A DNA stretch of 64,000 bases, taken from positions 1 through 64,000 of the forward strand of contig JALOCC010000002.1 in the NCBI GenBank assembly GCA_023227945.1, read 5' to 3'. Position numbers and translations under genes: made by a program. Shown piece by piece: positions 1-64,000 of the stretch (positions within the stretch are counted from its first letter, which is position 1; each line of letters starts with the position of its first letter). This DNA is from Candidatus Omnitrophota bacterium (GTDB lineage: Bacteria; Omnitrophota; Gorgyraeia; Duberdicusellales; 4484-171). The notes under the pieces were generated by a model. That model did not search any database and had not been told where the DNA came from. It saw only the letters and a program-made list of their open reading frames with translations.

Positions 1-1325
1 GTATGATTACCGGCTAAAATTATTTTTGTACTTTGTGGAATATTCTCAAGGCCGCTTACTTTTAAATCAAAGGAAAACTTAAGGATTAAACGCAAAATCC
101 CCCTGAATATCCGGTAGCCTACCTGGCCTTGCGATATATATATTAATACGGTAACTATCAGGCTCGCCAGCCAGATAAAACCAAAAATATAAAAATAATT
201 AAATTTAGAAAGTAGATTGCCGACAGCTATCAAGCTTACAAGAAAAACAAAATTAGTGACTATGCCTCGCGCACCAAAAACATTTGCCCGCAAAGAATCA
301 GGAGTAGCCCTTTGCAGGAGCGAATCCAGTGTAATCATTATAAGAGAGGCTCCTATTCCGGCAAATATAAGTATCAAAACACACAATCCAAAAGCAGGCT
401 TAAACATCATCAGCGCGCTGGCAAGCGAAATAATTCCAAAACCCACGAATAATATATTATTGTAATTAAGCTTACCTATACGTTTTCCCAGAAAAATTGC
501 TCCGAAGCAAAGGCCTAAACCTAAAAATGCAAGAAGCACGCCATACCCTTGCGAGAATACATGTAATTTAACCCTTGAATAATTAAGAATATTTATATAA
601 AAGAAAGCCGAAAACAATGAAAAAACGGCGTTTAGTTGCACTATCCTTAATATCAATTGGTGCCTGTTGATAAATGAAAGCCCTGCTTTTATTCCTTTAA
701 AAATATCCAGCAAGGAAATAGAAGTTTTTTCTTGTTTTTCTTTTACCGGAATAATTATATTGGCTATCATAACCGCCGAAATGATAAAGGTAAAAGCATT
801 TACAAAAAACATTGGGTAGGGCCCGAAGAATTTTATCAGATAGCCGGCAATTAATGTGCCAACCAGGGTAGAAAACATGCCGCTTGAAGCAACCAGTGAA
901 TTTGCGCTGATTACTTTTTCTTTTTCAACCATATTGGGGATAATTGCCATTTTTGCCGGAGAAAATAATGCTGATAATACGCCTACGCTAAATACAATAA
1001 GATAAATATAGCCCAGCGAATTGGCATGCCGGCTTATAAAAGGAATTGATGCAACCAATACCGCTCTTAGTATATCGGCAAATATCATTATTTTTTTTCT
1101 GCTTAGTTTATCCCCAATTACGCCGAAAGCCTGGCCAAAGAATAAAAACGGAAGCAAGCTGTAAAAAGTAATCCAGGCCATTTTCTCTCCGGTATCCGCA
1201 TAGAGAATCATCGCAATAGTTAAAAGTGCCATCTGGGTAAATCTGTCGCCCAGAGCCGAGATAAACTGCCCCCACCAGAGAAGGGAAAAACTTTTGTTTT
1301 TAAAAAGGCTTTTGTAGTTACTCAT
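1..1325 (-). CDS. MFS transporter fused to a PlsC-like acyltransferase (3' end beyond window)
   Basis: My translation from the ATG at 1325 stays open for 441 codons to the left edge. Residues 1 to about 405 are a polytopic major-facilitator protein of about 12 hydrophobic segments. The reading then continues into SGLENIPQSTKIILAGNH, which looks like the start of a 1-acyl-glycerol-3-phosphate acyltransferase (the NH would begin the HX4D box). This order matches LplT-PlsC (Aas-type) lysophospholipid flippase/acyltransferase proteins, so a role in lysophospholipid import and re-acylation at the inner membrane is inferred. The start lies 2 nt after the MarR stop, so the two form an operon. Seeing only the first residues of the second domain limits certainty. 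The alternative is an MFS pump with an unrelated tail. Confidence 0.75.
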   Translation of the reverse strand, partial: MSNYKSLFKNKSFSLLWWGQFISALGDRFTQMALLTIAMILYADTGEKMAWITFYSLLPFLFFGQAFGVIGDKLSRKKIMIFADILRAVLVASIPFISRHANSLGYIYLIVFSVGVLSALFSPAKMAIIPNMVEKEKVISANSLVASSGMFSTLVGTLIAGYLIKFFGPYPMFFVNAFTFIISAVMIANIIIPVKEKQEKTSISLLDIFKGIKAGLSFINRHQLILRIVQLNAVFSLFSAFFYINILNYSRVKLHVFSQGYGVLLAFLGLGLCFGAIFLGKRIGKLNYNNILFVGFGIISLASALMMFKPAFGLCVLILIFAGIGASLIMITLDSLLQRATPDSLRANVFGARGIVTNFVFLVSLIAVGNLLSKFNYFYIFGFIWLASLIVTVLIYISQGQVGYRIFRGILRLILKFSFDLKVSGLENIPQSTKIILAGNH

Positions 1326-1327
1326 GG

Positions 1328-1798
1328 TTACTTTACTTTACCCTCCATATCTGTTCTAAATTCCTGCAACAACTGGTTCAGTTTATCCTTATCAGCCGTT
1401 GAAAGATTTTCAAAAATCTTATTGATACTGGATATGTGCTTTGGCCAAATTTCATCAAGCAGCTTAGAGCCCTTATCGGTAATTTTTATAAGATTAACTC
1501 TTCTGTCATCAGGCATTGGCATACGCAGGACTAATTCATCTTTCTCAAGCGCATCTATCAACTTAGTGATATTTGCCGCGGTAACGTATAAATTATTCCC
1601 CAATTCTGTTTGTGAAAGACCTTTGTCTTTTCCTATATGTTTTATGACCATAAGCAGATTGAACTTAGCGGCATTAAGGCCATATTCTTTATAGGCAGTA
1701 TTATATAGGTATAAATCCAAAAGTACATAAAGCCTGCCTATCGCATAGACGATTGAATCATTCGGGTAAGAAATCTTTAAGGTATTAGCCTGCTTCAT
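1328..1798 (-). CDS. MarR-family transcriptional regulator
   Basis: A 156-residue winged-helix protein. The recognition helix region LSQTELGNNLYVTAANITKL (about 61-80) and the wing DDRRVNLIKIT (about 98-108) are typical of MarR. It is full length for the family. GAGG precedes the ATG by 5 nt. It is the first gene of a two-gene operon with the MFS-acyltransferase, so it probably represses its own promoter and controls membrane-lipid salvage or efflux. The ligand cannot be deduced. A sigma-70-type promoter and an inverted repeat lie just upstream. Confidence 0.9.
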   Translation of the reverse strand: MKQANTLKISYPNDSIVYAIGRLYVLLDLYLYNTAYKEYGLNAAKFNLLMVIKHIGKDKGLSQTELGNNLYVTAANITKLIDALEKDELVLRMPMPDDRRVNLIKITDKGSKLLDEIWPKHISSINKIFENLSTADKDKLNQLLQEFRTDMEGKVK

Positions 1799-1814
1799 AT
1801 TTACCTCATATTAG

Positions 1815-1856
1815 TTAACCAGTTAAATATATACCATATAACCTTTAACTTGTCAA
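1815..1856 (-). promoter_or_regulatory. Promoter and probable operator of the marR operon
   Basis: On the minus strand TTGACA (1856-1851), a 17-nt spacer and TATATA (1833-1828) form a good sigma-70-type promoter. The inverted repeat TTAACTGGTTAA (1826-1815) covers the expected start site, and another AGTTAA lies directly after the -35 box. This fits autorepression by the MarR protein, which is an inference. Confidence 0.7.
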
Positions 1857-1860
1857 GTTG

Positions 1861-1999
1861 TTTTTGAGGACGGATCAGACGAATTTTAGCGGACGCAAAC
1901 GGATGCATTCATCCGCGACATCCCTGCCTGTCCACCAAGACGCACTGGTGTGCTGCCGGCAGGCAGGCGTACCATCTGTTTGCATCCGTTTTTAAAAAA
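1861..1999. repeat. Intergenic palindromic repeat between marR and the methyltransferase gene
   Basis: The divergent gap holds arms reading ACGGATGCA (from about 1899) and TGCATCCGT (1981-1989), with GC-rich palindromes such as GCCGGC between them. No gene is visible. It belongs with the many palindromic repeats of this chromosome and may add a hairpin between the two divergent promoters. Confidence 0.5.
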
Positions 2000-2012
2000 A
2001 TGGGTATCTTTT

Positions 2013-2040
2013 TTGACATAATCTTTTGCCAACGTATAAT
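2013..2040 (+). promoter_or_regulatory. Promoter giving a predicted leaderless mRNA
   Basis: TTGACA (2013-2018), 16 nt, TATAAT (2035-2040). The usual start point 7-8 nt after the -10 box falls at or just before the ATG at 2048, so the transcript would have no leader. There is no Shine-Dalgarno sequence before that ATG, which agrees. Confidence 0.75.
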
Positions 2041-2047
2041 ATCTATT

Positions 2048-3226
2048 ATGCGAAAATACAAAATTTTTATAAGTACAGCCAGAAATCTCACGCCGTATTT
2101 AAACCAAGAACTCCTCTCTCTTGGATTTAAGGAATTATCCGTTTTAAATACCGGCCTTTTTTTAGAGGCCACATTCAGCGACATAATGCGCCTTAATTTA
2201 TGCCTGCATAGCGCAAATCATATTTTTTTGCTGATTAAAGAATTTAAGTGTTCCGGGCCTGAAGAGCTCTACAAGCAGGTTTACGATATAGAATGGGAAA
2301 ATATTATATTTGAAGACGGTTACATAAGTATTTTCTCAAACGTTTCAAATCTTACAATACGCGACAACCGTTTTGCAAACTTAAAGTGCAAAGACGCCAT
2401 AGTAGACAGGCTGGTAAGAATAAAAGGCAAGCGGCCCGATTCTGGGCCGCTGCGCGATAAAACAGTCGTATACCTATATTGGATAGATAACCATTGTGCG
2501 ATTTACATTGACACTTCAGGCGAATCTCTTTCTAAAAGAGGTTATCGCAAAATACCGCTAAAAGCACCCCTGCAGGAAACACTGGCTTCCGGAATAATTC
2601 TTGCAACCAATTGGCAAGGTAAAACGCATTTTGTAAATCCTATGTGCGGAAGTGGGACGCTGGCCATAGAAGCGGCATTTATCGCATTAAACCGTGCGCC
2701 GTCTATATTTAGAAAAAATTTTGGATTTATGCATACAAAGTTATTTAAAATTTCAGTGCTTGAAGGAATAAGAAAAGAGTTACTTAACAAAGAAAATAGA
2801 AATTTTAATTCAAAAATTATAGCAACTGATATAGATAAAGATGCTATAGAAGCGTCATATAAAAATGCCTGCCTTGCGCAAGTTGAAAATTATATCGAGT
2901 TTAAAGCATGCGATTACAAGGAAACTCCCATTCCCCAACCGCCGGGAATAATCATTATAAATCCGGAATATGGTATTCGTTTAGGCAGAATAAATGAATT
3001 GGAAAATTCATATGGAGAAATAGGAGATTTTCTGAAGCAAAAATGCAGCGGGTTTACTGCTTATATTTTCTCAGGCAATATCGATCTTTTAAAAAAAGTG
3101 CGGCTTAAAACGCAGAAAAAACTGATTTTTTTTAATGCTGACATTGAATGCAGGCTTTACGAATACTCGCTTTATGAAGGAAGTAAGAGGGCGCCAAAAT
3201 CTACCACGGAACATAATCAGGAATAA
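2048..3226 (+). CDS. THUMP-domain class I RNA methyltransferase, RlmL/TrmN-like
   Basis: 392 residues from the ATG at 2048. An in-frame ATG at 2000 is unlikely, because it lies upstream of the -35 box. The order is a THUMP RNA-binding region (about 40-150), a linker, then a Rossmann methyltransferase domain with NPMCGSGTLAIEAAF as the SAM-binding loop and INPEYGIRLG as motif IV. Relatives methylate guanine N2 in 23S rRNA or tRNA. Motif IV is normally NPPYG; the second Pro is Glu here. It overlaps the convergent serine-hydrolase-like gene by 26 bp at the 3' ends. Exact substrate is unknown. Confidence 0.85.
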   Translation: MRKYKIFISTARNLTPYLNQELLSLGFKELSVLNTGLFLEATFSDIMRLNLCLHSANHIFLLIKEFKCSGPEELYKQVYDIEWENIIFEDGYISIFSNVSNLTIRDNRFANLKCKDAIVDRLVRIKGKRPDSGPLRDKTVVYLYWIDNHCAIYIDTSGESLSKRGYRKIPLKAPLQETLASGIILATNWQGKTHFVNPMCGSGTLAIEAAFIALNRAPSIFRKNFGFMHTKLFKISVLEGIRKELLNKENRNFNSKIIATDIDKDAIEASYKNACLAQVENYIEFKACDYKETPIPQPPGIIIINPEYGIRLGRINELENSYGEIGDFLKQKCSGFTAYIFSGNIDLLKKVRLKTQKKLIFFNADIECRLYEYSLYEGSKRAPKSTTEHNQE

Positions 3227-4319
3227 CTGTTTTGGCAAGGGCCTTGAAGATTGAAATGGCAGCGCCGTTATCAGGAAATTTGTTCAATATGACTATTATA
3301 GTCGTATCTTTGGCAGATAAATAATACATAACGCATGCATAACCGGGAATCCCTCCGCTATAGCCTACAAAATCCCCGAATTTTGAAATACCTAAGCCGT
3401 ATTGAAGGTAAGGCTCTCCGGTTGCAACCCAGTTAAAACGCGCTGCGCGCATTTTGTCCGTTAAAAAACTTCCTTTATAAAGCGCTTTGGCCCACAAAGA
3501 AAGGTCTTGAATATCTGAAACAATTGCGCCGGCAGCCCACATACTAGATGGGTCAAGCAACGTAATATCTTGCGGTATATTACTGTCTTTTTTATCTACA
3601 TACCCTCTACTGTAATCACCTTCCATAAAAGGATATATAGCAAAACTGGTATTTTTTAATCCAATTCTGTTGATTACTCTTAGCCTGATTAAATCCTCAA
3701 GCTTTTCCGAAGTAACTTTTTCCATAATCATTCCGAGGAGAATAAAATTGGTATCAGAAGCGTGCCAACCCTGTCCAGGCTTAAAATAAGGCCCGTGTTT
3801 AAAAGCTATATTGACTAATTCTAGGGGTTGGTATTCTCGAAGCGGGCTTTTAATGACTTGCGGAAAAAATTGAGCGTCTTCTGTGTAGTTAAATATTCCG
3901 CTGGTATTATTTGCCAGCTGCCTTATGGTAATATTTCCTCCATTTGGCACAAAGGGAATGTACTTATTAACCGGGTCATCCAGGTTTATCTTTTTATCAT
4001 CCACCAGTGATAGTAAAGCTGAAATAAGGAAAGTTTGCGTTACACTTCCGATTCTCACTTTTTTCTTATCATGCATACTCCTGCCGCTTCCAACATCAGC
4101 TTCTCCAAAAGTTTTAACCCATACGCCAACCGAAGGAGACCATACCCCCACTATAGCGCCGGGTATATTTTTTTCTTTTATCGTATTCGTGACTATTTTG
4201 TCCATAGCTTGCCTTATGGTTTGGCAATACACAGAAGGCTCTATTGCAATATTAACCAAAGGCAAAATAACGGTAAGAATAGTTATCCTAAGATACTTAT
4301 TGATAGTCGCTAACTTCAT
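3201..4319 (-). CDS. Exported serine-hydrolase-fold protein (beta-lactamase/DD-peptidase family), likely inactive
   Basis: About 372 residues from the internal ATG at 4319; the longer reading from 4370 would overlap the upstream gene. An N-terminal hydrophobic signal ends near VYCQ. The body follows the class C beta-lactamase family (Pfam Beta-lactamase): RIGSVTQTF where SxxK is expected, PGQGWHASDTNFILLG where YxN is expected, and GYSGGIPGY where H/KxG is expected. All three catalytic motifs are altered (Lys to Gln, Tyr to Ala with Asn to Asp, His/Lys to Tyr), so a binding or pseudo-enzyme role in the periplasm is more likely than hydrolysis. It follows the small exported-protein gene by 19 nt. 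Confidence 0.8.
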   Translation of the reverse strand: MKLATINKYLRITILTVILPLVNIAIEPSVYCQTIRQAMDKIVTNTIKEKNIPGAIVGVWSPSVGVWVKTFGEADVGSGRSMHDKKKVRIGSVTQTFLISALLSLVDDKKINLDDPVNKYIPFVPNGGNITIRQLANNTSGIFNYTEDAQFFPQVIKSPLREYQPLELVNIAFKHGPYFKPGQGWHASDTNFILLGMIMEKVTSEKLEDLIRLRVINRIGLKNTSFAIYPFMEGDYSRGYVDKKDSNIPQDITLLDPSSMWAAGAIVSDIQDLSLWAKALYKGSFLTDKMRAARFNWVATGEPYLQYGLGISKFGDFVGYSGGIPGYACVMYYLSAKDTTIIVILNKFPDNGAAISIFKALAKTVIPDYVPW

Positions 4320-4338
4320 ACTTTTCTTTTTATATTCC

Positions 4339-4833
4339 CTAATAAGAAACTTGCTCTGTAACAATAGCATTTTGCTTAACGATAGTTATCATATCATGCT
4401 TAAAAAACTGGTTTTCTGTGTTTGTATAAATCAAAATATAAAGGTCGAGGTCACTAAACTTAACACCGGCGGCAGGTATTGCAATTGTACCATGTACCCT
4501 GGAGGTTTCGCTAAAAGCTATATAGAGAGTATCCTTATCGCCCGTAAACTGCTCTTCCCTGAAAAACCTGTGTTTCGCCTCACTCTCTGCGCTTTTTATA
4601 CGTATTTTCTTTATCTTGGTATAATAGGAAGATAGCTCCATAGTGTCGCTTAAATTTTGCGGACCAAAATCTTTTAACTCCGGGTATCTATCACGGATTC
4701 TCCAGATATCATTATATATGTTTCGCATAATCTGATTAGCATAAGCTACGACTTCCTCGCGCTCAAGCCGCTGGGCATAAACCGGCGGTAAAAGCAATAA
4801 CGAAACAATAGAAAGGCTGATGAAATGCTTCAT
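4339..4833 (-). CDS. Small exported protein of unknown function
   Basis: 164 residues with a clear Sec signal peptide (MKHFISLSIVSLLLLPPVYA, cleavage after AYA-like site near 20). The mature part is charged and mixed helix/strand, without cysteines or a motif I recognise. It is the first gene of a probable two-gene unit with the degenerate serine-hydrolase-fold protein, so a shared envelope function is possible but not shown. Confidence 0.7.
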   Translation of the reverse strand: MKHFISLSIVSLLLLPPVYAQRLEREEVVAYANQIMRNIYNDIWRIRDRYPELKDFGPQNLSDTMELSSYYTKIKKIRIKSAESEAKHRFFREEQFTGDKDTLYIAFSETSRVHGTIAIPAAGVKFSDLDLYILIYTNTENQFFKHDMITIVKQNAIVTEQVSY

Positions 4834-4893
4834 ATAGTTGTATTATAACATATATCTATTTAGGAAAGCCAAATTTTATTTCTACATTTTGTT

Positions 4894-6246
4894 TTATTGA
4901 GAAATAACCTGCTCACTATTCAAAAGCCATTTCTTTGTAAAGTAGCGCATTGACATAAGCGCAGCCTGGACAAAAATTGAAACATTCATCGCCCACCAAA
5001 CACCCACAGGACCGAAACCAGCAGAAATACCGAGAATAAAAGCCAAAGGAATACGTATAAACCAAAGAGTTCCGGTAACAATAAACATAACGCTCTTTGT
5101 GTCTCCCGCACCGTTTAATCCTCCGCCAAGTATAATACCCCAAGCCATAAATGGCTCAAAAATAAGGCTTATGTAAATATATTTTATGCACTCTTCGATA
5201 ACTATCGGATTATCCGACAGTAAAAAAGCTATGTGTTTTGCATTAAACAAAACTATCAAAGCAAGGATAATAATAATAAAAACTCCAAGCCCGGCTGTAG
5301 TTGCACCAATATGCACAGCTTCTTCTTTTTTGTTTTTACCAAGAAGATTGCCCACCAAAACAGCATTAGCCATATTGAAAGCAAAAGCCGGAAGAAATAT
5401 CGCCGACTCTATTCTTAAACCATTGGTGAATGCAGCTATAACTTCAATGTTGTTATGAGGAAGAGCATTTAGTATCAAAAAAATCGCCATAACGCCCAGT
5501 TGCCAGACAATTTGAAGCACGCCTGAAGGCCAACTTATATTCAAAATTTTCTTAATTACCGGGAGAGAAAATTCAAAACTTATCCGTATAATTCTTTTTA
5601 CATAAGCAATATTTAAAACCGTCCCCACAAATAAGCTTATCACTGTAGCAACAGAGATACCTTTAAACCCAAGTGGCGTATGGAATGCCAGTACAAAATC
5701 AAGCACTACGTTAAGACTGCAGGCAATAGCCATTGTCCAAAGTGATTTTTTAATCATTTTACAGGCGCGTAAAGTGCCGTTTGTATTTAGGAGTATATAA
5801 TCGAAAACAAATCCGGCTGAATATATGGTTAAAAATACCGCCGCGTAACCCTTAAGCGCCTGTGGTATACCAAGTAAGTTTATAATAGTTTTTGAGAAAA
5901 TTATTCCAATTAACGTAAAAACAATGCCGGCCATCCCTGATGCGAGGAAAGAAGAATTTACGGCATGAGCAAACTCATCTTTTTTTTCGGAAGTAAAAAG
6001 CCGTGAGATAACGGAAACAGAACCGACGCTAAAAGCAATTCCTATAATAATGAAAATGAAATATAATTGAAAAGCGATTCCGTAGGCTGCCTGCACCTCT
6101 TTACCGAACCTGCCCGCCACATATACATCGGTAAGCCCTATCAAAAATTCAAAAAACATTATAAGCGTCATTGGCCAGCCTATTGACCAGCTCTCGGCAA
6201 TAATTGATTTTATGCGATTGTTTTGATTTAAATTTGGTTTATCCAT
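4894..6246 (-). CDS. MATE-family multidrug/Na+ or H+ antiporter
   Basis: 450 residues, about 12 transmembrane helices in two similar halves, typical length for the MATE (NorM/DinF-like) family. Family features include GWPMTLIMFFEFLIGLTDVY in helix 1 and GDTKSVMFI in the second half. It probably exports cationic drugs or metabolites in exchange for Na+ or H+. The start codon is directly joined to an intercistronic repeat that reaches back to the stop codon of the upstream gene, so the two genes may be co-transcribed. The SD-like GGAGG lies inside that repeat. Confidence 0.9.
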   Translation of the reverse strand: MDKPNLNQNNRIKSIIAESWSIGWPMTLIMFFEFLIGLTDVYVAGRFGKEVQAAYGIAFQLYFIFIIIGIAFSVGSVSVISRLFTSEKKDEFAHAVNSSFLASGMAGIVFTLIGIIFSKTIINLLGIPQALKGYAAVFLTIYSAGFVFDYILLNTNGTLRACKMIKKSLWTMAIACSLNVVLDFVLAFHTPLGFKGISVATVISLFVGTVLNIAYVKRIIRISFEFSLPVIKKILNISWPSGVLQIVWQLGVMAIFLILNALPHNNIEVIAAFTNGLRIESAIFLPAFAFNMANAVLVGNLLGKNKKEEAVHIGATTAGLGVFIIIILALIVLFNAKHIAFLLSDNPIVIEECIKYIYISLIFEPFMAWGIILGGGLNGAGDTKSVMFIVTGTLWFIRIPLAFILGISAGFGPVGVWWAMNVSIFVQAALMSMRYFTKKWLLNSEQVISQ

Positions 6247-6348
6247 AATCTGGAGCCCCTCCTTAGGGGCAACGGCGCGCTACGAATTCTACGCGCGGAC
6301 ATAGTCTCGCCCGCCACCGGCAGGCAGGGAATTCCGACAAAGGGATTA
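6246..6348 (-). repeat. Stop-to-start intercistronic repeat, copy 1
   Basis: On the minus strand the element begins with the TAA stop of the upstream gene (TAATCCCTTTG) and ends GGGGCTCCAGATT followed at once by the ATG of the MATE gene. Near its end GCCCCT-AAGG-AGGGGC forms a hairpin that would hide the GGAGG ribosome site. Two more copies lie at 11430-11521 and 21369-21436 with the same termini and different GC-rich interiors. Confidence 0.7.
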
Positions 6349-7227
6349 TGCAAGGCTCACTGTATATTTTTCAATAATTCTAACAGGATGATACGATAAT
6401 TTTGCCTGCCTAAGTCCGATGACACCTAAATCCTGCTCTAAATTAATGTATTCAAAGCTGCCGCAATCATTCAAAAGAAAATCATTCAACACTACCTGAT
6501 ATAAACCCTGCATATTGGGGTCAGCTTTTAAAACGTGCATTACCAGCGTATTTGGATTAAGTTTTTCTCCAATTGCAACCGCGCAAATGCTCCCCTTTAC
6601 CTTTATGAATGCACCGATAAGATTAAAATAACCAAAATTATTTATTATTTCTCTTATCGCCTGCCTTTCTTTATTCAATCCCTCTATATTGTCACAATCT
6701 TTCACTAAGCACCAACGTTCTTCAAAATCAAGGCATTCGCCTGCATTGGAAGAGTTTAATTTTACATATTCATATTCATACATTGACTTAAACTTTTTTA
6801 TCTGGTTTCTTTTGGCATCGTATTTTTTACCTTTGAGTAACTTTAATTCTTCGGTTTTATACAAATAATCGCTGTTATCCCTGTCTAATTGAACCTTGAA
6901 AGAATTGTTTCCTTCGAATAAGTTTGCAGTTTCTCCGGGCAAACGTATAAAAGGATTTTTCGTGTCTTTGATTAATTTCTCAATCAGTGGTTTTATCGAA
7001 CCAGTGCCTATTGGGGGAAAAAACTGTGTAATGCCGGCATTGCCTGAACGTAAAAGGATAAAGCCTTCCAGGCTTGAAACGTAAAATTTATAGATATCTT
7101 TCCAGCAATAAAGGTTTGTAAAGGTGAATTCAGAAATAAGCGGCTGGGTTTTTAAAAAGGCCTCGTCAAAAAGCGCCTTCATTTCTTCCTCCAGCGCCTG
7201 GAATTCTGGATACGTTTTTATATTCAT
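6346..7227 (-). CDS. DUF2156 / phosphatidylglycerol lysyltransferase C-terminal-like protein (GNAT fold)
   Basis: 293 residues, no membrane segment. The C-terminal INLEQDLGVIGLRQAKLSYH is the signature end of the DUF2156/LPG_synthase_C family, which has a duplicated GNAT acyltransferase fold. MprF-type relatives transfer amino acids from tRNA to lipids; the soluble single-domain members are uncharacterised, so the substrate is unknown. The TAA stop is the first codon of the stop-to-start repeat before the MATE gene. Confidence 0.75.
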   Translation of the reverse strand: MNIKTYPEFQALEEEMKALFDEAFLKTQPLISEFTFTNLYCWKDIYKFYVSSLEGFILLRSGNAGITQFFPPIGTGSIKPLIEKLIKDTKNPFIRLPGETANLFEGNNSFKVQLDRDNSDYLYKTEELKLLKGKKYDAKRNQIKKFKSMYEYEYVKLNSSNAGECLDFEERWCLVKDCDNIEGLNKERQAIREIINNFGYFNLIGAFIKVKGSICAVAIGEKLNPNTLVMHVLKADPNMQGLYQVVLNDFLLNDCGSFEYINLEQDLGVIGLRQAKLSYHPVRIIEKYTVSLA

Positions 7228-7296
7228 AACAAGCAGAAAAGCCTGAATCTGATATGAAAAAATGAAGCCGCTAAAAAGAAAAATGTATCTTGGATA

Positions 7297-7911
7297 CTAT
7301 CTAACGAGAAACTTTTTTATAGAGCCCTCTATGCTTCTAAAATCTTTTTTTGCAAGCCATTCTTTTTTGAATACGCTTGCTCCGAAAGCTACAGCGCTTG
7401 CGCCGGCTAAAAAATATTCAGACATATTTTCTGGCGTAACTGCGCCACAGGCTAACAACTCTATTTCGTTAAACGGGCCTTTTATTTCCTTAAAATACTT
7501 CGGCCCCAGGAAACCTGCAGGGAATACTTTTACCATTGTTGCGCCAGAAGCCCAGCACTCATATATCTCGCTGGGGCTAAATGCTCCGGGAAAAACCGGA
7601 ATTTTATTTTTAACGCAGTAAGCTACAACATCTTTTATCAAAACGGGCATAACTACGAAAGTTGCTCCGGCATCTAATGCCCTTGCCAAGGATTTCATAT
7701 CAAGGACTGTCCCGGCGCCGATTGACAAACGGTTTTTTGAATATTTTACGCATTTTTTTATAAGCGAAGGCGCGTCTTTTGTGTTCATTGTGATTTCAAT
7801 AGCACCAAGCCCACTTATAACAATTGTATCAAGCAAAGGCTCTAATATATCCTCTTCAACGCCCCGCAAAATCCCGAGTATAGGTTGTTTTCTAAACTTA
7901 GCGATATCCAT
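7297..7911 (-). CDS. KDPG/KHG aldolase family protein
   Basis: 204 residues, usual length for class I 2-dehydro-3-deoxy-6-phosphogluconate / 4-hydroxy-2-oxoglutarate aldolase. Visible motifs: LGAIEITMNTKDA (catalytic Glu), GAGTVLD, TMVKVFPAGFLGP (Schiff-base Lys) and ACGAVTPEN. It would split a 2-keto-3-deoxy acid to pyruvate plus an aldehyde. Its ATG overlaps the stop codon of the upstream DRE-TIM aldolase gene (TGATG), so the two are translationally coupled and may act in one 2-keto acid pathway. No Entner-Doudoroff dehydratase is near. Confidence 0.9.
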   Translation of the reverse strand: MDIAKFRKQPILGILRGVEEDILEPLLDTIVISGLGAIEITMNTKDAPSLIKKCVKYSKNRLSIGAGTVLDMKSLARALDAGATFVVMPVLIKDVVAYCVKNKIPVFPGAFSPSEIYECWASGATMVKVFPAGFLGPKYFKEIKGPFNEIELLACGAVTPENMSEYFLAGASAVAFGASVFKKEWLAKKDFRSIEGSIKKFLVR

Positions 7912-8861
7912 CAGTCAATATCCTCACCTAACAGGCTTTCATAGAATTCCCGATAATTTTCTTTTTTATCGCTGTCGCGTAGCGCTATCGCCGATTTAGG
8001 ATGCTCGTCAAGCATACCTGTTATAGCGTAAGGCACGATATAGCCCCACTCTATTTTCTCACGCAAAGGAATAAATTCTTTTGAAATAAGATCCAAAATA
8101 GGCCTGATATCGAACTTTGGGTTTTTTAAAAAACCGATAAGCAGTTCCAACGGACAATTTCCTGCCGCCCTTCCAAGGCCATAAACAGTTCCATCTACAA
8201 AATTTGCATTATGTATTATCGCTTCTATGGTATTTGCAAAAGCAAGCTGCTGGTTATTGTGGGCGTGCATTCCTATTTCTTTTGTTTTAAGGATACTTTT
8301 AAATTTTTTTATCAAAAATTCTGTAGTTTCCTGGTAAAGGGCTCCGAAGCTATCCACTATATAAATTACCTGGGCTTTGCATTCTTTTTCAAGCTGCCCT
8401 AATGCTTCGGTTAATTCGTTATCCAATGCTCTCGATATTGCCATTATATTTACCGTGGTTTCATATCCCTTATCGGCAAAATGATTAACTAAAAATATTG
8501 CTTTATCTATATCTTTAACATAAGAAGCAACCCTAATCATATCCACCGGGCTTTCTTTTTTTGGTTTGATGTCTTCGATGTCAACCCTGTCTACGTCAAC
8601 CATGACAGAAATTTTTGTTTTAGACTTAATGCCGGTTATGACTTTTTCGATATCAGAATCTTCGCAAAATTTCCATTTCCCGAAATCTTTGGGAGAAAAC
8701 AATCTTTTGGAATTTTTGTAACCTATCTCCATATAATCCACACCGGCTCCTGACAGCGCCTTATACACCTCTCGTACAAACCTCTCATCGAAATCATGAT
8801 TATTGATAAGCCCGCCATCTCTTATTGTGCAATCGAATACTTTAATTTTCTCTCTGAACAT
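7911..8861 (-). CDS. DRE-TIM metallolyase, 4-hydroxy-2-oxovalerate aldolase-like
   Basis: 316 residues. The N-terminal FDCTIRDGG is the DRE-TIM metal-binding signature, and GMHAHNNQQLAFANT gives the second metal-binding His pair. GTVYGLGRAAGN matches the HMGL/DmpG glycine loop. Members cleave or condense 2-keto acids (pyruvate carboligases and 4-hydroxy-2-oxovalerate aldolase). Coupling by TGATG to the KDPG-type aldolase suggests joint action on a 4-hydroxy-2-oxo acid, possibly for an unusual sugar acid; this is inference. GGAGG stands 6 nt before the start. Confidence 0.85.
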   Translation of the reverse strand: MFREKIKVFDCTIRDGGLINNHDFDERFVREVYKALSGAGVDYMEIGYKNSKRLFSPKDFGKWKFCEDSDIEKVITGIKSKTKISVMVDVDRVDIEDIKPKKESPVDMIRVASYVKDIDKAIFLVNHFADKGYETTVNIMAISRALDNELTEALGQLEKECKAQVIYIVDSFGALYQETTEFLIKKFKSILKTKEIGMHAHNNQQLAFANTIEAIIHNANFVDGTVYGLGRAAGNCPLELLIGFLKNPKFDIRPILDLISKEFIPLREKIEWGYIVPYAITGMLDEHPKSAIALRDSDKKENYREFYESLLGEDID

Positions 8862-9194
8862 TTAAGCCTCCTTTAATGAGCAGATGGCTTACGCGAGTTT
8901 CCAAACGAACGTAAGCCATAGCGTCGCTATTTAATTTGTTATAAAGCGTCTGCGAATTAAACCCCGCCCTTTCATACCTTAGAATAAATTATTCATAGGT
9001 AAGAAAGGGCGGGGTCAAATTCGGCCTAGCATTTTTCCTGCGTACGCCTGCCTTGTGGCAGTCAGCCTTGGAAAAATGCTGGCCTCATTCGATATATAAT
9101 ACCCTAAGGCTGGAATGTGTCAATTGCAAAATCAGGTTTGCTTAAAAATCTGAAGGAAATACACAGAAAGTCTTTGGTCTGATTTAAGGGCGGG
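8862..9194. repeat. Intergenic cluster of nested palindromes, no gene
   Basis: Three palindromes lie in a row. 8873-8960 is bounded by TTAATGAGCAGA and TCTGCGAATTAA. 8963-9015 has nearly perfect arms of about 26 bp (CCCCGCCCTTTC... and its complement). 9018-9098 has arms GGCCTAGCATTTTTCC and GGAAAAATGCTGGCC ending in CTCATTCG. GGGGTCAAATTC-type ends are known from repeats mobilised by REP-associated Y1 transposases. No transposase gene is present here. Confidence 0.75.
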
Positions 9195-9521
9195 TTATTG
9201 ATTGATTTTGCTTAAGAAATTGGCAATCTCGTTCCGGCTACTCTTATTTGCCTCAACAAATTCAAGGCCGCATAAGTAATTGTCAGATGCCCTGACTTCA
9301 TTGCACCAGGCAACTTTCGCGTTTAAGTTTACCATTTTATCTATCAGGTTTATGCTTACTTTTATTTGTTCGTTTTTAGGAAGGAATTTATTGCTGACTA
9401 TTCTGACTCCGCCGGTGCTTAAGTCTTTGCTTACCGTGTAAAAATAATTCTTATGCAACAACTCGTCGCATTCAACCGGAAAAGAGATGTCTACTCGTGG
9501 GTATTTTCTACGTTCCTGCAT
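9195..9521 (-). CDS. PilZ-domain protein (c-di-GMP binding)
   Basis: 108 residues, a single PilZ domain. RRKYPR at the start supplies the RxxxR c-di-GMP motif and DLSTGGVRI the (D/N)xSxxG motif; both are intact, so ligand binding is likely. The ending CGLEFVEAN is also typical. A stand-alone PilZ protein usually relays c-di-GMP to motility, pili or exopolysaccharide machinery, but no partner gene is adjacent. It is separated from the HAD gene by a terminator. Confidence 0.88.
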   Translation of the reverse strand: MQERRKYPRVDISFPVECDELLHKNYFYTVSKDLSTGGVRIVSNKFLPKNEQIKVSINLIDKMVNLNAKVAWCNEVRASDNYLCGLEFVEANKSSRNEIANFLSKINQ

Positions 9522-9571
9522 ATAGTTTACCGAATAGAATCGTACGTAAACGTTTATAGCCCTCTATAAGC

Positions 9572-9609
9572 AAAAAACTGGATCCGTGGCTTATCACAAA
9601 TCCAGTTTT
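9572..9609 (-). terminator. Intrinsic terminator after the HAD gene
   Basis: AAAACTGGAT (9609-9600 read on minus) pairs with ATCCAGTTTT (9583-9574) around a 16-nt loop and ends in a T tract on the minus strand. It lies about 100 nt past the HAD stop codon and before the PilZ gene. Confidence 0.7.
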
Positions 9610-9705
9610 CTACTTAATAGATAACATATTTTTCAACGGATTTCAAGGTAAGCGCTTTCATTTTGTAAAAATTCTGTCTTAAGGATAAGAGGCTTTAAGG
9701 ATGGC

Positions 9706-10359
9706 TTAAATATTGACGAATTTGGCTATTTCACTAAGCTTGTTGACGACAAAATCAGCTTTATTCAAGAATTCTTTGGGCAGGCTGGTTGAAACAGCAA
9801 TACAACACATTCCGGCGCGTTTTGCAGACTCTATACCATAAGGGGCATTCTCGATGACTACACATTCGTCAGGATTAACTTTAAGCATTTTTGCTGCTTT
9901 AAGGTATGGCTCAGGGTGCGGTTTTCCTCTTTTTACGTTATTACCGGCAACTATATTGTCAAAAATCCGGTATAGTCTCTGAGGCAAGATTTTTTTAACT
10001 TCGTAATCTGGCGTACCTGTAACAAGGGAGAGTAAATAACCGCTTCTTTTTAAACAGCTTAAGACCTGCTCTGCATCTTTAAAAATAAAGCGTTTGAAAT
10101 ATTTATTGAATATTCTCTGCCTGGAAGTAAAAATCTCGGAAAGCAGCTTTTTGGTAGGTATAATACCCTCTTTCTCTAGAAAATCTTTCAATGATTTTGA
10201 CCACCGTTCGCCTTCTTTAACATAAACATCAAAACAGCTTACTCTTACCCCATAAGGCCTTAATGCTTCATACCAGGCAAGAAAATGATACGGCATGGAG
10301 TCAACGATTACTCCATCCATATCAAATATAACTGCCTTTGGCTTTGATAATTTCTTCAC
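9706..10359 (-). CDS. HAD-superfamily phosphatase, beta-phosphoglucomutase-like
   Basis: About 217 residues from a GTG at 10359, preceded by AAGGA at 8 nt; an ATG at 10401 would add 14 unconserved residues. Motif I is FDMDGVIVDS (nucleophile and acid Asp), motif II LVTGTP, motif III Lys in KRGKPHPEPY, and motif IV VIENAPYGIESAKRAGM. The cap is the four-helix type of the PGMB/phosphoglycolate phosphatase group. Substrate is unknown. It probably works on a small phosphorylated sugar in the cytoplasm. Confidence 0.85.
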   Translation of the reverse strand: MKKLSKPKAVIFDMDGVIVDSMPYHFLAWYEALRPYGVRVSCFDVYVKEGERWSKSLKDFLEKEGIIPTKKLLSEIFTSRQRIFNKYFKRFIFKDAEQVLSCLKRSGYLLSLVTGTPDYEVKKILPQRLYRIFDNIVAGNNVKRGKPHPEPYLKAAKMLKVNPDECVVIENAPYGIESAKRAGMCCIAVSTSLPKEFLNKADFVVNKLSEIAKFVNI

Positions 10360-10396
10360 CCAACCATTCCTTCTTGTATTCAGAATTATTGCTTTC

Positions 10397-10471
10397 CCCA
10401 ACCCTTGTTTTTCCTGACATTTATTATGTTCTCGCAGGCAACCATAACGTGCCTTGGAGGGGCTGGGTTCA
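10397..10471 (-). mobile_element. Deletion remnant of the GIY-YIG-bearing element
   Basis: The right end GGAGGGGCTGGG-TTCA (10456-10471) matches the right end of the GIY-YIG element at 45097-45112. The other end CCCAACCCTTG (10397-10407) resembles its left terminal repeat. The minus-strand reading from 10473 (ATGAACCCAGCCCCTCCA) parallels the first codons of the intact GIY-YIG gene. About 75 bp remain. Confidence 0.55.
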
Positions 10472-10933
10472 TTTTATTCTGATTGTAACTTGCTGGCTTC
10501 GGAAAAATTGCTGATTTTCCTTTGCAGTCTCAAAGCACTCTTCCCTGCTTATACAAGGAATAAAATCAAGCCGAAAAGAAGCATTTCCTTTTTTAGCCGC
10601 GGAATCAACCTGAAGATATAACTCCTTCTCTAATCTCTCCAGCGGCCGAAGAGTTATACATGATACTATATTTTTGTCACAATCCGTGGCATACATATGA
10701 ACTTTTCCCGAAGAATCCTCCAACTGCCAGTTTTCACTATACGAACAGCTCCAGGAACACAGTCTTTGCTCTTTCATGGTTACATTCATAATACTGGCAA
10801 CAACCGTAAATATCTCTTCCTTGGCCAGCACATTCTTGCTGGGGGTGATTTCTATATAGAAATCACGTTCCTGGGCAAAAGTAGTAAAAAATCCTATCGA
10901 CAGAAACAAAATTATAAATAGATATCTCTTCAT
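10469..10933 (-). CDS. Exported protein of unknown function, beta-sandwich-like
   Basis: 154 residues. The signal peptide MKRYLFIILFLSIGFFTTFA is followed by a strand-rich domain of the kind seen in DUF4354/BsuPI-like exported proteins; six cysteines could form disulfides. I do not recognise a family. Its ATG overlaps the stop of the preceding gene (ATGA), so it is co-translated with the lysine-rich protein. Its own TGA stop falls inside the end sequence of a small mobile-element remnant. Confidence 0.6.
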   Translation of the reverse strand: MKRYLFIILFLSIGFFTTFAQERDFYIEITPSKNVLAKEEIFTVVASIMNVTMKEQRLCSWSCSYSENWQLEDSSGKVHMYATDCDKNIVSCITLRPLERLEKELYLQVDSAAKKGNASFRLDFIPCISREECFETAKENQQFFRSQQVTIRIK

Positions 10934-11430
10934 ACTTTGCTTACTATATCATTTTCATGCACTGGCTCAATTACCCTGATACCTATCTCCAGGCCTCTTT
11001 CGGCAAGAGTAATATCTTTGTGATTGTATTGCATGGAACTTACAACTTGCGTAAAATCGGTATTTTTTCCTTTTATATGTATGTGCTCACTTATCGCAAG
11101 AGGGTATTTAAGCTTGATAATTCCTACGGAAATTTTATCGAAATAATGGGTAATTATGCCGATTTCTTTTTCTTTCGGCAGCACAGGCATTTTTACGCGT
11201 TTTGAAGCAGTTTTCTTTTTCTTTATCCGCCCGGCTTTCTTTGTTTTTCTAACAATTCTTCGCAGAGATTTCTTTTTCGCTTTTTTCTTAATAATTTTAC
11301 GTAGTTTATGTTTAGGCTTATTTTTCGCTTTTTTTATTTTCTTTCTGCTAATACCGCGGGCGGAATGTTTTTTGATTTTTTTCTTTCTGCTGCGCTTAAA
11401 CAACGCCTTAAAGAATCTAATTAGTGCCAT
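10930..11430 (-). CDS. Lysine-rich protein with a C-terminal EF-Tu-domain-2-like / U32-C-like barrel
   Basis: 166 residues. Residues 1-90 are almost only Lys, Arg and Ala (repeats of KK and RK), probably disordered and nucleic-acid binding. Residues 92-166 (IGIITHYFDKISVGIIKL, HIHIKGKNTDFTQVVSSMQ, GLEIGIRVIEP) match the small translation-factor-like barrel found at the end of peptidase U32 proteins and as stand-alone translation elongation factor-like proteins. This suggests an RNA- or ribosome-associated role, by inference. The ATG is joined directly to the stop-to-start repeat. Confidence 0.65.
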   Translation of the reverse strand: MALIRFFKALFKRSRKKKIKKHSARGISRKKIKKAKNKPKHKLRKIIKKKAKKKSLRRIVRKTKKAGRIKKKKTASKRVKMPVLPKEKEIGIITHYFDKISVGIIKLKYPLAISEHIHIKGKNTDFTQVVSSMQYNHKDITLAERGLEIGIRVIEPVHENDIVSKV

Positions 11431-11521
11431 AATCTGGAGCCCCTCCTGGGGCGACGTCCCGCTCCACTATTTGACCGCGGGTACGCCTTCGGCAGCCCGC
11501 GGTCATCTGGCAAGGGGATTA
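11430..11521 (-). repeat. Stop-to-start intercistronic repeat, copy 2
   Basis: It begins on the minus strand with the TAA of the transglutaminase-like gene (TAATCCCCTTGCCAGA) and ends GGGGCTCCAGATT fused to the ATG of the lysine-rich protein. A GCCCC-AGGA-GGGGC hairpin overlaps the SD-like GGAGG. The interior holds a GACCGCGGG...CCCGCGGTC palindrome. Confidence 0.7.
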
Positions 11522-12127
11522 TTTTTTGCGAATGCTATAAAGCCAGGAATTCAACTCTTCGACAAACTTACCGGAAAGCAATTTTTCCTCATCTGTGTAA
11601 CGGCTTTTTTGTGCTAATTCATAGGCTACACGCTCATCAAGGCTTCTATGGATTATTTCTTTTATCGGTACTACTGCATTTTTCGTATCATTAATTCCGT
11701 CCCAGCTATTAGTCACCGGGAAACCGGCCTTCTCCAGAGCTAAATCATTTGTCGCATCCACCAAAATCCATTTATTGTTTACATAAGCCTTGCAGGCAAG
11801 ATGATACGATATAGGCAGGCTTTTGGCAAGCTGCCTTAAATCGTTTGGAAATTTTAACGGCTGTTCCCCCCATTTAAAAGGATAAGAAACATACTTCACG
11901 GGTATGCTCAACCTTTCAAAAAAAACTGCCAGCAAAAAATGCTTAGGCTGACAGGAGCCTTTATTTAACTCCAATATTTTCGACGTCCCAACCTTAGGGT
12001 CGCGTAATTCAGGTACAATTATATAGGGAATATCCCGTATGTGGTTAAAAACCGAAATCCGTGCCGCAAGAGGTATGAAGTTCTTTGTCCATTCGTTAAA
12101 TTTTCTATCGAGAATTGAAGAGTTCAT
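11519..12127 (-). CDS. Transglutaminase-like (papain-fold) protein
   Basis: 202 residues without signal peptide. The putative catalytic triad is Cys in NKGSCQPKHFLL, His in ISYHLACKAYV and Asp in KWILVDATNDL, the usual order in the transglutaminase-core family. Such cytoplasmic proteins can be proteases, amidases or binding proteins. Substrate unknown. Its ATG overlaps the stop of the ornithine cyclodeaminase-like gene (ATGA), suggesting linked function. Confidence 0.75.
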   Translation of the reverse strand: MNSSILDRKFNEWTKNFIPLAARISVFNHIRDIPYIIVPELRDPKVGTSKILELNKGSCQPKHFLLAVFFERLSIPVKYVSYPFKWGEQPLKFPNDLRQLAKSLPISYHLACKAYVNNKWILVDATNDLALEKAGFPVTNSWDGINDTKNAVVPIKEIIHRSLDERVAYELAQKSRYTDEEKLLSGKFVEELNSWLYSIRKK

Positions 12128-13137
12128 CCGATTAAATTAATTTTAGTGCCGATATTTCTCTTTAAAGCAGTTTTGTAGACAATATTAGCAACTGCCAGGT
12201 CCTGGATGGCAAGCCCGGTTGAATCAAAAACTGTAATTTCACTTTCATTCACTCTGCCTTTTTGCTTTGCGCAAATTATACTGCCAAGTTCGGCATAAAC
12301 ATTATTTCTTGTAATCAGCCCCTTACTAAAAGGCACGTTTATCTCTCCGCTGTGAGATGCCTGCGTAAAGTTGTCTACGACAACTTTAGCTTTCTTTAAA
12401 ATTAAAGGCTCAAGCTCCTCTTTTCCTTTGCTATCTGCCCCTATCGCGTTGATATGACAGCCTTGTTTAAGCCAGCTATATTTTACAATAGGCTTTCGGC
12501 TTGGTGTGGTAGTTACAACGATGTCGCTTGCGCTCACACAATCTTCGATGTTCTTACAAATAGTTATTTTTTCTTTACCGGCACGCATTGCGCCCATAAA
12601 ACTTTTGGCACAGGAATCATCTTTACTCCACAATTTTATTTCTTTGAGGTTAAAATTAAGACGAAGCCCCAAAGCTTGAGTTTTTGCCTGTTCACCACAA
12701 CCAACCATACCAACGATTTTAGAATCACCCCGCGCAAGATATTTTGCCGCAACCGCACCCGCTGCGCCTGTACGCAGATTAGTTATCAATGTTCCATCCA
12801 TAATGCAAAGCGGGAACCCGTTTTTGGGGTCGCTTAAGATAATTACTGCCATAACCGTGGCAAGCCCGCTCTTTCTATTGTTAGGATGGACATTGACCCA
12901 TTTTAAAACGCATTTATTCAACTTCTCTGCATAAGCCGGCATAGCGCGAAAATCTCCGGCATATTTTTCCAGATGCAGATAAATTTTAGGCGGCATTTGT
13001 GTCTTATTCAAACCCTGCTGACGAAATACATCTTCTACCGCATGTATTGCATCTTTTATGCTGACAAGTTTGGCCACACTCCTTCGGCCTAAAAGCAAAG
13101 TCTTAAGCTTTTTCATATCGTAAATCATTTTATGCAA
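12124..13137 (-). CDS. Ornithine cyclodeaminase / mu-crystallin family dehydrogenase
   Basis: 337 residues; a start at the Met 8 (MKKLKTLLLGRR) is also possible. The Rossmann loop VGMVGCGEQAKTQALGL and the substrate loop TNLRTGAAGAVAAKYLA are diagnostic of the OCD/mu-crystallin family (ornithine cyclodeaminase, alanine dehydrogenase, ketimine reductase, opine-like synthases). It would bind NAD(P)H and an amino or imino acid. The exact reaction cannot be read from sequence. It is translationally coupled to the transglutaminase-like gene. Confidence 0.85.
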   Translation of the reverse strand: MHKMIYDMKKLKTLLLGRRSVAKLVSIKDAIHAVEDVFRQQGLNKTQMPPKIYLHLEKYAGDFRAMPAYAEKLNKCVLKWVNVHPNNRKSGLATVMAVIILSDPKNGFPLCIMDGTLITNLRTGAAGAVAAKYLARGDSKIVGMVGCGEQAKTQALGLRLNFNLKEIKLWSKDDSCAKSFMGAMRAGKEKITICKNIEDCVSASDIVVTTTPSRKPIVKYSWLKQGCHINAIGADSKGKEELEPLILKKAKVVVDNFTQASHSGEINVPFSKGLITRNNVYAELGSIICAKQKGRVNESEITVFDSTGLAIQDLAVANIVYKTALKRNIGTKINLIG

Positions 13138-13170
13138 AAATCATTAAGTATTCAAGAAATATAAAATGAA

Positions 13171-13300
13171 CCTCCCCGCTAAAATAGCGGGGTTTCTTTG
13201 AAAAATTTGGCAAAGGTTCATTGCTCCGAAGCCGCACTGACGGTTAATTTAAACGGCGAAGGAGAATAAAACAGCGCCTCCTGAAAAGAGGCGCTGTTTT
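13171..13300. terminator. Two strong hairpins downstream of the PepSY-like gene
   Basis: AAAACAGCGCCTC (13268-13280) pairs with GAGGCGCTGTTTT (13288-13300), a bidirectional terminator 18 nt past the stop at 13318. A second hairpin CCCCGCTA/TAGCGGGG (13174-13192) is followed by TTTCTTT on the plus strand. Between them lies a repeat (GGTTCATT...GAAGC) also seen near 52.1 kb. Confidence 0.75.
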
Positions 13301-13317
13301 ATTGGACGCAATAAAAC

Positions 13318-13686
13318 TTATTTTTCTTCGTAAACGGTAAGGGCATCACCTGTATCTGCATCTACGAATACCCAAATGTCATTACGCTTGGTTTCGTCAA
13401 AATCAAAATAAACCGTATGATATTTTTTGCTGTTCAAAACTCCGTACGGAAGATTACCGTAATTCGGGTTGGAAGGATTTTTCGCGATAACCTCTCCCCA
13501 TCCAATCCATTTCTGATTGTCCTTATCGTAAGTTACAACTGCGTCTTCAAAAGCAATCGCTTTTCCGGTAAGGGCATCTTTTGCTACTGCAATTACCTCT
13601 GTTTCGGTTAAATTCTTTGCAGAAACCGGAACCGAAACTGCCCCGAACACTGCCAACAACAAAACAAGAACACCTTTTTGTAACAT
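13318..13686 (-). CDS. Small exported PepSY-like protein
   Basis: 122 residues. Signal peptide to about residue 23 (VSVPVSA-KN). The mature part NLTETEVIAVAKDAL ... WIFVDADTGDAL-like end resembles a PepSY/YPEB fold, with helix, sheet and a final DADTGDAL turn. PepSY proteins often inhibit or chaperone peptidases in the periplasm; no partner is adjacent. AAAGGAGGAGC precedes the start. Monocistronic, ending at a strong terminator. Confidence 0.65.
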   Translation of the reverse strand: MLQKGVLVLLLAVFGAVSVPVSAKNLTETEVIAVAKDALTGKAIAFEDAVVTYDKDNQKWIGWGEVIAKNPSNPNYGNLPYGVLNSKKYHTVYFDFDETKRNDIWVFVDADTGDALTVYEEK

Positions 13687-13991
13687 CTAGCTCCTCCTTT
13701 TTGGATTAACCCCGCCATATACACGATAGCAAGGTTATAATATATAACCAAAGAGATGGCATATTGTCAATATGTCGATAACTAATTTTTGGGAAAATAA
13801 ACTGAAATGCCCTATTTGTTACGCTTTTTTCATCAGCATTTCTATGCTCAAAGTGAAACTCCACGGCATTACAGCCGCGGCTTGTAACTTTTCAGGATTT
13901 CACTCGTTGTGCGAAACCCTAAACCGAAAACCATTCAGGTACGCCCTTACAGGCGTGGCTTTCTGGTTCATGGGTAAAGAATGATTACCTG
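13687..13991. repeat. Intergenic stretch with nested hairpins, possible IS200/IS605-type remnant
   Basis: From 13850 the plus strand reads AGTGAAACTCC, a hairpin CCACGGC-ATTACA-GCCGCGG, then GGATTTCACT, so an outer stem (AGTGAAA/TTTCACT) encloses an inner one. A further hairpin ACGCC-CTTACA-GGCGT follows at about 13941-13957. Nested hairpins of this kind mark the ends and guide RNAs of IS200/IS605 elements. No transposase or TnpB remains. No gene is convincing here. Confidence 0.4.
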
Positions 13992-14405
13992 TTACCGCTT
14001 TGAAACCTTGAAAGTATTAAAACTTTTGTAGCTTTTTTGGCCGTCATTTGAAACTTGCCGCAGAGTCCAGGTATAAGTCTGGTTATCATCAAACAATTTT
14101 GCTTCAACTTGTATCGAAGATGCGTTAAACGGTAAAGTTTTTTGGACAATTATATCTCCGAAGGGGCCGCCGCCTTTGTATAAACTAAATTCGTAACTCC
14201 TTACCTCTGCTCCTGCGCGCCACCATTTGAATTCAAGGTAATCGCCCGTTATGGTAACTTGATAGCCCGTAGGATAAACCATCCGCGGTTCGCTGGTCAT
14301 TTCTGAAGTATTTGAACGGCATAATGCAATATTCTCAGTAACAACCAGCATAACAAAAAATGAGATAAAAATAACTACTGCCGAATATTTAATTTTTTTC
14401 CCCAT
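13992..14405 (-). CDS. Exported protein with a fibronectin/Ig-like domain
   Basis: 137 residues. An N-terminal hydrophobic segment (about 8-28) serves as signal or anchor. The rest (VTITGDYLEFKWWRAGAEVRSY, YTWTLRQVSNDG) has the alternating-strand look of a fibronectin-III/Big-like sandwich with a YEFSLYKG core. No catalytic motif. Probably an envelope protein. It lies 34 nt after the DUF4190-pilin-like gene and may share its transcript. Confidence 0.6.
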   Translation of the reverse strand: MGKKIKYSAVVIFISFFVMLVVTENIALCRSNTSEMTSEPRMVYPTGYQVTITGDYLEFKWWRAGAEVRSYEFSLYKGGGPFGDIIVQKTLPFNASSIQVEAKLFDDNQTYTWTLRQVSNDGQKSYKSFNTFKVSKR

Positions 14406-14439
14406 ACTCCCTCCATTGTTATTAGTCTAGCATCTAAGA

Positions 14440-15009
14440 TTATTTGCACTTGCTCTCTGAGGCCTCTCCGTCTTTCATGGTAAAAATCTTAGTGCCGGTA
14501 GCATAACAAGTTTCAGGGGTGGCAACTATAGTGTAACTGTCAGGGCTAAACTTAACCGAATAGGCATAACCATGAATTGTCTCGCCATTATAAACTCTGC
14601 TTATGTACGGCGGATTTGACTCAACAAGGTCCAAATCTGTTTTAGGATACCTGCCATTTGTTGCACTGTAACTTGTAGCTGCAGTCGCTATAGTACGAAT
14701 GGTTGCCTGCGCGTACGCATCATTAGCGCTGGTCCTCGCCCTTAAAACATTGGGTATCGTTATTGCCAGTAACATTGCGATTATAGGAATCATGAGTATA
14801 CCTATGAATCCCAATGCAAGGCCGCCGATAGCCAAACCAACACCTTTATAAGTCTGCTTGTTATTCGAAATTGTAACTAATGCAATAACGCCAAAAATAA
14901 TAGCCAGCAGGCTGAAAAGGAGCCCGATCAAAGGAATAAGGGAAAGACAACCCAATACTAAGCTTGCGATAGCCAGGCCATGCGTTTTTTGTTTCAGCAA
15001 TTCATTCAT
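14440..15009 (-). CDS. DUF4190-type membrane hairpin fused to a type IV pilin-like domain
   Basis: 189 residues. Residues 10-50 (GLAIASLVLGCLSLIPLIGL) and 55-80 (GVGLAIGGLALGFIGI) are the two glycine-rich membrane helices of DUF4190 proteins. They lead into AITIPNVLRARTSANDAYAQ and TAATSYSATNGRYP, which is the N-terminal helix and start of the globular domain of type II/IV pseudopilins. The usual prepilin G/FTLIE cleavage site is absent. The C-terminal Cys pair (ETCYA..ESKCK) resembles the pilin disulfide. It is probably membrane-anchored; the role is unknown. Confidence 0.7.
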   Translation of the reverse strand: MNELLKQKTHGLAIASLVLGCLSLIPLIGLLFSLLAIIFGVIALVTISNNKQTYKGVGLAIGGLALGFIGILMIPIIAMLLAITIPNVLRARTSANDAYAQATIRTIATAATSYSATNGRYPKTDLDLVESNPPYISRVYNGETIHGYAYSVKFSPDSYTIVATPETCYATGTKIFTMKDGEASESKCK

Positions 15010-15061
15010 AACTCCCCCTTTTTTAATTATAGCTGATTACCATACTCAAAAATTGCCAATT

Positions 15062-16423
15062 TTATTTCGACTCTTCTTTCCCGCCAAGAATTGATTTCAG
15101 TATATCTACCGGATTAATCTGTTGGCCTTCCCCGCCGGGCTGAGTTTCTGCCGGCGTTAAATCCACTCCGTTTTTTTTCTTTAGATAATTTTCCAATGCC
15201 TGAAAACCTTGTTGTTGTATTCTTTCTGCTATCTCGTTTACAATCGGGTCAAGGAGCTTGTTCAAAGATTCCCGAAAACCTGTCAACTCAGGCGCATCAG
15301 GTGTGCCTGTAATATTAAAATTTAAGCCTATCATACTCTGTTTATTTAAAGCATCACAAACTAAATCCACAGGGATAAACCCCCGAATGAGCTCACCATT
15401 TTGTTTCGGCGAAAGGAAAAATTCCTTAAGTTGGAAGGTGTTTTTGGAATCAAGGTTATCCGGGGAAATGTTTGTTTTTGAGTTAAAATTAATTCTTCCT
15501 TTTTCAATTGTAACCGGCAAAGAATCCCGGTAAATGAATTCTAAGGGTTTTGGGTTAACTTCCGTAAGCTGTATATCTAAATTCACATTAGGCTCATCAT
15601 GAACATAGCGGATTGTTCCTTTGGCCGATATGCCGCCAAGAGTTATTTTATCTTTTGACAGCGTTGCATTGATTATGAAACCGCCAAGCTGCATCCCAAG
15701 TTTCGGGTCAAAGGCAAAATCTCGCAGCTGTATTTTTGCTTTAGTTATCTCTATGGTATTACCTTCGGCTGTTTTGAAAGAAACTGCCGCGTTATTAAAA
15801 TCCAAATCGACTATTTCCAAAAGATACTTTACGGTTTTAAAATGAACGAGCTTTCCCTGAGGAAGGTTTTCTATTGTTTCAGTTACCCGTTTATCTTCTT
15901 TCCTTTTTTGCGCGGCTTCCTCTGCGTGTTTTTTGGAAAAAATATCCTTGATTACATTATACGCACCGCTTAATGTATTTTCTTTCTTGGGCGTTTCCAT
16001 ATCTACGGGTTTTTCCGTCGCCTTTGACGGCAGTTTGTGCTTAATGATATTCTGGATATTAAAAGACCCATCTTCTCTTCTCTCAAGAGAAATTTCCGCA
16101 TCATTTAATACAGCATGCGATATAACTGCCCGCTTTGAAAGAATTCCTAAAAGGCTCAATCGGCAGGAAGCTTCAGGTACACTAAGAATACGTTTTTTAA
16201 CATCATCCGTGTCAAATATTTTAAGGTTAATCAGCTTAACGCTTAACGTTAAAGGCCAGACTTGCGCCTTATCAATAGATATTTTTGCGGCAGTATTCTT
16301 ATTCAGTTGGGCTATTATAAATTGCGTTACGGCGGGAGAGATGAACAAGCCTATTGCAAAATTAAATACAACAAGCATAACCAGAATTATCGAAATTTTT
16401 ATAAGGTTTAAATATTTAATCAT
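15062..16423 (-). CDS. AsmA/DUF748-like inner-membrane-anchored periplasmic protein
   Basis: 453 residues. A single N-terminal membrane helix (about 9-30) precedes a long, strand-rich DUF748/AsmA-like body (VWPLTLSVKLINLKIFD, SRRAVISHAVLNDAEISLERR-type repeats), then a C-terminal region rich in Pro and Gly. Relatives in the bridge-like lipid-transport superfamily move phospholipid between membranes. Its ATG overlaps the stop... of the TIGR03546-like gene (ATGA), an arrangement known for the TIGR03545/TIGR03546 pair. The function in lipid transport is inference. Confidence 0.75.
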   Translation of the reverse strand: MIKYLNLIKISIILVMLVVFNFAIGLFISPAVTQFIIAQLNKNTAAKISIDKAQVWPLTLSVKLINLKIFDTDDVKKRILSVPEASCRLSLLGILSKRAVISHAVLNDAEISLERREDGSFNIQNIIKHKLPSKATEKPVDMETPKKENTLSGAYNVIKDIFSKKHAEEAAQKRKEDKRVTETIENLPQGKLVHFKTVKYLLEIVDLDFNNAAVSFKTAEGNTIEITKAKIQLRDFAFDPKLGMQLGGFIINATLSKDKITLGGISAKGTIRYVHDEPNVNLDIQLTEVNPKPLEFIYRDSLPVTIEKGRINFNSKTNISPDNLDSKNTFQLKEFFLSPKQNGELIRGFIPVDLVCDALNKQSMIGLNFNITGTPDAPELTGFRESLNKLLDPIVNEIAERIQQQGFQALENYLKKKNGVDLTPAETQPGGEGQQINPVDILKSILGGKEESK

Positions 16424-16980
16424 TCAGCCTTATCCCTGATACCTTCCATAGCCAGAACTATCCTATTTATAAAATTATTCTTTGTAATTGTTTTTATAAA
16501 TTTCGATTGCCGAAAGTTTCTTACGTATTTTTCAACATAAATCGTATATAGCGTTCTTGAAATAAAGTAAACAAACGGGGACAAAATGAGCGAAAACGCT
16601 ATGCCTCCGCAAACAAGCGTGTTATTAAAATCAAGCAGCGCAATTATCGGTTGCGACGTAAACCAGCTCCAGAAATTTGTAAGATATTTGGCATCAACCA
16701 GTAAGTATTCGCCTATTTTGTCGGTTAAATTACTTATACCGATAATATAAAGTAATTTAAAAAAAGGAAGAACAATCAAGGCGGTCAAACGGTTTAAGCG
16801 TATTATTATGAAAAGCAAAAGTAAAAATAGCGCCATTGCCTTGTTCAAAGGAACAAAGCCCAGAAACATTCCCAGGCAAACGCCAAGCGCCACATCTCCA
16901 CTGGTAATGCGTAAACCCAGAAGAAAACTCAAAAATCTTGCCGGAATTTTTATGAAGGAAAACATAGCGTTATTATACAA
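16420..16980 (-). CDS. TIGR03546/DUF2062-like integral membrane protein
   Basis: 186 residues with three or four membrane segments. ITSGDVALGVCLGMFLGFVP is a DUF2062-like signature (two glycine-rich helices). It precedes and overlaps the AsmA/DUF748-like gene by ATGA. Such pairs occur in several Gram-negative groups, where the small membrane protein is thought to partner the large periplasmic one. No reaction is known. Confidence 0.7.
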   Translation of the reverse strand: MYNNAMFSFIKIPARFLSFLLGLRITSGDVALGVCLGMFLGFVPLNKAMALFLLLLFIIIRLNRLTALIVLPFFKLLYIIGISNLTDKIGEYLLVDAKYLTNFWSWFTSQPIIALLDFNNTLVCGGIAFSLILSPFVYFISRTLYTIYVEKYVRNFRQSKFIKTITKNNFINRIVLAMEGIRDKAE

Positions 16981-17006
16981 TCAAAATAAAAAAATAGAAG
17001 GGCATA

Positions 17007-18245
17007 TTAGCTTACAGAACAAGTACCGCCGCCTAATTTGGTTTTATAAAGCTTTTTATTATAAGGAAGCTTCATAAGCAGCATACCCATAAGACAATTA
17101 TCGCTTAAGCCCGAGTAGATTAATCCGCAGGAAACAAAAATAGGGATAATCACAAAAGCAGGGTGTAGAAACCAATACAAAAGTAGGCCCACCAGAACAA
17201 ATGAGCCGGCGAGAAGCCTTACCTGGCGCTCAAGCGATATTCCGCCTTCTCCTTTTATAACCGGCAATCTTTCTTTCTGCCAGCTGGTGATTCCTCCATC
17301 CATAACCTTAACATTATGCAAACCTGCCTGAATAAGCATATCCGCGGCCATGGGCGAACGGTTTCCGGTACGGCAAAAAACAATATACTTATTGTCGGCC
17401 TTGCTTAAATCATCAATTTTTGCGCCAAGCATATCTATCGGAATGTTAATCGAATCTTTAATATGCATTTGAACAAACTCAAAGGCACTCCGTACATCGA
17501 GAAACTTTGCGTTAGAATCGTTTTGCGCCAAACTTTGCGCGTCGCGGGGAGAAATCATTTCCAAAGTAACAGCTTCCCCTTTCCGGTTTACTCGAATAAT
17601 ATTATCAATGTTAAAAGGCTTTGGGATTTGTTTTGCGCGCATATTCCGGACAAATGCCTCTTTGTTTTCTTCCTGCAAATATGGGTTTTTGTTCTTTTCC
17701 CTGGAAATAGTTGAGGAAAGTTTTTCATGATAATCGTGCCCGGGAAATACAACTGTATCATCAGGCAGTTCCTTTAATCTCTGTAAAGTATCAAACATAG
17801 ATTCAGGCGAACCATTTTGAAAATCAGCCCTACCAACGCTTCCAATTAAAAGAACATCACCTGTAAATAAAGTTTTTTCTCCAAAAAGGCTTATCGCATC
17901 ATCGGTATGCCCCGGAGTGTATAAAACACGCAAACTTACCTCGCTGATTTTTGCTTCATCATTGTTCTTAAGGCTTATATCTCGAACGCTTGATATTGCT
18001 TTTTCTCCCATTAAAACTTTAGCTCCATATTTTTTCTTTAAAACCGCTGCCAAAGAAAAATGGTCGGCGTGAGTATGCGTATCCACAATAATTTTCAATT
18101 TCAAATTGTTTTTAACTAAATAACTTTCGTAATTTTTTAATAAACTTATGTGGGGATCAATAACCAGCGCTTCGCCGATTGAAGAAATTATATAGGAATA
18201 ACAACTTCCTGCAGTAAATTGCTTAACAAAGAACCTTTTCGCCAT
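17007..18245 (-). CDS. Persulfide-dioxygenase-like metallo-beta-lactamase with rhodanese and DUF2892 domains
   Basis: 412 residues. Residues 1-240 are an MBL fold with THTHADH (metal site), TPGHTDDAIS, FTGDVLL and FPGHDYH, close to ETHE1/persulfide dioxygenase. Residues 255-345 form a rhodanese domain with active-site loop CRTGNRS. Residues 350-410 are two membrane helices of DUF2892 type (LAGSFVLVGLLLYWF, CGLIYSGLSDNCLMG). It probably handles glutathione-like or protein persulfides at the membrane. It follows msrBA by 24 nt, so both serve sulfur/oxidative protection. Confidence 0.88.
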   Translation of the reverse strand: MAKRFFVKQFTAGSCYSYIISSIGEALVIDPHISLLKNYESYLVKNNLKLKIIVDTHTHADHFSLAAVLKKKYGAKVLMGEKAISSVRDISLKNNDEAKISEVSLRVLYTPGHTDDAISLFGEKTLFTGDVLLIGSVGRADFQNGSPESMFDTLQRLKELPDDTVVFPGHDYHEKLSSTISREKNKNPYLQEENKEAFVRNMRAKQIPKPFNIDNIIRVNRKGEAVTLEMISPRDAQSLAQNDSNAKFLDVRSAFEFVQMHIKDSINIPIDMLGAKIDDLSKADNKYIVFCRTGNRSPMAADMLIQAGLHNVKVMDGGITSWQKERLPVIKGEGGISLERQVRLLAGSFVLVGLLLYWFLHPAFVIIPIFVSCGLIYSGLSDNCLMGMLLMKLPYNKKLYKTKLGGGTCSVS

Positions 18246-18269
18246 AAAACCTCCGTATTAATTAATCTA

Positions 18270-19352
18270 TTATTTCTTTTTAAGCTTTCCCGGCAAATGG
18301 CATACCGGCTCAATACCTTGTTTTTCGTAATAACGCTGGTGATATTCTTCTGCTTTGTAAAATTCTTTAGCGGGGACAATCTCTGTGGCTATCAAGCCCT
18401 TAAACCTTCTGGACTTTTCCAGCTTTTCCTTGGCGGCGCGGGCAATTTTTTCCTGCTCGGCATTATGATAAAAAATTACTGACCGGTATTGGCTGCCTAT
18501 GTCCGGGCCTTGCCTGTTTACTGTGGTTGGGTCATGAATATCCCAAAAAATACCTAAAAGTTCTTCGTAAGAAATAACCTTTGGGTCATATTCTATCTGC
18601 ACAACCTCAGCATGTCCGGTTTTATCAGTACAAACATCTTTATAGCTTGGGTTTTTGAGATTGCCGCCCATAAAGCCTACAGTTGTAGTTAAAACACCTT
18701 TAGACTTACGAAATACTGCCTCTACACCCCAAAAACAACCTGCGCCAAAAGTAGCTGTATCAATCTGCTTGGTAATATTTTTAGGCATAGCTGCCGCAAG
18801 CTTTAACGCTATTGTATTAATACAATAGCGTTTTCCTGTTGGAGCCGGCCCATCATCAAAAATATGGCCTAAATGGGCGTCACATCTTGCACAAAGTACT
18901 TCAAGCCTTTGCATACCAAAACTCTTATCCGTAACCAGCCTAATATTAAGTTCTGATACCGGCTCAAAGAAACTAGGCCAGCCAGTGCCTGATTCAAATT
19001 TACTTTCATAACGAAACAAATCAGTACCGCAACAAACACATTGATAAATTCCTGCTCCGCCTTTAGGTGGTAGCGGGCACTGCCCTGAAAAAGGCCTCTC
19101 TGTTTCCTTAAGCCGGGTAACGCGGTATTGTTCGGGAGTAAGAATTTTTTTCCATTCGTCATTAGTTTTGTAGATTTTTTCTACTTCTTCAACTTTACCT
19201 ATTGAAGAATTGAATATTTTTATTTTTGTGCCTTTCGCAGGTTCTTTCATACTCACCCCCATTATTAAAGGAAATGCCAAGAGTACGGCTAAAGCTTTAT
19301 AGTTTCTTTTAACTTTTGGCATAGTGCGCACCATTGATTCTGCTATTCTCAT
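18270..19352 (-). CDS. msrBA: Bifunctional peptide methionine sulfoxide reductase MsrB-MsrA, exported
   Basis: 360 residues. An N-terminal hydrophobic stretch (about 20-35) acts as signal or anchor. MsrB comes first: zinc cysteines in YQCVCCGTDLF and LCARCDAHLGHIFDDGP, and catalytic RYCINTIAL. MsrA follows: GAGCFWGVEAVF (catalytic Cys), GHAEVVQIEYDP, GSQYRSVIFYH. It reduces both diastereomers of methionine sulfoxide, here likely in the periplasm. The B-then-A order is less common than A-then-B. It leads an operon with the persulfide-dioxygenase/rhodanese protein. Confidence 0.93.
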   Translation of the reverse strand: MRIAESMVRTMPKVKRNYKALAVLLAFPLIMGVSMKEPAKGTKIKIFNSSIGKVEEVEKIYKTNDEWKKILTPEQYRVTRLKETERPFSGQCPLPPKGGAGIYQCVCCGTDLFRYESKFESGTGWPSFFEPVSELNIRLVTDKSFGMQRLEVLCARCDAHLGHIFDDGPAPTGKRYCINTIALKLAAAMPKNITKQIDTATFGAGCFWGVEAVFRKSKGVLTTTVGFMGGNLKNPSYKDVCTDKTGHAEVVQIEYDPKVISYEELLGIFWDIHDPTTVNRQGPDIGSQYRSVIFYHNAEQEKIARAAKEKLEKSRRFKGLIATEIVPAKEFYKAEEYHQRYYEKQGIEPVCHLPGKLKKK

Positions 19353-19361
19353 CGCTTTATC

Positions 19362-19940
19362 TTACAAACCCTTTGAAAACAAAATCAATTTCTGCAAGAT
19401 ACTTGTTATATATTTAGCATCAAGGTCTCTTTCTAAAACATAATTTGGTTTTTGAATCGTAAATGTTTTACAATTTGCAATTATATATTCAAATCCTTCG
19501 TTGAATAACTCTCTGGCCGCAGTTTTTACAGCCTCATCGCTAAGATGGCTTATTGCCTGTTTAGAATTATTGGAAAAAATTAAAAACTCTTTATTAAACA
19601 ACTCATCATTAATTTTCACTTCACGGATTATACGTAATCTTTTCCCTACATTACTTAAAAAACCTTCCCGATATATGCTTAATTTTAAAAAAGAACTTTT
19701 AATTAAAGAAATCTTTAGGCGCGGCGGCGTTGATTTGCTGGCTGGAATAAGCTTAATGGAAAATTTTAAACCATGATGCTCGCCGTAAAATGTGGGGTAA
19801 AAAGCAAACTTAACAACAGAGCCATTAAAATGAGTGGAAAGTTTTTTCAGGGTTTCATTTCCCTTTCTACTGCTAATATAAATAATAACAAAGAAAGCCA
19901 AAAATACAATAAATGGGAAGAAAGATTCTATTTGCATCAT
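19362..19940 (-). CDS. Membrane-anchored protein of unknown function
   Basis: 192 residues. One N-terminal membrane helix (about 8-24, FFPFIVFLAFFVIIYIS) and a soluble strand-rich domain (about 30-190) with no motif I recognise. The stop lies 9 nt before the msrBA start, so it may be co-transcribed with it, but nothing in the sequence ties it to redox repair. Confidence 0.6.
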   Translation of the reverse strand: MMQIESFFPFIVFLAFFVIIYISSRKGNETLKKLSTHFNGSVVKFAFYPTFYGEHHGLKFSIKLIPASKSTPPRLKISLIKSSFLKLSIYREGFLSNVGKRLRIIREVKINDELFNKEFLIFSNNSKQAISHLSDEAVKTAARELFNEGFEYIIANCKTFTIQKPNYVLERDLDAKYITSILQKLILFSKGL

Positions 19941-19976
19941 TAGAATAAGCTATCGAAAAAATTTAACTTCGCTGTC

Positions 19977-20408
19977 CTAACCACGGATTTCTTCATCTTC
20001 TTTGCGCCAGGCAGGGTCAACAATGCACAAAAACGCCAAATCAGAATTGCCGGTATTTTTTAAATATTGCACTGCGCGCGGCGGAACATAGATAGCACAG
20101 CCGCTGTTTACTTTTGCAGTCTCACCATCAACATGCATCAGGCCAAAACCCTCTAAGATATAATACACCTCGCAAGTTCTAAGCCTGTGAGGCTTTGTGG
20201 CTTTTGCCGGTTTAATTATTGCATGCGCCAGGCTATAACGGAATTTAAAATTACCCTTAGCAGAATGCAGGAGCTCACGCAAAACCGCGTTATCTCCGGA
20301 AATAAACTTTTTGCATTTCTTAAGCCGCTTTACAATCATGATATTTGCGCTGTCCGGACAATAAAACAGAAATTTTTGGGCTTTAACCGCCGATAGGCGG
20401 GTAGTCAT
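19977..20408 (-). CDS. Cupin-domain protein
   Basis: 143 residues, or about 120 from Met 24; neither start has a clear ribosome site. The cupin barrel core is HRLRTCEVYYILEGFGLMHV followed by VNSGCAIYVPPRAVQYLKN. The metal ligands are partly kept (His, Glu and a changed second motif: Gln-Tyr where His is usual), so a binding rather than a catalytic role is possible. Small cupins of this type act as sugar-epimerase-like or sensor proteins. Substrate is unknown. Confidence 0.75.
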   Translation of the reverse strand: MTTRLSAVKAQKFLFYCPDSANIMIVKRLKKCKKFISGDNAVLRELLHSAKGNFKFRYSLAHAIIKPAKATKPHRLRTCEVYYILEGFGLMHVDGETAKVNSGCAIYVPPRAVQYLKNTGNSDLAFLCIVDPAWRKEDEEIRG

Positions 20409-20447
20409 CGAAAAGCTTCGTGGCCGATTTGCTTCGAATTGCGATTT

Positions 20448-21260
20448 TTATTTACCAGAGCCAAAAAGATTTTTAAGCAAGCCTTTCACCTTGTCCGTTG
20501 CCTGCGTTGCAGTTTTGCCTGCCTTATCCGCTGCCTGCGTTGCAGTTTTGCCTGCCTTATCCGCTGCCGTAGAGGCTGTCTTTTGCGCGCCTGCCATAGC
20601 ATCACCGACTGACCCCTGTAAACCTTTAAGGTCAAAATTGGCAAGGGCGGCTATAGGCGTACCTATAAGCGCTTTTACTACAATCAGGTTTGCCAGCGTA
20701 TACGGATTGTCCACATTAGTATAAACTTCATTAAGGTTGATATTGAATTCTTTCACATCCGGAGTACCACCTTTGGAATAATCCTTGTAAATAACTTTAC
20801 CTATGCTAAGCGCAAGTTTATCTATCTTTATCTTAGGGGCTTTGCCGGTTGTTTTCTGTTCTGGAGTTTTACCTTTTTTCTGCGCCTGCGCGCTCTTTAA
20901 AGCATTCAGATTCAGTTCTCCCTTGGAATTCTTTACGACAACAAATTCACGAAGCACAAGACGAACCTCTGGAAGATGAATTTTTCCGCCGATTATAGCC
21001 GGAAGGTCGTAGCGCACGTAAATTTCAGGCATATCAATCATAGTTTTGTCTGGAAAACCAGCAGGATTAAATAATCTCAGATTTTTTATAGCGGTTATCG
21101 GCCTAAGTATGCCGACATTAAAGCTTCCTATATTTAGTTTAAGGCCTGTGACAAATTCAACTCCTTTTTCAACTGAGATTTTAATAATTATGTCTTTAGC
21201 CAGCGAGAGTACAAAAATTATAACTACTGCAATTATAAGTATCTTCACCAATTTTTTCAT
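20448..21260 (-). CDS. AsmA-like anchored protein with a C-terminal 11-residue repeat
   Basis: 270 residues. A membrane helix (about 6-22) is followed by an AsmA-type N-terminal domain (GLKLNIGSFNVGILRPITAI, NLRLFNPAGFP, PEIYVRYDLPAIIGGKI). The C-terminus holds two copies of an 11-residue helix repeat (KAGKTATQAAD), encoded by a 33-bp tandem repeat at about 20495-20560; it resembles the amphipathic 11-mer of LEA-like and apolipoprotein-type helices. Likely periplasmic, envelope or lipid related. Confidence 0.7.
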   Translation of the reverse strand: MKKLVKILIIAVVIIFVLSLAKDIIIKISVEKGVEFVTGLKLNIGSFNVGILRPITAIKNLRLFNPAGFPDKTMIDMPEIYVRYDLPAIIGGKIHLPEVRLVLREFVVVKNSKGELNLNALKSAQAQKKGKTPEQKTTGKAPKIKIDKLALSIGKVIYKDYSKGGTPDVKEFNINLNEVYTNVDNPYTLANLIVVKALIGTPIAALANFDLKGLQGSVGDAMAGAQKTASTAADKAGKTATQAADKAGKTATQATDKVKGLLKNLFGSGK

Positions 21261-21271
21261 TCCCCACCTCC

Positions 21272-21436
21272 TAATGAGACTTGCTATCTTTCAGGCTTCC
21301 TGCCAGAAAAATTATTTTATTCGAATTATCCCCGTTAAGCGTCAAAAAATTATGGAAGAGAATTTTTTAATCTGGAGCCCGCACGGGCCTGACTGCCGAA
21401 GGCAGGCGTGCCCGTGGATTTCTGGCAAAGGGATTA
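21272..21436 (-). repeat. TAATGAG hairpin and stop-to-start repeat copy 3
   Basis: 21272-21335 resembles the TTAA-bounded hairpin family (AATGAG ... CGAATTA), degenerate. 21369-21436 is the third copy of the stop-to-start element: it starts with the TAA of the DUF5666-like gene (TAATCCCTTTGCCAGA) and ends GCCC-GTGC-GGGC-TCCAGATTA, but no ATG follows this copy. Confidence 0.65.
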
Positions 21437-21940
21437 ATCAACAGTTACCTTAAAAGCTGTCAATTCGGAAATTCCTGTCCAATCCCCCCTGCATTCTACA
21501 GAATAGCCGAGAGCAAATAACTCAAGCGGTATTCTAACCCGGCTCGGCCCTTCCAACCAGGCATCAGCTGGAACTTTTATTATAATACCGCTAATAATAA
21601 TTTCTCTTTTTTTAGTATCTATTGATGCAATCTTACCTTTGACAACCCCGCATTCTGGTTTCTTTCGGTCAATCTTTCTTGCTTTTATCTCGGATGAACC
21701 TATAAATTTGCCATCTACTTCAACATAGTCTCCTGCTGCGACACTGCCAAGAACCAGCGGATAATCCTGTTCGTTTTCTATCCATGCATCAGCTGCCTGT
21801 ATCAGCACGCCGGAAATTTGTAATGTCTTTTTCGTTTTATCTACAACGCTGACTTTACCTTTAATCTCATCCGCAAAACATATTACAGTGGTTACAAAAA
21901 CTAACAAAAAAGTAATTGCTCCTATTCTTCTCATATTCAT
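21434..21940 (-). CDS. Exported protein with two DUF5666-like repeats
   Basis: 168 residues. Signal peptide to about residue 23 (TTVICFA-DE). Two similar units follow: IKGKVSVVDKTKKTLQISGV plus AWIENEQDYPLVLG, and VKGKIASIDTKKREIIISGI plus AWLEGPSRVRIPLE, each ending in a GDYVEV/GYSVEC segment. This is the OB-like DUF5666 pattern. Role unknown, probably periplasmic. The TAA stop belongs to a repeat element. Confidence 0.7.
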   Translation of the reverse strand: MNMRRIGAITFLLVFVTTVICFADEIKGKVSVVDKTKKTLQISGVLIQAADAWIENEQDYPLVLGSVAAGDYVEVDGKFIGSSEIKARKIDRKKPECGVVKGKIASIDTKKREIIISGIIIKVPADAWLEGPSRVRIPLELFALGYSVECRGDWTGISELTAFKVTVD

Positions 21941-22003
21941 CTCCTTCTATTATTTAATCCCATCAATATGTTAATTGCCATTGGGATAAATTATTATAGC
22001 AAA

Positions 22004-22534
22004 CTATTGCGATTCATCCTTGGAAAGATTTGACCCGGCAGCTATCTTCCTATGGAAAAAAAGCTCGCTTATTTTTCCGCTTCCCAACACCCTTCCTAAT
22101 TCCCTGATTCCAAAAAAAGGAATAAAAGCCGCGAATACTATCAACATGCCGGAAAACCATTCATATGAGAAGCATTTTATAAATACATCGGATACTTTAA
22201 TTAAGCCTTCTGCTTTTAGAAAACCGCGAACCATAAATTCAATTATGCTTAAAATGGCAACACAGATAGTAAACATAAACGACTTATATAGAGTTGGGAC
22301 GATAAGGGACATATCTTCGAATCCCCGCCCAAGGTGAAAATGCTCTGCCACCAGAATAACCTTAGCTAACACTAACCCCTTAATAAAGCTGATACCATAC
22401 GCTCCATAATAAATTTGATAATGAGCCAATATCAATCTTCTGTAATCAGTGAAAATACTAAAAAATAAAGTTATGTAAAAAACATTTACCCAATACGTTT
22501 TAAATTTATCCAATATTTTCTGTTTCAAACGCAT
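22004..22534 (-). CDS. Integral membrane protein of unknown function
   Basis: 176 residues, about four membrane helices (18-36, 45-65, 85-108, 130-150). No recognisable motif apart from a charged C-terminal tail. It stands alone between repeats. A repeat-borne promoter with its own terminator lies 60-160 nt upstream, so readthrough of that terminator may contribute to its expression. Confidence 0.55.
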   Translation of the reverse strand: MRLKQKILDKFKTYWVNVFYITLFFSIFTDYRRLILAHYQIYYGAYGISFIKGLVLAKVILVAEHFHLGRGFEDMSLIVPTLYKSFMFTICVAILSIIEFMVRGFLKAEGLIKVSDVFIKCFSYEWFSGMLIVFAAFIPFFGIRELGRVLGSGKISELFFHRKIAAGSNLSKDESQ

Positions 22535-22588
22535 TCTTCCCTCGTTATTTTGGCTGCGGAGCAGCTTAATCTTATTATCTACTTATAA

Positions 22589-22696
22589 TCAAAAAGCGCT
22601 GGTTGCCCAACGCTTTGATGCTAACTCCTAATTGTATGAATGCACTTAACGCTTCACAATTGGAAATATTTTACTCCACAGAAATTGGGTGGTCAA
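22589..22696 (-). ncRNA. Candidate small RNA with repeat-borne promoter and GNRA terminator, copy A
   Basis: On the minus strand TTGACC (22696-22691), 17 nt, TAAAAT (22673-22668) is a promoter. About 73 nt later AAAGCGTTGG-GCAA-CCAGCGCTTT plus TTTGATT (22616-22589) is an intrinsic terminator with a GNRA loop. The body ends in CATACAATTAGGAGTTAGC before the terminator. Copy B at 34366-34473 keeps promoter, length, this box and the hairpin with compensatory changes. No open frame of note. Confidence 0.5.
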
Positions 22697-22756
22697 GGTG
22701 GAATTTTGGAATATGTCTGACACCTGAAAACCTAACCCCACTATCCTTTTTTCTAT

Positions 22757-23299
22757 TTACTTTTTGTATTTTATAACTCGCAATTTATCGCCACACCCAC
22801 TCATGACGCCTGCTTTTAATGGGCAAGCTACCGAATAAGCATATTCATGGTTTGGATCAACCGTTAATGTGCAAGATGCTGAAATGTAATCATTATTTGG
22901 ATTATCTTCTAACTTACAGGATACCGGCAAAACAGGACAAGGAACGCCTGGTATTGGAAAAGGAACGGGAACGGTATAACTTGTATTGTCCTTACATGAA
23001 CAACAAAACCAGTAAAAGGAAGGAATCCCATCTTTTATTGGACAATCCCATTTGAAAGTAATTGTTTTGTTTGGATTGGATGTATACACTTCGTTTTTCT
23101 GCCTGCAGGCATCCGGTGAAACCTCCTTTGATGGGTTATAAAATCCATGAAATTTCATACAACTGGTTCCTTCGGGATCCAGAGATTCTTCCGCAAGGAA
23201 AGTTTTTTCTTCAGCGCTAGCATAATTATTTGTTATAGCAACACACCACAGAAAATGTCCAATCAATAATAATATATATAGATAAGGTTTCTTTCTCAT
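22757..23299 (-). CDS. Cysteine-rich exported protein of unknown function
   Basis: About 180 residues from the second of two adjacent ATGs (23302, 23299), 4 nt after AGGAGG. Signal peptide to about residue 29 (NNYASA-EE). Ten or more cysteines, including FYWFCCSCKD and VPCPVLPVSCKLE, suggest several disulfides; the middle is proline-rich (VPVPFPIPG). No family recognised. A repeat-borne promoter sits about 100 nt upstream. Confidence 0.6.
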   Translation of the reverse strand: MRKKPYLYILLLIGHFLWCVAITNNYASAEEKTFLAEESLDPEGTSCMKFHGFYNPSKEVSPDACRQKNEVYTSNPNKTITFKWDCPIKDGIPSFYWFCCSCKDNTSYTVPVPFPIPGVPCPVLPVSCKLEDNPNNDYISASCTLTVDPNHEYAYSVACPLKAGVMSGCGDKLRVIKYKK

Positions 23300-23349
23300 C
23301 ATGCCTCCTGGTTGTTTATAAACAAAATCACCTAGCATTAAACATTGAT

Positions 23350-23426
23350 GTCAACTCCTGATTGTATGAATGCCTGTAACGCCTCGCAATTAGAAATATT
23401 TTACTGCGCAAAAATTTGATGGTCGA
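23350..23426 (-). promoter_or_regulatory. Repeat-borne promoter before the cysteine-rich protein
   Basis: TCGACC (23426-23421), 17 nt, TAAAAT (23403-23398), the same layout and flanks as the candidate small RNAs, down to GCATTCATACAATCAGGAGTTGACATCA. The terminator hairpin is missing in this copy, so transcription would run into the gene at 23299. Confidence 0.55.
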
Positions 23427-23441
23427 TGATTTTGGGATCTT

Positions 23442-24695
23442 TTATTGCATTTTAGTTTTTACATCACTAACAATTTCATCTATAACTTTACGGCTTACAT
23501 TCTGCATAACCACTATATGTGCCAAATTGCCACCCAAACGAGAATCAAATTCAGGGGCAAGGTCGTATTTCCTCATCACGGTTTGAATTGGCCGTTTAAA
23601 ATAGACAGTATTGGAATATTCTCCCCGCCAAGCCGGACAGTTGATTTTTTGCAGTTCAGCTTCTAAATATTTGGCATTCGCCAGAATTTCCTTTGCCTGC
23701 GTTATAAACCCCTGCATCCCGGTTTTCTTAACCTTCCACCAGAATTTTAAGGCAGAAAGCGCATTGCGGGAACAGGTGATTGTAGGTACGGCCTGATTAA
23801 GATAGGGCACGTTAAAAGGGTTAATCTGGCTAAGTGTCTTTTTCGTAGTGATAAAAACACCCATCGGCTCATCAAACCCGAAGAATTTGTGGCCGCTTAC
23901 GGCAATTGAATCAAAATAAAACACCTTACGGTTTACCAAATCTTTGTTTTCTGTAAATGGTAAATACCCGCCGAATAAAGCCGCATCAACATGCCTGTAG
24001 ACGGCAATCGGCTTCTTTTTACGAATCACCGCGTCAATCGCCGCCTGGTCATCGATTGCGCCCTTAAAAGTAGTACCCATGGCAATAACCACCAGTGCCG
24101 GTTTTGTTGGGTCAAGCGCTTTTTCAAATTCACTTACAATCATCTTCCCGGATTCGTCAGCCTTGATTAAACGTAGCTCCAGGTTTTGGAGATCTGCCAG
24201 TTTCTTTATGGAATAGTGCGCTTCTTCAGAAACATAGCAAATCGGAAGCATTTTTGTCTGGCTCAAAAGCTGCTTTACCCCGAAATACATCCCGTGCATA
24301 TTGCCGTCAGTACCGCTCATCGTGACTATTCCCCAGGCTTCATCTTTGGAAAATCCATACAACGGCGCAAAGAAATCAATCAACTCATTTTCAAACTCAT
24401 GGGTGTTCATACTATAGATGCTTGCTTTCTGGGGGTCGCCGACATTGTTCATCGAAACATCATAGAGCCTTGAATCAATATACCACTGATAAAATTCCTT
24501 AAGGTCTGTATTTTGATTAACCGGATACCCTACTGCCTCCCCGCGCAGCTGGTGCATGCGTTTGGAAAATTTATCCAAACGCTTAAAGGGAATTTCCTCG
24601 GAAAAAATTTGGGTAGAATAAAAAAGACTGAAGATAAACGCAAAAACCATAATCCCTATGCCTATTTGAATTTTGCTTTTAAAAATTTTCTTCAT
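23442..24695 (-). CDS. PLP-dependent histidine-decarboxylase-like enzyme with a signal peptide
   Basis: 417 residues. Residues 1-33 form an apparent Sec signal (charged start, hydrophobic core GIMVFAFIFSLFYS). The rest is a group II PLP decarboxylase close to bacterial histidine decarboxylase: GYPVNQNTDLKEFYQWYID, MNNVGDPQKAS, TMSGTDGNMHGMYFG, HVDAALFGG and the PLP lysine in SGHKFFGFDEPMG. The cytoplasmic form has no signal, so export is unusual; cofactor loading would then need the Tat route or periplasmic PLP, and no Tat motif is seen. It overlaps the flavodoxin-ferredoxin gene by ATGA. Confidence 0.85.
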   Translation of the reverse strand: MKKIFKSKIQIGIGIMVFAFIFSLFYSTQIFSEEIPFKRLDKFSKRMHQLRGEAVGYPVNQNTDLKEFYQWYIDSRLYDVSMNNVGDPQKASIYSMNTHEFENELIDFFAPLYGFSKDEAWGIVTMSGTDGNMHGMYFGVKQLLSQTKMLPICYVSEEAHYSIKKLADLQNLELRLIKADESGKMIVSEFEKALDPTKPALVVIAMGTTFKGAIDDQAAIDAVIRKKKPIAVYRHVDAALFGGYLPFTENKDLVNRKVFYFDSIAVSGHKFFGFDEPMGVFITTKKTLSQINPFNVPYLNQAVPTITCSRNALSALKFWWKVKKTGMQGFITQAKEILANAKYLEAELQKINCPAWRGEYSNTVYFKRPIQTVMRKYDLAPEFDSRLGGNLAHIVVMQNVSRKVIDEIVSDVKTKMQ

Positions 24696-25504
24696 TTACT
24701 GTCTCCTTCTACCGAGCTAACCCTTTGATTTTCAATTTCCTGCACGGTTATAGCTGGATGCCGGTAACGCTTCCTGCCCAGAGTTGATTTCTTATACTGG
24801 ATTGCCTCAACCGGGCACCACTGAAGGCACGCCATACAATGCTGGCAATGAGTAAGCCATTGGGGCTTGCTATCAACCAGCTCAATATTTTCTACCGGGC
24901 AGACTTTAGCACAAAGCCCGCATTTGGTGCAAGCTTCTGTCACCCAAAAATTTCTTCCGCTTAAAGGAATTTGTTTTGTGCCGCCTTTATACAATAATTT
25001 ATTAAAAAGAAAGTTAAGAAGGAACGGCTTTTCTTCCATTATGCCGCGCTTTTGCTCTTTAACCGCTGCGACAATTGTGTTTATGCGTAATTTCTCTTTT
25101 TTAAACATTTCTTCCTGTTTTTCTTTATCAATTGCTCCATAGAGCGGAGTGTAATTTCCCGGCATAAGTACGGAAAAAGCGGCAGAAAGCAAAAACCCCC
25201 GACTCTCAAGTATTTCTTTGGTTTGTGTATGTGCCAAACCCGGCAGGCCGCCTAAAGTGGCAACTGCAAAAATATAAGCCTGCGGTTTTATTTTTATTTG
25301 TTTCAGGAAATCTGCGACAATGAGCGGAAGGCCAAACATATATACAGGATAAACAATGCCGACAACATCAAAAGGCTGCTCAAAATTATTTTTAAGCGCT
25401 TTAGCTATAGGAATAATTTGCACATTATCGAATCTTGCTGCAAGGTCTTTAGCTACGGTGAGAGAATTACCGGTTGCGGAAAAATAATAGATAGCTGTAG
25501 CCAT
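24692..25504 (-). CDS. EFR1-family flavodoxin-ferredoxin protein
   Basis: 270 residues. N-terminal flavodoxin-like FMN loop YFSATGNSLTVAKDLA; C-terminal 2x[4Fe-4S] ferredoxin with CTKCGLCAKVCPVENIEL and CQHCMACLQWCPVEAIQY. EFR1 proteins are cytoplasmic electron-transfer proteins of anaerobes with no fixed partner. The stop overlaps the start of the histidine-decarboxylase-like gene, so the two are translationally coupled; a redox partnership is possible but not evident from chemistry. GGAGG lies 9 nt before the start. Confidence 0.9.
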   Translation of the reverse strand: MATAIYYFSATGNSLTVAKDLAARFDNVQIIPIAKALKNNFEQPFDVVGIVYPVYMFGLPLIVADFLKQIKIKPQAYIFAVATLGGLPGLAHTQTKEILESRGFLLSAAFSVLMPGNYTPLYGAIDKEKQEEMFKKEKLRINTIVAAVKEQKRGIMEEKPFLLNFLFNKLLYKGGTKQIPLSGRNFWVTEACTKCGLCAKVCPVENIELVDSKPQWLTHCQHCMACLQWCPVEAIQYKKSTLGRKRYRHPAITVQEIENQRVSSVEGDSK

Positions 25505-25582
25505 TATTGATTACCTCCTCAATTTAAGATATTCTATGCAATTAGCCTGAGGTGAGCGAAAACTAATCCTGTTATCTCGTTA

Positions 25583-26029
25583 TTACCACTTAAGCGCAAT
25601 GCCTGCTACGCCAAGAGCAATAAATACAAATCCAAACGCAAGCATTATATAGACCCCGATAACATTACCGGCTATCAGCACTGACTGGGTATGTTTTTGA
25701 GGGTTATAGTAAACTGGTATGTTTTTGCCTGCCGGGTAGTTTTCAATTATTTTTTGCGCTCTTTTTTCAGAAACCTGCATTCTTCCGCCAAAAGCTAATT
25801 GCTCTGACTGCATTCGATTGCCGCCAACAGAGTATTCATAAAGCACATATGGTTGATATGAAGCTGGATTGGGACGGTTGCCGCGAGCACGACTGACTTG
25901 TTTACGGACTTCGGAAGAAACGATTTTCCCTGTTGTTAGAGGCCAGCTCTTACTACGCAGGCCCATTATTATGACATACAGCATTCCAAAAACCCAAACA
26001 AGGCCGAAAACAAGAATAAAATAAAACAT
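25583..26029 (-). CDS. DUF3592 membrane protein (paralog 1)
   Basis: 148 residues. Two membrane helices (about 3-22 and 115-140) flank a small strand-rich domain with the DUF3592 hallmarks: GKIVSSEVR, YEYSVGGNRMQSEQLAFGG and NYPAGKNIPVYYNPQKHTQSVL. Function of the family is unknown; members occur in expanded sets. A second member lies at 27820-28389, only two kb away. Confidence 0.85.
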   Translation of the reverse strand: MFYFILVFGLVWVFGMLYVIIMGLRSKSWPLTTGKIVSSEVRKQVSRARGNRPNPASYQPYVLYEYSVGGNRMQSEQLAFGGRMQVSEKRAQKIIENYPAGKNIPVYYNPQKHTQSVLIAGNVIGVYIMLAFGFVFIALGVAGIALKW

Positions 26030-26147
26030 AAAATTTAACCTATGCCCTCTTTATAAGTAACATCGGGGCATGAAATAATTATTCCTGGCTGCAAAGCAGC
26101 CAGGAATAATTATCCTGAATTTCAATTTTTCTTCGATTTCTTTCCTG

Positions 26148-26354
26148 CTATTTACTCGCAAGGCTCACGTTAATTGCACGTTTACCTTTGGGATTTTGTT
26201 CAATTTCAAAAGTAACTTCTTCCCCGCCGGTTAAACTTTCAAATGTAATACCCACAAGATTATTCTTATGGAAAAATACATCCGTGCCGTCACTATCAGT
26301 TATGAAACCAAACCCTTTTTCGAGAACCAATTTCTTAATCTTGCCTGTATGCAT
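26148..26354 (-). CDS. Cold-shock-domain protein (CspA-like)
   Basis: 68 residues from the ATG at 26354, with GGAGG 6 nt before. Longer readings run into a palindromic repeat and are rejected. KGFGFITDSDGTDVFFHKNNL contains the RNP1/RNP2 nucleic-acid binding motifs (F-G-F-I, V-F-F-H). A single OB-fold RNA chaperone. It ends QNPKGKRAINVSLASK, normal for the family. It stands alone, with its promoter probably inside or before the repeat. Confidence 0.92.
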   Translation of the reverse strand: MHTGKIKKLVLEKGFGFITDSDGTDVFFHKNNLVGITFESLTGGEEVTFEIEQNPKGKRAINVSLASK

Positions 26355-26505
26355 TTTGACCCTCCATTTAATGAAACTTGCAATTTTCCAAGTGCTCCCT
26401 GCACGTAGAAAAATGATAGCGTGAATTAACCCGTTAGGCGCCAGCAAAACGTGGCCTTTTATTTATCTGGCATCTGAAGGCTTAACCCTATTATACATTT
26501 TACTC
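26355..26505 (-). repeat. Repeat mosaic between the desulforedoxin-like and cold-shock genes
   Basis: Just after the upstream stop the minus strand reads ATAATAGGGTTAAGCC (post-stop repeat family). A TTAA-bounded hairpin follows at 26429-26368, with arms GCTATCATTTTTC and GGAAAATTGC and ends TTAATTC and TTTCATTAA. The repeat stops 7 nt before the cold-shock SD sequence. Confidence 0.65.
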
Positions 26506-26631
26506 CTATCCGTCAATTTTTTCCATCGGTTTTTTGCAACAAACCAGCTCCCCACCGCCAACTTTGGTTACAGTAACTTCATTACCGCAAACATTACACC
26601 GATACTTTTCTCCCACTTTCTTTACTGCCAT
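26506..26631 (-). CDS. Desulforedoxin-like rubredoxin-type protein
   Basis: Only 41 residues from the ATG at 26631, with GGAGG 7 nt upstream. YRCNVCGNEVTVTKVGGGELVC-type pattern: CxxC near the start and CC at residues 33-34 give the four Fe ligands of desulforedoxin (the N-terminal domain of desulfoferrodoxin). It is a small one-iron electron carrier, probably in oxygen defence. Stand-alone desulforedoxins of this size are known in anaerobes. Confidence 0.85.
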   Translation of the reverse strand: MAVKKVGEKYRCNVCGNEVTVTKVGGGELVCCKKPMEKIDG

Positions 26632-26748
26632 GCTGACCTCCTCTATTAAAAGGTTAAAATTATAAAAACTATGAAAATATTCTACTTGAAAAGCATGGGA
26701 TTTTCGTAGTATGTCCGCAGCCGGACACAATTATCCTAAATTTAAGTT

Positions 26749-27693
26749 TCAAGATTTGCTCCCATTATCCTTAGCTATCTGGCCTACAAAAGACAACGTA
26801 GCATCAGCGTAAGCCATATGATAGAAATGGCCCTGCCCTTCTATCGTGTTAAGCGTCGCGTCCGGCAGTGTCTTTGCCAAATACTGGCTAAAATATGGCG
26901 GTATCCAGCGGTCTTCGCTGCCCTGGCGTATTTCTACGTGCGTGTTAATCTTACTGATATCAAAATCCCACGGATGATATATTAACTGGGCATCAAGAGC
27001 CGGCCCGCGGGAACCCTGGCGGAAAAGCTCCTGAAAATCGCGCATAAAAACATATTGCATTTCTGGAATCATAAATAATTCCATATCTGCCTTGCACATA
27101 CTTGAGCGCATCATGTTGACGAAAGCTTGCGGGCTTTTAAGCATCTTCTGCTGAAGCCCAAGCAAAGCGAAGGGTATCTGAAATAAAAATAATGGCAGGC
27201 GGCTGCCTAACTTTGCGTAAAATCTATCCACCGTGCCGAGCTTTTTTAGCGCTTCGGGATCATTATAAAGCGGGACTGCGCCGGCAAGGTCCACCACGAA
27301 ATTAAGCCTCTCTTGTAAACGGTATGCGCAGGCAAGTATGGTCGGCCCGCCCCCTGAAATGCCCATCACCCCAAATCTGTCTATGCCTAATTTGTCGGCG
27401 AGAAGTCCGATGTCGTCTGCCCCGTCAAGGAGTTTTCTCCGCGGAGCAAAATCGGATAACCCGACCCCTGGCCTATCAGGCACAATTATTCTATATCCGT
27501 GCTGCCTGGCAGAATCGTGCAGAAGCATGACGTGAATGTGCGAACCGGTTCCGTGGCAAAAAAATATGGGCTTTCCGGCTGGATCGCCGTATTCGTAATA
27601 AGCTATTTTGCGCCTGCTTTTTAAAGTAAAAAAACAAACCGCGCTATTCAGCTCTTCTATCTTATCCCGGCTTAATATTTGTGGCTGCGTCAT
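26749..27693 (-). CDS. Alpha/beta-hydrolase
   Basis: 314 residues from the ATG at 27693. Oxyanion region FFCHGTGSH, nucleophile elbow GISGGG (Ser), probable acid Asp in GSEDRWIPPY and His in GQGHFYH. It is cytosolic and of the esterase/haloperoxidase/peptide-hydrolase type; substrate unknown. Translation from 27735 would start inside a promoter repeat: TTGACC-N17-TAGAAT ends 13 nt before 27693, so the mRNA would be nearly leaderless and the start at 27693 is preferred. Confidence 0.85.
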   Translation of the reverse strand: MTQPQILSRDKIEELNSAVCFFTLKSRRKIAYYEYGDPAGKPIFFCHGTGSHIHVMLLHDSARQHGYRIIVPDRPGVGLSDFAPRRKLLDGADDIGLLADKLGIDRFGVMGISGGGPTILACAYRLQERLNFVVDLAGAVPLYNDPEALKKLGTVDRFYAKLGSRLPLFLFQIPFALLGLQQKMLKSPQAFVNMMRSSMCKADMELFMIPEMQYVFMRDFQELFRQGSRGPALDAQLIYHPWDFDISKINTHVEIRQGSEDRWIPPYFSQYLAKTLPDATLNTIEGQGHFYHMAYADATLSFVGQIAKDNGSKS

Positions 27694-27706
27694 CAGAATT
27701 GAAATT

Positions 27707-27735
27707 ATTCTACTGCGGGAAAATACAGCGGTCAA
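27707..27735 (-). promoter_or_regulatory. Repeat-borne promoter of the hydrolase gene
   Basis: TTGACC (27735-27730), 17 nt, TAGAAT (27712-27707), with the repeat-specific CCCGCAG before the -10 box. The predicted start is about 6 nt before the ATG at 27693. The distal repeat end GGAATTCCGGGGCACAATA (near 27812-27794) is split off by about 60 bp. Confidence 0.6.
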
Positions 27736-27819
27736 TGATTTTGGTTATTAGATTGTAGGTTTTTAGGTTAATAAGCGTAAAAAAAATATTAAATATTGTG
27801 CCCCGGAATTCCTCTATTT

Positions 27820-28389
27820 TTAGAAATAATACCTTCCTCCTTCGAAACGAGCTTTCTTGACTTTTTGATAATCCCTGTAACAAACATATGCTATCAGCAA
27901 AAAAACAACACAGAAAATTAATATTGCACCGCTTGACAGGATAAGCCATTTCATAGTAGCCCCGGGTTCCAATACGGAAATTGTTAAATCTTGCGGTTTA
28001 TAATATACATCTACCCGCTTACCAGCAGGATAATTATTGACTTTTTGCTCAGCCCAGCTCTTCCCTCCTGAGCTATTCATAAAAGTAAGACGGCGGCCTT
28101 CATATTCGATTCCATTGATTTTATAAGTATAGTATATATTAGGCGAGTATCGCGTTGCACGCAATCGCCGGCTACTACCATTTGCGTGCCGAGTAATTTC
28201 GGATGAAACAATATAGCCTTCGGTAGATGGCCATTGAGAAGAACTAACGCCATTTTCTGCTTGTCGATAAATACCACTGCCCATCCAAACGGCTAGAGAA
28301 ACAAAAACAATAACTAACCCAACGGCAAGTTTCATGCGAATTGCCCGGTCTCTTTCAGAAAGGTTTATTTGTCGAATATTTTTCTCCAT
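27820..28389 (-). CDS. DUF3592 membrane protein (paralog 2)
   Basis: 189 residues. Two membrane helices (about 19-40 and 140-165) around the DUF3592 domain: GYIVSSEITRHANGSSRR, YYTYKINGIEYEGRRLTF and NYPAGKRVDVYYKPQDLTIS. Longer by about 40 residues than the paralog at 25583-26029, mainly at both ends. The pair probably arose by duplication. GAGGTAG stands before the start. Confidence 0.85.
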   Translation of the reverse strand: MEKNIRQINLSERDRAIRMKLAVGLVIVFVSLAVWMGSGIYRQAENGVSSSQWPSTEGYIVSSEITRHANGSSRRLRATRYSPNIYYTYKINGIEYEGRRLTFMNSSGGKSWAEQKVNNYPAGKRVDVYYKPQDLTISVLEPGATMKWLILSSGAILIFCVVFLLIAYVCYRDYQKVKKARFEGGRYYF

Positions 28390-28497
28390 TGCTAAACTAC
28401 CTCCTCAATTTCAAGCACCATCAACAACAATCAGCGTCCACCTCCGGGGTGGACGGGGTTTCATCTGACATCTGAAGGCCTGATCCCGTTATCCTCT

Positions 28498-28779
28498 CTA
28501 ACGATATTCGCGAAGATAACGTTTTACCCTATCATGACTGCCAGCAAGCACAAGATAAACATATTCTTTTTCAATTTTTACAATCACTCTTATGCGGATA
28601 TCCACCCTAAATTCATATTTGTCATGGTTTATCTTTTTAAAACCCAGGCCAACGGGAAAAACACCAGAGACAAGAAAATCATTAAATTGCACAAGGGTTT
28701 CCTTTAATTTATCTTTATCGCGAGAAGAAAGCTTTTTAAGTGAGCGTTCAAAGGAAGGAAGAATTTTTACTATTCTCAT
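28498..28779 (-). CDS. RelE/ParE-type toxin
   Basis: 93 residues, usual toxin length. FERSLKKLSSRDKDKLKETL, FRVDIRIRVIVKIEKEYVYLVLAGSHD and the basic end RVKRYLREYR fit the RelE/ParE fold; YLVLAGSHD is the YafQ/mRNase-type strand with catalytic His. It probably cleaves mRNA or acts on gyrase. It starts 2 nt after the antitoxin stop, the typical layout. Confidence 0.85.
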   Translation of the reverse strand: MRIVKILPSFERSLKKLSSRDKDKLKETLVQFNDFLVSGVFPVGLGFKKINHDKYEFRVDIRIRVIVKIEKEYVYLVLAGSHDRVKRYLREYR

Positions 28780-28781
28780 TA

Positions 28782-29039
28782 CTATATCTTTGTAATGTAT
28801 TCTCCAAATTCTTTTCCTGATTTTAAAGATTTCGCTTTGCCTTTTTCTTTCTTAACTATACGGTCTATCTTTTTTAAATCTTTTGCGCTATATTTTGGGG
28901 CAATTTCAACAGGCATAAGCCTTAGATAGTTATCCTCTATATCTATGGCAAAAAGCTCCCCTTTTTTCAAATGTAAGCGCTTCACAAGGCTTTGCGGAAT
29001 AGTAATCTGATTTTTCGTTTTAAGACGCGTTACTGTCAT
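28782..29039 (-). CDS. AbrB/MazE-type antitoxin
   Basis: 85 residues from the ATG at 29039, which has GGAGGTG at 6 nt. LKTKNQITIPQSLVKRLHLKKGE is the swapped-hairpin AbrB DNA-binding domain. The second half (APKYSAKDLKKIDRIVKKEKGK) is the charged toxin-binding tail. It would neutralise the RelE/ParE-type toxin and repress the operon through the palindrome upstream. An AbrB antitoxin with a RelE-fold toxin is a less common but known combination. Confidence 0.85.
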   Translation of the reverse strand: MTVTRLKTKNQITIPQSLVKRLHLKKGELFAIDIEDNYLRLMPVEIAPKYSAKDLKKIDRIVKKEKGKAKSLKSGKEFGEYITKI

Positions 29040-29058
29040 TGTTTTCACCTCCATTAGA

Positions 29059-29105
29059 AGTATACCATATAGTAGGAAAGTATGTCAAGTTAGAATTTCT
29101 AACTT
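29059..29105 (-). promoter_or_regulatory. Promoter and autoregulatory operator of the toxin-antitoxin operon
   Basis: TTGACA (29088-29083), 18 nt, TATACT (29064-29059). A perfect 9+1+9 inverted repeat AAGTTAGAA-A-TTCTAACTT (29105-29087) overlaps the -35 box, where bound antitoxin would block RNA polymerase. Confidence 0.75.
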
Positions 29106-29363
29106 TGTTATAATAATCATATGATATATTTTAACTAAACCTTACCTCCTTATCGCCGCCTCCCCTCTTTAATCTATATCACTTACGGAGTGGAGTGGGT
29201 TAAATAATAAATGGCGGGCGAGGCCTAACCCCGGCTGCGAAGCAGCCGTGTCCGTGCTGCTCTGATAAATTTTCGTAGAAAATTTATCAGTATATAGGCA
29301 GCCGGACATAAGCATCCTAAACTCTAATGTTGGGTCTTGGCCCCGTTATCCTTCCGCGATATC
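29106..29363. repeat. Repeat mosaic, no gene
   Basis: A perfect 13-bp-arm hairpin (CTGATAAATTTTC-GTA-complement, 29262-29290) lies inside weaker arms GTCCGTGCTGC and GGCAGCCGGAC. Just downstream of the next stop the post-stop repeat reads GATAACGGGGCCAAGACC (29351-29334, minus). No coding signal. Confidence 0.65.
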
Positions 29364-30281
29364 TCAAAAATGAAAAGTAGATAATATTTTTTTGACTTCA
29401 TTCTCTAATGCCAAGTCACCAAAATATTTTATAATGTAATATAAACCATTATGCAGGGCATGGATGATTCCGAATAATTCAATACTATTATCAATGGAGA
29501 TGGAGTGGAACTCTCCCCATACAGTATTTTTTTCACCATCAATTGTCTTATCTATCAATAAAAAAGGATTAGATTTTCGCTCCATCTGCGAAACCGTTTT
29601 TTCTAAAGTTTTTAATAATGAGTGCTCTTCATGCTCTTTGTTAAAAATTGTCTTTTTATCTACAGGCGTGACGCAAACATGTAAAGATAATGATAAATTT
29701 TCTTTTTTGTATTTAAAGGTTGCCTCTTTGGGATTGCATACGAAATCCAGGAGTTTTCTTTCTGCCATCCAGCCATCGGATAGATTCAAAGAAAATGCAT
29801 ATTTTCTATTGCGATATATCTTTCCTTTAATGGCCGATGGATTTACTTTAGTTTCTTCTCTCACGGCACCAGAAGGCTCAACATAGATGGAATTTTTCAA
29901 CTCGCCTCCTACCAAGGGCGTTACCCTGAACGGCACCAATCCGGTTTTCCACCAATATTTGGCATCGGCACTGGCTACTTCCAAGTCAAGACTCCTTAAC
30001 ATTGCCGCTTGCTTACACATCATTATCGGGCTGGTTGTCCCCTGGGGCAAGAATCGCACAAATCCGCCGGCGCCGAGCTTATTAAGCGGGTCTGACTCGG
30101 CCATCTGTTTTAATTTAAGTTGCAGCTGGGCATAAGTAAAACAATCTCGGCGAAAATCAATCAGCTTCTGGCTGATATACAAATAGCCTTCTCCGGGAAG
30201 AATTACTGTATCATGGCAGGGGCAGTTTTTATCAGAACAAAATCCTTCTTTTGGCGGGCGAGGCACTTCGAAATAGTCCAT
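29364..30281 (-). CDS. Protein of unknown function with an N-terminal cysteine motif
   Basis: 305 residues, no signal peptide. The start holds CSDKNCPCHD (possible zinc site). The middle (LGAGGFVRFLPQG, MMCKQAAMLRSLDLEVASAD) and the strand-rich second half (KYAFSLNLSDGW, LSLSLHVCVTP, HALHNGLYYIIKYFGD) are not assigned by me to a family; the second half resembles a PsbP/Mog1-like exported fold but has no signal. AGGAGCC is 5 nt before the start. Confidence 0.55.
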   Translation of the reverse strand: MDYFEVPRPPKEGFCSDKNCPCHDTVILPGEGYLYISQKLIDFRRDCFTYAQLQLKLKQMAESDPLNKLGAGGFVRFLPQGTTSPIMMCKQAAMLRSLDLEVASADAKYWWKTGLVPFRVTPLVGGELKNSIYVEPSGAVREETKVNPSAIKGKIYRNRKYAFSLNLSDGWMAERKLLDFVCNPKEATFKYKKENLSLSLHVCVTPVDKKTIFNKEHEEHSLLKTLEKTVSQMERKSNPFLLIDKTIDGEKNTVWGEFHSISIDNSIELFGIIHALHNGLYYIIKYFGDLALENEVKKILSTFHF

Positions 30282-30611
30282 TTTTGGCTCCTATTTTTAG
30301 AAGCTATTTTTCATGCCAAATGCAAAAATCATATTTTATCTGTCATCTTCCCTTAAATTCCACCTACGCGGTGGGATTTAGGTTAATTTGAAAGTTGTGG
30401 GTATTTTACTGCGGGAAATTAATGAGTGCAACATTTTTCAAGCCAATAATGGCGCTCGCCTCGCTTCGCTTGGCGAAGCGGGCAAGAAAAATGTTAGCAC
30501 GAATTAACCCTGAGCGACTTGTGGTGAGCCTTACCGAATCAAGCCGAAGGAAGCCGAACGGGATGGAGTGGCCAAGATGGAACCAAATTTATCAAATCTT
30601 TATTGATAGTG
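30282..30611. repeat. Repeat mosaic, no gene
   Basis: It contains the hairpin CCTAAATCCCACC/GGTGGGATTTAGG family (30352-30382), a promoter-repeat fragment with TAAAAT (30408-30403), a TTAA-bounded hairpin at 30419-30507 with arms GTGCAACATTTTTC and GAAAAATGTTAGCAC, then a CCTGAGCGAC...GAAGG repeat to about 30560. The hairpin appears to have been inserted into the promoter repeat, replacing its -35 region. Confidence 0.65.
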
Positions 30612-31073
30612 TTATTCAATAAGAAAATAATAGCTTCCTGTCTTTTTATTATATAACAGCCAATGCAATAAAGAGTATTGCCTGTTATCGCTGGCCTTTA
30701 CTTTCTTGTCATAGCGAATACATACCAGGTTTTCCACATCATTTAAGATGATTTTATCATTAGGGTATTCCCTCAAAAAAAACCTGCGAGGCACTGATGA
30801 ATCAGCAGGAGAATATAAATTCTGGTCTTTTAAAATTATTGTTTCTTTGCTCCGAAACTTTATGCAAACCGGATTATCCAGCCAAGCCATTCCGCCGCTA
30901 CGCAGCCCTTTTACTTTTTCTATCGGGGTTGAAAAATAATGCCTATACATAGCTTTTGCATCGGGCTGGAAGCTTCTCATAATTAAAGCCCTACAACCGG
31001 CCATTAAAAGAAGATAAACGATAATAACACCAACTAGATTCAGGACTATTATTTTGAAAACTTTTGTATTCAT
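30612..31073 (-). CDS. Membrane-anchored protein of unknown function
   Basis: 153 residues. One N-terminal helix (about 7-27, IIVLNLVGVIIVYLLLMAGC; the Cys could be lipidated but the lipobox is poor). The rest (ALIMRSFQPDAKAMYRHYFS, NLVCIRYDKKVKASDN) is a soluble domain without known motif. Stand-alone between repeats. Confidence 0.55.
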   Translation of the reverse strand: MNTKVFKIIVLNLVGVIIVYLLLMAGCRALIMRSFQPDAKAMYRHYFSTPIEKVKGLRSGGMAWLDNPVCIKFRSKETIILKDQNLYSPADSSVPRRFFLREYPNDKIILNDVENLVCIRYDKKVKASDNRQYSLLHWLLYNKKTGSYYFLIE

Positions 31074-31094
31074 ATTTTTTTATTATATGGCTAA

Positions 31095-31345
31095 TGTTAA
31101 CTTTTGATTATTGAATAAAAAACTAACACCCGTGAACTTGCTGGTATTTTACCCCTGAACCAGTCCAGAACCAGTATAGGTTCTGTACGGTTCAGCCGCC
31201 AAACCAGACCGAAGGTCGATTTAGGGCTGCCCTGAACCGAATTCATTCTGGTTCGAGGCAGGGTTTCGCTTGAAAGCTTCACTGCCGGAAAAAAGTGTGG
31301 TCAAATGATTAAGTATTGTGCCCCCGGAATTCCATTGTGCCATCG
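31095..31345 (-). repeat. Promoter repeat interrupted by a palindromic insertion
   Basis: The outer parts match the promoter repeat: GGAATTCCGGGGGCACAATA with TTTGACC (to 31299) and, 147 bp further instead of 17, TAAAATACC (31151-31143) plus AGTTAACAT. The extra 130 bp hold a palindrome made of AACCAG/CTGGTT and GGTTCAGG/CCTGAACC units. Confidence 0.6.
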
Positions 31346-31359
31346 GAGTTATTGAACTT

Positions 31360-32217
31360 TTAATAACTGAATTCCACAACTTCGTTAGTTTCGCGGGTTG
31401 TTTGCGCTGAAGGTATAATATCCCTGCGCGAACGGCCGCCGCCTGCCAGAGACATATGTAATGTTTGGGTGCTTTCTCTTTTGGCTATGCCAAAAGGAAC
31501 GTCTTCGGAAATCCATATCCGCTCAGAAGTATTAATTATGAGCAACGTGGAAGGTATTGTTTTAGTAGCAGGCATTGTCTGCCGGGTAAGGCTATGAATT
31601 TGATAGACCTTACATAAAATATCCTTATCCGCAATCTTTAAAACCTCATCTGATACAAATTTAAAATCTGTGATTTTTCTTTCTACCCGCATTCCTCTTG
31701 CATGGTCTCCTGCTTCTTTATTCCTTTCTCTCTCCTGTGAGCGGGTAACCGGGATTAAGGCAATTCCGATGCCGCCGGCTCCAAGAGCATTTATAAAAGT
31801 TGCTGGCATGCCTGACATTGACGGGTCTTTAAAATCTGCCAGCGGTTGTATATTTTCATACGGCGAAACTACCTTGCGTAACGATGCTGAATCCTCTGAA
31901 AATGTATAAGTTCTTCCTTCCGTTACAGAATCAATAACATAAATCTTGCCATTATCTGCGGCTTTTACATCCTTCACTGTTTTTACCGTAAAATAAGTTC
32001 TGCCTAAACCATCCTGTATGTGTTTTATTTTTACATTGCTTCCTTTAGAAAGGCGGGAAATATTGATATCAGGAATATCAGAAGCAGATAAAGCTTTGGC
32101 TTGTTCGAAACGCAACACATCAACATTAGTATTTGCGCTATCATTCGAAGTAGCTTGAGGCGTTGTAGCTGCGCAACCGGAAAATAAAAGTATTGCGAAA
32201 AAATAAAATCGCATCAA
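31360..32217 (-). CDS. Lipoprotein of unknown function
   Basis: 285 residues. The lipobox LFSGC at about residues 11-15 marks an SPII-processed lipoprotein. A strand-rich body follows with no motif I know: TYFTVKTVKDVKAADNGKIY, a glycine-rich helix (GAGGIGIALIPVTRSQE) and a C-terminal sheet (KVYQIHSLTRQTMPATKTIP). Probably held at the inner or outer membrane. Monocistronic. Confidence 0.65.
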   Translation of the reverse strand: MMRFYFFAILLFSGCAATTPQATSNDSANTNVDVLRFEQAKALSASDIPDINISRLSKGSNVKIKHIQDGLGRTYFTVKTVKDVKAADNGKIYVIDSVTEGRTYTFSEDSASLRKVVSPYENIQPLADFKDPSMSGMPATFINALGAGGIGIALIPVTRSQERERNKEAGDHARGMRVERKITDFKFVSDEVLKIADKDILCKVYQIHSLTRQTMPATKTIPSTLLIINTSERIWISEDVPFGIAKRESTQTLHMSLAGGGRSRRDIIPSAQTTRETNEVVEFSY

Positions 32218-32267
32218 TTTATTTTACCAATACTGTATATAATGACAAGAAAAACATTTTTCCCTAC

Positions 32268-32723
32268 CTACGCGGTGGGATTTAGGTTTTTTAATCTTTG
32301 CCCTGCCTCTTCATGCGTCCAGCCACGTAAACCGGTTTCGGCTTCTATTATATTGACAATTTTATTGTAAATAATTTCCGAAAATCTTTGCGCGTCATCA
32401 GTTGCAACTCGTGAAAAAAATCCCAATAAACTTTTCTCAATAACAACGCCGGCTATAAACGTGTTAATGTCTTTTTCCCGCGCGAAAAAATTAATTCTAA
32501 TAGAAATTTTCTTATCGAATTGTATAAAAATATCTGATGCCACAATTTTAGGATCATTATCCCCTTTTAACTGAATTTTATATTTGTTTAAATATTCCTG
32601 CGAAATGAGTGTATAAATTTTTTGGACAAGAGATTGGACAAAAGGAACCAAACATTTGGCGTCGTTGCCTTTGACGGGAAACACTATTCTTCTTTGTTCA
32701 ATCATATCTTTGCTCATCTTCAA
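32268..32723 (-). CDS. Protein of unknown function, C-terminus supplied by a repeat
   Basis: 151 residues, or slightly fewer if the ATG at Met 3 or Met 7 is used (the longest frame begins with TTG). No signal or membrane helix; predicted alpha/beta. No family recognised. The last residues LNPTA and the TAG stop are read from the small hairpin repeat CCTAAATCCCACC at 32262-32286, so the original end has been replaced. Confidence 0.5.
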   Translation of the reverse strand: MKMSKDMIEQRRIVFPVKGNDAKCLVPFVQSLVQKIYTLISQEYLNKYKIQLKGDNDPKIVASDIFIQFDKKISIRINFFAREKDINTFIAGVVIEKSLLGFFSRVATDDAQRFSEIIYNKIVNIIEAETGLRGWTHEEAGQRLKNLNPTA

Positions 32724-32958
32724 TAATCAGTAATATCAACCTAAAGCCCACCTACGCGGTAGGATTTAGGTTAACTAAAAACCGGCGGTTGTGAAATCTA
32801 ATGAGCACATCATTTTTCCAAGCCAATAGTGGCGCAGGAAAAATGATAGTGCGAATTAACCCTGAGCGAGCGAAGCGAGTCGAAGGGTCTCTCCCTGCTA
32901 AGGGTGAGGCCTGACCCGATTAGTTTCTAATCTTGAGGTCTGACCCCATTATCACTGG
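32724..32958. repeat. Repeat mosaic between the HEPN gene and its neighbour
   Basis: From the HEPN stop the minus strand reads the post-stop repeat GATAATGGGGTCAGACC twice in variant form (32953-32906), a CTGAGCGAGCGAAG-type repeat, a TTAA-bounded hairpin (32859-32799, arms GCACTATCATTTTTCC and GGAAAAATGATGTGC) and a CCTAAATCCYACC hairpin (32770-32738). Confidence 0.7.
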
Positions 32959-34290
32959 TTATTTAAACTTTTCTAATTTTTCATTTAAAATTTGTAGTAT
33001 CGACTGTGGCCACTCTCCCTTAAATCCTTCGAAATAAGATTTAACTAGTTTTAAATTTACTTCATTTTCTAATTGAGATATAAGGTCAAAATAGTCTTTA
33101 GCATTAAGCTGTTTTATTTGGGTAATAAGACTAAATAAGGTCCTTGTGGTAATATCTTGTAAATTAAGATAGTCTGATTTAGTGGTTTGTCCAATGGCAG
33201 ATCCATGTACAATTCTGGAACGTAACTCATAAAACCACATCAAACGAAAAGGATCAGGAAAATTACCTTCTGTCAGATGATTCAGAATTACCATACGATA
33301 GGCAATTACCTCCCCCTTCCTCTTGTCACTCCGACTGGTTAATAAACTTTCTAGCGCTGTACATAAATGAATCATTTTATGGTCAAAAGCTTCTTCTTCG
33401 ATGGCAGAACCCAACCAATAGATTGCCCTTTGCACCCTAGATTGAAAATTAGGATTAAGATAACTAATTACCTTAAAATGATCATTAGCTTTCGTGATAG
33501 AAGCCAATAAAGAATCTCCGATGCTAATACCAAATGGTGATCGTTTTCTTTTCCAACTCCAAGCCCATTTATTTATTTCTTTACCCCTAATAAGAGCGAA
33601 GTCAGAAACATCAAAAAGCAGATTTTCGTCATGAATTTCAATTAATTCATTAAAATACACTTGTAATACCTTTAATGCAAACTCAGCCTTTTCTCTAGCT
33701 CTTTCAACAACAAAACCACTATTATTGCCCTGCATAGCAATAATAACTACTGCGTTCTTAATAAACTTTTTAAAAAGTAACTCCTTTAACTTTCCTCCGA
33801 TTTTAAGTTCCATTCTTTCCAAATCTTCTTTAGTCAACTTGTTTAGAGCCACATCCCATATTTGCAGTGGATATTTTTTAATCGAAAGGTTCGATACTCC
33901 GAATATAACTTCGTAGTCTTTTAGCGGTTTACAAATTTGCTGAATAAATTTTTCTATTCGCCTCTTCAGGCTTTCTGAATTTCTATATACTTCTTTGTTT
34001 AAATAAACATCGCAAAGTAGATACCATAACGCATCGCCTAATTCTCTATCTTTCAAATATTCGGTAGAAATATCTTGTCTTAAATTACGTTGAATTTTCT
34101 CAAAACCCTTGAACTCATCACCTTCAAGAGTAAAAAAAATCTTTCCTGACTTTTTTAGCTCTGGCGTCAGTAATTTTTCATCAATCCGCCTTTGCATAAA
34201 ACCACCAGACAGGAAAGACTTTTTGCTGTCCTTTTGCTGTGGGATAAGGATTGTTTTTAAAAACTTTCTTAATGCGCTTTGATGTTCCAT
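32959..34290 (-). CDS. HEPN-domain protein, ApeA-like, probable defence ribonuclease
   Basis: 443 residues, AT-rich. The C-terminal third carries CTALESLLTSRSDKRKGEVI and FYELRSRIVHGSA, the R-x4-H motif (Arg-Ser-Arg-Ile-Val-His) of Apea-like HEPN ribonucleases. The N-terminal two thirds are helical with no family I can name. ApeA-type proteins abort phage infection by cutting tRNA. It lies next to a retron and SIR2-like gene on the same strand, separated by a small RNA candidate, suggesting a small defence island; the antiphage role is inference. Confidence 0.7.
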   Translation of the reverse strand: MEHQSALRKFLKTILIPQQKDSKKSFLSGGFMQRRIDEKLLTPELKKSGKIFFTLEGDEFKGFEKIQRNLRQDISTEYLKDRELGDALWYLLCDVYLNKEVYRNSESLKRRIEKFIQQICKPLKDYEVIFGVSNLSIKKYPLQIWDVALNKLTKEDLERMELKIGGKLKELLFKKFIKNAVVIIAMQGNNSGFVVERAREKAEFALKVLQVYFNELIEIHDENLLFDVSDFALIRGKEINKWAWSWKRKRSPFGISIGDSLLASITKANDHFKVISYLNPNFQSRVQRAIYWLGSAIEEEAFDHKMIHLCTALESLLTSRSDKRKGEVIAYRMVILNHLTEGNFPDPFRLMWFYELRSRIVHGSAIGQTTKSDYLNLQDITTRTLFSLITQIKQLNAKDYFDLISQLENEVNLKLVKSYFEGFKGEWPQSILQILNEKLEKFK

Positions 34291-34365
34291 TGATTTATTC
34301 TTTATAAAATTACTTCTATTGTACCCATTTCGGTATTACAGGAATACAATAATTAATTTTGGTTT

Positions 34366-34503
34366 AATTAAAAAGCGTCGGTTTCCCGACGCTTTGATGT
34401 TAACTCCAAATTGTATGTTTCCCTACGCCCCGGAACTTGCGGGTATTTTACTGTGGAAAAATGGTGCGGTCAAATAATTAAGTATTGTGTCCCTGAAATT
34501 ACC
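34366..34503 (-). ncRNA. Candidate small RNA with repeat-borne promoter and GNRA terminator, copy B
   Basis: TTGACC (34473-34468), 17 nt, TAAAAT (34450-34445); then about 73 nt ending in AAAGCGTCGG-GAAA-CCGACGCTTT plus TTTAATTA (34395-34366). The distal repeat AAGTAT..GTGTCC lies upstream. Two stem pairs differ from copy A (U-G to U-A, U-A to C-G) while pairing is kept, evidence for a selected hairpin. Shared box: CATACAATTTGGAGTTAACA. Confidence 0.5.
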
Positions 34504-34511
34504 TTTTTAGA

Positions 34512-35585
34512 TTAATCCCAAATATGCGCTGAGGCACTATCGAAAAATCCAATATTTAATTCACCTTCGCCTTTAGATTTAAGTTTTTTTGGAATGAGCT
34601 CTTCTCTTTTCATTCTTAAGAAAGATGCTTTCGCAATTATATTTTTGTTATGAGCAGAATTTGAATCTCCATGTATTCCTATCCAAAGATGCGTAAGTTT
34701 AAATTTTTCTGAGCAAATTATTGCATTAAGTATATGATTATCTTGTTCACTAAGCGAATGTCCAAAAATAAAAAGATGCCCCTGGATATTTTTGAATTTT
34801 CTATATGCTTGAGATAAATAGCTACTACTTTCAATCTTCTTAAGTTTATCAAGAGATTTGCCTTCAGTCACCACTAATGGGTAACTCTTTTTGCTAAAAG
34901 CTTCTCTAACGCATTTAATGATTGGGATGCCTGTAGTATTCCAAACACGCTTCCAAACATGTCCGTCTTTTGTATAAAGATGCAAGGCGCCGTGTAGAAA
35001 AAATAAATATGGCTTCGAGCTCATGCTCGAATAGGAAAAAGAACAATCGGGATTCGCAGCATCATCTTCTCTTCCGAAGCCATCAGAGAATGGAAACTCT
35101 TCGCCCTTACTTTCGTCAATATGCAAAGAAGCCCAATATAAAAGCAAATCATAATTCACAGTAAAAGCCGCATCAAAATTTCTTAAAAATTTTATACAAC
35201 TTTCAAACTTATTTTTAGATATCCTGCTAGGATAATCAGGGTGATTATCACTTATTGTCGTTATTAACGCCTCTTTAAGTTCCTTGTAATCTTGAGCCAT
35301 GTCTCTATTAGTTTTTTTACTTTTTTTTAAATAGTAATGCTCCGCCAAAAACATTCCTTCATCAAGGTATTTCAATACATCTTCAAAATTGTTACCATAT
35401 CTTTTTAAAAGCTCATCTAAATGTTTAGAGAGCCCGCTATTTTTAGCTTGTTCATATAATGTGCCGTATTCAAAGCCTGGATAACAAGCTATGCTAAATC
35501 CGTTGCCCAAAAACAGCTGTTTCTTTCCACCAATATTTACAGCTTGCTTTAATGCTTCACTAAAATCTAATAATGTACTATTCAT
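34512..35585 (-). CDS. SIR2-like (DUF4917) protein of the retron operon
   Basis: 357 residues. QLFLGNGFSIACYPGFEY near residues 24-40 is a Rossmann-type nucleotide loop; AAFTVNYDLLLYW, FFLHGALHL and LFIFGHSLSEQDNHIL are the DUF4917/SIR2-like core (N-Y-D, catalytic-type H-G). Proteins of this clan hydrolyse NAD+ in antiphage systems. Its ATG overlaps the stop of the RT-TIR gene (TAATG), so translation is coupled and it is best seen as a second effector or an accessory unit of the retron. Enzymatic activity is inferred. Confidence 0.8.
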   Translation of the reverse strand: MNSTLLDFSEALKQAVNIGGKKQLFLGNGFSIACYPGFEYGTLYEQAKNSGLSKHLDELLKRYGNNFEDVLKYLDEGMFLAEHYYLKKSKKTNRDMAQDYKELKEALITTISDNHPDYPSRISKNKFESCIKFLRNFDAAFTVNYDLLLYWASLHIDESKGEEFPFSDGFGREDDAANPDCSFSYSSMSSKPYLFFLHGALHLYTKDGHVWKRVWNTTGIPIIKCVREAFSKKSYPLVVTEGKSLDKLKKIESSSYLSQAYRKFKNIQGHLFIFGHSLSEQDNHILNAIICSEKFKLTHLWIGIHGDSNSAHNKNIIAKASFLRMKREELIPKKLKSKGEGELNIGFFDSASAHIWD

Positions 35586-37096
35586 TAGCTTTTGTCTTTT
35601 AATTTTTTAGATAATTCATCCACCATCTGCCCGATTGTCTGCTGTGGAAAGGTTAATGCATGGATATCGGCCAATGGAGGGCTTATTGATATTATATATT
35701 CCTTATCGATCTTGTACCAAATAGGCAGTATACGTTTTCTGCCATCATTCATTTCTAGAGATACTAAGCCAGACAATTCATGTTGTGGCCAATTCTTTTT
35801 GAAAAAAGCTTCCGAAAATATAACAATAGCGAACCTTGATCTTGTCAGACCTTCATCTATCTTTCGTCTGATACTATCCCCAACTTTTATCGCAGTTTCA
35901 TCAAACCAAATGTCAAAACCTTCTCTAATGAGTTCTTTAGCTAAATTTATTACAAAATTTTTTTTGTCTTCACTAGCATAACTAATGAAAGCGTCGTATC
36001 TATTTTGCATTATTTCTCCTTTTTTATCTAAATATGTGGGGCGCAAAAGATTTTTATATTTATAATTGAAAAAATAATAAATTGGATCATCTTTACCTCT
36101 TACCATGCCTAAAAATCCTATTTTACCTTTTAGCACTTCAAGAAAAGATGGTAACTGCTTTGCGGGACAGCGGCATTTAGCAAATTTTTGACGAAACTCA
36201 CGCTCTGCATCTTTTAGTCCAAATTTTTCCCAAGCATGCAACATTGCTCTTATTTGCCTGACATATTTTCTTTTTACATTGGGGAATTTATTCGTAATAA
36301 TGCCTGTTACAGATTGCCTGTGATTGAATTCTTGCAATCTTATTTTACGGTAATTAATTCGAAACCCATTATTTTTTTCGATAATTTCTTTTAAATGGCC
36401 CCCCACAACTAGTGTTTTGTTGCCCGACAATAACGTATATTTTGCTAATTCTATTGGGAATTTAGCTGAAGAAGTGGAAAAAGTAAGGTCATCTGAGTAT
36501 CGTGTATACCTACACCGGAAATTATTAGCCAACCCCTGAAGTTCTGAATCCATCTTACTACAAATCATATTAGAAATAATGGGCGAGGTCGGTGCCCCCT
36601 GAGGTAGTTTTTTGTTACAACAACAGATTTGCGCTAATGTTTTAGCTACTTCATGATTGCAGTTGTAAGGCCAAGCCATAAACATTCCTTGTATCCGGCC
36701 AAAATGTATCGATGGAAAAAAGTTTTCTAAATCAATATTTAGAACAAACTTTTTATTGCAATGTACTTTTGCATTGGTAACAATATTCCTGCTTGAAACG
36801 AAACCATTCACAGATGATTTTGGTCTATAAATACAAAACAGAACTTGGCTTATTTTCTGCTGAATAATTTTTAATCCATTTATCGGAGCACAAATAACTC
36901 TTTGCTCTCCAGATTTTTTCGGAATTGTAAAATTATAGTATTTTTTGTCTTCAGGCAAGCCGTAAAGATAATATGTTAATTTTGAGGCAGGTATTTCTAA
37001 AAGTAATGCTAGATCATCGCAAGTTTTCAGTAAAAAAAATGATTCCCTTAGCTCTTCTTCCGTTCTATTTAATGATAGGTCGATATTAATTGGCAT
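35585..37096 (-). CDS. Retron reverse transcriptase fused to a TIR domain
   Basis: 503 residues. Retron-type RT at 1-345: NAKVH (108-112, the NAxxH motif), catalytic Asp in NIDLENFFPSI (122), QGAPTSP (166-172), YSDD (200-203) and VTG (263-265). A TIR domain fills 366-503: YDAFISYASEDKK and FDIWFDETAIKVGDS, with the putative catalytic Glu (E400) of NAD+-cleaving TIRs. RT-TIR retrons are known antiphage systems: msDNA is sensed, then TIR degrades NAD+. The matching ncRNA lies directly upstream, its 3' end overlapping the start codon. Confidence 0.92.
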   Translation of the reverse strand: MPINIDLSLNRTEEELRESFFLLKTCDDLALLLEIPASKLTYYLYGLPEDKKYYNFTIPKKSGEQRVICAPINGLKIIQQKISQVLFCIYRPKSSVNGFVSSRNIVTNAKVHCNKKFVLNIDLENFFPSIHFGRIQGMFMAWPYNCNHEVAKTLAQICCCNKKLPQGAPTSPIISNMICSKMDSELQGLANNFRCRYTRYSDDLTFSTSSAKFPIELAKYTLLSGNKTLVVGGHLKEIIEKNNGFRINYRKIRLQEFNHRQSVTGIITNKFPNVKRKYVRQIRAMLHAWEKFGLKDAEREFRQKFAKCRCPAKQLPSFLEVLKGKIGFLGMVRGKDDPIYYFFNYKYKNLLRPTYLDKKGEIMQNRYDAFISYASEDKKNFVINLAKELIREGFDIWFDETAIKVGDSIRRKIDEGLTRSRFAIVIFSEAFFKKNWPQHELSGLVSLEMNDGRKRILPIWYKIDKEYIISISPPLADIHALTFPQQTIGQMVDELSKKLKDKS

Positions 37097-37242
37097 CTGC
37101 AGAGTATTCTACCTTTTGCCGAAAACTCAGATCATCAGTTTATCATTAACTCAAAATCATTGCAGTAAACATGGCCTAAAGCGAAACTTTGCGTTAACTG
37201 TCGCTGGATCAACGACACATTAAATACCTTTCTGCAGATGCC
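37092..37242 (-). ncRNA. Retron msr-msd RNA
   Basis: On the minus strand GGCATCTGCAGA (37242-37231) and TCTGCAGATGCC (37103-37092) are perfectly complementary and form the a1/a2 stem; a2 contains the RT start codon. Between them lie an msr-like hairpin TGTCGTTG-ATC-CAGCGACA (37217-37199) and a longer msd-like part closed by CTTT(AG)GCC / GGC(A)AAAG, with CATGTTTA/TAAAC..ATG inside. The length (151 nt) and the position in front of an NAxxH/VTG-type RT fit a retron ncRNA. The branching G is not certain (AAGG just after a1). Confidence 0.75.
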
Positions 37243-37304
37243 TATATTTTTAATCTAAAATTATCTAATAGATTTGTTCACCACTCCAAATCGTTTATTG
37301 CCTA

Positions 37305-37333
37305 ACTATATTACGATATGAAATAGTTGTCAA
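37305..37333 (-). promoter_or_regulatory. Promoter of the retron operon
   Basis: TTGACA (37333-37328), 17 nt, TATAGT (37310-37305). The start would fall near 37298, about 55 nt before the a1 arm of the ncRNA. It stands 60 nt downstream of the stop codon of a gltD remnant. The region 37243-37393 otherwise shows no feature. Confidence 0.75.
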
Positions 37334-37393
37334 TGAAAAACGATAGTGGGTTTTTTGGTTATTAAGTTAACAGGCTTTAGGTTAGACTATCGA

Positions 37394-37582
37394 CTAAATC
37401 GCAGGCAAACTACTCTTTCCCATTAAGTAGCTATCAACATTATACGCCGCTTGTCTTCCCTCTGCAATCGCCCAAACAATTAGCGATTGGCCTTTATGCA
37501 TATCTCCGGCGGCGAATACGCCTTTAGCGTTAGTCATAAAATCCTCGTCTGTTTTGATATTGTCTCTGGATAATCTATTCAA
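37394..37582 (-). pseudogene. gltD: 3' remnant of a glutamate synthase small subunit (gltD)
   Basis: About 62 codons match the extreme C-terminus of GltD-type glutamate synthase (KGVFAAGDMHKGQSLIVWAI, AEGRQAAYNVDSYLMG), whose full length is near 480. No ATG is available (first possible start TTG) and the frame upstream decays within about 30 codons. A complete GltD/NfnB-type protein exists at 55568-57031. The stump borders the retron promoter, which suggests that retron arrival or a deletion removed the rest. Confidence 0.85.
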
Positions 37583-37873
37583 GATAGAAAAATACTGTAA
37601 ACGCTTTCCAAAAAATACGCTTTTTCTCTTGCATTAATTCTATTCTGCGCAAAAATAAAAGTGAAGGGATTCGCCTCCCTGTTGTTTAATAAAAAAGAGG
37701 AGCTTTTTTGGCTCCTCTTTTTTTTGTTACGAAGGTTACGCGCCTGCCTACGGCAGTCTGGTTACGTTAATTCTTCCGCCGGAGGCGGAAGAATTAAGTT
37801 ACGGAGGTTACAATAAAACACGCGGTTTAAGGGTAACTTTCGTAACCCTCGTAACATCCGTAACCTTCGTAAC
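37583..37873. repeat. Terminator and TTACGAAGG repeat array
   Basis: A strong terminator GAGGAGC-loop-GCTCCTC with T tracts on both sides (37691-37725) ends the PEBP transcript. From 37726 to 37876 stand repeated 10-11 bp units of the type TTACGAAGG/CCTTCGTAA in both orientations, flanking a perfect 31-bp palindrome with TTAA ends (37767-37797). A second such array is at 60643-60745. Confidence 0.75.
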
Positions 37874-38395
37874 CTATCTTTTATACAACCCTATCATCTC
37901 CGCTTGCGCCACGATATGCCCCTTCATCGCCGCCTCAAGCTCTTGCTTGGTAATGCCTTCTTTTAAATTCAGCATAGTATCCAAAGCATATATTTTGAAG
38001 AAATAACGGTGGGTGCCGGAAGGCGGGCAGGGGCTGACATACTCTTTAGTGCGCGAACTAGTAATGCCTTGCTTACCGGGGGCAGTGTTTTCTGCTATTT
38101 TATTTGTAACCGGAATATCAAAAACTATCCAATGGATGAATGTTCCGGCTGGTGCGTCAGGATCGTCAACAATCAACGCAAGGCTCTTTGCGTTATCAGG
38201 AATACTTTCGATATTAAGGCTGGGGTTTATAGCCTTACCGTCACAGGTAAATTTTTTCGGCAGATATTCATTATTTTTAAAATCCGGGCTGGTTAGCTTC
38301 ATAGATATTCCTCCTTCTCCATTAACTTTCAAAAGGCCTAAGAGTAAAAACGAAAATGTTAAAATAAGGGAAATTTTTCTTATCATACACATCAC
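37874..38395 (-). CDS. YbhB/YbcL-type PEBP-family protein, exported
   Basis: 173 residues. Signal peptide (about 1-27). The PEBP core is complete: KFTCDGKAINPSLNI, ALIVDDPDAPAGTFIHWIV and SGTHRYFFKIYALD, with the ligand-site Asp-Pro-Asp and His. Bacterial members bind small molecules or inhibit proteases; no clear function. The last residues come just before the repeat array. Monocistronic. Confidence 0.92.
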   Translation of the reverse strand: MMCMIRKISLILTFSFLLLGLLKVNGEGGISMKLTSPDFKNNEYLPKKFTCDGKAINPSLNIESIPDNAKSLALIVDDPDAPAGTFIHWIVFDIPVTNKIAENTAPGKQGITSSRTKEYVSPCPPSGTHRYFFKIYALDTMLNLKEGITKQELEAAMKGHIVAQAEMIGLYKR

Positions 38396-38496
38396 CTCAT
38401 ATGGTTAAAAACTCAAGCGGATAGCAGATGGCAGATAGCAGTTATGCAGATAGATTTTATCTGCCATCTGCCAAACTGTCATCTGCCATCTATTCA

Positions 38497-38919
38497 TTAC
38501 CTCTCCGCTTCGACTGCTATACCGATATTTTGAACCTGAAGGCCGTTTAAAACATCCAAAACTTTGGCAACATCTTTAAAGGGCGCGGTTTGGTCTGCAC
38601 GCACGAGAACGCGTAGGCTAGGATTTTTTGATTTAGTAACCTCTATGCCGTCAATAAGCTCATCCAGAGTTACGGCTTCTTTTTCAAAATAAACTACACC
38701 GTTTTTGGCTACGGAAATATTTATAACACTTGCGTCGTCAACGGGTGTGGCAGTTTTTGCTTTTGGTATGGTAACACCAAGTTTATGCAGGCGGCTTGTG
38801 TTAAATGTGTAAAGAAGGCTGAAAGAAATGAAAAAGAAAATAAACATATTAAGGATGATATCGGTCATTGCAACCGATTCCAGCGCACCCATATATTCAC
38901 GCCTTCCAGAGATTTTCAC
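38497..38919 (-). CDS. exbD: ExbD/TolR-type biopolymer transport protein
   Basis: 140 residues. One membrane helix (about 18-38) follows the charged start; the periplasmic domain reads DDASVINISVAKNGVVYF and LRVLVRADQTAPFKDVAKVLDVL. The TM Asp usual in ExbD (MTDIILNMF, Asp 20) is present. With the ExbB/TolQ-like gene upstream it forms a proton-driven motor for TonB or Tol functions. No TonB gene is next to it. Confidence 0.9.
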   Translation of the reverse strand: MKISGRREYMGALESVAMTDIILNMFIFFFISFSLLYTFNTSRLHKLGVTIPKAKTATPVDDASVINISVAKNGVVYFEKEAVTLDELIDGIEVTKSKNPSLRVLVRADQTAPFKDVAKVLDVLNGLQVQNIGIAVEAER

Positions 38920-39236
38920 TTAAATTTCTCCTAATTTTATCTACAAGCCTATTAAGAATTCGGTTATGGCTATGGTTACGATGCCAATTTCGTCTTAGGG
39001 TTACGTTTACGTTAAGATAAAAATAACCAATAACCAAGATACAAGTTCCAAACAAATTCCAAGTTCCAATGACCAATAACCAAACAGAAATGTTTGGTTA
39101 TTGATATTTGGTTATTGGATATTATTTGGTTATTGTTTCTTGGAGCTTGGTTATTTATTTTCATAGGCGTTGCCGTTAGACATAACTGATAGGAGTTTCG
39201 TTACTGTTACCATAACCGAAATTTCGCAACATAACT
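38920..39236. repeat. Large palindrome (CCAATAACCAA family), copy 1
   Basis: 39022-39154 is one long inverted repeat: AATAACCAATAACCAAGATA at one side pairs with its complement at the other around a centre near 39090. Copies 2 and 3 lie at 39894-40037 and 44344-44488. Nothing else is visible in this gap between exbB and exbD. Confidence 0.8.
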
Positions 39237-39851
39237 TCATTTATCTTTAGTTTCCGCGATTACCTCGAGCAGTTGGATACTATGGTTTGTAAGGTCGTTA
39301 GAGATAATTTTTATGCGGCTTATAAAATAATTATAGCAAAGATAAAGCGGTATGGCGATAGTTAAGCCGGCTGCGGTTGTAATCATTGCTTCGTAGATAC
39401 CAGAGGCAAGCGAACTCACAGTAACACTTGCGCCGGCTTTTTCCCAGGTCATAAAAGCGTGGATTAATCCGGTAATTGTTCCAAGAAATCCAAGCAATGG
39501 CTCAATGCTGACTATGGATAAAAGCGCACCCAGCCTTTTTTCAAGTTTATAAACGTGGTTGTTTCCTGCCTGCTCCAGAATTTTCTCAAGCCGGTCTAAA
39601 GGTAGCCCGCGGCGCTCGATGCCGATTTTGAAAATACTTGCCAGCGGATGGCGGCTGCGCTCACAAAGCTCTAAAGCTTTTCTTGTATCTTTAATCTTTA
39701 AAGCTTTAAAGACTTCTTCAACAAACTGAAAAGTATCAAGACGGGTTTTTCTAAAAACAAAAAATCTTTCAATGGCTATGGCAAAGCCAAAAAGCGAGCC
39801 AAGAAGAATAGGAATCATAATCGGCCCGCCTTTTATGATGAAATTGAACAT
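39237..39851 (-). CDS. exbB: MotA/TolQ/ExbB proton-channel family protein
   Basis: 204 residues, three membrane helices (about 10-30, 105-130, 145-170). GLIHAFMTWEKAG and ITTAAGLTIAIPLYLCYNYF are the MotA_ExbB signature. It pairs with ExbD downstream (separated by a 317-bp repeat). It energises outer-membrane transport or Tol-type functions from the proton gradient. Stands just downstream of the hydrogenase operon but is probably a separate unit. Confidence 0.92.
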   Translation of the reverse strand: MFNFIIKGGPIMIPILLGSLFGFAIAIERFFVFRKTRLDTFQFVEEVFKALKIKDTRKALELCERSRHPLASIFKIGIERRGLPLDRLEKILEQAGNNHVYKLEKRLGALLSIVSIEPLLGFLGTITGLIHAFMTWEKAGASVTVSSLASGIYEAMITTAAGLTIAIPLYLCYNYFISRIKIISNDLTNHSIQLLEVIAETKDK

Positions 39852-39893
39852 TGTTTCCTCCTTTTGTTACACAGATTAACAAAGATGCTTACG

Positions 39894-40037
39894 AAATAAC
39901 CAATAACCAAGGTACAAGATACAAACAAATTCCAATATCCAATAACCAATGACCAAACAGTTTTGTCCTTTTTTGTTTGGTTATTGGAATTTGATTATTG
40001 GTCATTGTTTGGTTATTGTATCTTGGAGCTTGGTTAT
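39894..40037. repeat. Large palindrome (CCAATAACCAA family), copy 2
   Basis: About 144 bp, nearly perfect inverted repeat with a short T-rich centre. Its sequence is almost identical to copy 3 at 44344-44488, pointing to recent spread. It lies between the hydrogenase protease gene and exbB. Confidence 0.85.
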
Positions 40038-40052
40038 TCCTCCACTATCTTT

Positions 40053-40553
40053 CTACTTACTTGTATATATAGCGCCCAAAACTGCATCGCTCACACATTT
40101 TACCGCAATCTTAACTTCTTTGGAAAGGTTATTTCCCACTCTCAAGCTCTTAGGCTGGATGCCAATGATTGAAACGTCGCAGTTAATATAATTTTTCAGG
40201 TAATCAATCATAATGCTCATCGGCAGCTGGTGAGTGCAAAAAGAAATTCCTTTTATATCCTCCGGGTTAAACAACACAACATCTCCACTTTTTTTAGAAA
40301 TATCTGCCGCATCAATGATTATAAGATGCGTTGGCTTTAACTTCTTGATTTCTCCGGTAAAATTTTCCGGGGCGGTTTCCCCTAAAAGCACAGCAACTTG
40401 TGGTTTTTTAGATTTGGAAACTTTTTTTTGGATAGTTCTTGCAGCGATAAGGCCTGCGGCATCGTCACTGCGAAGCTCCGAGCCAACTCCAAGGACAACA
40501 ATACGCTTGGCATTGGCTAATTTATTTGTCAGCTGGTTTATAAGGCTTTGCAT
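40053..40553 (-). CDS. [NiFe]-hydrogenase maturation protease (HycI/HyaD-like)
   Basis: 166 residues. LGVGSELRSDDAAGLIAARTI (metal-binding Asp), LGETAPENF (Glu/His region) and HLIIIDAADISKKSGDVVLF, then CTHQLPMSIMIDYL (catalytic-zone His) are the family blocks. It would trim the C-terminal peptide of the large subunit after Ni insertion. The large subunit in this operon has about 33 residues beyond DPCFSC, consistent with need for it. The gene overlaps the ferredoxin subunit gene by 32 nt. Confidence 0.92.
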   Translation of the reverse strand: MQSLINQLTNKLANAKRIVVLGVGSELRSDDAAGLIAARTIQKKVSKSKKPQVAVLLGETAPENFTGEIKKLKPTHLIIIDAADISKKSGDVVLFNPEDIKGISFCTHQLPMSIMIDYLKNYINCDVSIIGIQPKSLRVGNNLSKEVKIAVKCVSDAVLGAIYTSK

Positions 40554-40896
40554 GAAATATTATTTTTAGCTTGCTCTCATCCAATTGGGCAAGCTCTACA
40601 TCTTTTGTAGCTTCCAAAGCTTTTTTTGGGCAGCTATCAACGCACTGGGCGCAATAAATACACCTTCCTAAATCAATCAACGCTTCGAATTGGTTTTCGC
40701 CGACTTTTTTTATATCGATTGCTCCGGTTGGGCAATCTTTTATGCAAAGCCGGCAGCCGATGCATCTTTCGGGATAATATTTCAGCTTGCCTCTAAACTT
40801 ATCAGGCATTTCCAGCTTTTCATAGGGATACATTACGGTGACAGGCTTTTTAAATATCGATTTAAGGACCTGCCTTATCATTTTCCCCGGCCTCAT
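40522..40896 (-). CDS. Hydrogenase 2x[4Fe-4S] ferredoxin subunit (NuoI/HycF/EchF-like)
   Basis: 124 residues from the ATG at 40896, which overlaps the NuoH-like stop by ATGA. Two [4Fe-4S] sites: CIGCRLCIKDCPTGAI and CIYCAQCVDSCPKKAL. It carries electrons from ferredoxin to the small subunit. The C-terminus (about 30 residues) has no extra cluster. Confidence 0.92.
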   Translation of the reverse strand: MRPGKMIRQVLKSIFKKPVTVMYPYEKLEMPDKFRGKLKYYPERCIGCRLCIKDCPTGAIDIKKVGENQFEALIDLGRCIYCAQCVDSCPKKALEATKDVELAQLDESKLKIIFHAKPYKPADK

Positions 40897-41834
40897 CGTA
40901 GTATCACTCCTTTTAAAATAAGGTTTAGTAGAAGCTGAAAGAATGCAAAAGGAACCAGATACTTCCAGCAAAAATTTATCATCTGGTCAATACGCATTCT
41001 GGCAAAAACAGTCCTGGACAAGGAAAGTAACGCAATTATGAAGATTATTTTACAGAGAAAAATCAGAAAACCGATAACCGGGCCGAATTCATAGCCGAAA
41101 GGTAAAAATACCGCAGCGAGCAGTGCGCTTCCGACAACCATTTCCACGTTTAAAGTAAGGCGCAGAAATGCCAGGTGGCGGCCGCTGTATTCGGTAAAAC
41201 TGCCTGCAACAATTTCGGTTTCTGCTTCGGGAATATCAAACGGCCCCTTCTCAAGCTTTGCCAAAAGAGCAATCAGTGAAACACCAAAACCAATCAGGTT
41301 AAAAAGCCAGTAAAACGGGTGCCGGCCATAAAAAATACTCAACTCGGAAATTGACCAGGTATTCGCAAGCACTGCCGCGGAAAGTATGCCGATAAATAAA
41401 GGAACTTCATAGGCAAATAACTGGGTAAGGGAACGCACCGAGCCGATTCTTGCATAAAGAGAAGTGGAATACCACCCGCCGATAAAAAAAGCGAGAGTGG
41501 GAATAGTTAAAAAATAAAGCACAACAATTAAATCCGCATCAAAATAGAAAAGCGAATGCGTTTTATAAAGCGGTATGTAAAGAAAAGCGCAAACTGCCGA
41601 GGCAAAGGCAAATATCGGCATCATTTTAAACATTCTCGGGTTTGCGTCTCTGGGAATAATTTCTTCTTTGGCAAGCAGCTTGATAAAATCAGCAAAAGGC
41701 TGAAACCAGGGCGGACCAATTCTATTTTGCAGCCTGGCGTAAATTCTTCTGTCCAGAAATTCGGCAAAAAGCGAAGATACGCTCACAAATAAAAGCCCGG
41801 GAAATATTAATAAAGAAAAAAGTTGGTAAAACAT
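40893..41834 (-). CDS. Hydrogenase membrane subunit, NuoH/HycD/EchB-like
   Basis: 313 residues, eight membrane helices. LQNRIGPPWFQPFADFIKLL and GPFDIPEAETEIVAGSFTEYSG are the invariant loops of complex I subunit 1. It links the hydrophilic hydrogenase arm to ion-translocating subunits. Overlaps the ferredoxin subunit gene (ATGA), so both are translated together. Confidence 0.95.
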   Translation of the reverse strand: MFYQLFSLLIFPGLLFVSVSSLFAEFLDRRIYARLQNRIGPPWFQPFADFIKLLAKEEIIPRDANPRMFKMMPIFAFASAVCAFLYIPLYKTHSLFYFDADLIVVLYFLTIPTLAFFIGGWYSTSLYARIGSVRSLTQLFAYEVPLFIGILSAAVLANTWSISELSIFYGRHPFYWLFNLIGFGVSLIALLAKLEKGPFDIPEAETEIVAGSFTEYSGRHLAFLRLTLNVEMVVGSALLAAVFLPFGYEFGPVIGFLIFLCKIIFIIALLSLSRTVFARMRIDQMINFCWKYLVPFAFFQLLLNLILKGVILR

Positions 41835-41951
41835 AATTAAATATAGCTATCAGCTTTCAGTCGTCAGTCTTCAGCTGAAAGCAGAAAACTGCTGGCCAGA
41901 AGGCCGTGGTTTGGCTTTTCCTTTTAGCCAAAGCCAATAACTGATAGTTAT
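41835..41951. repeat. Palindromic repeat between hydrogenase genes
   Basis: Arms of the type CTATCAGC..TTCAG/CTGAA..GCTGATAG and a GGCCAGAAGGCC centre. One of a series of different palindromes that fill the operon's gaps. Confidence 0.6.
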
Positions 41952-43178
41952 TTAAATAGAAGCTAACCTTCTATTTAAATCTGTAAAGTCTATTCCCCGC
42001 CCCTTGTACCACTCTATACCGTAATTGCGCAAAGTTTTCCACTCGATGATTTCTTTCTTTTTGGTATCGCGGTTATCAAGTGCAATAGTTCTGTCAGTGC
42101 AGGAAAAACAAGGGTCTATCGCAGCGATAACAATAGGCATATCAGCCAAATACCTGTCACGAAGCATATGCTTAACCGCTTTCATATTGGCAAGCGTGGG
42201 CGCTCGAACTTTTACTCTTTCCGGCTGTTCTGTGCCGTTTGATTTAATATAATGCACATCTTCTCCGCGCGGGGCTTCGTATCTGCTGATAACTTCGCCG
42301 GCGGCGATTTTACGCGGAGCCTTTATTGAAATCGGGCCTTGCGGCATATTCTTAAGCGCCTGGCGAATTATCCGGCAGGATTGCATTAGCTCTTTCATCC
42401 GCACGACTGTCCGGCCGTAGACATCACAGTGAGTATCTGTTATTACATCAAAATCAAGCTCCGCGTATGCTGCATAAGGGTCAATGCGCCTTATATCATA
42501 ATCCAAGCCTGAAGCTCGGGCAGTCGGGCCGACTGCACCGAGACGTAAAGCATCTTCGCGGCTTAATACTCCAACACCGGAAAGCCTTTTTATCATTGTG
42601 GTTTCTTCGGTAGCCACTTCAATATAATACTTAGTCCTTTCTTCAAGAATATCTATAGCTTTAAGGACTTGGCCTACCTGCGCTTCGTCTATATCGCGCC
42701 GGACTCCGCCGATACAATTTATGCCGTAATTTACACGATTTCCGGTAAGCATAGCTAACACATCCATAACTACTTCCCTGTCACGCCAGGAATACATAAG
42801 CAGAGTATCAAAACCTATCTCGTGGCCGGCTACCCCTAGCCATAAATAATGGCTGTGGATACGCTCAAGCTCTCCGATTATCGTGCGGATATAAAGCGCC
42901 CTTTTAGGAACTGCCAAACCAGCAATTTCCTCAACTCCCTGCACAAAACAGGTTGAATGTGTATGCGAGCATATGCCGCAGATACGCTCGATAAGATATA
43001 CATCCTGGACATAAGTCCGCTGTTCACAGGCTTTCTCTATGCCGCGATGATTATAACCAAGCCGGACACTAACGCCCTTTATTTTTTCTCCCTTTAAAGC
43101 CACGCTAAAACCAGCTGGCTCTTTAAGCGCAGGGTGCTGCGGTCCTATGGGAATTCTAAATTTATTTTGTTTACGCAT
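41952..43178 (-). CDS. [NiFe]-hydrogenase large subunit, group 4 (HycE/EchE/MbhL-like)
   Basis: 408 residues. L1 motif RICGICSHTHSTCFVQ and L2 motif DPCFSCTDR give the four cysteines that hold Ni and Fe. The short form without a fused NuoC domain is typical of Ech, Mbh and similar energy-converting enzymes. About 33 residues follow the last Cys, to be cut by the protease in this operon. It reduces protons with electrons from ferredoxin (or the reverse). The NuoC-like domain is a separate gene upstream. Confidence 0.95.
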   Translation of the reverse strand: MRKQNKFRIPIGPQHPALKEPAGFSVALKGEKIKGVSVRLGYNHRGIEKACEQRTYVQDVYLIERICGICSHTHSTCFVQGVEEIAGLAVPKRALYIRTIIGELERIHSHYLWLGVAGHEIGFDTLLMYSWRDREVVMDVLAMLTGNRVNYGINCIGGVRRDIDEAQVGQVLKAIDILEERTKYYIEVATEETTMIKRLSGVGVLSREDALRLGAVGPTARASGLDYDIRRIDPYAAYAELDFDVITDTHCDVYGRTVVRMKELMQSCRIIRQALKNMPQGPISIKAPRKIAAGEVISRYEAPRGEDVHYIKSNGTEQPERVKVRAPTLANMKAVKHMLRDRYLADMPIVIAAIDPCFSCTDRTIALDNRDTKKKEIIEWKTLRNYGIEWYKGRGIDFTDLNRRLASI

Positions 43179-43189
43179 TTTATACTCCT

Positions 43190-43287
43190 ATATTATAGAA
43201 GCGGATTACCGCGGATATCTACGCGGATAGACGCACGGTAATTCGCTGGCGGATATCCGCGTTTAGATCCGCGGATATCCGCTTCTA
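43190..43287. repeat. Palindrome of GCGGATATCCGC type
   Basis: ATAGAAGCGGAT at 43194 and ATCCGCTTCTAT at the other end (to 43288) frame repeated CGCGGATATC units, giving a long imperfect hairpin between the large subunit and NuoC-like genes. Confidence 0.8.
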
Positions 43288-43743
43288 TTATTTATCCCGC
43301 GGTTTCCAGTCTTTACGCAAAGGAAATTCGTCATGCGGCCAATCATCCGGCAAGGGATATCTTGGCCCCGGAGATAAAGTATCTATTTCAACGCCTAATA
43401 AATCTGTTAACTCTCTTTCATAAATTTCCGCTCCCGGAAAATAAGGTGTTACCGTTTGGAGTATGGGATTTTCTTTCTGAATCGATGTTTTCAGGTTAAT
43501 GATAACACCGGCATTGCCTGAAAGATGGTAAATAACACCCAGAGTGCCGGGGCCTTCATCCAAGCCAGTAATTGCGCAAAGATGAGAAAAACCGGCGTCT
43601 CTTACAATATAGTCAAAAACTTCAAAAAACTTTTCCTGTTCTACTTCCGCAAAAATGCGCCGAGCGCGTTGCACTTTGACTTTACCGTCAAGGTAGCTGA
43701 ATTTAGCAATTAGTTCTTGTTGTATTTTTTCTTCGCTATTCAT
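43288..43743 (-). CDS. Hydrogenase NuoC-like (30-kDa) subunit
   Basis: 151 residues. GFSHLCAITGLDEGPGTLGVIYHL and YERELTDLLGVEIDTLSPGPRYPLPDDWP are the complex I 30-kDa signature. It packs against the large subunit in the soluble arm. In Hyc/Hyf enzymes it is fused to the large subunit, here it is separate, as in Mbh and complex I. Confidence 0.92.
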   Translation of the reverse strand: MNSEEKIQQELIAKFSYLDGKVKVQRARRIFAEVEQEKFFEVFDYIVRDAGFSHLCAITGLDEGPGTLGVIYHLSGNAGVIINLKTSIQKENPILQTVTPYFPGAEIYERELTDLLGVEIDTLSPGPRYPLPDDWPHDEFPLRKDWKPRDK

Positions 43744-43759
43744 GTTAACCTCGCTTCGC

Positions 43760-43890
43760 TCGGTTTATCAGAGAAACCAGAAACCGGAAACTAGAGTACA
43801 GAGTATAAGGATATGACGGAATAAACTTTACCATTTTATTTTTATTTTCTATCATCTGGTTTCTGTGCTCTGGTTTCTGGTTTCTTTTTC
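43760..43890. repeat. Palindrome of CCAGAAACC type that extends into a coding end
   Basis: Arms built from CCAGAAACCGGAAACTAGAG (near 43770) and TCTGGTTTCTGTGCTCTGGT (43855-43874). The second arm is translated as the last codons of the NuoB-like gene (RNQSTETR). Confidence 0.75.
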
Positions 43891-44316
43891 TTCAAGGCTC
43901 TGCAACAGCTTAACCACTCCATCAATTATAGCTTTGGGGCTTGCAGGGCACCCCGGAACATATGCTGCTACAGGCAAAACCATATCGATTCCGGAATCAA
44001 CATTATAACAGCCTTTAAACACGCCGCCCGAACAAGCGCAAGTGCCTACTGCAATTACGAATTTAGGTTCGCACATCTGTTCGTAAATTCTGCGTAACCT
44101 ATCGTGCACCTGTTTTGTTACCGGGCCTGAACAAATAAGAACATCTGCGTGGCGCGGGGTGCCTTTAAGTTGCACGCCAAATCGTTCAAGGTCGTAACGC
44201 GGGGTAAGCGTTGCGATAATTTCTATGTCGCAGGCGTTACAAGCACCGGTATTAAAATGTAAAATCCAAGGTGATTTTATGCGCGCCCAAGTTACAACTT
44301 TTTTAAGCACTCCCAT
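43852..44316 (-). CDS. Hydrogenase small subunit, NuoB/HycG/EchC-like
   Basis: 154 residues. Four cysteines for one [4Fe-4S] cluster: NTGACNACDIEI, AVGTCACSGG and VPGCPASPKAI. It passes electrons to the NiFe site. The final residues (KETRNQSTETR) are read from a palindromic repeat, so the true ancestral end was near VVKLLQSLEE. Confidence 0.95.
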   Translation of the reverse strand: MGVLKKVVTWARIKSPWILHFNTGACNACDIEIIATLTPRYDLERFGVQLKGTPRHADVLICSGPVTKQVHDRLRRIYEQMCEPKFVIAVGTCACSGGVFKGCYNVDSGIDMVLPVAAYVPGCPASPKAIIDGVVKLLQSLEEKETRNQSTETR

Positions 44317-44343
44317 TGTTTTTTATTTAACTACCTGCTTACG

Positions 44344-44488
44344 AAATAACCAATAACCAAGATACAAGCTCCAAATAAATTCCAATATCCAATAACCAAT
44401 GACCAAACAGTTTTGTCCTTTTTTGTTTGGTTATTGGAATTTGATTATTGGTCATTATTTGGTTATTGTATCTTGGAACTTGGTTATT
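44344..44488. repeat. Large palindrome (CCAATAACCAA family), copy 3
   Basis: 145 bp, nearly identical to copy 2. It fills the gap between the NuoA-like and NuoB-like genes, and would form a very long stem in the operon mRNA. Confidence 0.85.
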
Positions 44489-44493
44489 AATAA

Positions 44494-44826
44494 TTATTTT
44501 CTAAATAAAATCGAAAGCCCGACGATAATACCTATAATGTAAACAACCGCCATATCAAATGATTTAATAGTTTCTATCGGGACAGTTGCTATTATCAATG
44601 TTCCTACGTGGGCAAGCGTAAAGAAAAAAGCAAAAGGGAAAAAATTGCTGTAGTCAGGCTGGGCCATGTGGTCATACAAATCTTCGCCGCAGGCGTAGGA
44701 ATCCCCGCTTTCCTCGCTTTTCTTCTTTCCCTTAAAGCTAAGCTTTGAAAAAGAAAAACTAACCGCGATAGAAACAGATAGAATTATTAAAAATGCAATT
44801 GGTGGAGTTAATAATAAACTATTCAC
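44494..44826 (-). CDS. Small membrane subunit, NuoA-like
   Basis: 110 residues starting at GTG (44826), with three membrane helices (about 8-30, 60-82, 88-106). SYACGEDLYDHMAQPDYSNF and FPFAFFFTLAHVGTLI recall complex I subunit A (loop Cys, then the FY..L..F helix), but identity is weak. In the operon it sits where NuoA belongs. Its start is fused to the end of a mobile element, so its native start may have changed. Confidence 0.65.
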   Translation of the reverse strand: MNSLLLTPPIAFLIILSVSIAVSFSFSKLSFKGKKKSEESGDSYACGEDLYDHMAQPDYSNFFPFAFFFTLAHVGTLIIATVPIETIKSFDMAVVYIIGIIVGLSILFRK

Positions 44827-45112
44827 CCAGCCCTTCCTCCTTGCAAGGTATCTTTCAAACGTAATTTCAACTTTGCTAAAGCACTACCATATTGTTTAAG
44901 TGATTTTTCACGATTAAACGCATCCACTCTTGAAATATATGTTTCGTAATAAACTAAGCTCATCGGAAGATATCTTTTTGCAGAAAACACTTTTCCTGCT
45001 TCATGCTCGTTAATTCTTCTTTCCAAATTAGCCGTACAACCAATGTATATATGGCCGCCCTTATCTGACAACAATAGATAAACATAATATGTATGTGGAA
45101 GGGCTGGGTTCA
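44822..45112 (-). mobile_element. Small mobile element carrying a GIY-YIG gene
   Basis: Terminal inverted repeats CCCAGCCCTTCC (44826-44837) and GGAAGGGCTGGG (45097-45108) are perfect over 12 bp. TTCA occurs directly outside both ends (44822-44825, 45109-45112), like a 4-bp target duplication. The whole interior is one GIY-YIG gene. A shortened relative is at 10397-10471. Confidence 0.7.
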
Positions 45113-45113
45113 T
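44823..45113 (-). CDS. GIY-YIG nuclease-superfamily protein (UPF0213-like)
   Basis: 96 residues. YYVYLLLSDKGGHIYIGCTA is the GIY-YIG strand pair; NLERRINEHEAGK supplies the Arg/His and AFNREKSLKQYG the later Glu region. Single-domain proteins of this kind are often multicopy and of unknown role. The first and last codons fall in the terminal repeats of a mobile element. It interrupts the hydrogenase operon but keeps the translation chain (stop TGA overlaps the next GTG). Confidence 0.9.
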   Translation of the reverse strand: MNPALPHTYYVYLLLSDKGGHIYIGCTANLERRINEHEAGKVFSAKRYLPMSLVYYETYISRVDAFNREKSLKQYGSALAKLKLRLKDTLQGGRAG

Positions 45114-45114
45114 T

Positions 45115-45435
45115 TTACTTATCTGTATCTAAAAGCCTTCTTACATCAAGCGAATTATTATGGCTGTGGATACCAAGGACAATGCCTACTGCAACAGCTA
45201 TAGAAACAGCTTCTACGACTATTAAAGTAATAACTATTGTCTGCGCAAGAGCAGTATGCCCGCTTACGAAACCGGCAATTACGATTAAAAGCGTGACTGC
45301 CTTGATAAGTATTTCAACACCAAGCAATGCCCGGATAAGGTTAAAAGTGATTAGAATACAATATATGCCTATTATAAAAAGCATTATCACAAAAAGCAAA
45401 AACGGCCAGAACATTTGTAACGCCTCAACGCTCAT
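45115..45435 (-). CDS. NuoK/MrpC-like membrane subunit
   Basis: 106 residues with three membrane helices; IGIYCILITFNLIRALLGVEI contains the buried Glu of NuoK (helix 2). It takes part in ion translocation between the antiporter-like subunits and NuoH. Overlaps the NuoJ-like gene by 11 nt. Its TAA stop is followed after 1 nt by the GIY-YIG start codon. Confidence 0.88.
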   Translation of the reverse strand: MSVEALQMFWPFLLFVIMLFIIGIYCILITFNLIRALLGVEILIKAVTLLIVIAGFVSGHTALAQTIVITLIVVEAVSIAVAVGIVLGIHSHNNSLDVRRLLDTDK

Positions 45436-45919
45436 CTTTCCCTGCCTCCTTAAAAAGGATAACTACACTAAATGCACCAACAAGTAAAATTATGATTTGC
45501 CCGGTAAGATAAAGCGGCCGCTGGTTCCATAAAACCGCGCGTACATCTTTCTCTGTCTCAGGGGGCGGCAATTTAATATTAAGCTTTACCGTTATCAAGC
45601 TTAAAGCAATACCTAACACAACAGTTATAAAAGGAAGATACCAGAACCTGCGGATTCTGTCTTTCATATGCTGTAAAACTTCTTCTTTTGTTAAAGGATG
45701 CGTAAGGCTTATGGTGCTTACAAAAAGTACGGGAATAAGCCCTGCGCAAACAGAAAGTTCAAACACTGCCGCAAGCCCGGAATTAAGACGAAACATAAGT
45801 ATGGCAAGCACAATACTCATCAGAGCCAAGCCTATTGCCGCACGAAGCAGGCTTCTGGTCATTGCTGCCCAGAGCGCGGCGGTTATCAAGATTATTAGTA
45901 TTAGTATGTTTAAGTTCAT
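45425..45919 (-). CDS. NuoJ/MrpB-like membrane subunit
   Basis: 164 residues, about five membrane helices. LRAAIGLALMSIVLAILMF and SGLAAVFELSVCAGLIPVLF fit the NuoJ/MbhD-MbhE pattern. It follows the three antiporter-like genes after a 200-bp repeat and overlaps NuoK-like. Assignment between NuoJ and Mrp-type subunits is uncertain. Confidence 0.75.
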   Translation of the reverse strand: MNLNILILIILITAALWAAMTRSLLRAAIGLALMSIVLAILMFRLNSGLAAVFELSVCAGLIPVLFVSTISLTHPLTKEEVLQHMKDRIRRFWYLPFITVVLGIALSLITVKLNIKLPPPETEKDVRAVLWNQRPLYLTGQIIILLVGAFSVVILFKEAGKDER

Positions 45920-45944
45920 TTAAATACTCCAAATTACGCCTACC

Positions 45945-46085
45945 GGTTGCGCGGCTCGTATGGATTATGTATCACGTCACACGTATCAAGTAGCACGTCT
46001 TCTTTTGATTCTTGTTTCCTTGACGTGTTACCTGCTACATGCTACGTGTTACGATGCTGGTTGTGCAACCGCAACAATTGCCGCA
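45945..46085. repeat. Palindrome of ACGTGTTACC type
   Basis: Units TATCACGT..GTAGCACGT and ACGTGTTAC..GCTACGTG in opposite orientation between the antiporter and NuoJ-like genes; a related palindrome stands at 63497-63615 between queC and queE. GGTTGTGCAACC follows at about 46057-46068. Confidence 0.7.
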
Positions 46086-46119
46086 ACCGATGTGACTTCC
46101 TTACCAAAATACTAAAGAA

Positions 46120-47538
46120 CTACACCAGAGGCAATATGAATTTCCCTAACACAAACGGGTAAAATAAGCCCGTAATAATTATTATCGCAGCAAGTATAAT
46201 TGCCGCTAAACTAAATCCGAATTCAGCTTCTTTTATTTTTATAAACCTTTCATTTAATTTACCAAAGAAAACCAGCCTCTGCATGGAAAGCAGATAGGCA
46301 AGAGTTAACGCGCTTAAAACAATTGCCAGAATTGCATAGATAAAGTGCCCGGATAATATAAGAGCCATTACGATTAAAAGCTTGCTCCAAAATCCTGCTA
46401 AAGGCGGCAGCCCCGCCGCAGAAATAAAACCCAAAATAGAAGTAAAACCTGTAATTGGCATAACTTTGGAAAGTCCGCCTAATTCATGCATGTGCGTAGT
46501 GCGGGTTCTACTCTCAATTGCCGCAGAATTTACGAATAAAAGCGATTTAAAAATTGCGTGGTTAAAAATATGAAATGCAGCGCCGGCGAAACCCAGAATT
46601 GTACCGGAGCCTACACCCAAAATAATATATCCTATCTGGCTTATGCTTGAAAACCCGAGCATCTTTTTAAAATCCTTCTGAACCAAGGCCGCTAATGCGC
46701 CTACAATGATAGAAACGGTTCCGATAAAAAGAAGAACATTATTTAAGGCAACGTTAACTCCGAATACATCCTTGGCTACGCGCATAAGCGTATAAATTCC
46801 AAGCGCTTTTGAAATTATACCGGAAAACAGGACCGAAACTGCCGCAGGCGAACGGGAATATACTTCAGGAAGCCAGCCGTGGAAAGGAACAACTCCGGCT
46901 TTAACAAAGGCCGCGCATACGAAAAGCACAACTGAAAACATAATTAAGAAATTAGGCGATTGGCCGCTGATAGTTTTTTGAATTACGGAAAATTTAGTAT
47001 CTCCTGAAATTAAAAGCATCAGAGCAATTGATGCAACCATAAAAACACTTGCTACGGTAGATAATATGACATATTTAAAAGCCGCTGACAGCGCCTTGAT
47101 ATCTTTATCAAAAACTATCAGAATATAGGAAGTTACGGCAACTATTTCAATAAAAATATAAAGCGAAAACATATCTCGTGCCAAACACAGGCCGTTTAAC
47201 CCGGCTTGAGCAAAAAGGAGCAAGTTTACGAAATTAAACCTTTGCCTTTGCGAATCAATCGTATAAGTTGCGATTATCAAAGTTATAAAAAGCACAATCG
47301 CAGATGACAAAAGTATAATCAGGCTTAAATTATCCAAAGCGATATTGAAATTAAAAAGATGCGCTTGCGAGGTGAAACTATTTAAGAATTCGGGAGAAAA
47401 GAACCGAAGCGCTAACGCTATCTGAGCACAAAACAAAACATAAGCCCAGGTAGTAATTGCCCGCCTTAAAGAGCCAAGAAACGGCAGATTAAAGAATAAT
47501 ATACTGAAAAAAGGAACTGTAATCAGAAGTGCCAACAT
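46120..47538 (-). CDS. Antiporter-like membrane subunit 3 (NuoN/MrpD family)
   Basis: 472 residues from the ATG at 47538, about 14 membrane helices. The Proton_antipo_M core reads AAFVKAGVVPFHGWLPEVYS and FKKMLGFSSISQIGYIILG, with Lys and Glu of the ion channel. One of three homologous subunits in this operon, each likely to move one H+ or Na+ per cycle. Confidence 0.93.
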   Translation of the reverse strand: MLALLITVPFFSILFFNLPFLGSLRRAITTWAYVLFCAQIALALRFFSPEFLNSFTSQAHLFNFNIALDNLSLIILLSSAIVLFITLIIATYTIDSQRQRFNFVNLLLFAQAGLNGLCLARDMFSLYIFIEIVAVTSYILIVFDKDIKALSAAFKYVILSTVASVFMVASIALMLLISGDTKFSVIQKTISGQSPNFLIMFSVVLFVCAAFVKAGVVPFHGWLPEVYSRSPAAVSVLFSGIISKALGIYTLMRVAKDVFGVNVALNNVLLFIGTVSIIVGALAALVQKDFKKMLGFSSISQIGYIILGVGSGTILGFAGAAFHIFNHAIFKSLLFVNSAAIESRTRTTHMHELGGLSKVMPITGFTSILGFISAAGLPPLAGFWSKLLIVMALILSGHFIYAILAIVLSALTLAYLLSMQRLVFFGKLNERFIKIKEAEFGFSLAAIILAAIIIITGLFYPFVLGKFILPLV

Positions 47539-47542
47539 AATT

Positions 47543-49399
47543 TTACTTAAGTGAATACAGTAAATATAAAGCAACCGCCGCAAACCCAAGCAACGACCAC
47601 ATCAGATAAACCGGATAATTCACCATATGAAGCCTGCGAATAAAAGAACCGGTAGCGTAAAATATTTTAACGGTTAAAACGTCGTAAACCCAATTTATTA
47701 ACCTGTCGAACTTAAAAGTAATTTTTGATAAAAGCCTGGTTACCTTTAAACCTATTTCAAAGGGATCAAAAAATCTTCTTTCGGCTTTATCATAAATCCC
47801 GGACAGTATTGGCGCGTACCTTATGTGGTCTGAAGCGTGCAAAGCGCCTTTATTTAAACGTACTCCAAAAATATGGTTTAATAATGCCAAGATAAGCACA
47901 ACTACCGTAGCGATGATAAGTTTTATATTGATATGGAAAACATAACTATGCCGGCTATCTTGTAAAGAAGCTTGAACTATCGGTATAATCTTATTTAACG
48001 GCAAACTGTTCATAAGGCCGAATAACACGCAAAAGAAACTTAGAATAAGCATAGGCAAAAACATTTGCCATTTAACTTCCCGGACATTTTCATGGCTCTG
48101 TGAAGATTTTCCAAGAAATACCGTGTGCCCGAGTTTAAGAAATGACACTGCAGTTAAAAAAGAACCTGCTATCGCGGCTAGATAGAATATCAATCCCCTT
48201 TCGAGGGCGCCATCGTAAACGAGCTCTTTGGAAAAAAATCCGTTAAACGGAGGTACTCCCGATATTGAAGCCGCAGTTATAATAAAACATAAAAAGGTAA
48301 CCGGCATTTTTTTGCCAAGCCCACCCAGCTCTTCAAGGTTAGTTGTATTTGTTTGCTTCTCAACTGCACCACCGGTTAAAAACAAACCGCTTTTGTAAAT
48401 TGCGTGATTAATCATATGAAACAGGCCGCCGACTATGCCTGCCGGGACAGCAGTTCCTATACCTAAAATCATGTATCCTACCTGGCTTATGGCGTGATAG
48501 GAAAGAAGCCGTTTATAGTTTTTTTGTATTAGCGCCATCATAACCGCAAGGATTATGGTTAAGATACCTATCCACATAAGGATAGTGCTAAGAGCGGAAT
48601 TCGTGCTAAGTTTAAACATATCAAGAGAAATTCTTGCGAGAAAATAAATCCCAATAAGTTTTTCTAAAGCTGCGGGAACAAGCGCCATAAAGGGAAGCGG
48701 CGCAGAAATTGCAGCGTCAGGTATCCAGCTGTGAAACGGCATGGAACCGGCTTTGGAAATTGCACCTATCATCAAAAGCAAAAAGGCTAAGCTTCCCAGC
48801 CCGCCGGAAGCAAGATGAATTTTAGAAATAGTCAGAGTGCCCGCAAGATGTCCGGCAAGAATAATACCTATCATCATACAGAGATCACAGATACCTGTAA
48901 TGATTAAAGCCTTACTTGCTGCCTTAAAAGCAGTTTTTGAACCGACTGCTATCATACCGAACAACACCAAAAGCAAACCTTCCCAGAAAAATAAAAGCAA
49001 AAATAAATTATCGCAAATTAATACGCCGTTTGTTAAACCAAGGGTTATCAGAAGATAAGAATAGAATTGCGTCTGATGCTCCCTGTTTTTCATGAAAACT
49101 ATCGAGTAAAGAGTGATTAAAAAACAGAAGCCCGCGGCAGCGATAAGCATAAAGGAACTAAAGTTATATAATCTTATCGCAATTTCAAAGCCGAAATTAA
49201 GCCAGGGGGTGACATAGGAAAAATTTTTACCGAATAGTAACGCGGCTAGTATTAAATTGATAAAGGCAACAAAAAACGTAAAGATTGCGTTAAGCTTCCT
49301 TAAGCTCTGCGGCAGGAGAAATAAAATAAGCGCTCCCCCAATCGGAAGGATAACCAATAAACTTATATATAAAGGTAAGTACATAGAAAAATTTGTCAT
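47543..49399 (-). CDS. Antiporter-like membrane subunit 2 (NuoL family)
   Basis: 618 residues, about 16 helices including a C-terminal extension like NuoL (amphipathic helix and last TM). SKAGSMPFHSWIPDAAISAPLPFMAL and YKRLLSYHAISQVGYMILG are the core. It is the longest of the three antiporter-type subunits. Its start overlaps the stop of subunit 1 (ATGA). Confidence 0.93.
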   Translation of the reverse strand: MTNFSMYLPLYISLLVILPIGGALILFLLPQSLRKLNAIFTFFVAFINLILAALLFGKNFSYVTPWLNFGFEIAIRLYNFSSFMLIAAAGFCFLITLYSIVFMKNREHQTQFYSYLLITLGLTNGVLICDNLFLLLFFWEGLLLVLFGMIAVGSKTAFKAASKALIITGICDLCMMIGIILAGHLAGTLTISKIHLASGGLGSLAFLLLMIGAISKAGSMPFHSWIPDAAISAPLPFMALVPAALEKLIGIYFLARISLDMFKLSTNSALSTILMWIGILTIILAVMMALIQKNYKRLLSYHAISQVGYMILGIGTAVPAGIVGGLFHMINHAIYKSGLFLTGGAVEKQTNTTNLEELGGLGKKMPVTFLCFIITAASISGVPPFNGFFSKELVYDGALERGLIFYLAAIAGSFLTAVSFLKLGHTVFLGKSSQSHENVREVKWQMFLPMLILSFFCVLFGLMNSLPLNKIIPIVQASLQDSRHSYVFHINIKLIIATVVVLILALLNHIFGVRLNKGALHASDHIRYAPILSGIYDKAERRFFDPFEIGLKVTRLLSKITFKFDRLINWVYDVLTVKIFYATGSFIRRLHMVNYPVYLMWSLLGFAAVALYLLYSLK

Positions 49400-50826
49400 T
49401 TAATCAACCCTGCTACGTTTAAAACGCTAAACTGCGCTACTTTAAAAGGATAATAAACAAATATTCCGCTTGCTAATGAAAGTATGCCTAAAATCAAAAC
49501 TGCCGTAACCATAGTGCGTGAGCCCTCTTTAACCAGGGTTGTATGGGGCTCGCCCATAAACACCAGGTTAAATAATCTGACAAGATAAAGCACTGTCATA
49601 AACGCGCCGATAAGAAAAACAAAATTAATTACCAGATGCCCGGACTCAACAGCTGAAGCAAACACCATATATTTGCTGAAAAAACCGCCAAAAGGCGGAA
49701 TGCCCATTACGGAAAAAGCGCAAAGCAAAAAAGAAATCGCAGTAATCGGCATGGCCTTGATAAGCCCGCCAAGCCTGGTTATGTCTTTTATTTTTGTATT
49801 CTGCTCAACAATGCCGGCGCAAAGAAAAAGCCCGGCTTTGGAAAGGCCATGCATAAGAATATACAAAAGCCCGCCCACTATTCCGATATTAGAATTTGTG
49901 CTTAGGCCTAAAAAAATAAAACCTATCTGGCTTATGGTTGAATAGGCAATTATTCTTTTGATATCTGTTTCAACCAACGCGCAACCCGCTGAAACAATCG
50001 CACTTGCTGCTGCAATAATTGGAACAATCGTATGCCATATTTGGTCGATGTTAAAAGTAAATACAAAAAGGCGGGCAAAAACATATACGCCGATTTTAAC
50101 TAAAACCGCAGCATGTAAAAGTGCGGTAACCGGCGAAGGCGCAACGCCGGCATCCGGAAGCCAGGCCTGAAAAGGTAATACGGCTGATTTGGAAAGTATA
50201 CCTGCCAGGATAAAGAAAATCGCCAGGTTACCAATAGGATTGCCTTTGATAACGCTAAGGTCAAAAGATCCGGTTTGTTGGTAAACCAGTAGAAAACCCG
50301 CAAGCATAAGTAACGCGCCGGATACCGTCATTAAAAATGCTTTGTCAGCGCGCAGGACATAATTCTTTTCCCTGAAAAAACCAATTAACCGCCAACTGCA
50401 GATTGCCGTCATCTCCCAGAATACATAAATAAGAATCAAATTTGAAGAAAATACAAGCCCCATCATTGAACCCAAAAACAAAGTAACCATCGAATAATAT
50501 TCAGTTTGGTGTTCATAGTGGCTTATATATCCGAAAGAATAAAATACTATGATTGAGCTGATTAAGGATGAAACTATCGCCATAAAAACAGCAAGAGCAT
50601 CCGCGGTAAAAGAAAAATTAAGGCCTAAAGGGAATTGTTTGAAAAAAACAATCTGTTCACCGGAGAGAATGCGTGTCAGCATAACCAGGGAAAGTAGAAA
50701 TGAAGAAAAAACAAAGCAAAAGGCAAGAATATTCCTCAAGCGCCGGCTCAATAATCCTGCAAAGGGCAGGACAGCCGACCCGGCCATAGGAATAAGAATG
50801 GTTAGAATTAGAATAGTTTCGGGCAT
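49396..50826 (-). CDS. Antiporter-like membrane subunit 1 (NuoM/MrpD family)
   Basis: 476 residues, about 14 helices. SKSAVLPFQAWLPDAGVAPS and DIKRIIAYSTISQIGFIFLG mark the Proton_antipo_M core with channel Lys. First gene of the operon as read, with a 330-nt leader full of palindromes between promoter and start. No strong SD is visible before the ATG. Confidence 0.93.
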   Translation of the reverse strand: MPETILILTILIPMAGSAVLPFAGLLSRRLRNILAFCFVFSSFLLSLVMLTRILSGEQIVFFKQFPLGLNFSFTADALAVFMAIVSSLISSIIVFYSFGYISHYEHQTEYYSMVTLFLGSMMGLVFSSNLILIYVFWEMTAICSWRLIGFFREKNYVLRADKAFLMTVSGALLMLAGFLLVYQQTGSFDLSVIKGNPIGNLAIFFILAGILSKSAVLPFQAWLPDAGVAPSPVTALLHAAVLVKIGVYVFARLFVFTFNIDQIWHTIVPIIAAASAIVSAGCALVETDIKRIIAYSTISQIGFIFLGLSTNSNIGIVGGLLYILMHGLSKAGLFLCAGIVEQNTKIKDITRLGGLIKAMPITAISFLLCAFSVMGIPPFGGFFSKYMVFASAVESGHLVINFVFLIGAFMTVLYLVRLFNLVFMGEPHTTLVKEGSRTMVTAVLILGILSLASGIFVYYPFKVAQFSVLNVAGLIK

Positions 50827-51165
50827 GTTTATGGAATACCTTATTATTCCCCGCGGCCAAACGCCAAAGGCGGAGCGCGGGCATTCAGTTCATTTTTCGA
50901 AGCCAATGGTTCGATTACGCTCACCATCGACACTGAGCGAAGTCGAAGTGCCAAACACCTAAATATATCCTTCTTCGCCCTCCACTTTTTTAGTCGCCGG
51001 TAGGGCTTCGAAGGATTATTCTTCTTCGCCATATAGGCTAAGAAGAATAAAAATAACCCATTTCAAGCTTTTTGCGCCAAAAATGGGTTAATTTGGTCCT
51101 CCAATTTTTTGGAATTAGGCGCTTTTCGGGAAATATTCTAAATCATACGTATCAATTAAAGAAAA
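50827..51165 (-). repeat. Long leader of the hydrogenase operon, palindromic repeats
   Basis: It contains AACCCATTT..AAATGGGTT (51054-51091) with GCGCAAAAAGC in the loop, then a GAAGC..TTCGAAGG repeat shared with 52.1 kb, a CTGAGCGAAGTCGAAG repeat and CCGCGG..CGGAGCGCGGG pairs near the start codon. No gene. As a leader it could slow or shape translation of the first subunit. Confidence 0.6.
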
Positions 51166-51193
51166 ATTTTACTCTTATTGATGAATTTGTCAA
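51166..51193 (-). promoter_or_regulatory. Promoter of the hydrogenase operon
   Basis: TTGACA (51193-51188), 16 nt, TAAAAT (51171-51166). It lies downstream of the ANTAR terminator and about 330 nt before the first subunit gene. Confidence 0.65.
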
Positions 51194-51269
51194 TATTTTT
51201 TGCGTAATAATAAGCTCTAGGTATAAGAAAAAGAGGCGCTTTTTTATGGCATCGCTGTTTTCTAAAATG

Positions 51270-51299
51270 AAAAACCCCAATCTTTTGGATTGGGGTTTG
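51270..51299 (-). terminator. Terminator after the GAF-ANTAR gene
   Basis: CCCCAATC (51295-51288 on minus) pairs with GATTGGGG (51282-51275) around five bases, followed by TTTTTCATTTT. It lies about 55 nt past the stop and separates this gene from the hydrogenase promoter. Confidence 0.85.
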
Positions 51300-51352
51300 T
51301 TTGCCTTAAATTATTTTATTATATATTTATACCATATTAAAAGGCCAGCTTA

Positions 51353-52054
51353 TCAAGCCCCTTTGATTTCGTACGAAAGGATTATCGCCTCAGCAACATC
51401 CTTCATGGTAAGGCGTTTATTCATGCTCACTTTTCTTAGGAGCTCATAAGCCTGCTCTTCGCTAAGGCCTTTTTGTTTCATTAATATTCCTTTTGCTCTT
51501 TCTATCTTTTTACGCGCCTCAAGCTCTTCCTGAACAATTTTAGTTTTAACCAGCAACTCAGTATTTTCTATAGCGACTGCAGCCTGATTGGCGACTGTAG
51601 TTAAAAGGTCAATATCGCTCTCGCTGAATTCATATAATGTCGTAGTATAACAATTAATAACTCCGATAACCCGGTTTTTTACCATCATCGGAACACTCAA
51701 CATGGAAGTTAATTTTTCTTTCTTGGCTAAAGTCTTTTCCTTATAACGAGGGTCCTTTAAAACATCCGGTATCACGATAGGCTTTTTCTCTTTAGCTACC
51801 AAGCCTACGATACCTTCTCCCACCATTAATTTTCTTTCCTTAAGATACTCTTCACTCATTGCCTGCGTTGCCCGGATCTTCAATGCCTTATCCTTTTCAT
51901 CCAGCAACCAAAGCGAACATATCTTAGCATTCATTACGTTAGCGGTAAGTGTGACAATAAGCTTTAAAATATCTTCCAGGTAACGATCGCTGGTTATAGC
52001 CTTACCAATTTCACGCAGTGTTTCCAGATATTCTTTATGGGGGCTTTTTTTCAT
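51353..52054 (-). CDS. GAF-ANTAR response protein (transcription antiterminator type)
   Basis: 233 residues from the ATG at 52054 with AGAAGG upstream. A GAF domain spans about 20-165 (SLWLLDEKDKALKIRATQAM, VGEGIVGLVAKEKKPIVIPD). The ANTAR domain at 170-230 reads ARKKIERAKGILMKQKGLSE and EQAYELLRKVSMNKRLTMKDVA. ANTAR proteins bind paired RNA hairpins to stop termination, often in nitrogen or ethanolamine genes. Its position between glnA and the hydrogenase makes them candidate targets, but no classical hexaloop pair is seen before either. Confidence 0.92.
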   Translation of the reverse strand: MKKSPHKEYLETLREIGKAITSDRYLEDILKLIVTLTANVMNAKICSLWLLDEKDKALKIRATQAMSEEYLKERKLMVGEGIVGLVAKEKKPIVIPDVLKDPRYKEKTLAKKEKLTSMLSVPMMVKNRVIGVINCYTTTLYEFSESDIDLLTTVANQAAVAIENTELLVKTKIVQEELEARKKIERAKGILMKQKGLSEEQAYELLRKVSMNKRLTMKDVAEAIILSYEIKGA

Positions 52055-52475
52055 AAACGAACCTTCTCGCCGTAGATAACAGGGTTTATTTGAAAAATTT
52101 ACCAGAGGTTCATTCCTTCGAAGCCCTACCAGGAATTCCAATTAGCGAAGGGCAAAGAAGGATAAATCCTCTTTCGTGTCTTATATTGTAGCAACTTTTA
52201 GCATAAAATCAACCCATTCGACGTACCACGGGCTTTATAGCCCGTGGTTTGCTCAGGGTTGATACTGAGCGGCGCCTGTATATTCCGCGCCCTAAAGGGC
52301 GCGGTTTGTGCGCCGCCAAACGTATCAACTCTTAAGCATCTTAAGGCTGGTTCAATCAGGATAATACTATTTGCAGCATCTTTTACAAAAATTGTAGATT
52401 GTGCTTAGTTCTTAAGCAAAAAATGCTATATTTTTCAACAGTTTTTGCCCTATTATAAAAAAAGATAAAAAATAC
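52055..52475. repeat. Nested hairpins between the ANTAR gene and glnA
   Basis: 52210-52265: ATCAACCC / GGGTTGAT enclose ACCACGGGC-TTTATA-GCCCGTGGT. Next, 52257-52328: GTTGATAC / GTATCAAC enclose CGGCGC / GCGCCG, which enclose CCGCGCCC-TAAA-GGGCGCGG. These could lie in the leader of the ANTAR gene (minus strand) or be IS200/IS605-type remnants. 52088-52165 holds a GGTTCATT..GAAGC repeat. No gene. Confidence 0.6.
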
Positions 52476-52504
52476 TTGACAATTGTAAAGTAATGTTTTA
52501 CAAT
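52476..52504 (+). promoter_or_regulatory. glnA promoter with an internal perfect operator
   Basis: TTGACA (52476-52481), 17 nt, TACAAT (52499-52504). The perfect inverted repeat ATTGTAAA-N7-TTTACAAT (52482-52504) fills exactly the space from the -35 box to the end of the -10 box. A dimer bound there would exclude RNA polymerase. It resembles MerR-family GlnR sites (TGTNA-N7-TNACA) but with wider spacing. Confidence 0.85.
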
Positions 52505-52553
52505 TGTATCGTAATAACGAAATATTGGTTTACAAAGCGAAAGGAGGGTCTCT

Positions 52554-54089
52554 ATGGAACAAGAATATCTAAGCCCAACAGAAGCGGCTAAGGTTTTAGG
52601 CATAAGCCGGCAGGCAGTTATTGAACGGATTAAACATGGTAATCTTTATGCGGAGAGAGTTGGAAACCGTTATATTATTCCTAAAAACACGCTTAGCGCA
52701 GCCGGCCATTCCTCCATTAAGGAAGAACCTGATGCAAGCGACAGAGTCAAAAGAAAAATGAATAAGAATGAACTTACCGTAAGCATTTTGGAAAAAGTAC
52801 GTAAATCTGAAATCAGAACCATACAGCTCTGGTTCGTTGATATTTTAGGAATACTAAAATGCATATCCATAACTCCGGGAGAGTTAAAAGATGTTTTAGA
52901 GCACGGAAAAGGCTTTGACGGCTCCTCCGTCACCGGCTTTGCGGAAGCTCAGGAATCAGATATTGTTGCCATGCCGGATGCGGCAACTTTTAAGATACTC
53001 CCCTGGACAAAAGAAACTCACCTTACTGCCAGGCTTTTTTGTGACATATTAAATCCGGACCAAACTCCTTACGCAGGAGACCCGCGTTATGTTTTGAAAA
53101 AAGCTCTTGCTCGGGCAAAAAAATTAGGCTTTACTTTCTACGTCGGCCCTGAAATTGAATATTTTTATTTTAGATCAGACAAAAACCCTGAAGTTATAGA
53201 TGAGGGCTCTTATTTTGAGCTGATACCTAATGACCTCGCTGACAATATGCGCAATAAAACTGTGAGGGTCCTGGAAGAGATGGGGATTACTATGGAAGCA
53301 ACCCATCATGAAGTTGCCCCCAGCCAGCATGAAATAGACCCTAAATATAATGACGCTCTTTCTATGGCTGACAACGCCATAACCAGCAAATATGTAATCA
53401 AAGAAATTGCCCAGCAAAATGGAGTCTATGCTACCTTTATGCCTAAACCGCTTTTCGGCGTGAATGGTTCAGGTATGCATGTGCATCAATCATTATTCAA
53501 GGAAGACCGTAATGCATTTTTTGAGAAAAAAGACAAACATCACCTTTCCTTAATTGCCAAGGAATTTATCGCCGGGCAATTAATCCATGCGCGCGAAATC
53601 TGCTCTCTTACCGCGCAATGGGTTAACTCTTACAAGAGGCTGGTTCCCGGCTATGAGGCACCGGTCTATATTTCCTGGGCGCAAAAAAACCGCACCGCAC
53701 TCCTGCGGGTTCCGTTATATCGGCCGGGAAACGAAAAAGCAACGCGGGTAGAATTAAGGTGCCCGGACCCGGCCTGTAATCCTTATCTTGCTTTTGCGGT
53801 AATGCTTGCTGCCGGATTAGAAGGTATTGAAAAAAAATATACGCTTATGCCGCCGGTTGAACCTAACCTCTATCACATGGCTATGGAGGAACGCGAGAAA
53901 CGGGGTGTAGAGTCGCTACCCGGTAACCTGTTTGAAGCAATATTAGAAACAGAAAAAAGTAAATTCATAAAAGAAACTTTAGGCGAGCATGTATTCACGC
54001 GGTTTCTATTCAACAAGAAAAAAGAATGGGAAGAATACCGGATTCAAATTACCCAGCACGAAATAAAAAAGTATCTTCCTCTGCTATAA
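52554..54089 (+). CDS. glnA: Glutamine synthetase with an N-terminal HTH DNA-binding domain
   Basis: 511 residues. Residues 5-50 (LSPTEAAKVLGISRQAVIER, YAERVGNRYIIP) are an excisionase/MerR-like helix-turn-helix with wing. A charged linker (50-75) leads to a complete GSI-alpha enzyme: GFDGSSVTGFAEAQESD, GPEIEYFYF, EVAPSQHEID, NGSGMHVHQSLF, NRTALLRVPLY. The GSI-beta adenylylation Tyr context is absent. It makes glutamine from glutamate, ammonia and ATP. AAGGAGGG precedes ATG 52554. An ATG at 52758 could give an enzyme without the HTH. The fused domain probably binds the palindrome in its own promoter (inference). Confidence 0.95.
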   Translation: MEQEYLSPTEAAKVLGISRQAVIERIKHGNLYAERVGNRYIIPKNTLSAAGHSSIKEEPDASDRVKRKMNKNELTVSILEKVRKSEIRTIQLWFVDILGILKCISITPGELKDVLEHGKGFDGSSVTGFAEAQESDIVAMPDAATFKILPWTKETHLTARLFCDILNPDQTPYAGDPRYVLKKALARAKKLGFTFYVGPEIEYFYFRSDKNPEVIDEGSYFELIPNDLADNMRNKTVRVLEEMGITMEATHHEVAPSQHEIDPKYNDALSMADNAITSKYVIKEIAQQNGVYATFMPKPLFGVNGSGMHVHQSLFKEDRNAFFEKKDKHHLSLIAKEFIAGQLIHAREICSLTAQWVNSYKRLVPGYEAPVYISWAQKNRTALLRVPLYRPGNEKATRVELRCPDPACNPYLAFAVMLAAGLEGIEKKYTLMPPVEPNLYHMAMEEREKRGVESLPGNLFEAILETEKSKFIKETLGEHVFTRFLFNKKKEWEEYRIQITQHEIKKYLPLL

Positions 54090-54100
54090 CCGCTAAAATA

Positions 54101-54131
54101 AAATAGGCGCCTCAAAATGAGGCGCCTATTT
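54101..54131. terminator. Bidirectional terminator between glnA and gdhA
   Basis: AAATAGGCGCCTC-AAAAT-GAGGCGCCTATTT, a 13-bp perfect stem with A and T tracts on both sides. It ends both glnA (plus) and gdhA (minus). Confidence 0.92.
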
Positions 54132-54154
54132 AGAAAAATCTACTTATTCTAAAC

Positions 54155-55492
54155 TTATACTACTCCTTGCGCGAGCATTGCCTCAGCGACCTTAACAAAT
54201 CCTGCGACATTTGCTCCTTTCACATAATCTATATATTTTCCGTCTTTGCCGTATTTTACGCATTGTTCATGGATAGCAATCATAATGTCGTGCAATTTAT
54301 TGTCTACTTCTTCGCGGCTCCAAGAAAGCCTCATACTATTTTGCGACATCTCTAAACCAGAAGTTGCAACACCGCCGGCGTTAGAAGCTTTTCCAGGCGC
54401 GTATAAAATTTTTGCCTTCTGAAACACTTTAATCGCTTCAGGGGTAGATGGCATATTTGCACCTTCACCTATTGCCATACAGCCATTCTTAACCAAAACT
54501 TTTGCATCAGCTTCGTCTATTTCATTCTGCGTAGCAGACGGAAAAGCAATATCGCATTTAATGTTCCATGGCTTTTCGTTTTCAAAATATTTACAGCTAA
54601 ATTCTTTAGCGCAATCTCTGATGCGGCCGCGGCGCTCATTCTTAAGGGTCATTACGCACTTTAATTCTTTGTCGTCAATTCCATCTTTGTCATAAATAAA
54701 CCCGTTAGAATCAGAAAGCGTAACAACTTTAGCACCTAATTGATGCAACTTCTCAACGGTGTATTGCGCGACATTACCGGAACCGGAAACCGCACAAACT
54801 TTTCCTTTCAAAGATTCACCTTTTGTTTTAAGCATTTCCTGCACAAAGTAAACACAACCATAACCGGTAGCTTCCGGCCTGATTAAGCTTCCGCCCCACT
54901 GTAAGCCTTTGCCGGTTAAAACTCCCGTAAATTCATTGCGCAGGCGTTTATACTGCCCGTACATAAAACCTATTTCACGGCCACCTGTTCCGATATCTCC
55001 GGCAGGAACATCTGTATCCGGGCCAATATGCCTGAAAAGCTCAGTCATAAAGCTCTGGCAAAAACGCATTACTTCATTATCAGATTTTCCTTTAGGGTCA
55101 AAATCAGAGCCGCCCTTAGCGCCACCCATAGGTAATGTGGTTAAACTATTTTTAAATACCTGTTCAAATGCCAAAAACTTTAATATGCCCAAATTAACAC
55201 TTGGATGCAAGCGTATACCACCCTTATAGGGGCCTATAGCGCTATTCATCTGGATACGAAAACCCCTGTTTACCTGGATTTCCCCCTTATCATCAATCCA
55301 GGGAACGCGAAACATAATTACCCTTTCCGGCTCAACCATTCTTTCTAATATTTTTGCTTTTTCATATTTTGGATTTGCCTCAATGAACGACATAACTGAT
55401 TCAACTACTTCACGCACTGCCTGATGAAACTCCGGTTGCCCGGGATCTCTTTTAATTACCTTCTTCATGAATTCGTCAACTTTTTTTATCAT
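54155..55492 (-). CDS. gdhA: Glutamate dehydrogenase (hexameric, NADP-type)
   Basis: 445 residues, normal for the small hexameric type. GPYKGGIRLHPSVN, LPMGGAKGGSDFDPKG (catalytic Lys), VPAGDIGTGGREIG (Asp) and VSGSGNVAQYTVEKLHQLGA (coenzyme loop; Ser and a Glu-free end favour NADP+). It aminates 2-oxoglutarate with ammonia. AAAGGAGGATAT precedes the start. It lies 75 nt after nfnB, so NADPH supply and use are linked. Confidence 0.95.
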   Translation of the reverse strand: MIKKVDEFMKKVIKRDPGQPEFHQAVREVVESVMSFIEANPKYEKAKILERMVEPERVIMFRVPWIDDKGEIQVNRGFRIQMNSAIGPYKGGIRLHPSVNLGILKFLAFEQVFKNSLTTLPMGGAKGGSDFDPKGKSDNEVMRFCQSFMTELFRHIGPDTDVPAGDIGTGGREIGFMYGQYKRLRNEFTGVLTGKGLQWGGSLIRPEATGYGCVYFVQEMLKTKGESLKGKVCAVSGSGNVAQYTVEKLHQLGAKVVTLSDSNGFIYDKDGIDDKELKCVMTLKNERRGRIRDCAKEFSCKYFENEKPWNIKCDIAFPSATQNEIDEADAKVLVKNGCMAIGEGANMPSTPEAIKVFQKAKILYAPGKASNAGGVATSGLEMSQNSMRLSWSREEVDNKLHDIMIAIHEQCVKYGKDGKYIDYVKGANVAGFVKVAEAMLAQGVV

Positions 55493-55530
55493 ATATCCTC
55501 CTTTTACTAACTTTGCTGCCTTGCTTTAAG

Positions 55531-55557
55531 GGCTTTACTCTAACTTTGAGCAAAGCC
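55531..55557 (-). promoter_or_regulatory. Hairpin in the nfnB-gdhA gap
   Basis: GGCTTTGCTC-AAAGTTA-GAGTAAAGCC (10-bp stem with one G-U, 7-nt loop) without a T tract, so not a terminator. The loop begins AAAG, reminiscent of ANTAR-target hexaloops (A1, G4), but it is one base too long and no partner hairpin is clear. Confidence 0.4.
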
Positions 55558-55567
55558 GGCACCGCTA

Positions 55568-57031
55568 TTATTTAAGCCTATCAATAATAGCCTTGGCTGC
55601 CTTTTTAGCCATACCCATTGCTTCAATTACTGTTCCTTCACCTCCGACAATATCTCCTCCGGCAAAAACATTTTTTATGGATGTTTCCATGGCCTCTTGC
55701 TCCACAATAATATCGCCATATTTATCTGTTTTTAACGCTGGAGTAACTTTAGTTAATATTTGATTAGCATTTAAACCTATAGCAACTATCGCGATATCGC
55801 AATCTACCTCAAAATCACTTCCCGGAATTTCTATGGGCTTTCGCCGGCCTGAGCTATCTGGCTTTCCCAACTCGCATTGTAAACAACGCAGTTTCGTAAC
55901 AAAACCTTTCTCATCCCCGAAAAACTCCTGCGGCTTAACTAAAAGTTTAAATTGTATGCCTTCTTCCTTGGCATGTTCAATCTCAAGGCGCCTTGCCGGC
56001 ATTTCTACCTCGCTACGGCGATAAAGAATAGTGGTATTTGGGTTAATGCCATTCATTTTCTGTAATCGCAAAGCGCATCGCGCTGCATCCATAGCAGTAT
56101 TGCCGCCGCCGATAACAACCATACTTTTGCCTATGTTTACCGGGGTGTGAGCTTTAGGGAACTTATAAGCAGACATCAAATTTACTCTGGTCAAAAATTC
56201 ATTAGCCGAATAAATATTGCAAAGGTTTTCCCCTTTAATGCCTAAGAAAGACGGTATTCCCGCGCCCAAGCCTAAAAACACCGAGGAAAACCCTTCTTTT
56301 AATAATTCGTCCACATCTTTGTTTCTACCCACAATAAAATTAGGTATAAATTCAACGCCCATTTTTTTAAGTGAATCTATCTCATAATCAAGAATATTTC
56401 TTGGCAGCCTAAAAGGCGGTATTCCATAACGCAGCACCCCCCCTAATTTATGCAAGCCTTCAAACATAACTACTTTTATTCCTCTACGGGCAAGTTCGCC
56501 GGCGCAAGCTATGCCTGCAGGGCCGGAGCCAACTATAGCCACTCGCTTGGCGTGTGGCGTGGGGCGTGGGGCGTGGGGCGTAGAATCGTTATGATTCATT
56601 CCGTAATCGCCAATAAAACGCTCTAAAAAATGAATGTTTATCGCCTGAGGCGTTGCAAAAGGCTCACCTTTTTTGCTTAAAACGCATGCTTTTCGGCATT
56701 GGTATTCAGCGGGGCAAACTCTTCCGCAAATAGAAGGGAAATTATTTTTTTCCCGGATAGTATTATAAGCGCCAGCATAATCTTTCTGGGTAATTTTATA
56801 AATAAATGTTTTTATATCTATCTCAACCGGACACCCTGAGATACAAAGCGGATTTTTGCATTGCAAGCACCGACCCGCCTCGGCAAGAGCCTCTTCTTCG
56901 CCATATCCCAATATAACTTCATTGAAATTTTCGGCTCTGACCTTAGCTTCTACTTCTTTGATTTTTACGGGTTCTTTTTTCACGATGTTAAACCTCTTAA
57001 GTTTAAAGAGTAGATAAATTTTACTAAACAA
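55568..57031 (-). CDS. nfnB: NfnB / GltD-type NADPH oxidoreductase
   Basis: 487 residues. Cluster-binding N-terminus CLQCKNPLCISGCPVEIDI and SICGRVCPAEYQCRKACV, then FAD loop VAIVGSGPAGIACAGELARRG and NADP loop MVVIGGGNTAMDAARCAL. It ends FAGGDIVGGEGTVIEAMGMA. As the second gene of a pair with NfnA it is best read as the large subunit of NADH-dependent ferredoxin:NADP+ oxidoreductase, which bifurcates electrons. A low-complexity insert (STPHAPRPTPHAK) sits between the two halves. Confidence 0.9.
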   Translation of the reverse strand: MFSKIYLLFKLKRFNIVKKEPVKIKEVEAKVRAENFNEVILGYGEEEALAEAGRCLQCKNPLCISGCPVEIDIKTFIYKITQKDYAGAYNTIREKNNFPSICGRVCPAEYQCRKACVLSKKGEPFATPQAINIHFLERFIGDYGMNHNDSTPHAPRPTPHAKRVAIVGSGPAGIACAGELARRGIKVVMFEGLHKLGGVLRYGIPPFRLPRNILDYEIDSLKKMGVEFIPNFIVGRNKDVDELLKEGFSSVFLGLGAGIPSFLGIKGENLCNIYSANEFLTRVNLMSAYKFPKAHTPVNIGKSMVVIGGGNTAMDAARCALRLQKMNGINPNTTILYRRSEVEMPARRLEIEHAKEEGIQFKLLVKPQEFFGDEKGFVTKLRCLQCELGKPDSSGRRKPIEIPGSDFEVDCDIAIVAIGLNANQILTKVTPALKTDKYGDIIVEQEAMETSIKNVFAGGDIVGGEGTVIEAMGMAKKAAKAIIDRLK

Positions 57032-57105
57032 CCAATTTCAACCAATTTCGATTAAAATTGATAGAGATTCGTAGAAATTAATAGAAATTTATTGTTTATC
57101 GCTGC

Positions 57106-57945
57106 TTACAAATTATTCAACCGACAAATATGCTGTTCTTTATCGTAATAAATCTTGTTTCTTTTTGTCAGCTCATCCCAATCGACCTCGTGGGCATCGA
57201 ATTCCGGGCCGTCAACACAGCTAAACTTGGTCTTTCCCCCAACGCTTACCCGGCAGCACCCGCACATACCGGTTGCATCAACCATCAGAGCGTTAAGCGA
57301 AACAAGAGTTTTTATATTAAATGGTTTTGTTGTTTCAGCAACTTTACGCATCATTGGTATTGGCCCGACAGCATATACAAGGCTGTATGGCTCACTCTTT
57401 CGAGCTAATAAATCTTTCAAAATATCGGTAACAAAGCCCTTTTTCCCGTAAGACCCATCATCTGTCGTTATATAAAAGTTATCTGATGCTTTCTTTAACT
57501 CCTGCTCTAAAATTAGCAACTCTTTAGTCCGTGCGCCTAAAATAGTAGTTACCCTGTTGCCTGCTGCTTTAAACGCACGAGTTACAGGATAAATTTCTGC
57601 CATGCCCACGCCGCCGCCGACTATAATCACATTAGCAGATTTATGAATTTCTGTAGGGTGCCCGAGAGGCCCGGCAAGCGCATATAAAGAATCTCCAACG
57701 TTTAACTTCCCTAAAAGCCTGGTAGTAAACCCGGCTTCCTGAAAGATTATAGTAATAGCTGTTTTATTTGCGTCGATTTCGGCTATGGTCAGGGGTATTC
57801 TTTCGCCTTCTTCACCCGCCATAAGCACTATAAATTGCCCTGCCTTTGCACGAACGGCAATATTTTGAGCAGCAAGTTTTATCTGAACTATCCTTGAACC
57901 GGGCACATCCGCCAATATTTTTTTCTCTAATATTTTTATACTCAT
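57106..57945 (-). CDS. nfnA: NfnA / sulfide-dehydrogenase-type FAD and NAD-binding subunit
   Basis: 279 residues. FAD-binding barrel RIPLTIAEIDANKTAITIIF, NAD loop ANVIIVGGGVGMAEIYPVT and the [2Fe-2S] end GMCGCCRVSVGGKTKFSCVD. With the adjacent large subunit (75 nt on) it forms Nfn, which couples NADH and reduced ferredoxin to NADP+ reduction. A promoter-like TTGGTT-N16-TATAAT stands at 57990-57963. Confidence 0.92.
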   Translation of the reverse strand: MSIKILEKKILADVPGSRIVQIKLAAQNIAVRAKAGQFIVLMAGEEGERIPLTIAEIDANKTAITIIFQEAGFTTRLLGKLNVGDSLYALAGPLGHPTEIHKSANVIIVGGGVGMAEIYPVTRAFKAAGNRVTTILGARTKELLILEQELKKASDNFYITTDDGSYGKKGFVTDILKDLLARKSEPYSLVYAVGPIPMMRKVAETTKPFNIKTLVSLNALMVDATGMCGCCRVSVGGKTKFSCVDGPEFDAHEVDWDELTKRNKIYYDKEQHICRLNNL

Positions 57946-58003
57946 ATGCTTAAATTTTGTGCATTATATGTTTAAAGGCTAAACAACCAAAACAAAAAAA
58001 ATA

Positions 58004-58032
58004 GCGTCCCCTCCCTGTTAACAGAAAGGACG
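58004..58032 (-). terminator. Terminator after the lipoprotein gene
   Basis: GCGTCC (58032-58027, minus) pairs with GGACGC (58009-58004) with an inner CTGTTAACAG, followed by TATTTTTTTTG. It ends the rph-lipoprotein transcript before nfnA. Confidence 0.75.
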
Positions 58033-58112
58033 CCTTTGTCCTCAAAACGAGGTTATTTTACAATTAAGCCTTTAAATGTCAAGATAATAAATTTTTCGAA
58101 AGGTTGAAAAAT

Positions 58113-58658
58113 TTATGGCTCTTTGACAAATTTTTCCCCATCCCATGCCCAGCTTTCCCATTCATTGCCGCGAGCTATAACAGAACAATCGTTTCCCCTA
58201 TCGATGTTTTTTGCTATTTTCACTCTTGGAACCGTGTCAAAATCAGTTTCAATATCACAATTACTGCTGGCTAAAAAAATCTGGGACACCTTATCATTCT
58301 TAAACTTGTAGATAACAAGGTGGGTAAATTTTTTTGCCGTATCATAATAAATAAGCATTTGCTTAAATCCGTCACAGCCTAATTCAGCGAATTCAACCTT
58401 ATTGAACTGCCCGTTAATTGTAAAATTGAATATTTTTGGCTCTGCTTTTTTATTTTTAGCAGGTTTGGTTATCTTAATTAGCATATCGCCATGTGCCGCA
58501 AAGCGGTTTTCGATTTCAACCACTTCTTCTATCATATCCTTATCTAAATCAAGCTTATAAATTTCTATATTTTTATCATTTTTCTTTTTATTGGTAGTAA
58601 GGCAGCCTCCGAGTAAAAACAAAATCAAAAACATAGAAACCACATTAATAATTTTCAT
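58113..58658 (-). CDS. Lipoprotein of unknown function
   Basis: 181 residues from the ATG at 58658 (AGGGGAG upstream); a longer reading overlaps rph. The lipobox LLGGC at 16-20 marks SPII processing. The body resembles a VCBS/EF-hand-like or FG-GAP-type domain (DLDKDMIEEVVEIENRF..., DKVSQIFLASSNCD) used in binding. Function unknown; it lies 19 nt after rph. Confidence 0.7.
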   Translation of the reverse strand: MKIINVVSMFLILFLLGGCLTTNKKKNDKNIEIYKLDLDKDMIEEVVEIENRFAAHGDMLIKITKPAKNKKAEPKIFNFTINGQFNKVEFAELGCDGFKQMLIYYDTAKKFTHLVIYKFKNDKVSQIFLASSNCDIETDFDTVPRVKIAKNIDRGNDCSVIARGNEWESWAWDGEKFVKEP

Positions 58659-58677
58659 ATTTTCTCCCCTGTTTGAA

Positions 58678-59400
58678 TTATACATTCGGTAAAATATCTT
58701 TAAATAGGTTTCTCTCCATATCAATTATCTCTTCTATGCCGGATTTCCCAAGGTCAATAAGCGCATTCAAATCGTCTTTTGAAAACGAACCATGCTCGCC
58801 GGTGCCTTGCAATTCGATAAATTCACCAGACGACTTCATAACAATATTCATGTCAACCTCGGCATCTGAGTCTTCGGCAAAGTTTAAATCAAGGATGTAT
58901 TTGCCTTTCCATATACCAACACTTATCGCGCCTAAAAAATCAGTTATGCACATCTTGGCTATAGTCCCTGACTTAAAAAGCTTATGCAAACTATCGGTAA
59001 GGGCGCAGAATCCTCCAACGATTGATGCGACACGGGTTCCGCCATCAGCCTGTATGACATCACAATCAATATAGATTGTACGTTCTCCGATATTTCTTAA
59101 ATCAACTACGCTTCGCAGTGACCGCCCGATTAGCCGCTGTATCTCCATGGTTCTTCCTGAATTTTTATCTCTTGGTATACGTATCTGCGTTGAGCGCGGA
59201 AGCATACCGTATTCCGAAGTTACCCAGCCTGTGCCTGAGTTACGCAAAAATAAAGGGACATTTCTGTCAACTGTAGCCGTGCAGATTACGCGGGTATTGC
59301 CCACTTCAATAAGGCATGAGCCGTCCGCGTATTTTATATAATCTCTTTCGATATTGATTTTTCTAAGTTCCTCAAAAGCCCTGTTGTCAATTCTTTTCAT
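58678..59400 (-). CDS. rph: Ribonuclease PH
   Basis: 240 residues, full length. VICTATVDRNVPLFLRNSGT, GWVTSEYGMLPRST, RIPRDKNSGRTMEIQRLIGR and DCDVIQADGGTRVASIVGG are the RNase PH blocks, with phosphate and RNA ligands. It trims tRNA 3' ends using phosphate. The first ATG has a GGAGGAAATAT start. Confidence 0.97.
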   Translation of the reverse strand: MKRIDNRAFEELRKINIERDYIKYADGSCLIEVGNTRVICTATVDRNVPLFLRNSGTGWVTSEYGMLPRSTQIRIPRDKNSGRTMEIQRLIGRSLRSVVDLRNIGERTIYIDCDVIQADGGTRVASIVGGFCALTDSLHKLFKSGTIAKMCITDFLGAISVGIWKGKYILDLNFAEDSDAEVDMNIVMKSSGEFIELQGTGEHGSFSKDDLNALIDLGKSGIEEIIDMERNLFKDILPNV

Positions 59401-59411
59401 ATATTTCCTCC

Positions 59412-59440
59412 TTAATTTTCCGCCTACGGCGGAAAATTAA
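59412..59440. repeat. TTAA-bounded palindrome
   Basis: TTAATTTTCCGCC-TAC-GGCGGAAAATTAA, perfect 13-bp arms, 12 nt upstream of the rph start codon. The same design with other stem bases is at 37767-37797. Confidence 0.85.
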
Positions 59441-59493
59441 CCCCGCAGCCCCTGGTATCTAGACGCAAGGGGTAAATATAGCTTTCCCCAAAG

Positions 59494-60051
59494 TTATTCT
59501 TTAAAAAAATCCGTAATCGTAGAACGCTCTTTCTTAATAGCTGCATCGCTACGCAAAGAGAAACCTTCATCTCCGCTCTTAAAATATTTTTCGTTCAGCC
59601 CGGAATAATACATGGTAAATACTACCGCGTAAAAGCCTATAAAACCAAAAATATATTTAGAATGCTCGGTAGTAAGTGTAAAAACTATATCGAAAATTGC
59701 AAAAATAGCTAAAATCCATAGTATCAATACCTTCGCGTAAGGTTTAAGTTTTACCAAAATTATCCCAAGAAATATATTTACAGCCGCGAATAAAAATACG
59801 CCCGCTTTTAGAAGAAAATCATAGACAAAAGATTTAGTTTCCTTGACGAAAAACATAACTATCAATCCGGCTATACCGACAGAAACATTGAGGCCGGATA
59901 TAAATATGATCGCAAACGGGATTTTTCTTTTTTTGCTTTTTGAAGACAAGTAAAAATTTATACAGACAAAACTAAGAATCAAAAAGAATATAGCAAAAAA
60001 ACCGAAGTTTAATACCGGCTTTATAACATTAAAGAAAAGAGTTGAAAGCAT
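59494..60051 (-). CDS. Integral membrane protein of unknown function
   Basis: 185 residues, about five membrane helices (12-35, 47-68, 78-100, 105-125, 130-150) and a charged C-terminus (KKERSTITDFFKE). No known family. It lies 37 nt after the fumarase beta gene. Confidence 0.6.
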   Translation of the reverse strand: MLSTLFFNVIKPVLNFGFFAIFFLILSFVCINFYLSSKSKKRKIPFAIIFISGLNVSVGIAGLIVMFFVKETKSFVYDFLLKAGVFLFAAVNIFLGIILVKLKPYAKVLILWILAIFAIFDIVFTLTTEHSKYIFGFIGFYAVVFTMYYSGLNEKYFKSGDEGFSLRSDAAIKKERSTITDFFKE

Positions 60052-60088
60052 AGTTACTTCTGTAAATCCCGTTAGAGAACTTAGTTTC

Positions 60089-60619
60089 CTAACGGGGTAA
60101 ACGTTGATATATATTATTTCCCCTGGAATCTATAGCAACAATTAAAGGAAAATCAATTACCTTAAGTTTATAAACTCCTTCCGGGCCAAGAGCCTTAAAG
60201 CATACTAATTTTTTAGACAAAACTTTTTGGGCTAAAAGCGCGCCACAACCTGCTGGCGCAATAAAATAAACGCATTTATATTTTTTTATCAATTCTCGTA
60301 CTTTATTTGACCTGGCTCCCTTTCCTATCATTCCCACAAGCCCTTTCTTTAAAAATAAATCGACAAACTCATCCATTCGGCTGGATGTGGTAGGCCCGCA
60401 GGAACCGATGATTTTACCCTTTGGCGTTTCAGTCGGGCCGCAATAGTATATGATTTGGCCTTTTAAATCTAACGGGAGCTTTTTACCTTTTTTTATCAAA
60501 TCTACAATTTTTTTATGCGCCTGGTCTCTTGCGGTATAGACATAACCAGAGAACAATATTTCTTCTCCCGCCTTAAGCATCCTCAGAGCATTCATTTCTG
60601 CTTCCTTATGAACTTTCAT
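60089..60619 (-). CDS. Fumarate hydratase class I, beta subunit
   Basis: 176 residues. IIYYCGPTETPKGKIIGSCGPTTSSRMD and FIAPAGCGALLA are the class I fumarase C-terminal domain. It pairs with the alpha subunit at 61973-62821, from which it is separated by efp and a membrane-protein gene, although such pairs are usually adjacent. It could also be the beta subunit of L(+)-tartrate dehydratase; the two are not distinguishable by eye. Confidence 0.9.
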   Translation of the reverse strand: MKVHKEAEMNALRMLKAGEEILFSGYVYTARDQAHKKIVDLIKKGKKLPLDLKGQIIYYCGPTETPKGKIIGSCGPTTSSRMDEFVDLFLKKGLVGMIGKGARSNKVRELIKKYKCVYFIAPAGCGALLAQKVLSKKLVCFKALGPEGVYKLKVIDFPLIVAIDSRGNNIYQRLPR

Positions 60620-60642
60620 TTGTTATAGCTATATCAACTTTA

Positions 60643-60745
60643 GGTTACGAAGGTTACGGGAAGTTACGAAAGTTACATTTAAAACCTCGTGGTTTATTGT
60701 AACCTTCGTAACCTGCGTAACTTTCGTAACATTCGTAACCTTCAT
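60643..60745. repeat. TTACGAAGG repeat array, second copy
   Basis: GGTTACGAAGGTTACGGGAA and four or more CGTAACCTT/CGTAACTTT units in the opposite sense form a long hairpin with a period near 11 bp. It fills the gap between efp and the fumarase beta gene. Confidence 0.8.
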
Positions 60746-61299
60746 CAAGCTCTCCCTACGTATTCGCCAGTTGCCGTGTCTATACGCACAATGTCTCCTT
60801 CCTTGATAAAAAGCGGGGCATTGAGCTTAAAACCGGTTTCAAGAGTAATCTGTTTTCTGGCTGTGCCTTCTGTATCTCCTCTTAAGCCTATCGGCGCCTC
60901 CACCACACGAAGGTCAACTCTCGGCGGTAAATCTAGCGAAACAGCTTTCTTGTTGTGGCATAAGAATGTTACTTCTGAGTTTTCCTTAATGTAATTCTTG
61001 GCATCACCTACAATTTCTTCGTTTAATATAATTGTATCGTAAGTTTCCATATCCATAAAATGGAATCCGCTATTATCATGATACAAGTATTGCGCCTTTT
61101 GAGCCTCAAGCCTTACCTCTTCAACTTCATCATCGGGATTGTAACGCTGCTTTACAACGCGGCCGTCCTTTAGGTTCTTTAAATAAACCTGATAGCACGC
61201 CCGGTAATTGCCCGGGGTTCTATGGTCCATATCCACAACTATACAAAGTTCACCCTTATCATTAATAACCGAACCTTTCCTCAACCCTGATGCTTTCAT
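60745..61299 (-). CDS. efp: Elongation factor P
   Basis: 184 residues, three barrel domains. DMDHRTPGNYRACYQVYLKNL is domain I; the tip that usually carries the modified Lys (PGKG) reads PGNY, so the canonical lysine is Asn. The end GDIVRIDTATGEYVGRA is normal. It helps ribosomes through polyproline. GGAGGC at 61306-61311 comes from the upstream repeat. Confidence 0.95.
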   Translation of the reverse strand: MKASGLRKGSVINDKGELCIVVDMDHRTPGNYRACYQVYLKNLKDGRVVKQRYNPDDEVEEVRLEAQKAQYLYHDNSGFHFMDMETYDTIILNEEIVGDAKNYIKENSEVTFLCHNKKAVSLDLPPRVDLRVVEAPIGLRGDTEGTARKQITLETGFKLNAPLFIKEGDIVRIDTATGEYVGRA

Positions 61300-61485
61300 A
61301 AAATGCCTCCGTAGGTTTATCCGCCTTCGCTCTTTGTTAGAAGAGCAATAGCCATGATGGGCTTCCTCCTACGCTAAAGCTTCGGAGGACAAGTCGGCGG
61401 ATGTCACTATATTAGCAAGTCCTAAGGTAGATATATTTTAGGCAACATGGACTTGCCAGTTTGGTGTTCCGTATTTTTTGTAATT
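61300..61485. repeat. Repeat between efp and its neighbour
   Basis: TATCCGCC (61318) and GGCGGATG pairs, with TCCTCCTACGC..GCTTCGGAGGA between them. Its terminal GGAGG serves as the efp ribosome site. No promoter pair is obvious inside. Confidence 0.6.
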
Positions 61486-61983
61486 TCATCCTGAGCGACC
61501 GCGATGCAATGCAAGGGAATCAAAGGGCTTATTTCCCTTAAATTGTTCTCTTACTTTTGGCAATGAAAAAAACACGCAATAGATAGCCGGAAAAAGGCAG
61601 ATACGGATAAAAGTATCAAAAATCCAATACATTCTGCTTTGCCTGCTGATAACAAAAAATAATGCCATAATAACAAGCCCGAACAAAATAATTGCGCATT
61701 GAAAAAGAATAAACATTATTCTGGCAATATTCTTTGACATTAAAATGAATACGCAAAGTATTATAGTTGAAACTATAAATGAAAAAAATAATTGGTAAGG
61801 CATAAATGCAAGGTCCTGGTAAAAACCTAAAGGAGAAATTATCAAGCTTTTCAGTAACGAAAAACGCACAATATCATCCATGTGCAAAAGCGCCCCACGG
61901 CTTATCGGCAACAAAAGCAGCAGATTAACCACAATCACAAACGCCGTAACTATTCTTATCGTAAGCAACCACTTATCTTTCAT
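61486..61983 (-). CDS. Membrane protein of unknown function, C-terminus from a repeat
   Basis: 165 residues with four membrane helices (about 9-29, 60-80, 85-107, 118-140). Start overlaps fumarase alpha by 11 nt. The final residues PFDSLALHRGRSG are read from a TCCTGAGCGACC-type repeat that occurs in intergenic DNA elsewhere in the window. No function known. Confidence 0.65.
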   Translation of the reverse strand: MKDKWLLTIRIVTAFVIVVNLLLLLPISRGALLHMDDIVRFSLLKSLIISPLGFYQDLAFMPYQLFFSFIVSTIILCVFILMSKNIARIMFILFQCAIILFGLVIMALFFVISRQSRMYWIFDTFIRICLFPAIYCVFFSLPKVREQFKGNKPFDSLALHRGRSG

Positions 61984-62821
61984 TTGCCGTAATATTTTTT
62001 AGTTCGCAACTTGCACTGCGAAGAGCATGACAACTTATATTTATTGCTACCGGAAGCCCGGCGATATGCGTAGGCACAGTTTTTATTTTTACTGCTAAAG
62101 CTGTATGCGTTCCGCCTAACCCCATTGGCCCTATGCCTAAAGCATTTATCTTTTTAAGCAGCCTTTTCTCAAGGTTATTCAGTAATCTATCTTTATTTGG
62201 AAGATCTATCCCCGCAAGAAGCGCTTTTTTAGCCAAAAGCAATGCCTCATCAGAAGTTCCGCCTATTCCAACTCCCACAATAAAGGGAGGGCAAGCTTCG
62301 GGGCCGGCTTTCGCCACACTTTCAACAATAAAATCTTCAATTTCCGTCACCTCGACGGTAGGGTTAAACATTTTAAGCTGTGATTTATTCTCACTGCCGA
62401 AACCTTTCGGAAAAACAGTTACCTTGATACCTCTTTTAGCCGGATTAAAATCAACATGAGTGATTACACCTTTATAAGAAGGGGTAATTCTACAAAGCGG
62501 CGAAACCGAAAAAGGGCGTAAATAGTTCTTTCTGTAAGCTAAAGAGACTTCCTGTTCTATGTTTTTTACACAAACACAGGATATGGATTTATTATTACCT
62601 ACCTCAATGAAAATTATTGGCAGGCCGGTATCCTGGCAGATTGCCAAATCTTGCTTTTTTGCAATATCCGCGTTTCCCAAAATCCAGCTTAAAGCTTTTT
62701 TTGCTTTTTTATTTGTTTCAGCACGATAAGCTCTATTCAATAACTTCGAAACGTCCCTTCTGAGAGAAAAATTTGCCTCTTTAACCAAGAGCTCGATATC
62801 GCACTTTAATGGATTCTTCAT
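61973..62821 (-). CDS. Fumarate hydratase class I, alpha subunit
   Basis: 282 residues. Three cysteines for the [4Fe-4S] cluster are visible in LAICQDTGLP, GPEACPPFIVGVGIGG and ISCHALR. It dehydrates malate to fumarate with the beta subunit. Overlaps queE by ATGA. Oxygen-sensitive class I fumarase fits an anaerobe. Confidence 0.93.
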   Translation of the reverse strand: MKNPLKCDIELLVKEANFSLRRDVSKLLNRAYRAETNKKAKKALSWILGNADIAKKQDLAICQDTGLPIIFIEVGNNKSISCVCVKNIEQEVSLAYRKNYLRPFSVSPLCRITPSYKGVITHVDFNPAKRGIKVTVFPKGFGSENKSQLKMFNPTVEVTEIEDFIVESVAKAGPEACPPFIVGVGIGGTSDEALLLAKKALLAGIDLPNKDRLLNNLEKRLLKKINALGIGPMGLGGTHTALAVKIKTVPTHIAGLPVAINISCHALRSASCELKNITANER

Positions 62822-63489
62822 TTAACACCCAATATTTTGTGAAGCTGGCACATGGTTCTTACATCTATATGCTCCTTTTGACAAATATCGGAAAAAAATA
62901 TAAGTTTTTCCCTTAAAGCCTCTTCGAAAGGATTTTGCGGCTGAAGCACAAATGGCACATCCGGATTTACTCTTTTAATTATTCTTATTGATTCAAAAAT
63001 ATCATCTACTTGGGTATCTTTGCCGATTACAGCTTTAACGAATACTTCTTTTGCGCTGGCAATCTTCAAAAAATTCTCATGCTCATGCCAAAAACTAATC
63101 AAATTAGTCGAAGAAGGTAATTTGAAATCCATTGCTATTATATCAGTAAAACCTATTATTTCTTTCAGATTTTCATACATAATTCCATTAGTTTCAAGAT
63201 ATACGGTTTTGCCTTCGCCCTTTAACCGGCTAGCTAAAGTTTTTACAAAATCGGCATGCATGAGCGGCTCTCCTCCGGTTAAAGAAACAAAACTGCAAAC
63301 GCCGAGAGAAAGAATATCTTTCAATGCCTCTTCAACTGTTTTTTCGCTGTAATCGTTTAACCGTGTATCGCAGAATGAACAATGCATATTACAGCCGAAG
63401 AAACGGACAAATATCTGCTCGGTCCCCTGATGCAGGCCTTCACCTTGTATACTTTTAAAAATTTCTGAAATTTTAGCCTTCATATCCAT
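62818..63489 (-). CDS. queE: 7-carboxy-7-deazaguanine synthase
   Basis: 223 residues. Radical-SAM cluster motif GCNMHCSFCDT, SFVSLTGGEPLMH, IAMDFKLPSS. It makes 7-carboxy-7-deazaguanine for queuosine or related bases. It follows queC (gap 128 nt with a repeat) and is coupled to the fumarase alpha gene by ATGA. Confidence 0.93.
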   Translation of the reverse strand: MDMKAKISEIFKSIQGEGLHQGTEQIFVRFFGCNMHCSFCDTRLNDYSEKTVEEALKDILSLGVCSFVSLTGGEPLMHADFVKTLASRLKGEGKTVYLETNGIMYENLKEIIGFTDIIAMDFKLPSSTNLISFWHEHENFLKIASAKEVFVKAVIGKDTQVDDIFESIRIIKRVNPDVPFVLQPQNPFEEALREKLIFFSDICQKEHIDVRTMCQLHKILGVK

Positions 63490-63617
63490 TTGTTTTAAGT
63501 ATCACGTAGCACGTTTCAGGTAACAAGTCTTATTTAATAAACGTGTTACGTCCACTCCAGGTGGACTCGCCTAAATATCTTTCTATGGTGGCGAGGCTAC
63601 CTGTTACGTGAGGCAGC
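63490..63617. repeat. Palindrome between queC and queE
   Basis: TATCACGTAGCACGT..GGTAAC and ACGTGTTAC..GTTACGTG arms enclose a CCACTCCAGGTGG hairpin; the same family as the palindrome at 45945-46085. Confidence 0.75.
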
Positions 63618-64000
63618 TTATCGCAATAACGGATCTTTCATCCCCAGCTCCTCAAATGCCCCTATCCTAAACCTACAACTATCACATTTTAGGCAAGGCT
63701 TCTTGTTACCATTATAGCACGACCAAGTATATTCAAATGGAACTTTCAATTTTAACCCCAACTGAATTATTTCTTTTTTATTCTTATTAAGTAACGGGGC
63801 AACAATTTTTATGCCTTTATTTTTTAAACCTTCGCCTAAAGTTTTCTCAAAACCTTTTAGAAATTGCGGCCGGCAATCGGGATAACCGGAATAATCCTGG
63901 ATATGCGCTCCGATAAATATTGATTTTGCACCGATACTTTCTGCGAGAGATGCGGCATAGCTTAAAAAAATTATATTTCTTCCAGAAACATACGTAAGCG
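63618..64000 (-). CDS. queC: 7-cyano-7-deazaguanine synthase, C-terminal part (continues past right edge)
   Basis: The last 127 codons are visible. YVSGRNIIFLSYAASLAESI and IGAHIQDYSGYPDCRPQFL are QueC signatures, and CYNGNKKPCLKCDSCRFR gives the four zinc cysteines. It converts carboxy-deazaguanine to preQ0 with ATP and ammonia. The N-terminal ATP loop lies outside the window. Confidence 0.93.
   Translation of the reverse strand, partial: LTYVSGRNIIFLSYAASLAESIGAKSIFIGAHIQDYSGYPDCRPQFLKGFEKTLGEGLKNKGIKIVAPLLNKNKKEIIQLGLKLKVPFEYTWSCYNGNKKPCLKCDSCRFRIGAFEELGMKDPLLR

Follow-up and report, generated by a model that had tools for sequence, protein, structure and literature searches.

Can a metabolic enzyme that carries its own DNA-binding domain serve as the repressor of its own gene? 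This question is raised by a glutamine synthetase (GS) gene of Candidatus Omnitrophota, located in a window of 64,000 nucleotides (contig JALOCC010000002.1, positions 1 to 64,000), in which a helix-turn-helix (HTH) domain precedes the enzyme in the same reading frame. The fusion gene (52554..54089, + strand) is one uninterrupted frame of 511 amino acids with an ATG start, recognized from the open reading frame, from Pfam and NCBIfam matches, and from its relatives. Six bases ahead of ATG 52554, a Shine-Dalgarno sequence, GGAGG, can be read (52543..52547, + strand). The preliminary description of this locus, made from the sequence alone, had proposed an HTH in frame with a complete GSI-alpha enzyme and a good ribosome-binding site before 52554, and it was correct on these points, given the single frame and the family matches above their cut-offs.

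The protein divides into three parts. The winged HTH domain (residues 1 to 47; 52554..52694, + strand) is defined by HTH_17 and excisionase matches, by a structure model, and by its substitution pattern. It scored 29.6 bits against the HTH_17 model (PF12728; cut-off, 27; residues 5 to 47) and 32.4 against the NCBIfam excise model (TIGR01764; cut-off, 28.8). The predicted HTH structure (pLDDT, 88) has helices at residues 8 to 15 and 19 to 28 and strands at 34 to 36 and 39 to 43, and its match to the winged HTH fold, together with the curated models, places the domain in the HTH_17/excisionase family. A PDB sequence search with the HTH profile gave weak matches, the best with an E value of 0.0055. 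The linker (residues 48 to 76; 52695..52781, + strand) differs in length among relatives and has a high nonsynonymous rate. Its residues 49 to 68 have a pLDDT below 50 in a full-length AlphaFold model of fair quality at best (pLDDT, 72.5; range of the five models, 48 to 72.5), which we used for the linker only. The type I GS part (residues 77 to 511; 52782..54086, + strand) was delimited by Pfam and NCBIfam matches and by conserved positions. It contains the beta-grasp domain, Gln-synt_N (PF03951, residues 87 to 168), and the catalytic domain, Gln-synt_C (PF00120, residues 175 to 507), both above their Pfam cut-offs, and its match to the full GlnA model (TIGR00653, 506.6 bits; cut-off, 429) makes it a GSI. 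The N-terminal part is best explained as a winged HTH of the BldC/Xis type that a loose linker attaches to each GS subunit.

Upstream of the gene, we found a sigma-70-like promoter, TTGACA-17-TACAAT (52476..52504, + strand), which matches the consensus at 11 of 12 positions and was identified by this match only. The scanned stretch held 7 promoter-like sites where 4.4 were expected, and therefore the promoter consensus alone proves little. Across the same positions, a perfect 8-7-8 inverted repeat filling the distance between -35 and -10 had been described as the operator. The repeat is real, but it is longer than described: a repeat search gave a perfect 11-7-11 structure (52479..52507, no strand assigned) with arms ACAATTGTAAA (52479-52489) and TTTACAATTGT (52497-52507). 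Perfect inverted repeats with a gap of seven exceed the shuffled expectation window-wide, with 12 against 2.3 for arms of at least 8 and 9 against 0.1 for arms of at least 11, and the 8-7-8 pattern with three mismatches allowed is no rarer than chance. Because of these counts, the repeat alone is weak evidence, and it is position and conservation that carry the case. When 28 related promoters were set against that of the window, the single 8-7-8 palindrome gave way to two tandem 14-bp palindromes of the type TTKACA-NN-TGTMAA, whose inner halves compose the repeat noted earlier. Predicted operator 1, TTGACAATTGTAAA (52476..52489, + strand), matches the pattern TTKACANNTGTMAA at 12 of 12 positions, and the -35 hexamer makes up its first six bases. 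Predicted operator 2, TTTACAATTGTATC (52497..52510, + strand), matches at 10 of 12 and spans the -10 hexamer and the expected transcription start.

It had also been suggested to look for the palindrome before homologous genes, and a site of the tandem-palindrome type does precede most of the fusion genes. Within 200 bp of the start, a site matching at least 11 of 12 positions precedes 29 of 30 fusion genes but only 1 of 32 GS genes that lack the HTH, although the first half of the left site doubles as the -35 hexamer, so that its conservation is partly that of a promoter. The lone HTH-less gene with a site (L045) has it at -150, and the one fusion gene with none (L023) has 146 bases available upstream. 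The left copy starts with the -35 sequence TTGACA in 28 of the 29 rows having a site. Under a site-pair picker that favors TTGACA by one point, the right copy, which covers or follows the -10 hexamer, matches 10 or more of the 12 positions in 27 of 30 rows, and the best pairs are spaced by 21 bp in 8 rows, by 26 to 28 bp in 19, and by 32 to 33 bp in 3 (counting also the weak pairs in L025 and L023). These spacing classes include helical phases about half a turn apart. An exact copy of the 10-position core TTNACA-NN-TGTNAA is present in 25 of 30 GS-fusion promoters (0.13% after shuffling) and in none of the 32 promoters of HTH-less genes. A promoter alone could account for the TTGACA half, but it does not explain the TGTMAA half in the spacer.

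A natural loss of the HTH bears on the same point. In a tree of the GS part (60 rows, 30 with the HTH), the HTH label requires two changes, and two HTH-less genes (L026 and L081) are nested within a clade of ten rows with support of 100/99. We read the two changes as probably one gain and one loss, in L026/L081, a direction that is interpretation since the tree was rooted at its midpoint. In the lineage of the loss, the promoter is kept (TTGACAATTATTAC...TATGAT) and the TGTMAA half is gone, and tblastn found no remnant of the HTH upstream in the HTH-less sister. The operator thus appears to have eroded where the HTH was lost, the two disappearing together in one lineage.

Do the same sites occur elsewhere in these genomes? 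An exact scan of 22 fusion genomes returned 35 sites in 19 genomes, 26 of them at the fusion promoter and 9 elsewhere (6 in open reading frames of at least 114 amino acids, 2 in short doubtful ones, and 1 intergenic). Three fusion genomes (G009, G016, and G022) had no exact site, their fusion promoters reaching 11 of 12. The 22 HTH-less genomes scanned had 8 sites, and no site was on a contig among the GS matches listed. A wider regulon was therefore rejected, as 9 sites outside glnA in the fusion genomes against 8 in the HTH-less genomes amount to background. At the stringency of exact sites, the only apparent target of the fusion is its own gene.

The divergent neighbor of the fusion gene encodes a GAF-ANTAR protein (51353..52054, - strand; Pfam GAF_2 and ANTAR). 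The operator region lies between the two genes and may also control this one. Of 29 fusion loci, including those on short contigs, 8 have a tblastn match to GAF-ANTAR on the opposite strand upstream. RNA leaders are the usual targets of ANTAR proteins. Between the two divergent genes (52225-52304) are two strong hairpins, ACCACGGGCT/AGCCCGTGGT and CCGCGCCCT/AGGGCGCGG, the first of which occurs only once in the window, and Rfam gave no match to that hairpin or anywhere else within the window. Downstream lies a convergent gene for NADP-specific glutamate dehydrogenase (54155..55492, - strand; Pfam and NCBIfam), followed by a flavoprotein of the glutamate synthase small-subunit type (55568..57031, - strand; TIGR01316) and an adjoining FAD/NAD-binding protein (57106..57945, - strand; PRK06222). 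Glutamate dehydrogenase was matched by tblastn downstream of 6 of 29 fusion loci (L005, L008, L010, L013, L018, and L028). Judging from these annotations, the fusion gene is part of a nitrogen cluster.

From the positions of the sites over -35 and over -10/+1, we infer repression. Most probably, the HTH-GS protein binds the two tandem operators in its own promoter and represses its own gene, with no separate regulator. The HTHs of GS subunits would bind the tandem 14-bp palindromes overlapping -35 and -10/+1, the oligomer presumably supplying HTHs in pairs, and the bound enzyme would block RNA polymerase and turn its own gene off. GSI enzymes are dodecamers, and the same is expected of the fusion. 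GS is normally abundant, and a dodecamer would carry 12 heads. With many GS subunits in a cell and a single pair of operators on each chromosome, tight binding without gating would silence the gene early. Reasoning from this, we would expect either weak binding that meters the amount of GS or gating by the state of the enzyme.

What could the enzyme sense? The preliminary description had united sensor and repressor in one protein that responds to high glutamine. Autorepression survives as the likeliest function suggested by the sequence; sensing of glutamine by the Bacillus route is not supported. All 30 fusions retain the same residues at thirteen positions that we take to be of the active-site type. 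Comparison with the five best solved chains showed only short gaps, without the GSI-beta insertion of about 25 residues, and none of the 24 fusion genomes yielded GlnE, compared with 3 of 14 controls. Lacking both the insertion and the adenylylation enzyme, the fusion is a GSI-alpha. In GSI-alpha, the glutamine-feedback arginine is R62 in Bacillus subtilis and R66 in Methanosarcina mazei, and it is also described for M. shengliensis, according to PMC10799026 and PMC11957540. In these papers, R66A abolishes glutamine inhibition of M. mazei GS, and MtGS, with Gly67, is uninhibited (PMC11957540, PMC10799026). At the position of B. subtilis Arg62, all 30 fusions have glutamate (Glu131 in the window protein). 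Glutamate is also found there in 12 of 31 HTH-less rows, and Glu131 is thus probably older than the fusion. The window protein and those 12 rows form a GSI group with glutamate in place of the feedback arginine.

It is conceivable that the same protein and operator are at work and that glutamine gates repression through the feedback mechanism of Bacillus, one protein combining glutamine-inhibited GS and GlnR. We regard this as unlikely, since the Arg62/Arg66 position is glutamate throughout the fusions, and since a GlnR-type box is missing at the promoter; the presence of the same glutamate in HTH-less enzymes, probably predating the fusion, also counts against it. For the scan we used TGTNAN7TNACA, which we take to be the GlnR box: it was absent at the promoter, with two matches elsewhere in the window against 0.81 expected. 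One GlnR site appears in PMC9249791. Because the classic feedback arginine is absent, the signal for autorepression by the fusion should not be assumed to be glutamine. A 2-oxoglutarate sensor of the M. mazei type was considered and rejected as well. The equivalents of R26, R87, R172, and R173 are Q91, T152, R233, and N234 in the window protein; of the four 2-oxoglutarate arginines, just the one equivalent to R172 is retained throughout the 30 fusions, and the other three are missing.

Seven of 24 fusion genomes show no Gln-synt_C match besides the fusion, which would be the working GS in those seven if the metagenome-assembled genomes (MAGs) are complete. PII was found above the cut-off in 14 of 24 fusion genomes; in 12 of the 14, a PII gene is no more than about 2.5 kb away from a second GS gene, and in the other two, G001 and G300, it is on the fusion contig. 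At one locus (L003, G002:C40), the fusion GS and an HTH-less GS gene are divergent, with the operator between them.

The fold and the layout of the promoter raise the idea that the HTH activates the gene in the manner of MerR, by reshaping the promoter. MerR-type promoters have a palindrome between -35 and -10, with these elements spaced by 19 to 20 nt. The fold is MerR-like and the inner half-sites do form a palindrome between -35 and -10. However, the best -35/-10 spacing is a normal 16 to 17 in 28 of 30 rows when 15 to 19 is allowed (the exceptions are L023 and L029), not the 19 to 20 nt of MerR, and a second site lies over -10/+1. On this evidence, activation is improbable.

The pattern TTKACANNTGTMAA was derived from the GS promoters themselves, and because it was learned there, an outside test of the operator was needed. 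Standalone relatives of the HTH supplied one. Among 42 genomes from the order of G002, the five best standalone matches are proteins of 85 to 87 amino acids encoded immediately ahead of a Fic-family gene (Pfam matched Fic in all five cases and HTH_17 in the 2 of 2 tested), and TTAACATATGTTAA is found in 3 of the 5 promoters. When the phylum was searched with one standalone protein, 71 of 285 genomes gave a match, with GS fusions counted among the matches. Of 30 standalone loci taken for comparison, 27 have a Fic motif downstream by pattern. The exact site TTNACANNTGTNAA (TTNACA-NN-TGTNAA) lies no more than 200 bp upstream in 19 of these 30 loci (0.03% when shuffled) and is missing from 11, in a test not wholly blind, since the third base of the pattern was freed after the first five promoters had been viewed; without those five loci, 16 of 25 have an exact site. 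Neighboring site pairs at standalone loci are spaced by 27 to 29 bp in 6 of 9 cases, like the 26- to 28-bp class of the GS promoters. HTH family and operator grammar appear to coincide in two unrelated gene settings, and because the standalone kin show the site upstream too, this HTH family probably reads operators of the TTNACA-NN-TGTNAA type. The HTH_17-Fic gene pairs in Omnitrophota (L134-L138 and L139-L168) are probably modules of the toxin-antitoxin type. Separately, G195 and G210 encode proteins in which HTH_17-like stretches are repeated several times in tandem (11 matches per genome).

The existence of such relatives also makes it necessary to ask whether another protein, e.g., a standalone HTH of a Fic module, binds the palindromes of the GS promoter, the GS-borne HTH having some other role. 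The two kinds of protein are homologous, their operators are near-identical, and both occur together in G008, G009, G011, G020, and G022. However, G002, G005, G007, G010, G017, G100, and G278 contain only fusion matches (E ≤ 0.001) and keep the operator. The two sets also differ sharply at one operator base and in the recognition helix. The third base of exact half-sites is G or T in 64 of 64 cases at GS promoters, the excess of G coming partly from the -35 overlap, versus A in 43 of 46 at Fic modules. Residue 20 of the recognition helix is Q in 30 of 30 GS fusions versus I or V in 27 of 30 standalone proteins, and residue 23 is I, V, T, or L in the fusions versus Y or F in 30 of 30 standalone proteins. 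Given also that operator and HTH were lost together, we think there is little chance that a different protein is the binder, even less than for activation.

Descent of the fusion's HTH from an antitoxin-like repressor is plausible on the basis of homology and operator grammar. The fusion itself does not classify as a type II antitoxin, its neighbors in the window being GAF-ANTAR and glutamate dehydrogenase. Beyond autorepression, we tentatively entertain a fuller scenario, at somewhat less than even odds: GS may have captured the HTH of an antitoxin-like autorepressor and, with it, the operator grammar; its specificity may have moved by one base (from A to G/T in the operator, with Gln for Ile20 in the HTH), which would keep the two circuits from cross-talk; and it may have become a many-headed repressor gated by its own catalytic state, via a signal other than the known glutamine-feedback and 2-oxoglutarate sites.

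The gene is not confined to one assembly. HTH_17, Gln-synt_N, and Gln-synt_C are all precomputed in 41 of 44 related proteins (query, residues 1 to 80; candidates of whole-protein length), which confirms the architecture for which a family search had been suggested. The organism is visible in the source name of five rows, all Candidatus Omnitrophota or Omnitrophica. Species genomes, when scanned, yielded 47 loci, 28 of which have the HTH in frame. Counting matches that start at residues 1 to 3, at least 14 of the 285 genomes sampled from Omnitrophota, mostly MAGs, carry the fusion, and 6 of 42 genomes do so in the order of G002. Across the three pairs formed by the window gene, L001, and L002, dN of the HTH is 0.014 to 0.043 with dS of about 1 or more (window versus L001 and L002, dN of 0.019 and 0.014; dS of about 1.0), and dN of the linker is 0.27 to 0.93 (window versus L001, 0.93; versus L002, 0.27). 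In the 6 scorable of 8 pairs, dN/dS of the HTH is 0.014 to 0.067, three of these having an unreliable dS above 2. By these rates, the HTH is under strong purifying selection and the linker is not.

An internal start at ATG 52758 (Met69) had been suggested as a source of HTH-free subunits. In a comparison of ATG starts, the codon is present, but a methionine at the same place is shared only by L002 among the 30 fusions, which leaves that idea with little to build on. An annotation or assembly artefact, with the real start at 52758 and the HTH untranslated, deserves almost no credence: the in-frame ATG and some linker methionine in 15 of 30 fusions speak for it, but 15 of 30 have none, the ribosome site at 52543 is good, and an untranslated HTH would not be expected to show such a dN/dS pattern. 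A local frameshift, named earlier as what could undo the fusion, is contradicted by the occurrence of the fusion in many separate assemblies. That the fusion is real, conserved, and no local artefact is very well supported by these comparisons.

How does the system compare with known ones? PutA, in its trifunctional form, is an enzyme whose N-terminal DNA-binding domain represses its own regulon, as described in PMC5293562. The fusion resembles PutA in apparently joining a catalytic enzyme and its own DNA-binding domain in one chain, and it has a specific operator in its own promoter, as far as the sequence comparison of fusion and HTH-less genes goes. It differs in that PutA has a ribbon-helix-helix domain and acts in proline catabolism, whereas the fusion has a BldC/Xis-type winged HTH, belongs to nitrogen assimilation, and apparently has one target. 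In kind, the fusion is likely a PutA-like autogenous repressor enzyme. In Bacillus, GSI-alpha controls its own transcription via the MerR-like winged HTH proteins GlnR and TnrA, according to PMC9249791. That circuit takes two proteins, with the C-terminal tail of GlnR in the active site of glutamine-bound GS and with Arg62, whereas the fusion is one protein with glutamate at the Arg62 position and a different operator. The HTH_17 protein of the Omnitrophota Fic modules shares a homologous HTH and TTNACA-NN-TGTNAA in its own promoter (19/30), but it is a standalone putative antitoxin of about 85 to 90 amino acids, with A rather than G/T as the third base and Ile rather than Gln at residue 20. 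BldC and Xis are not fused to an enzyme, and BldC binds direct repeats, in contrast to the palindromes at the fusion promoter. Among the titles listed in our literature search, which covered few subscription journals and preprints, none was on an HTH-GS fusion.

Coupling of GS level to nitrogen status usually takes a chain of proteins (PII, NtrBC, GlnR). Here, the enzyme seems to make this coupling by itself. Such a system would offer a clean test of how an enzyme oligomer can read its own state and act as a repressor, and also of how a DNA-binding domain and its operator change specificity together, one recognition-helix residue and one operator base differing sharply between the GS fusions and the standalone proteins.
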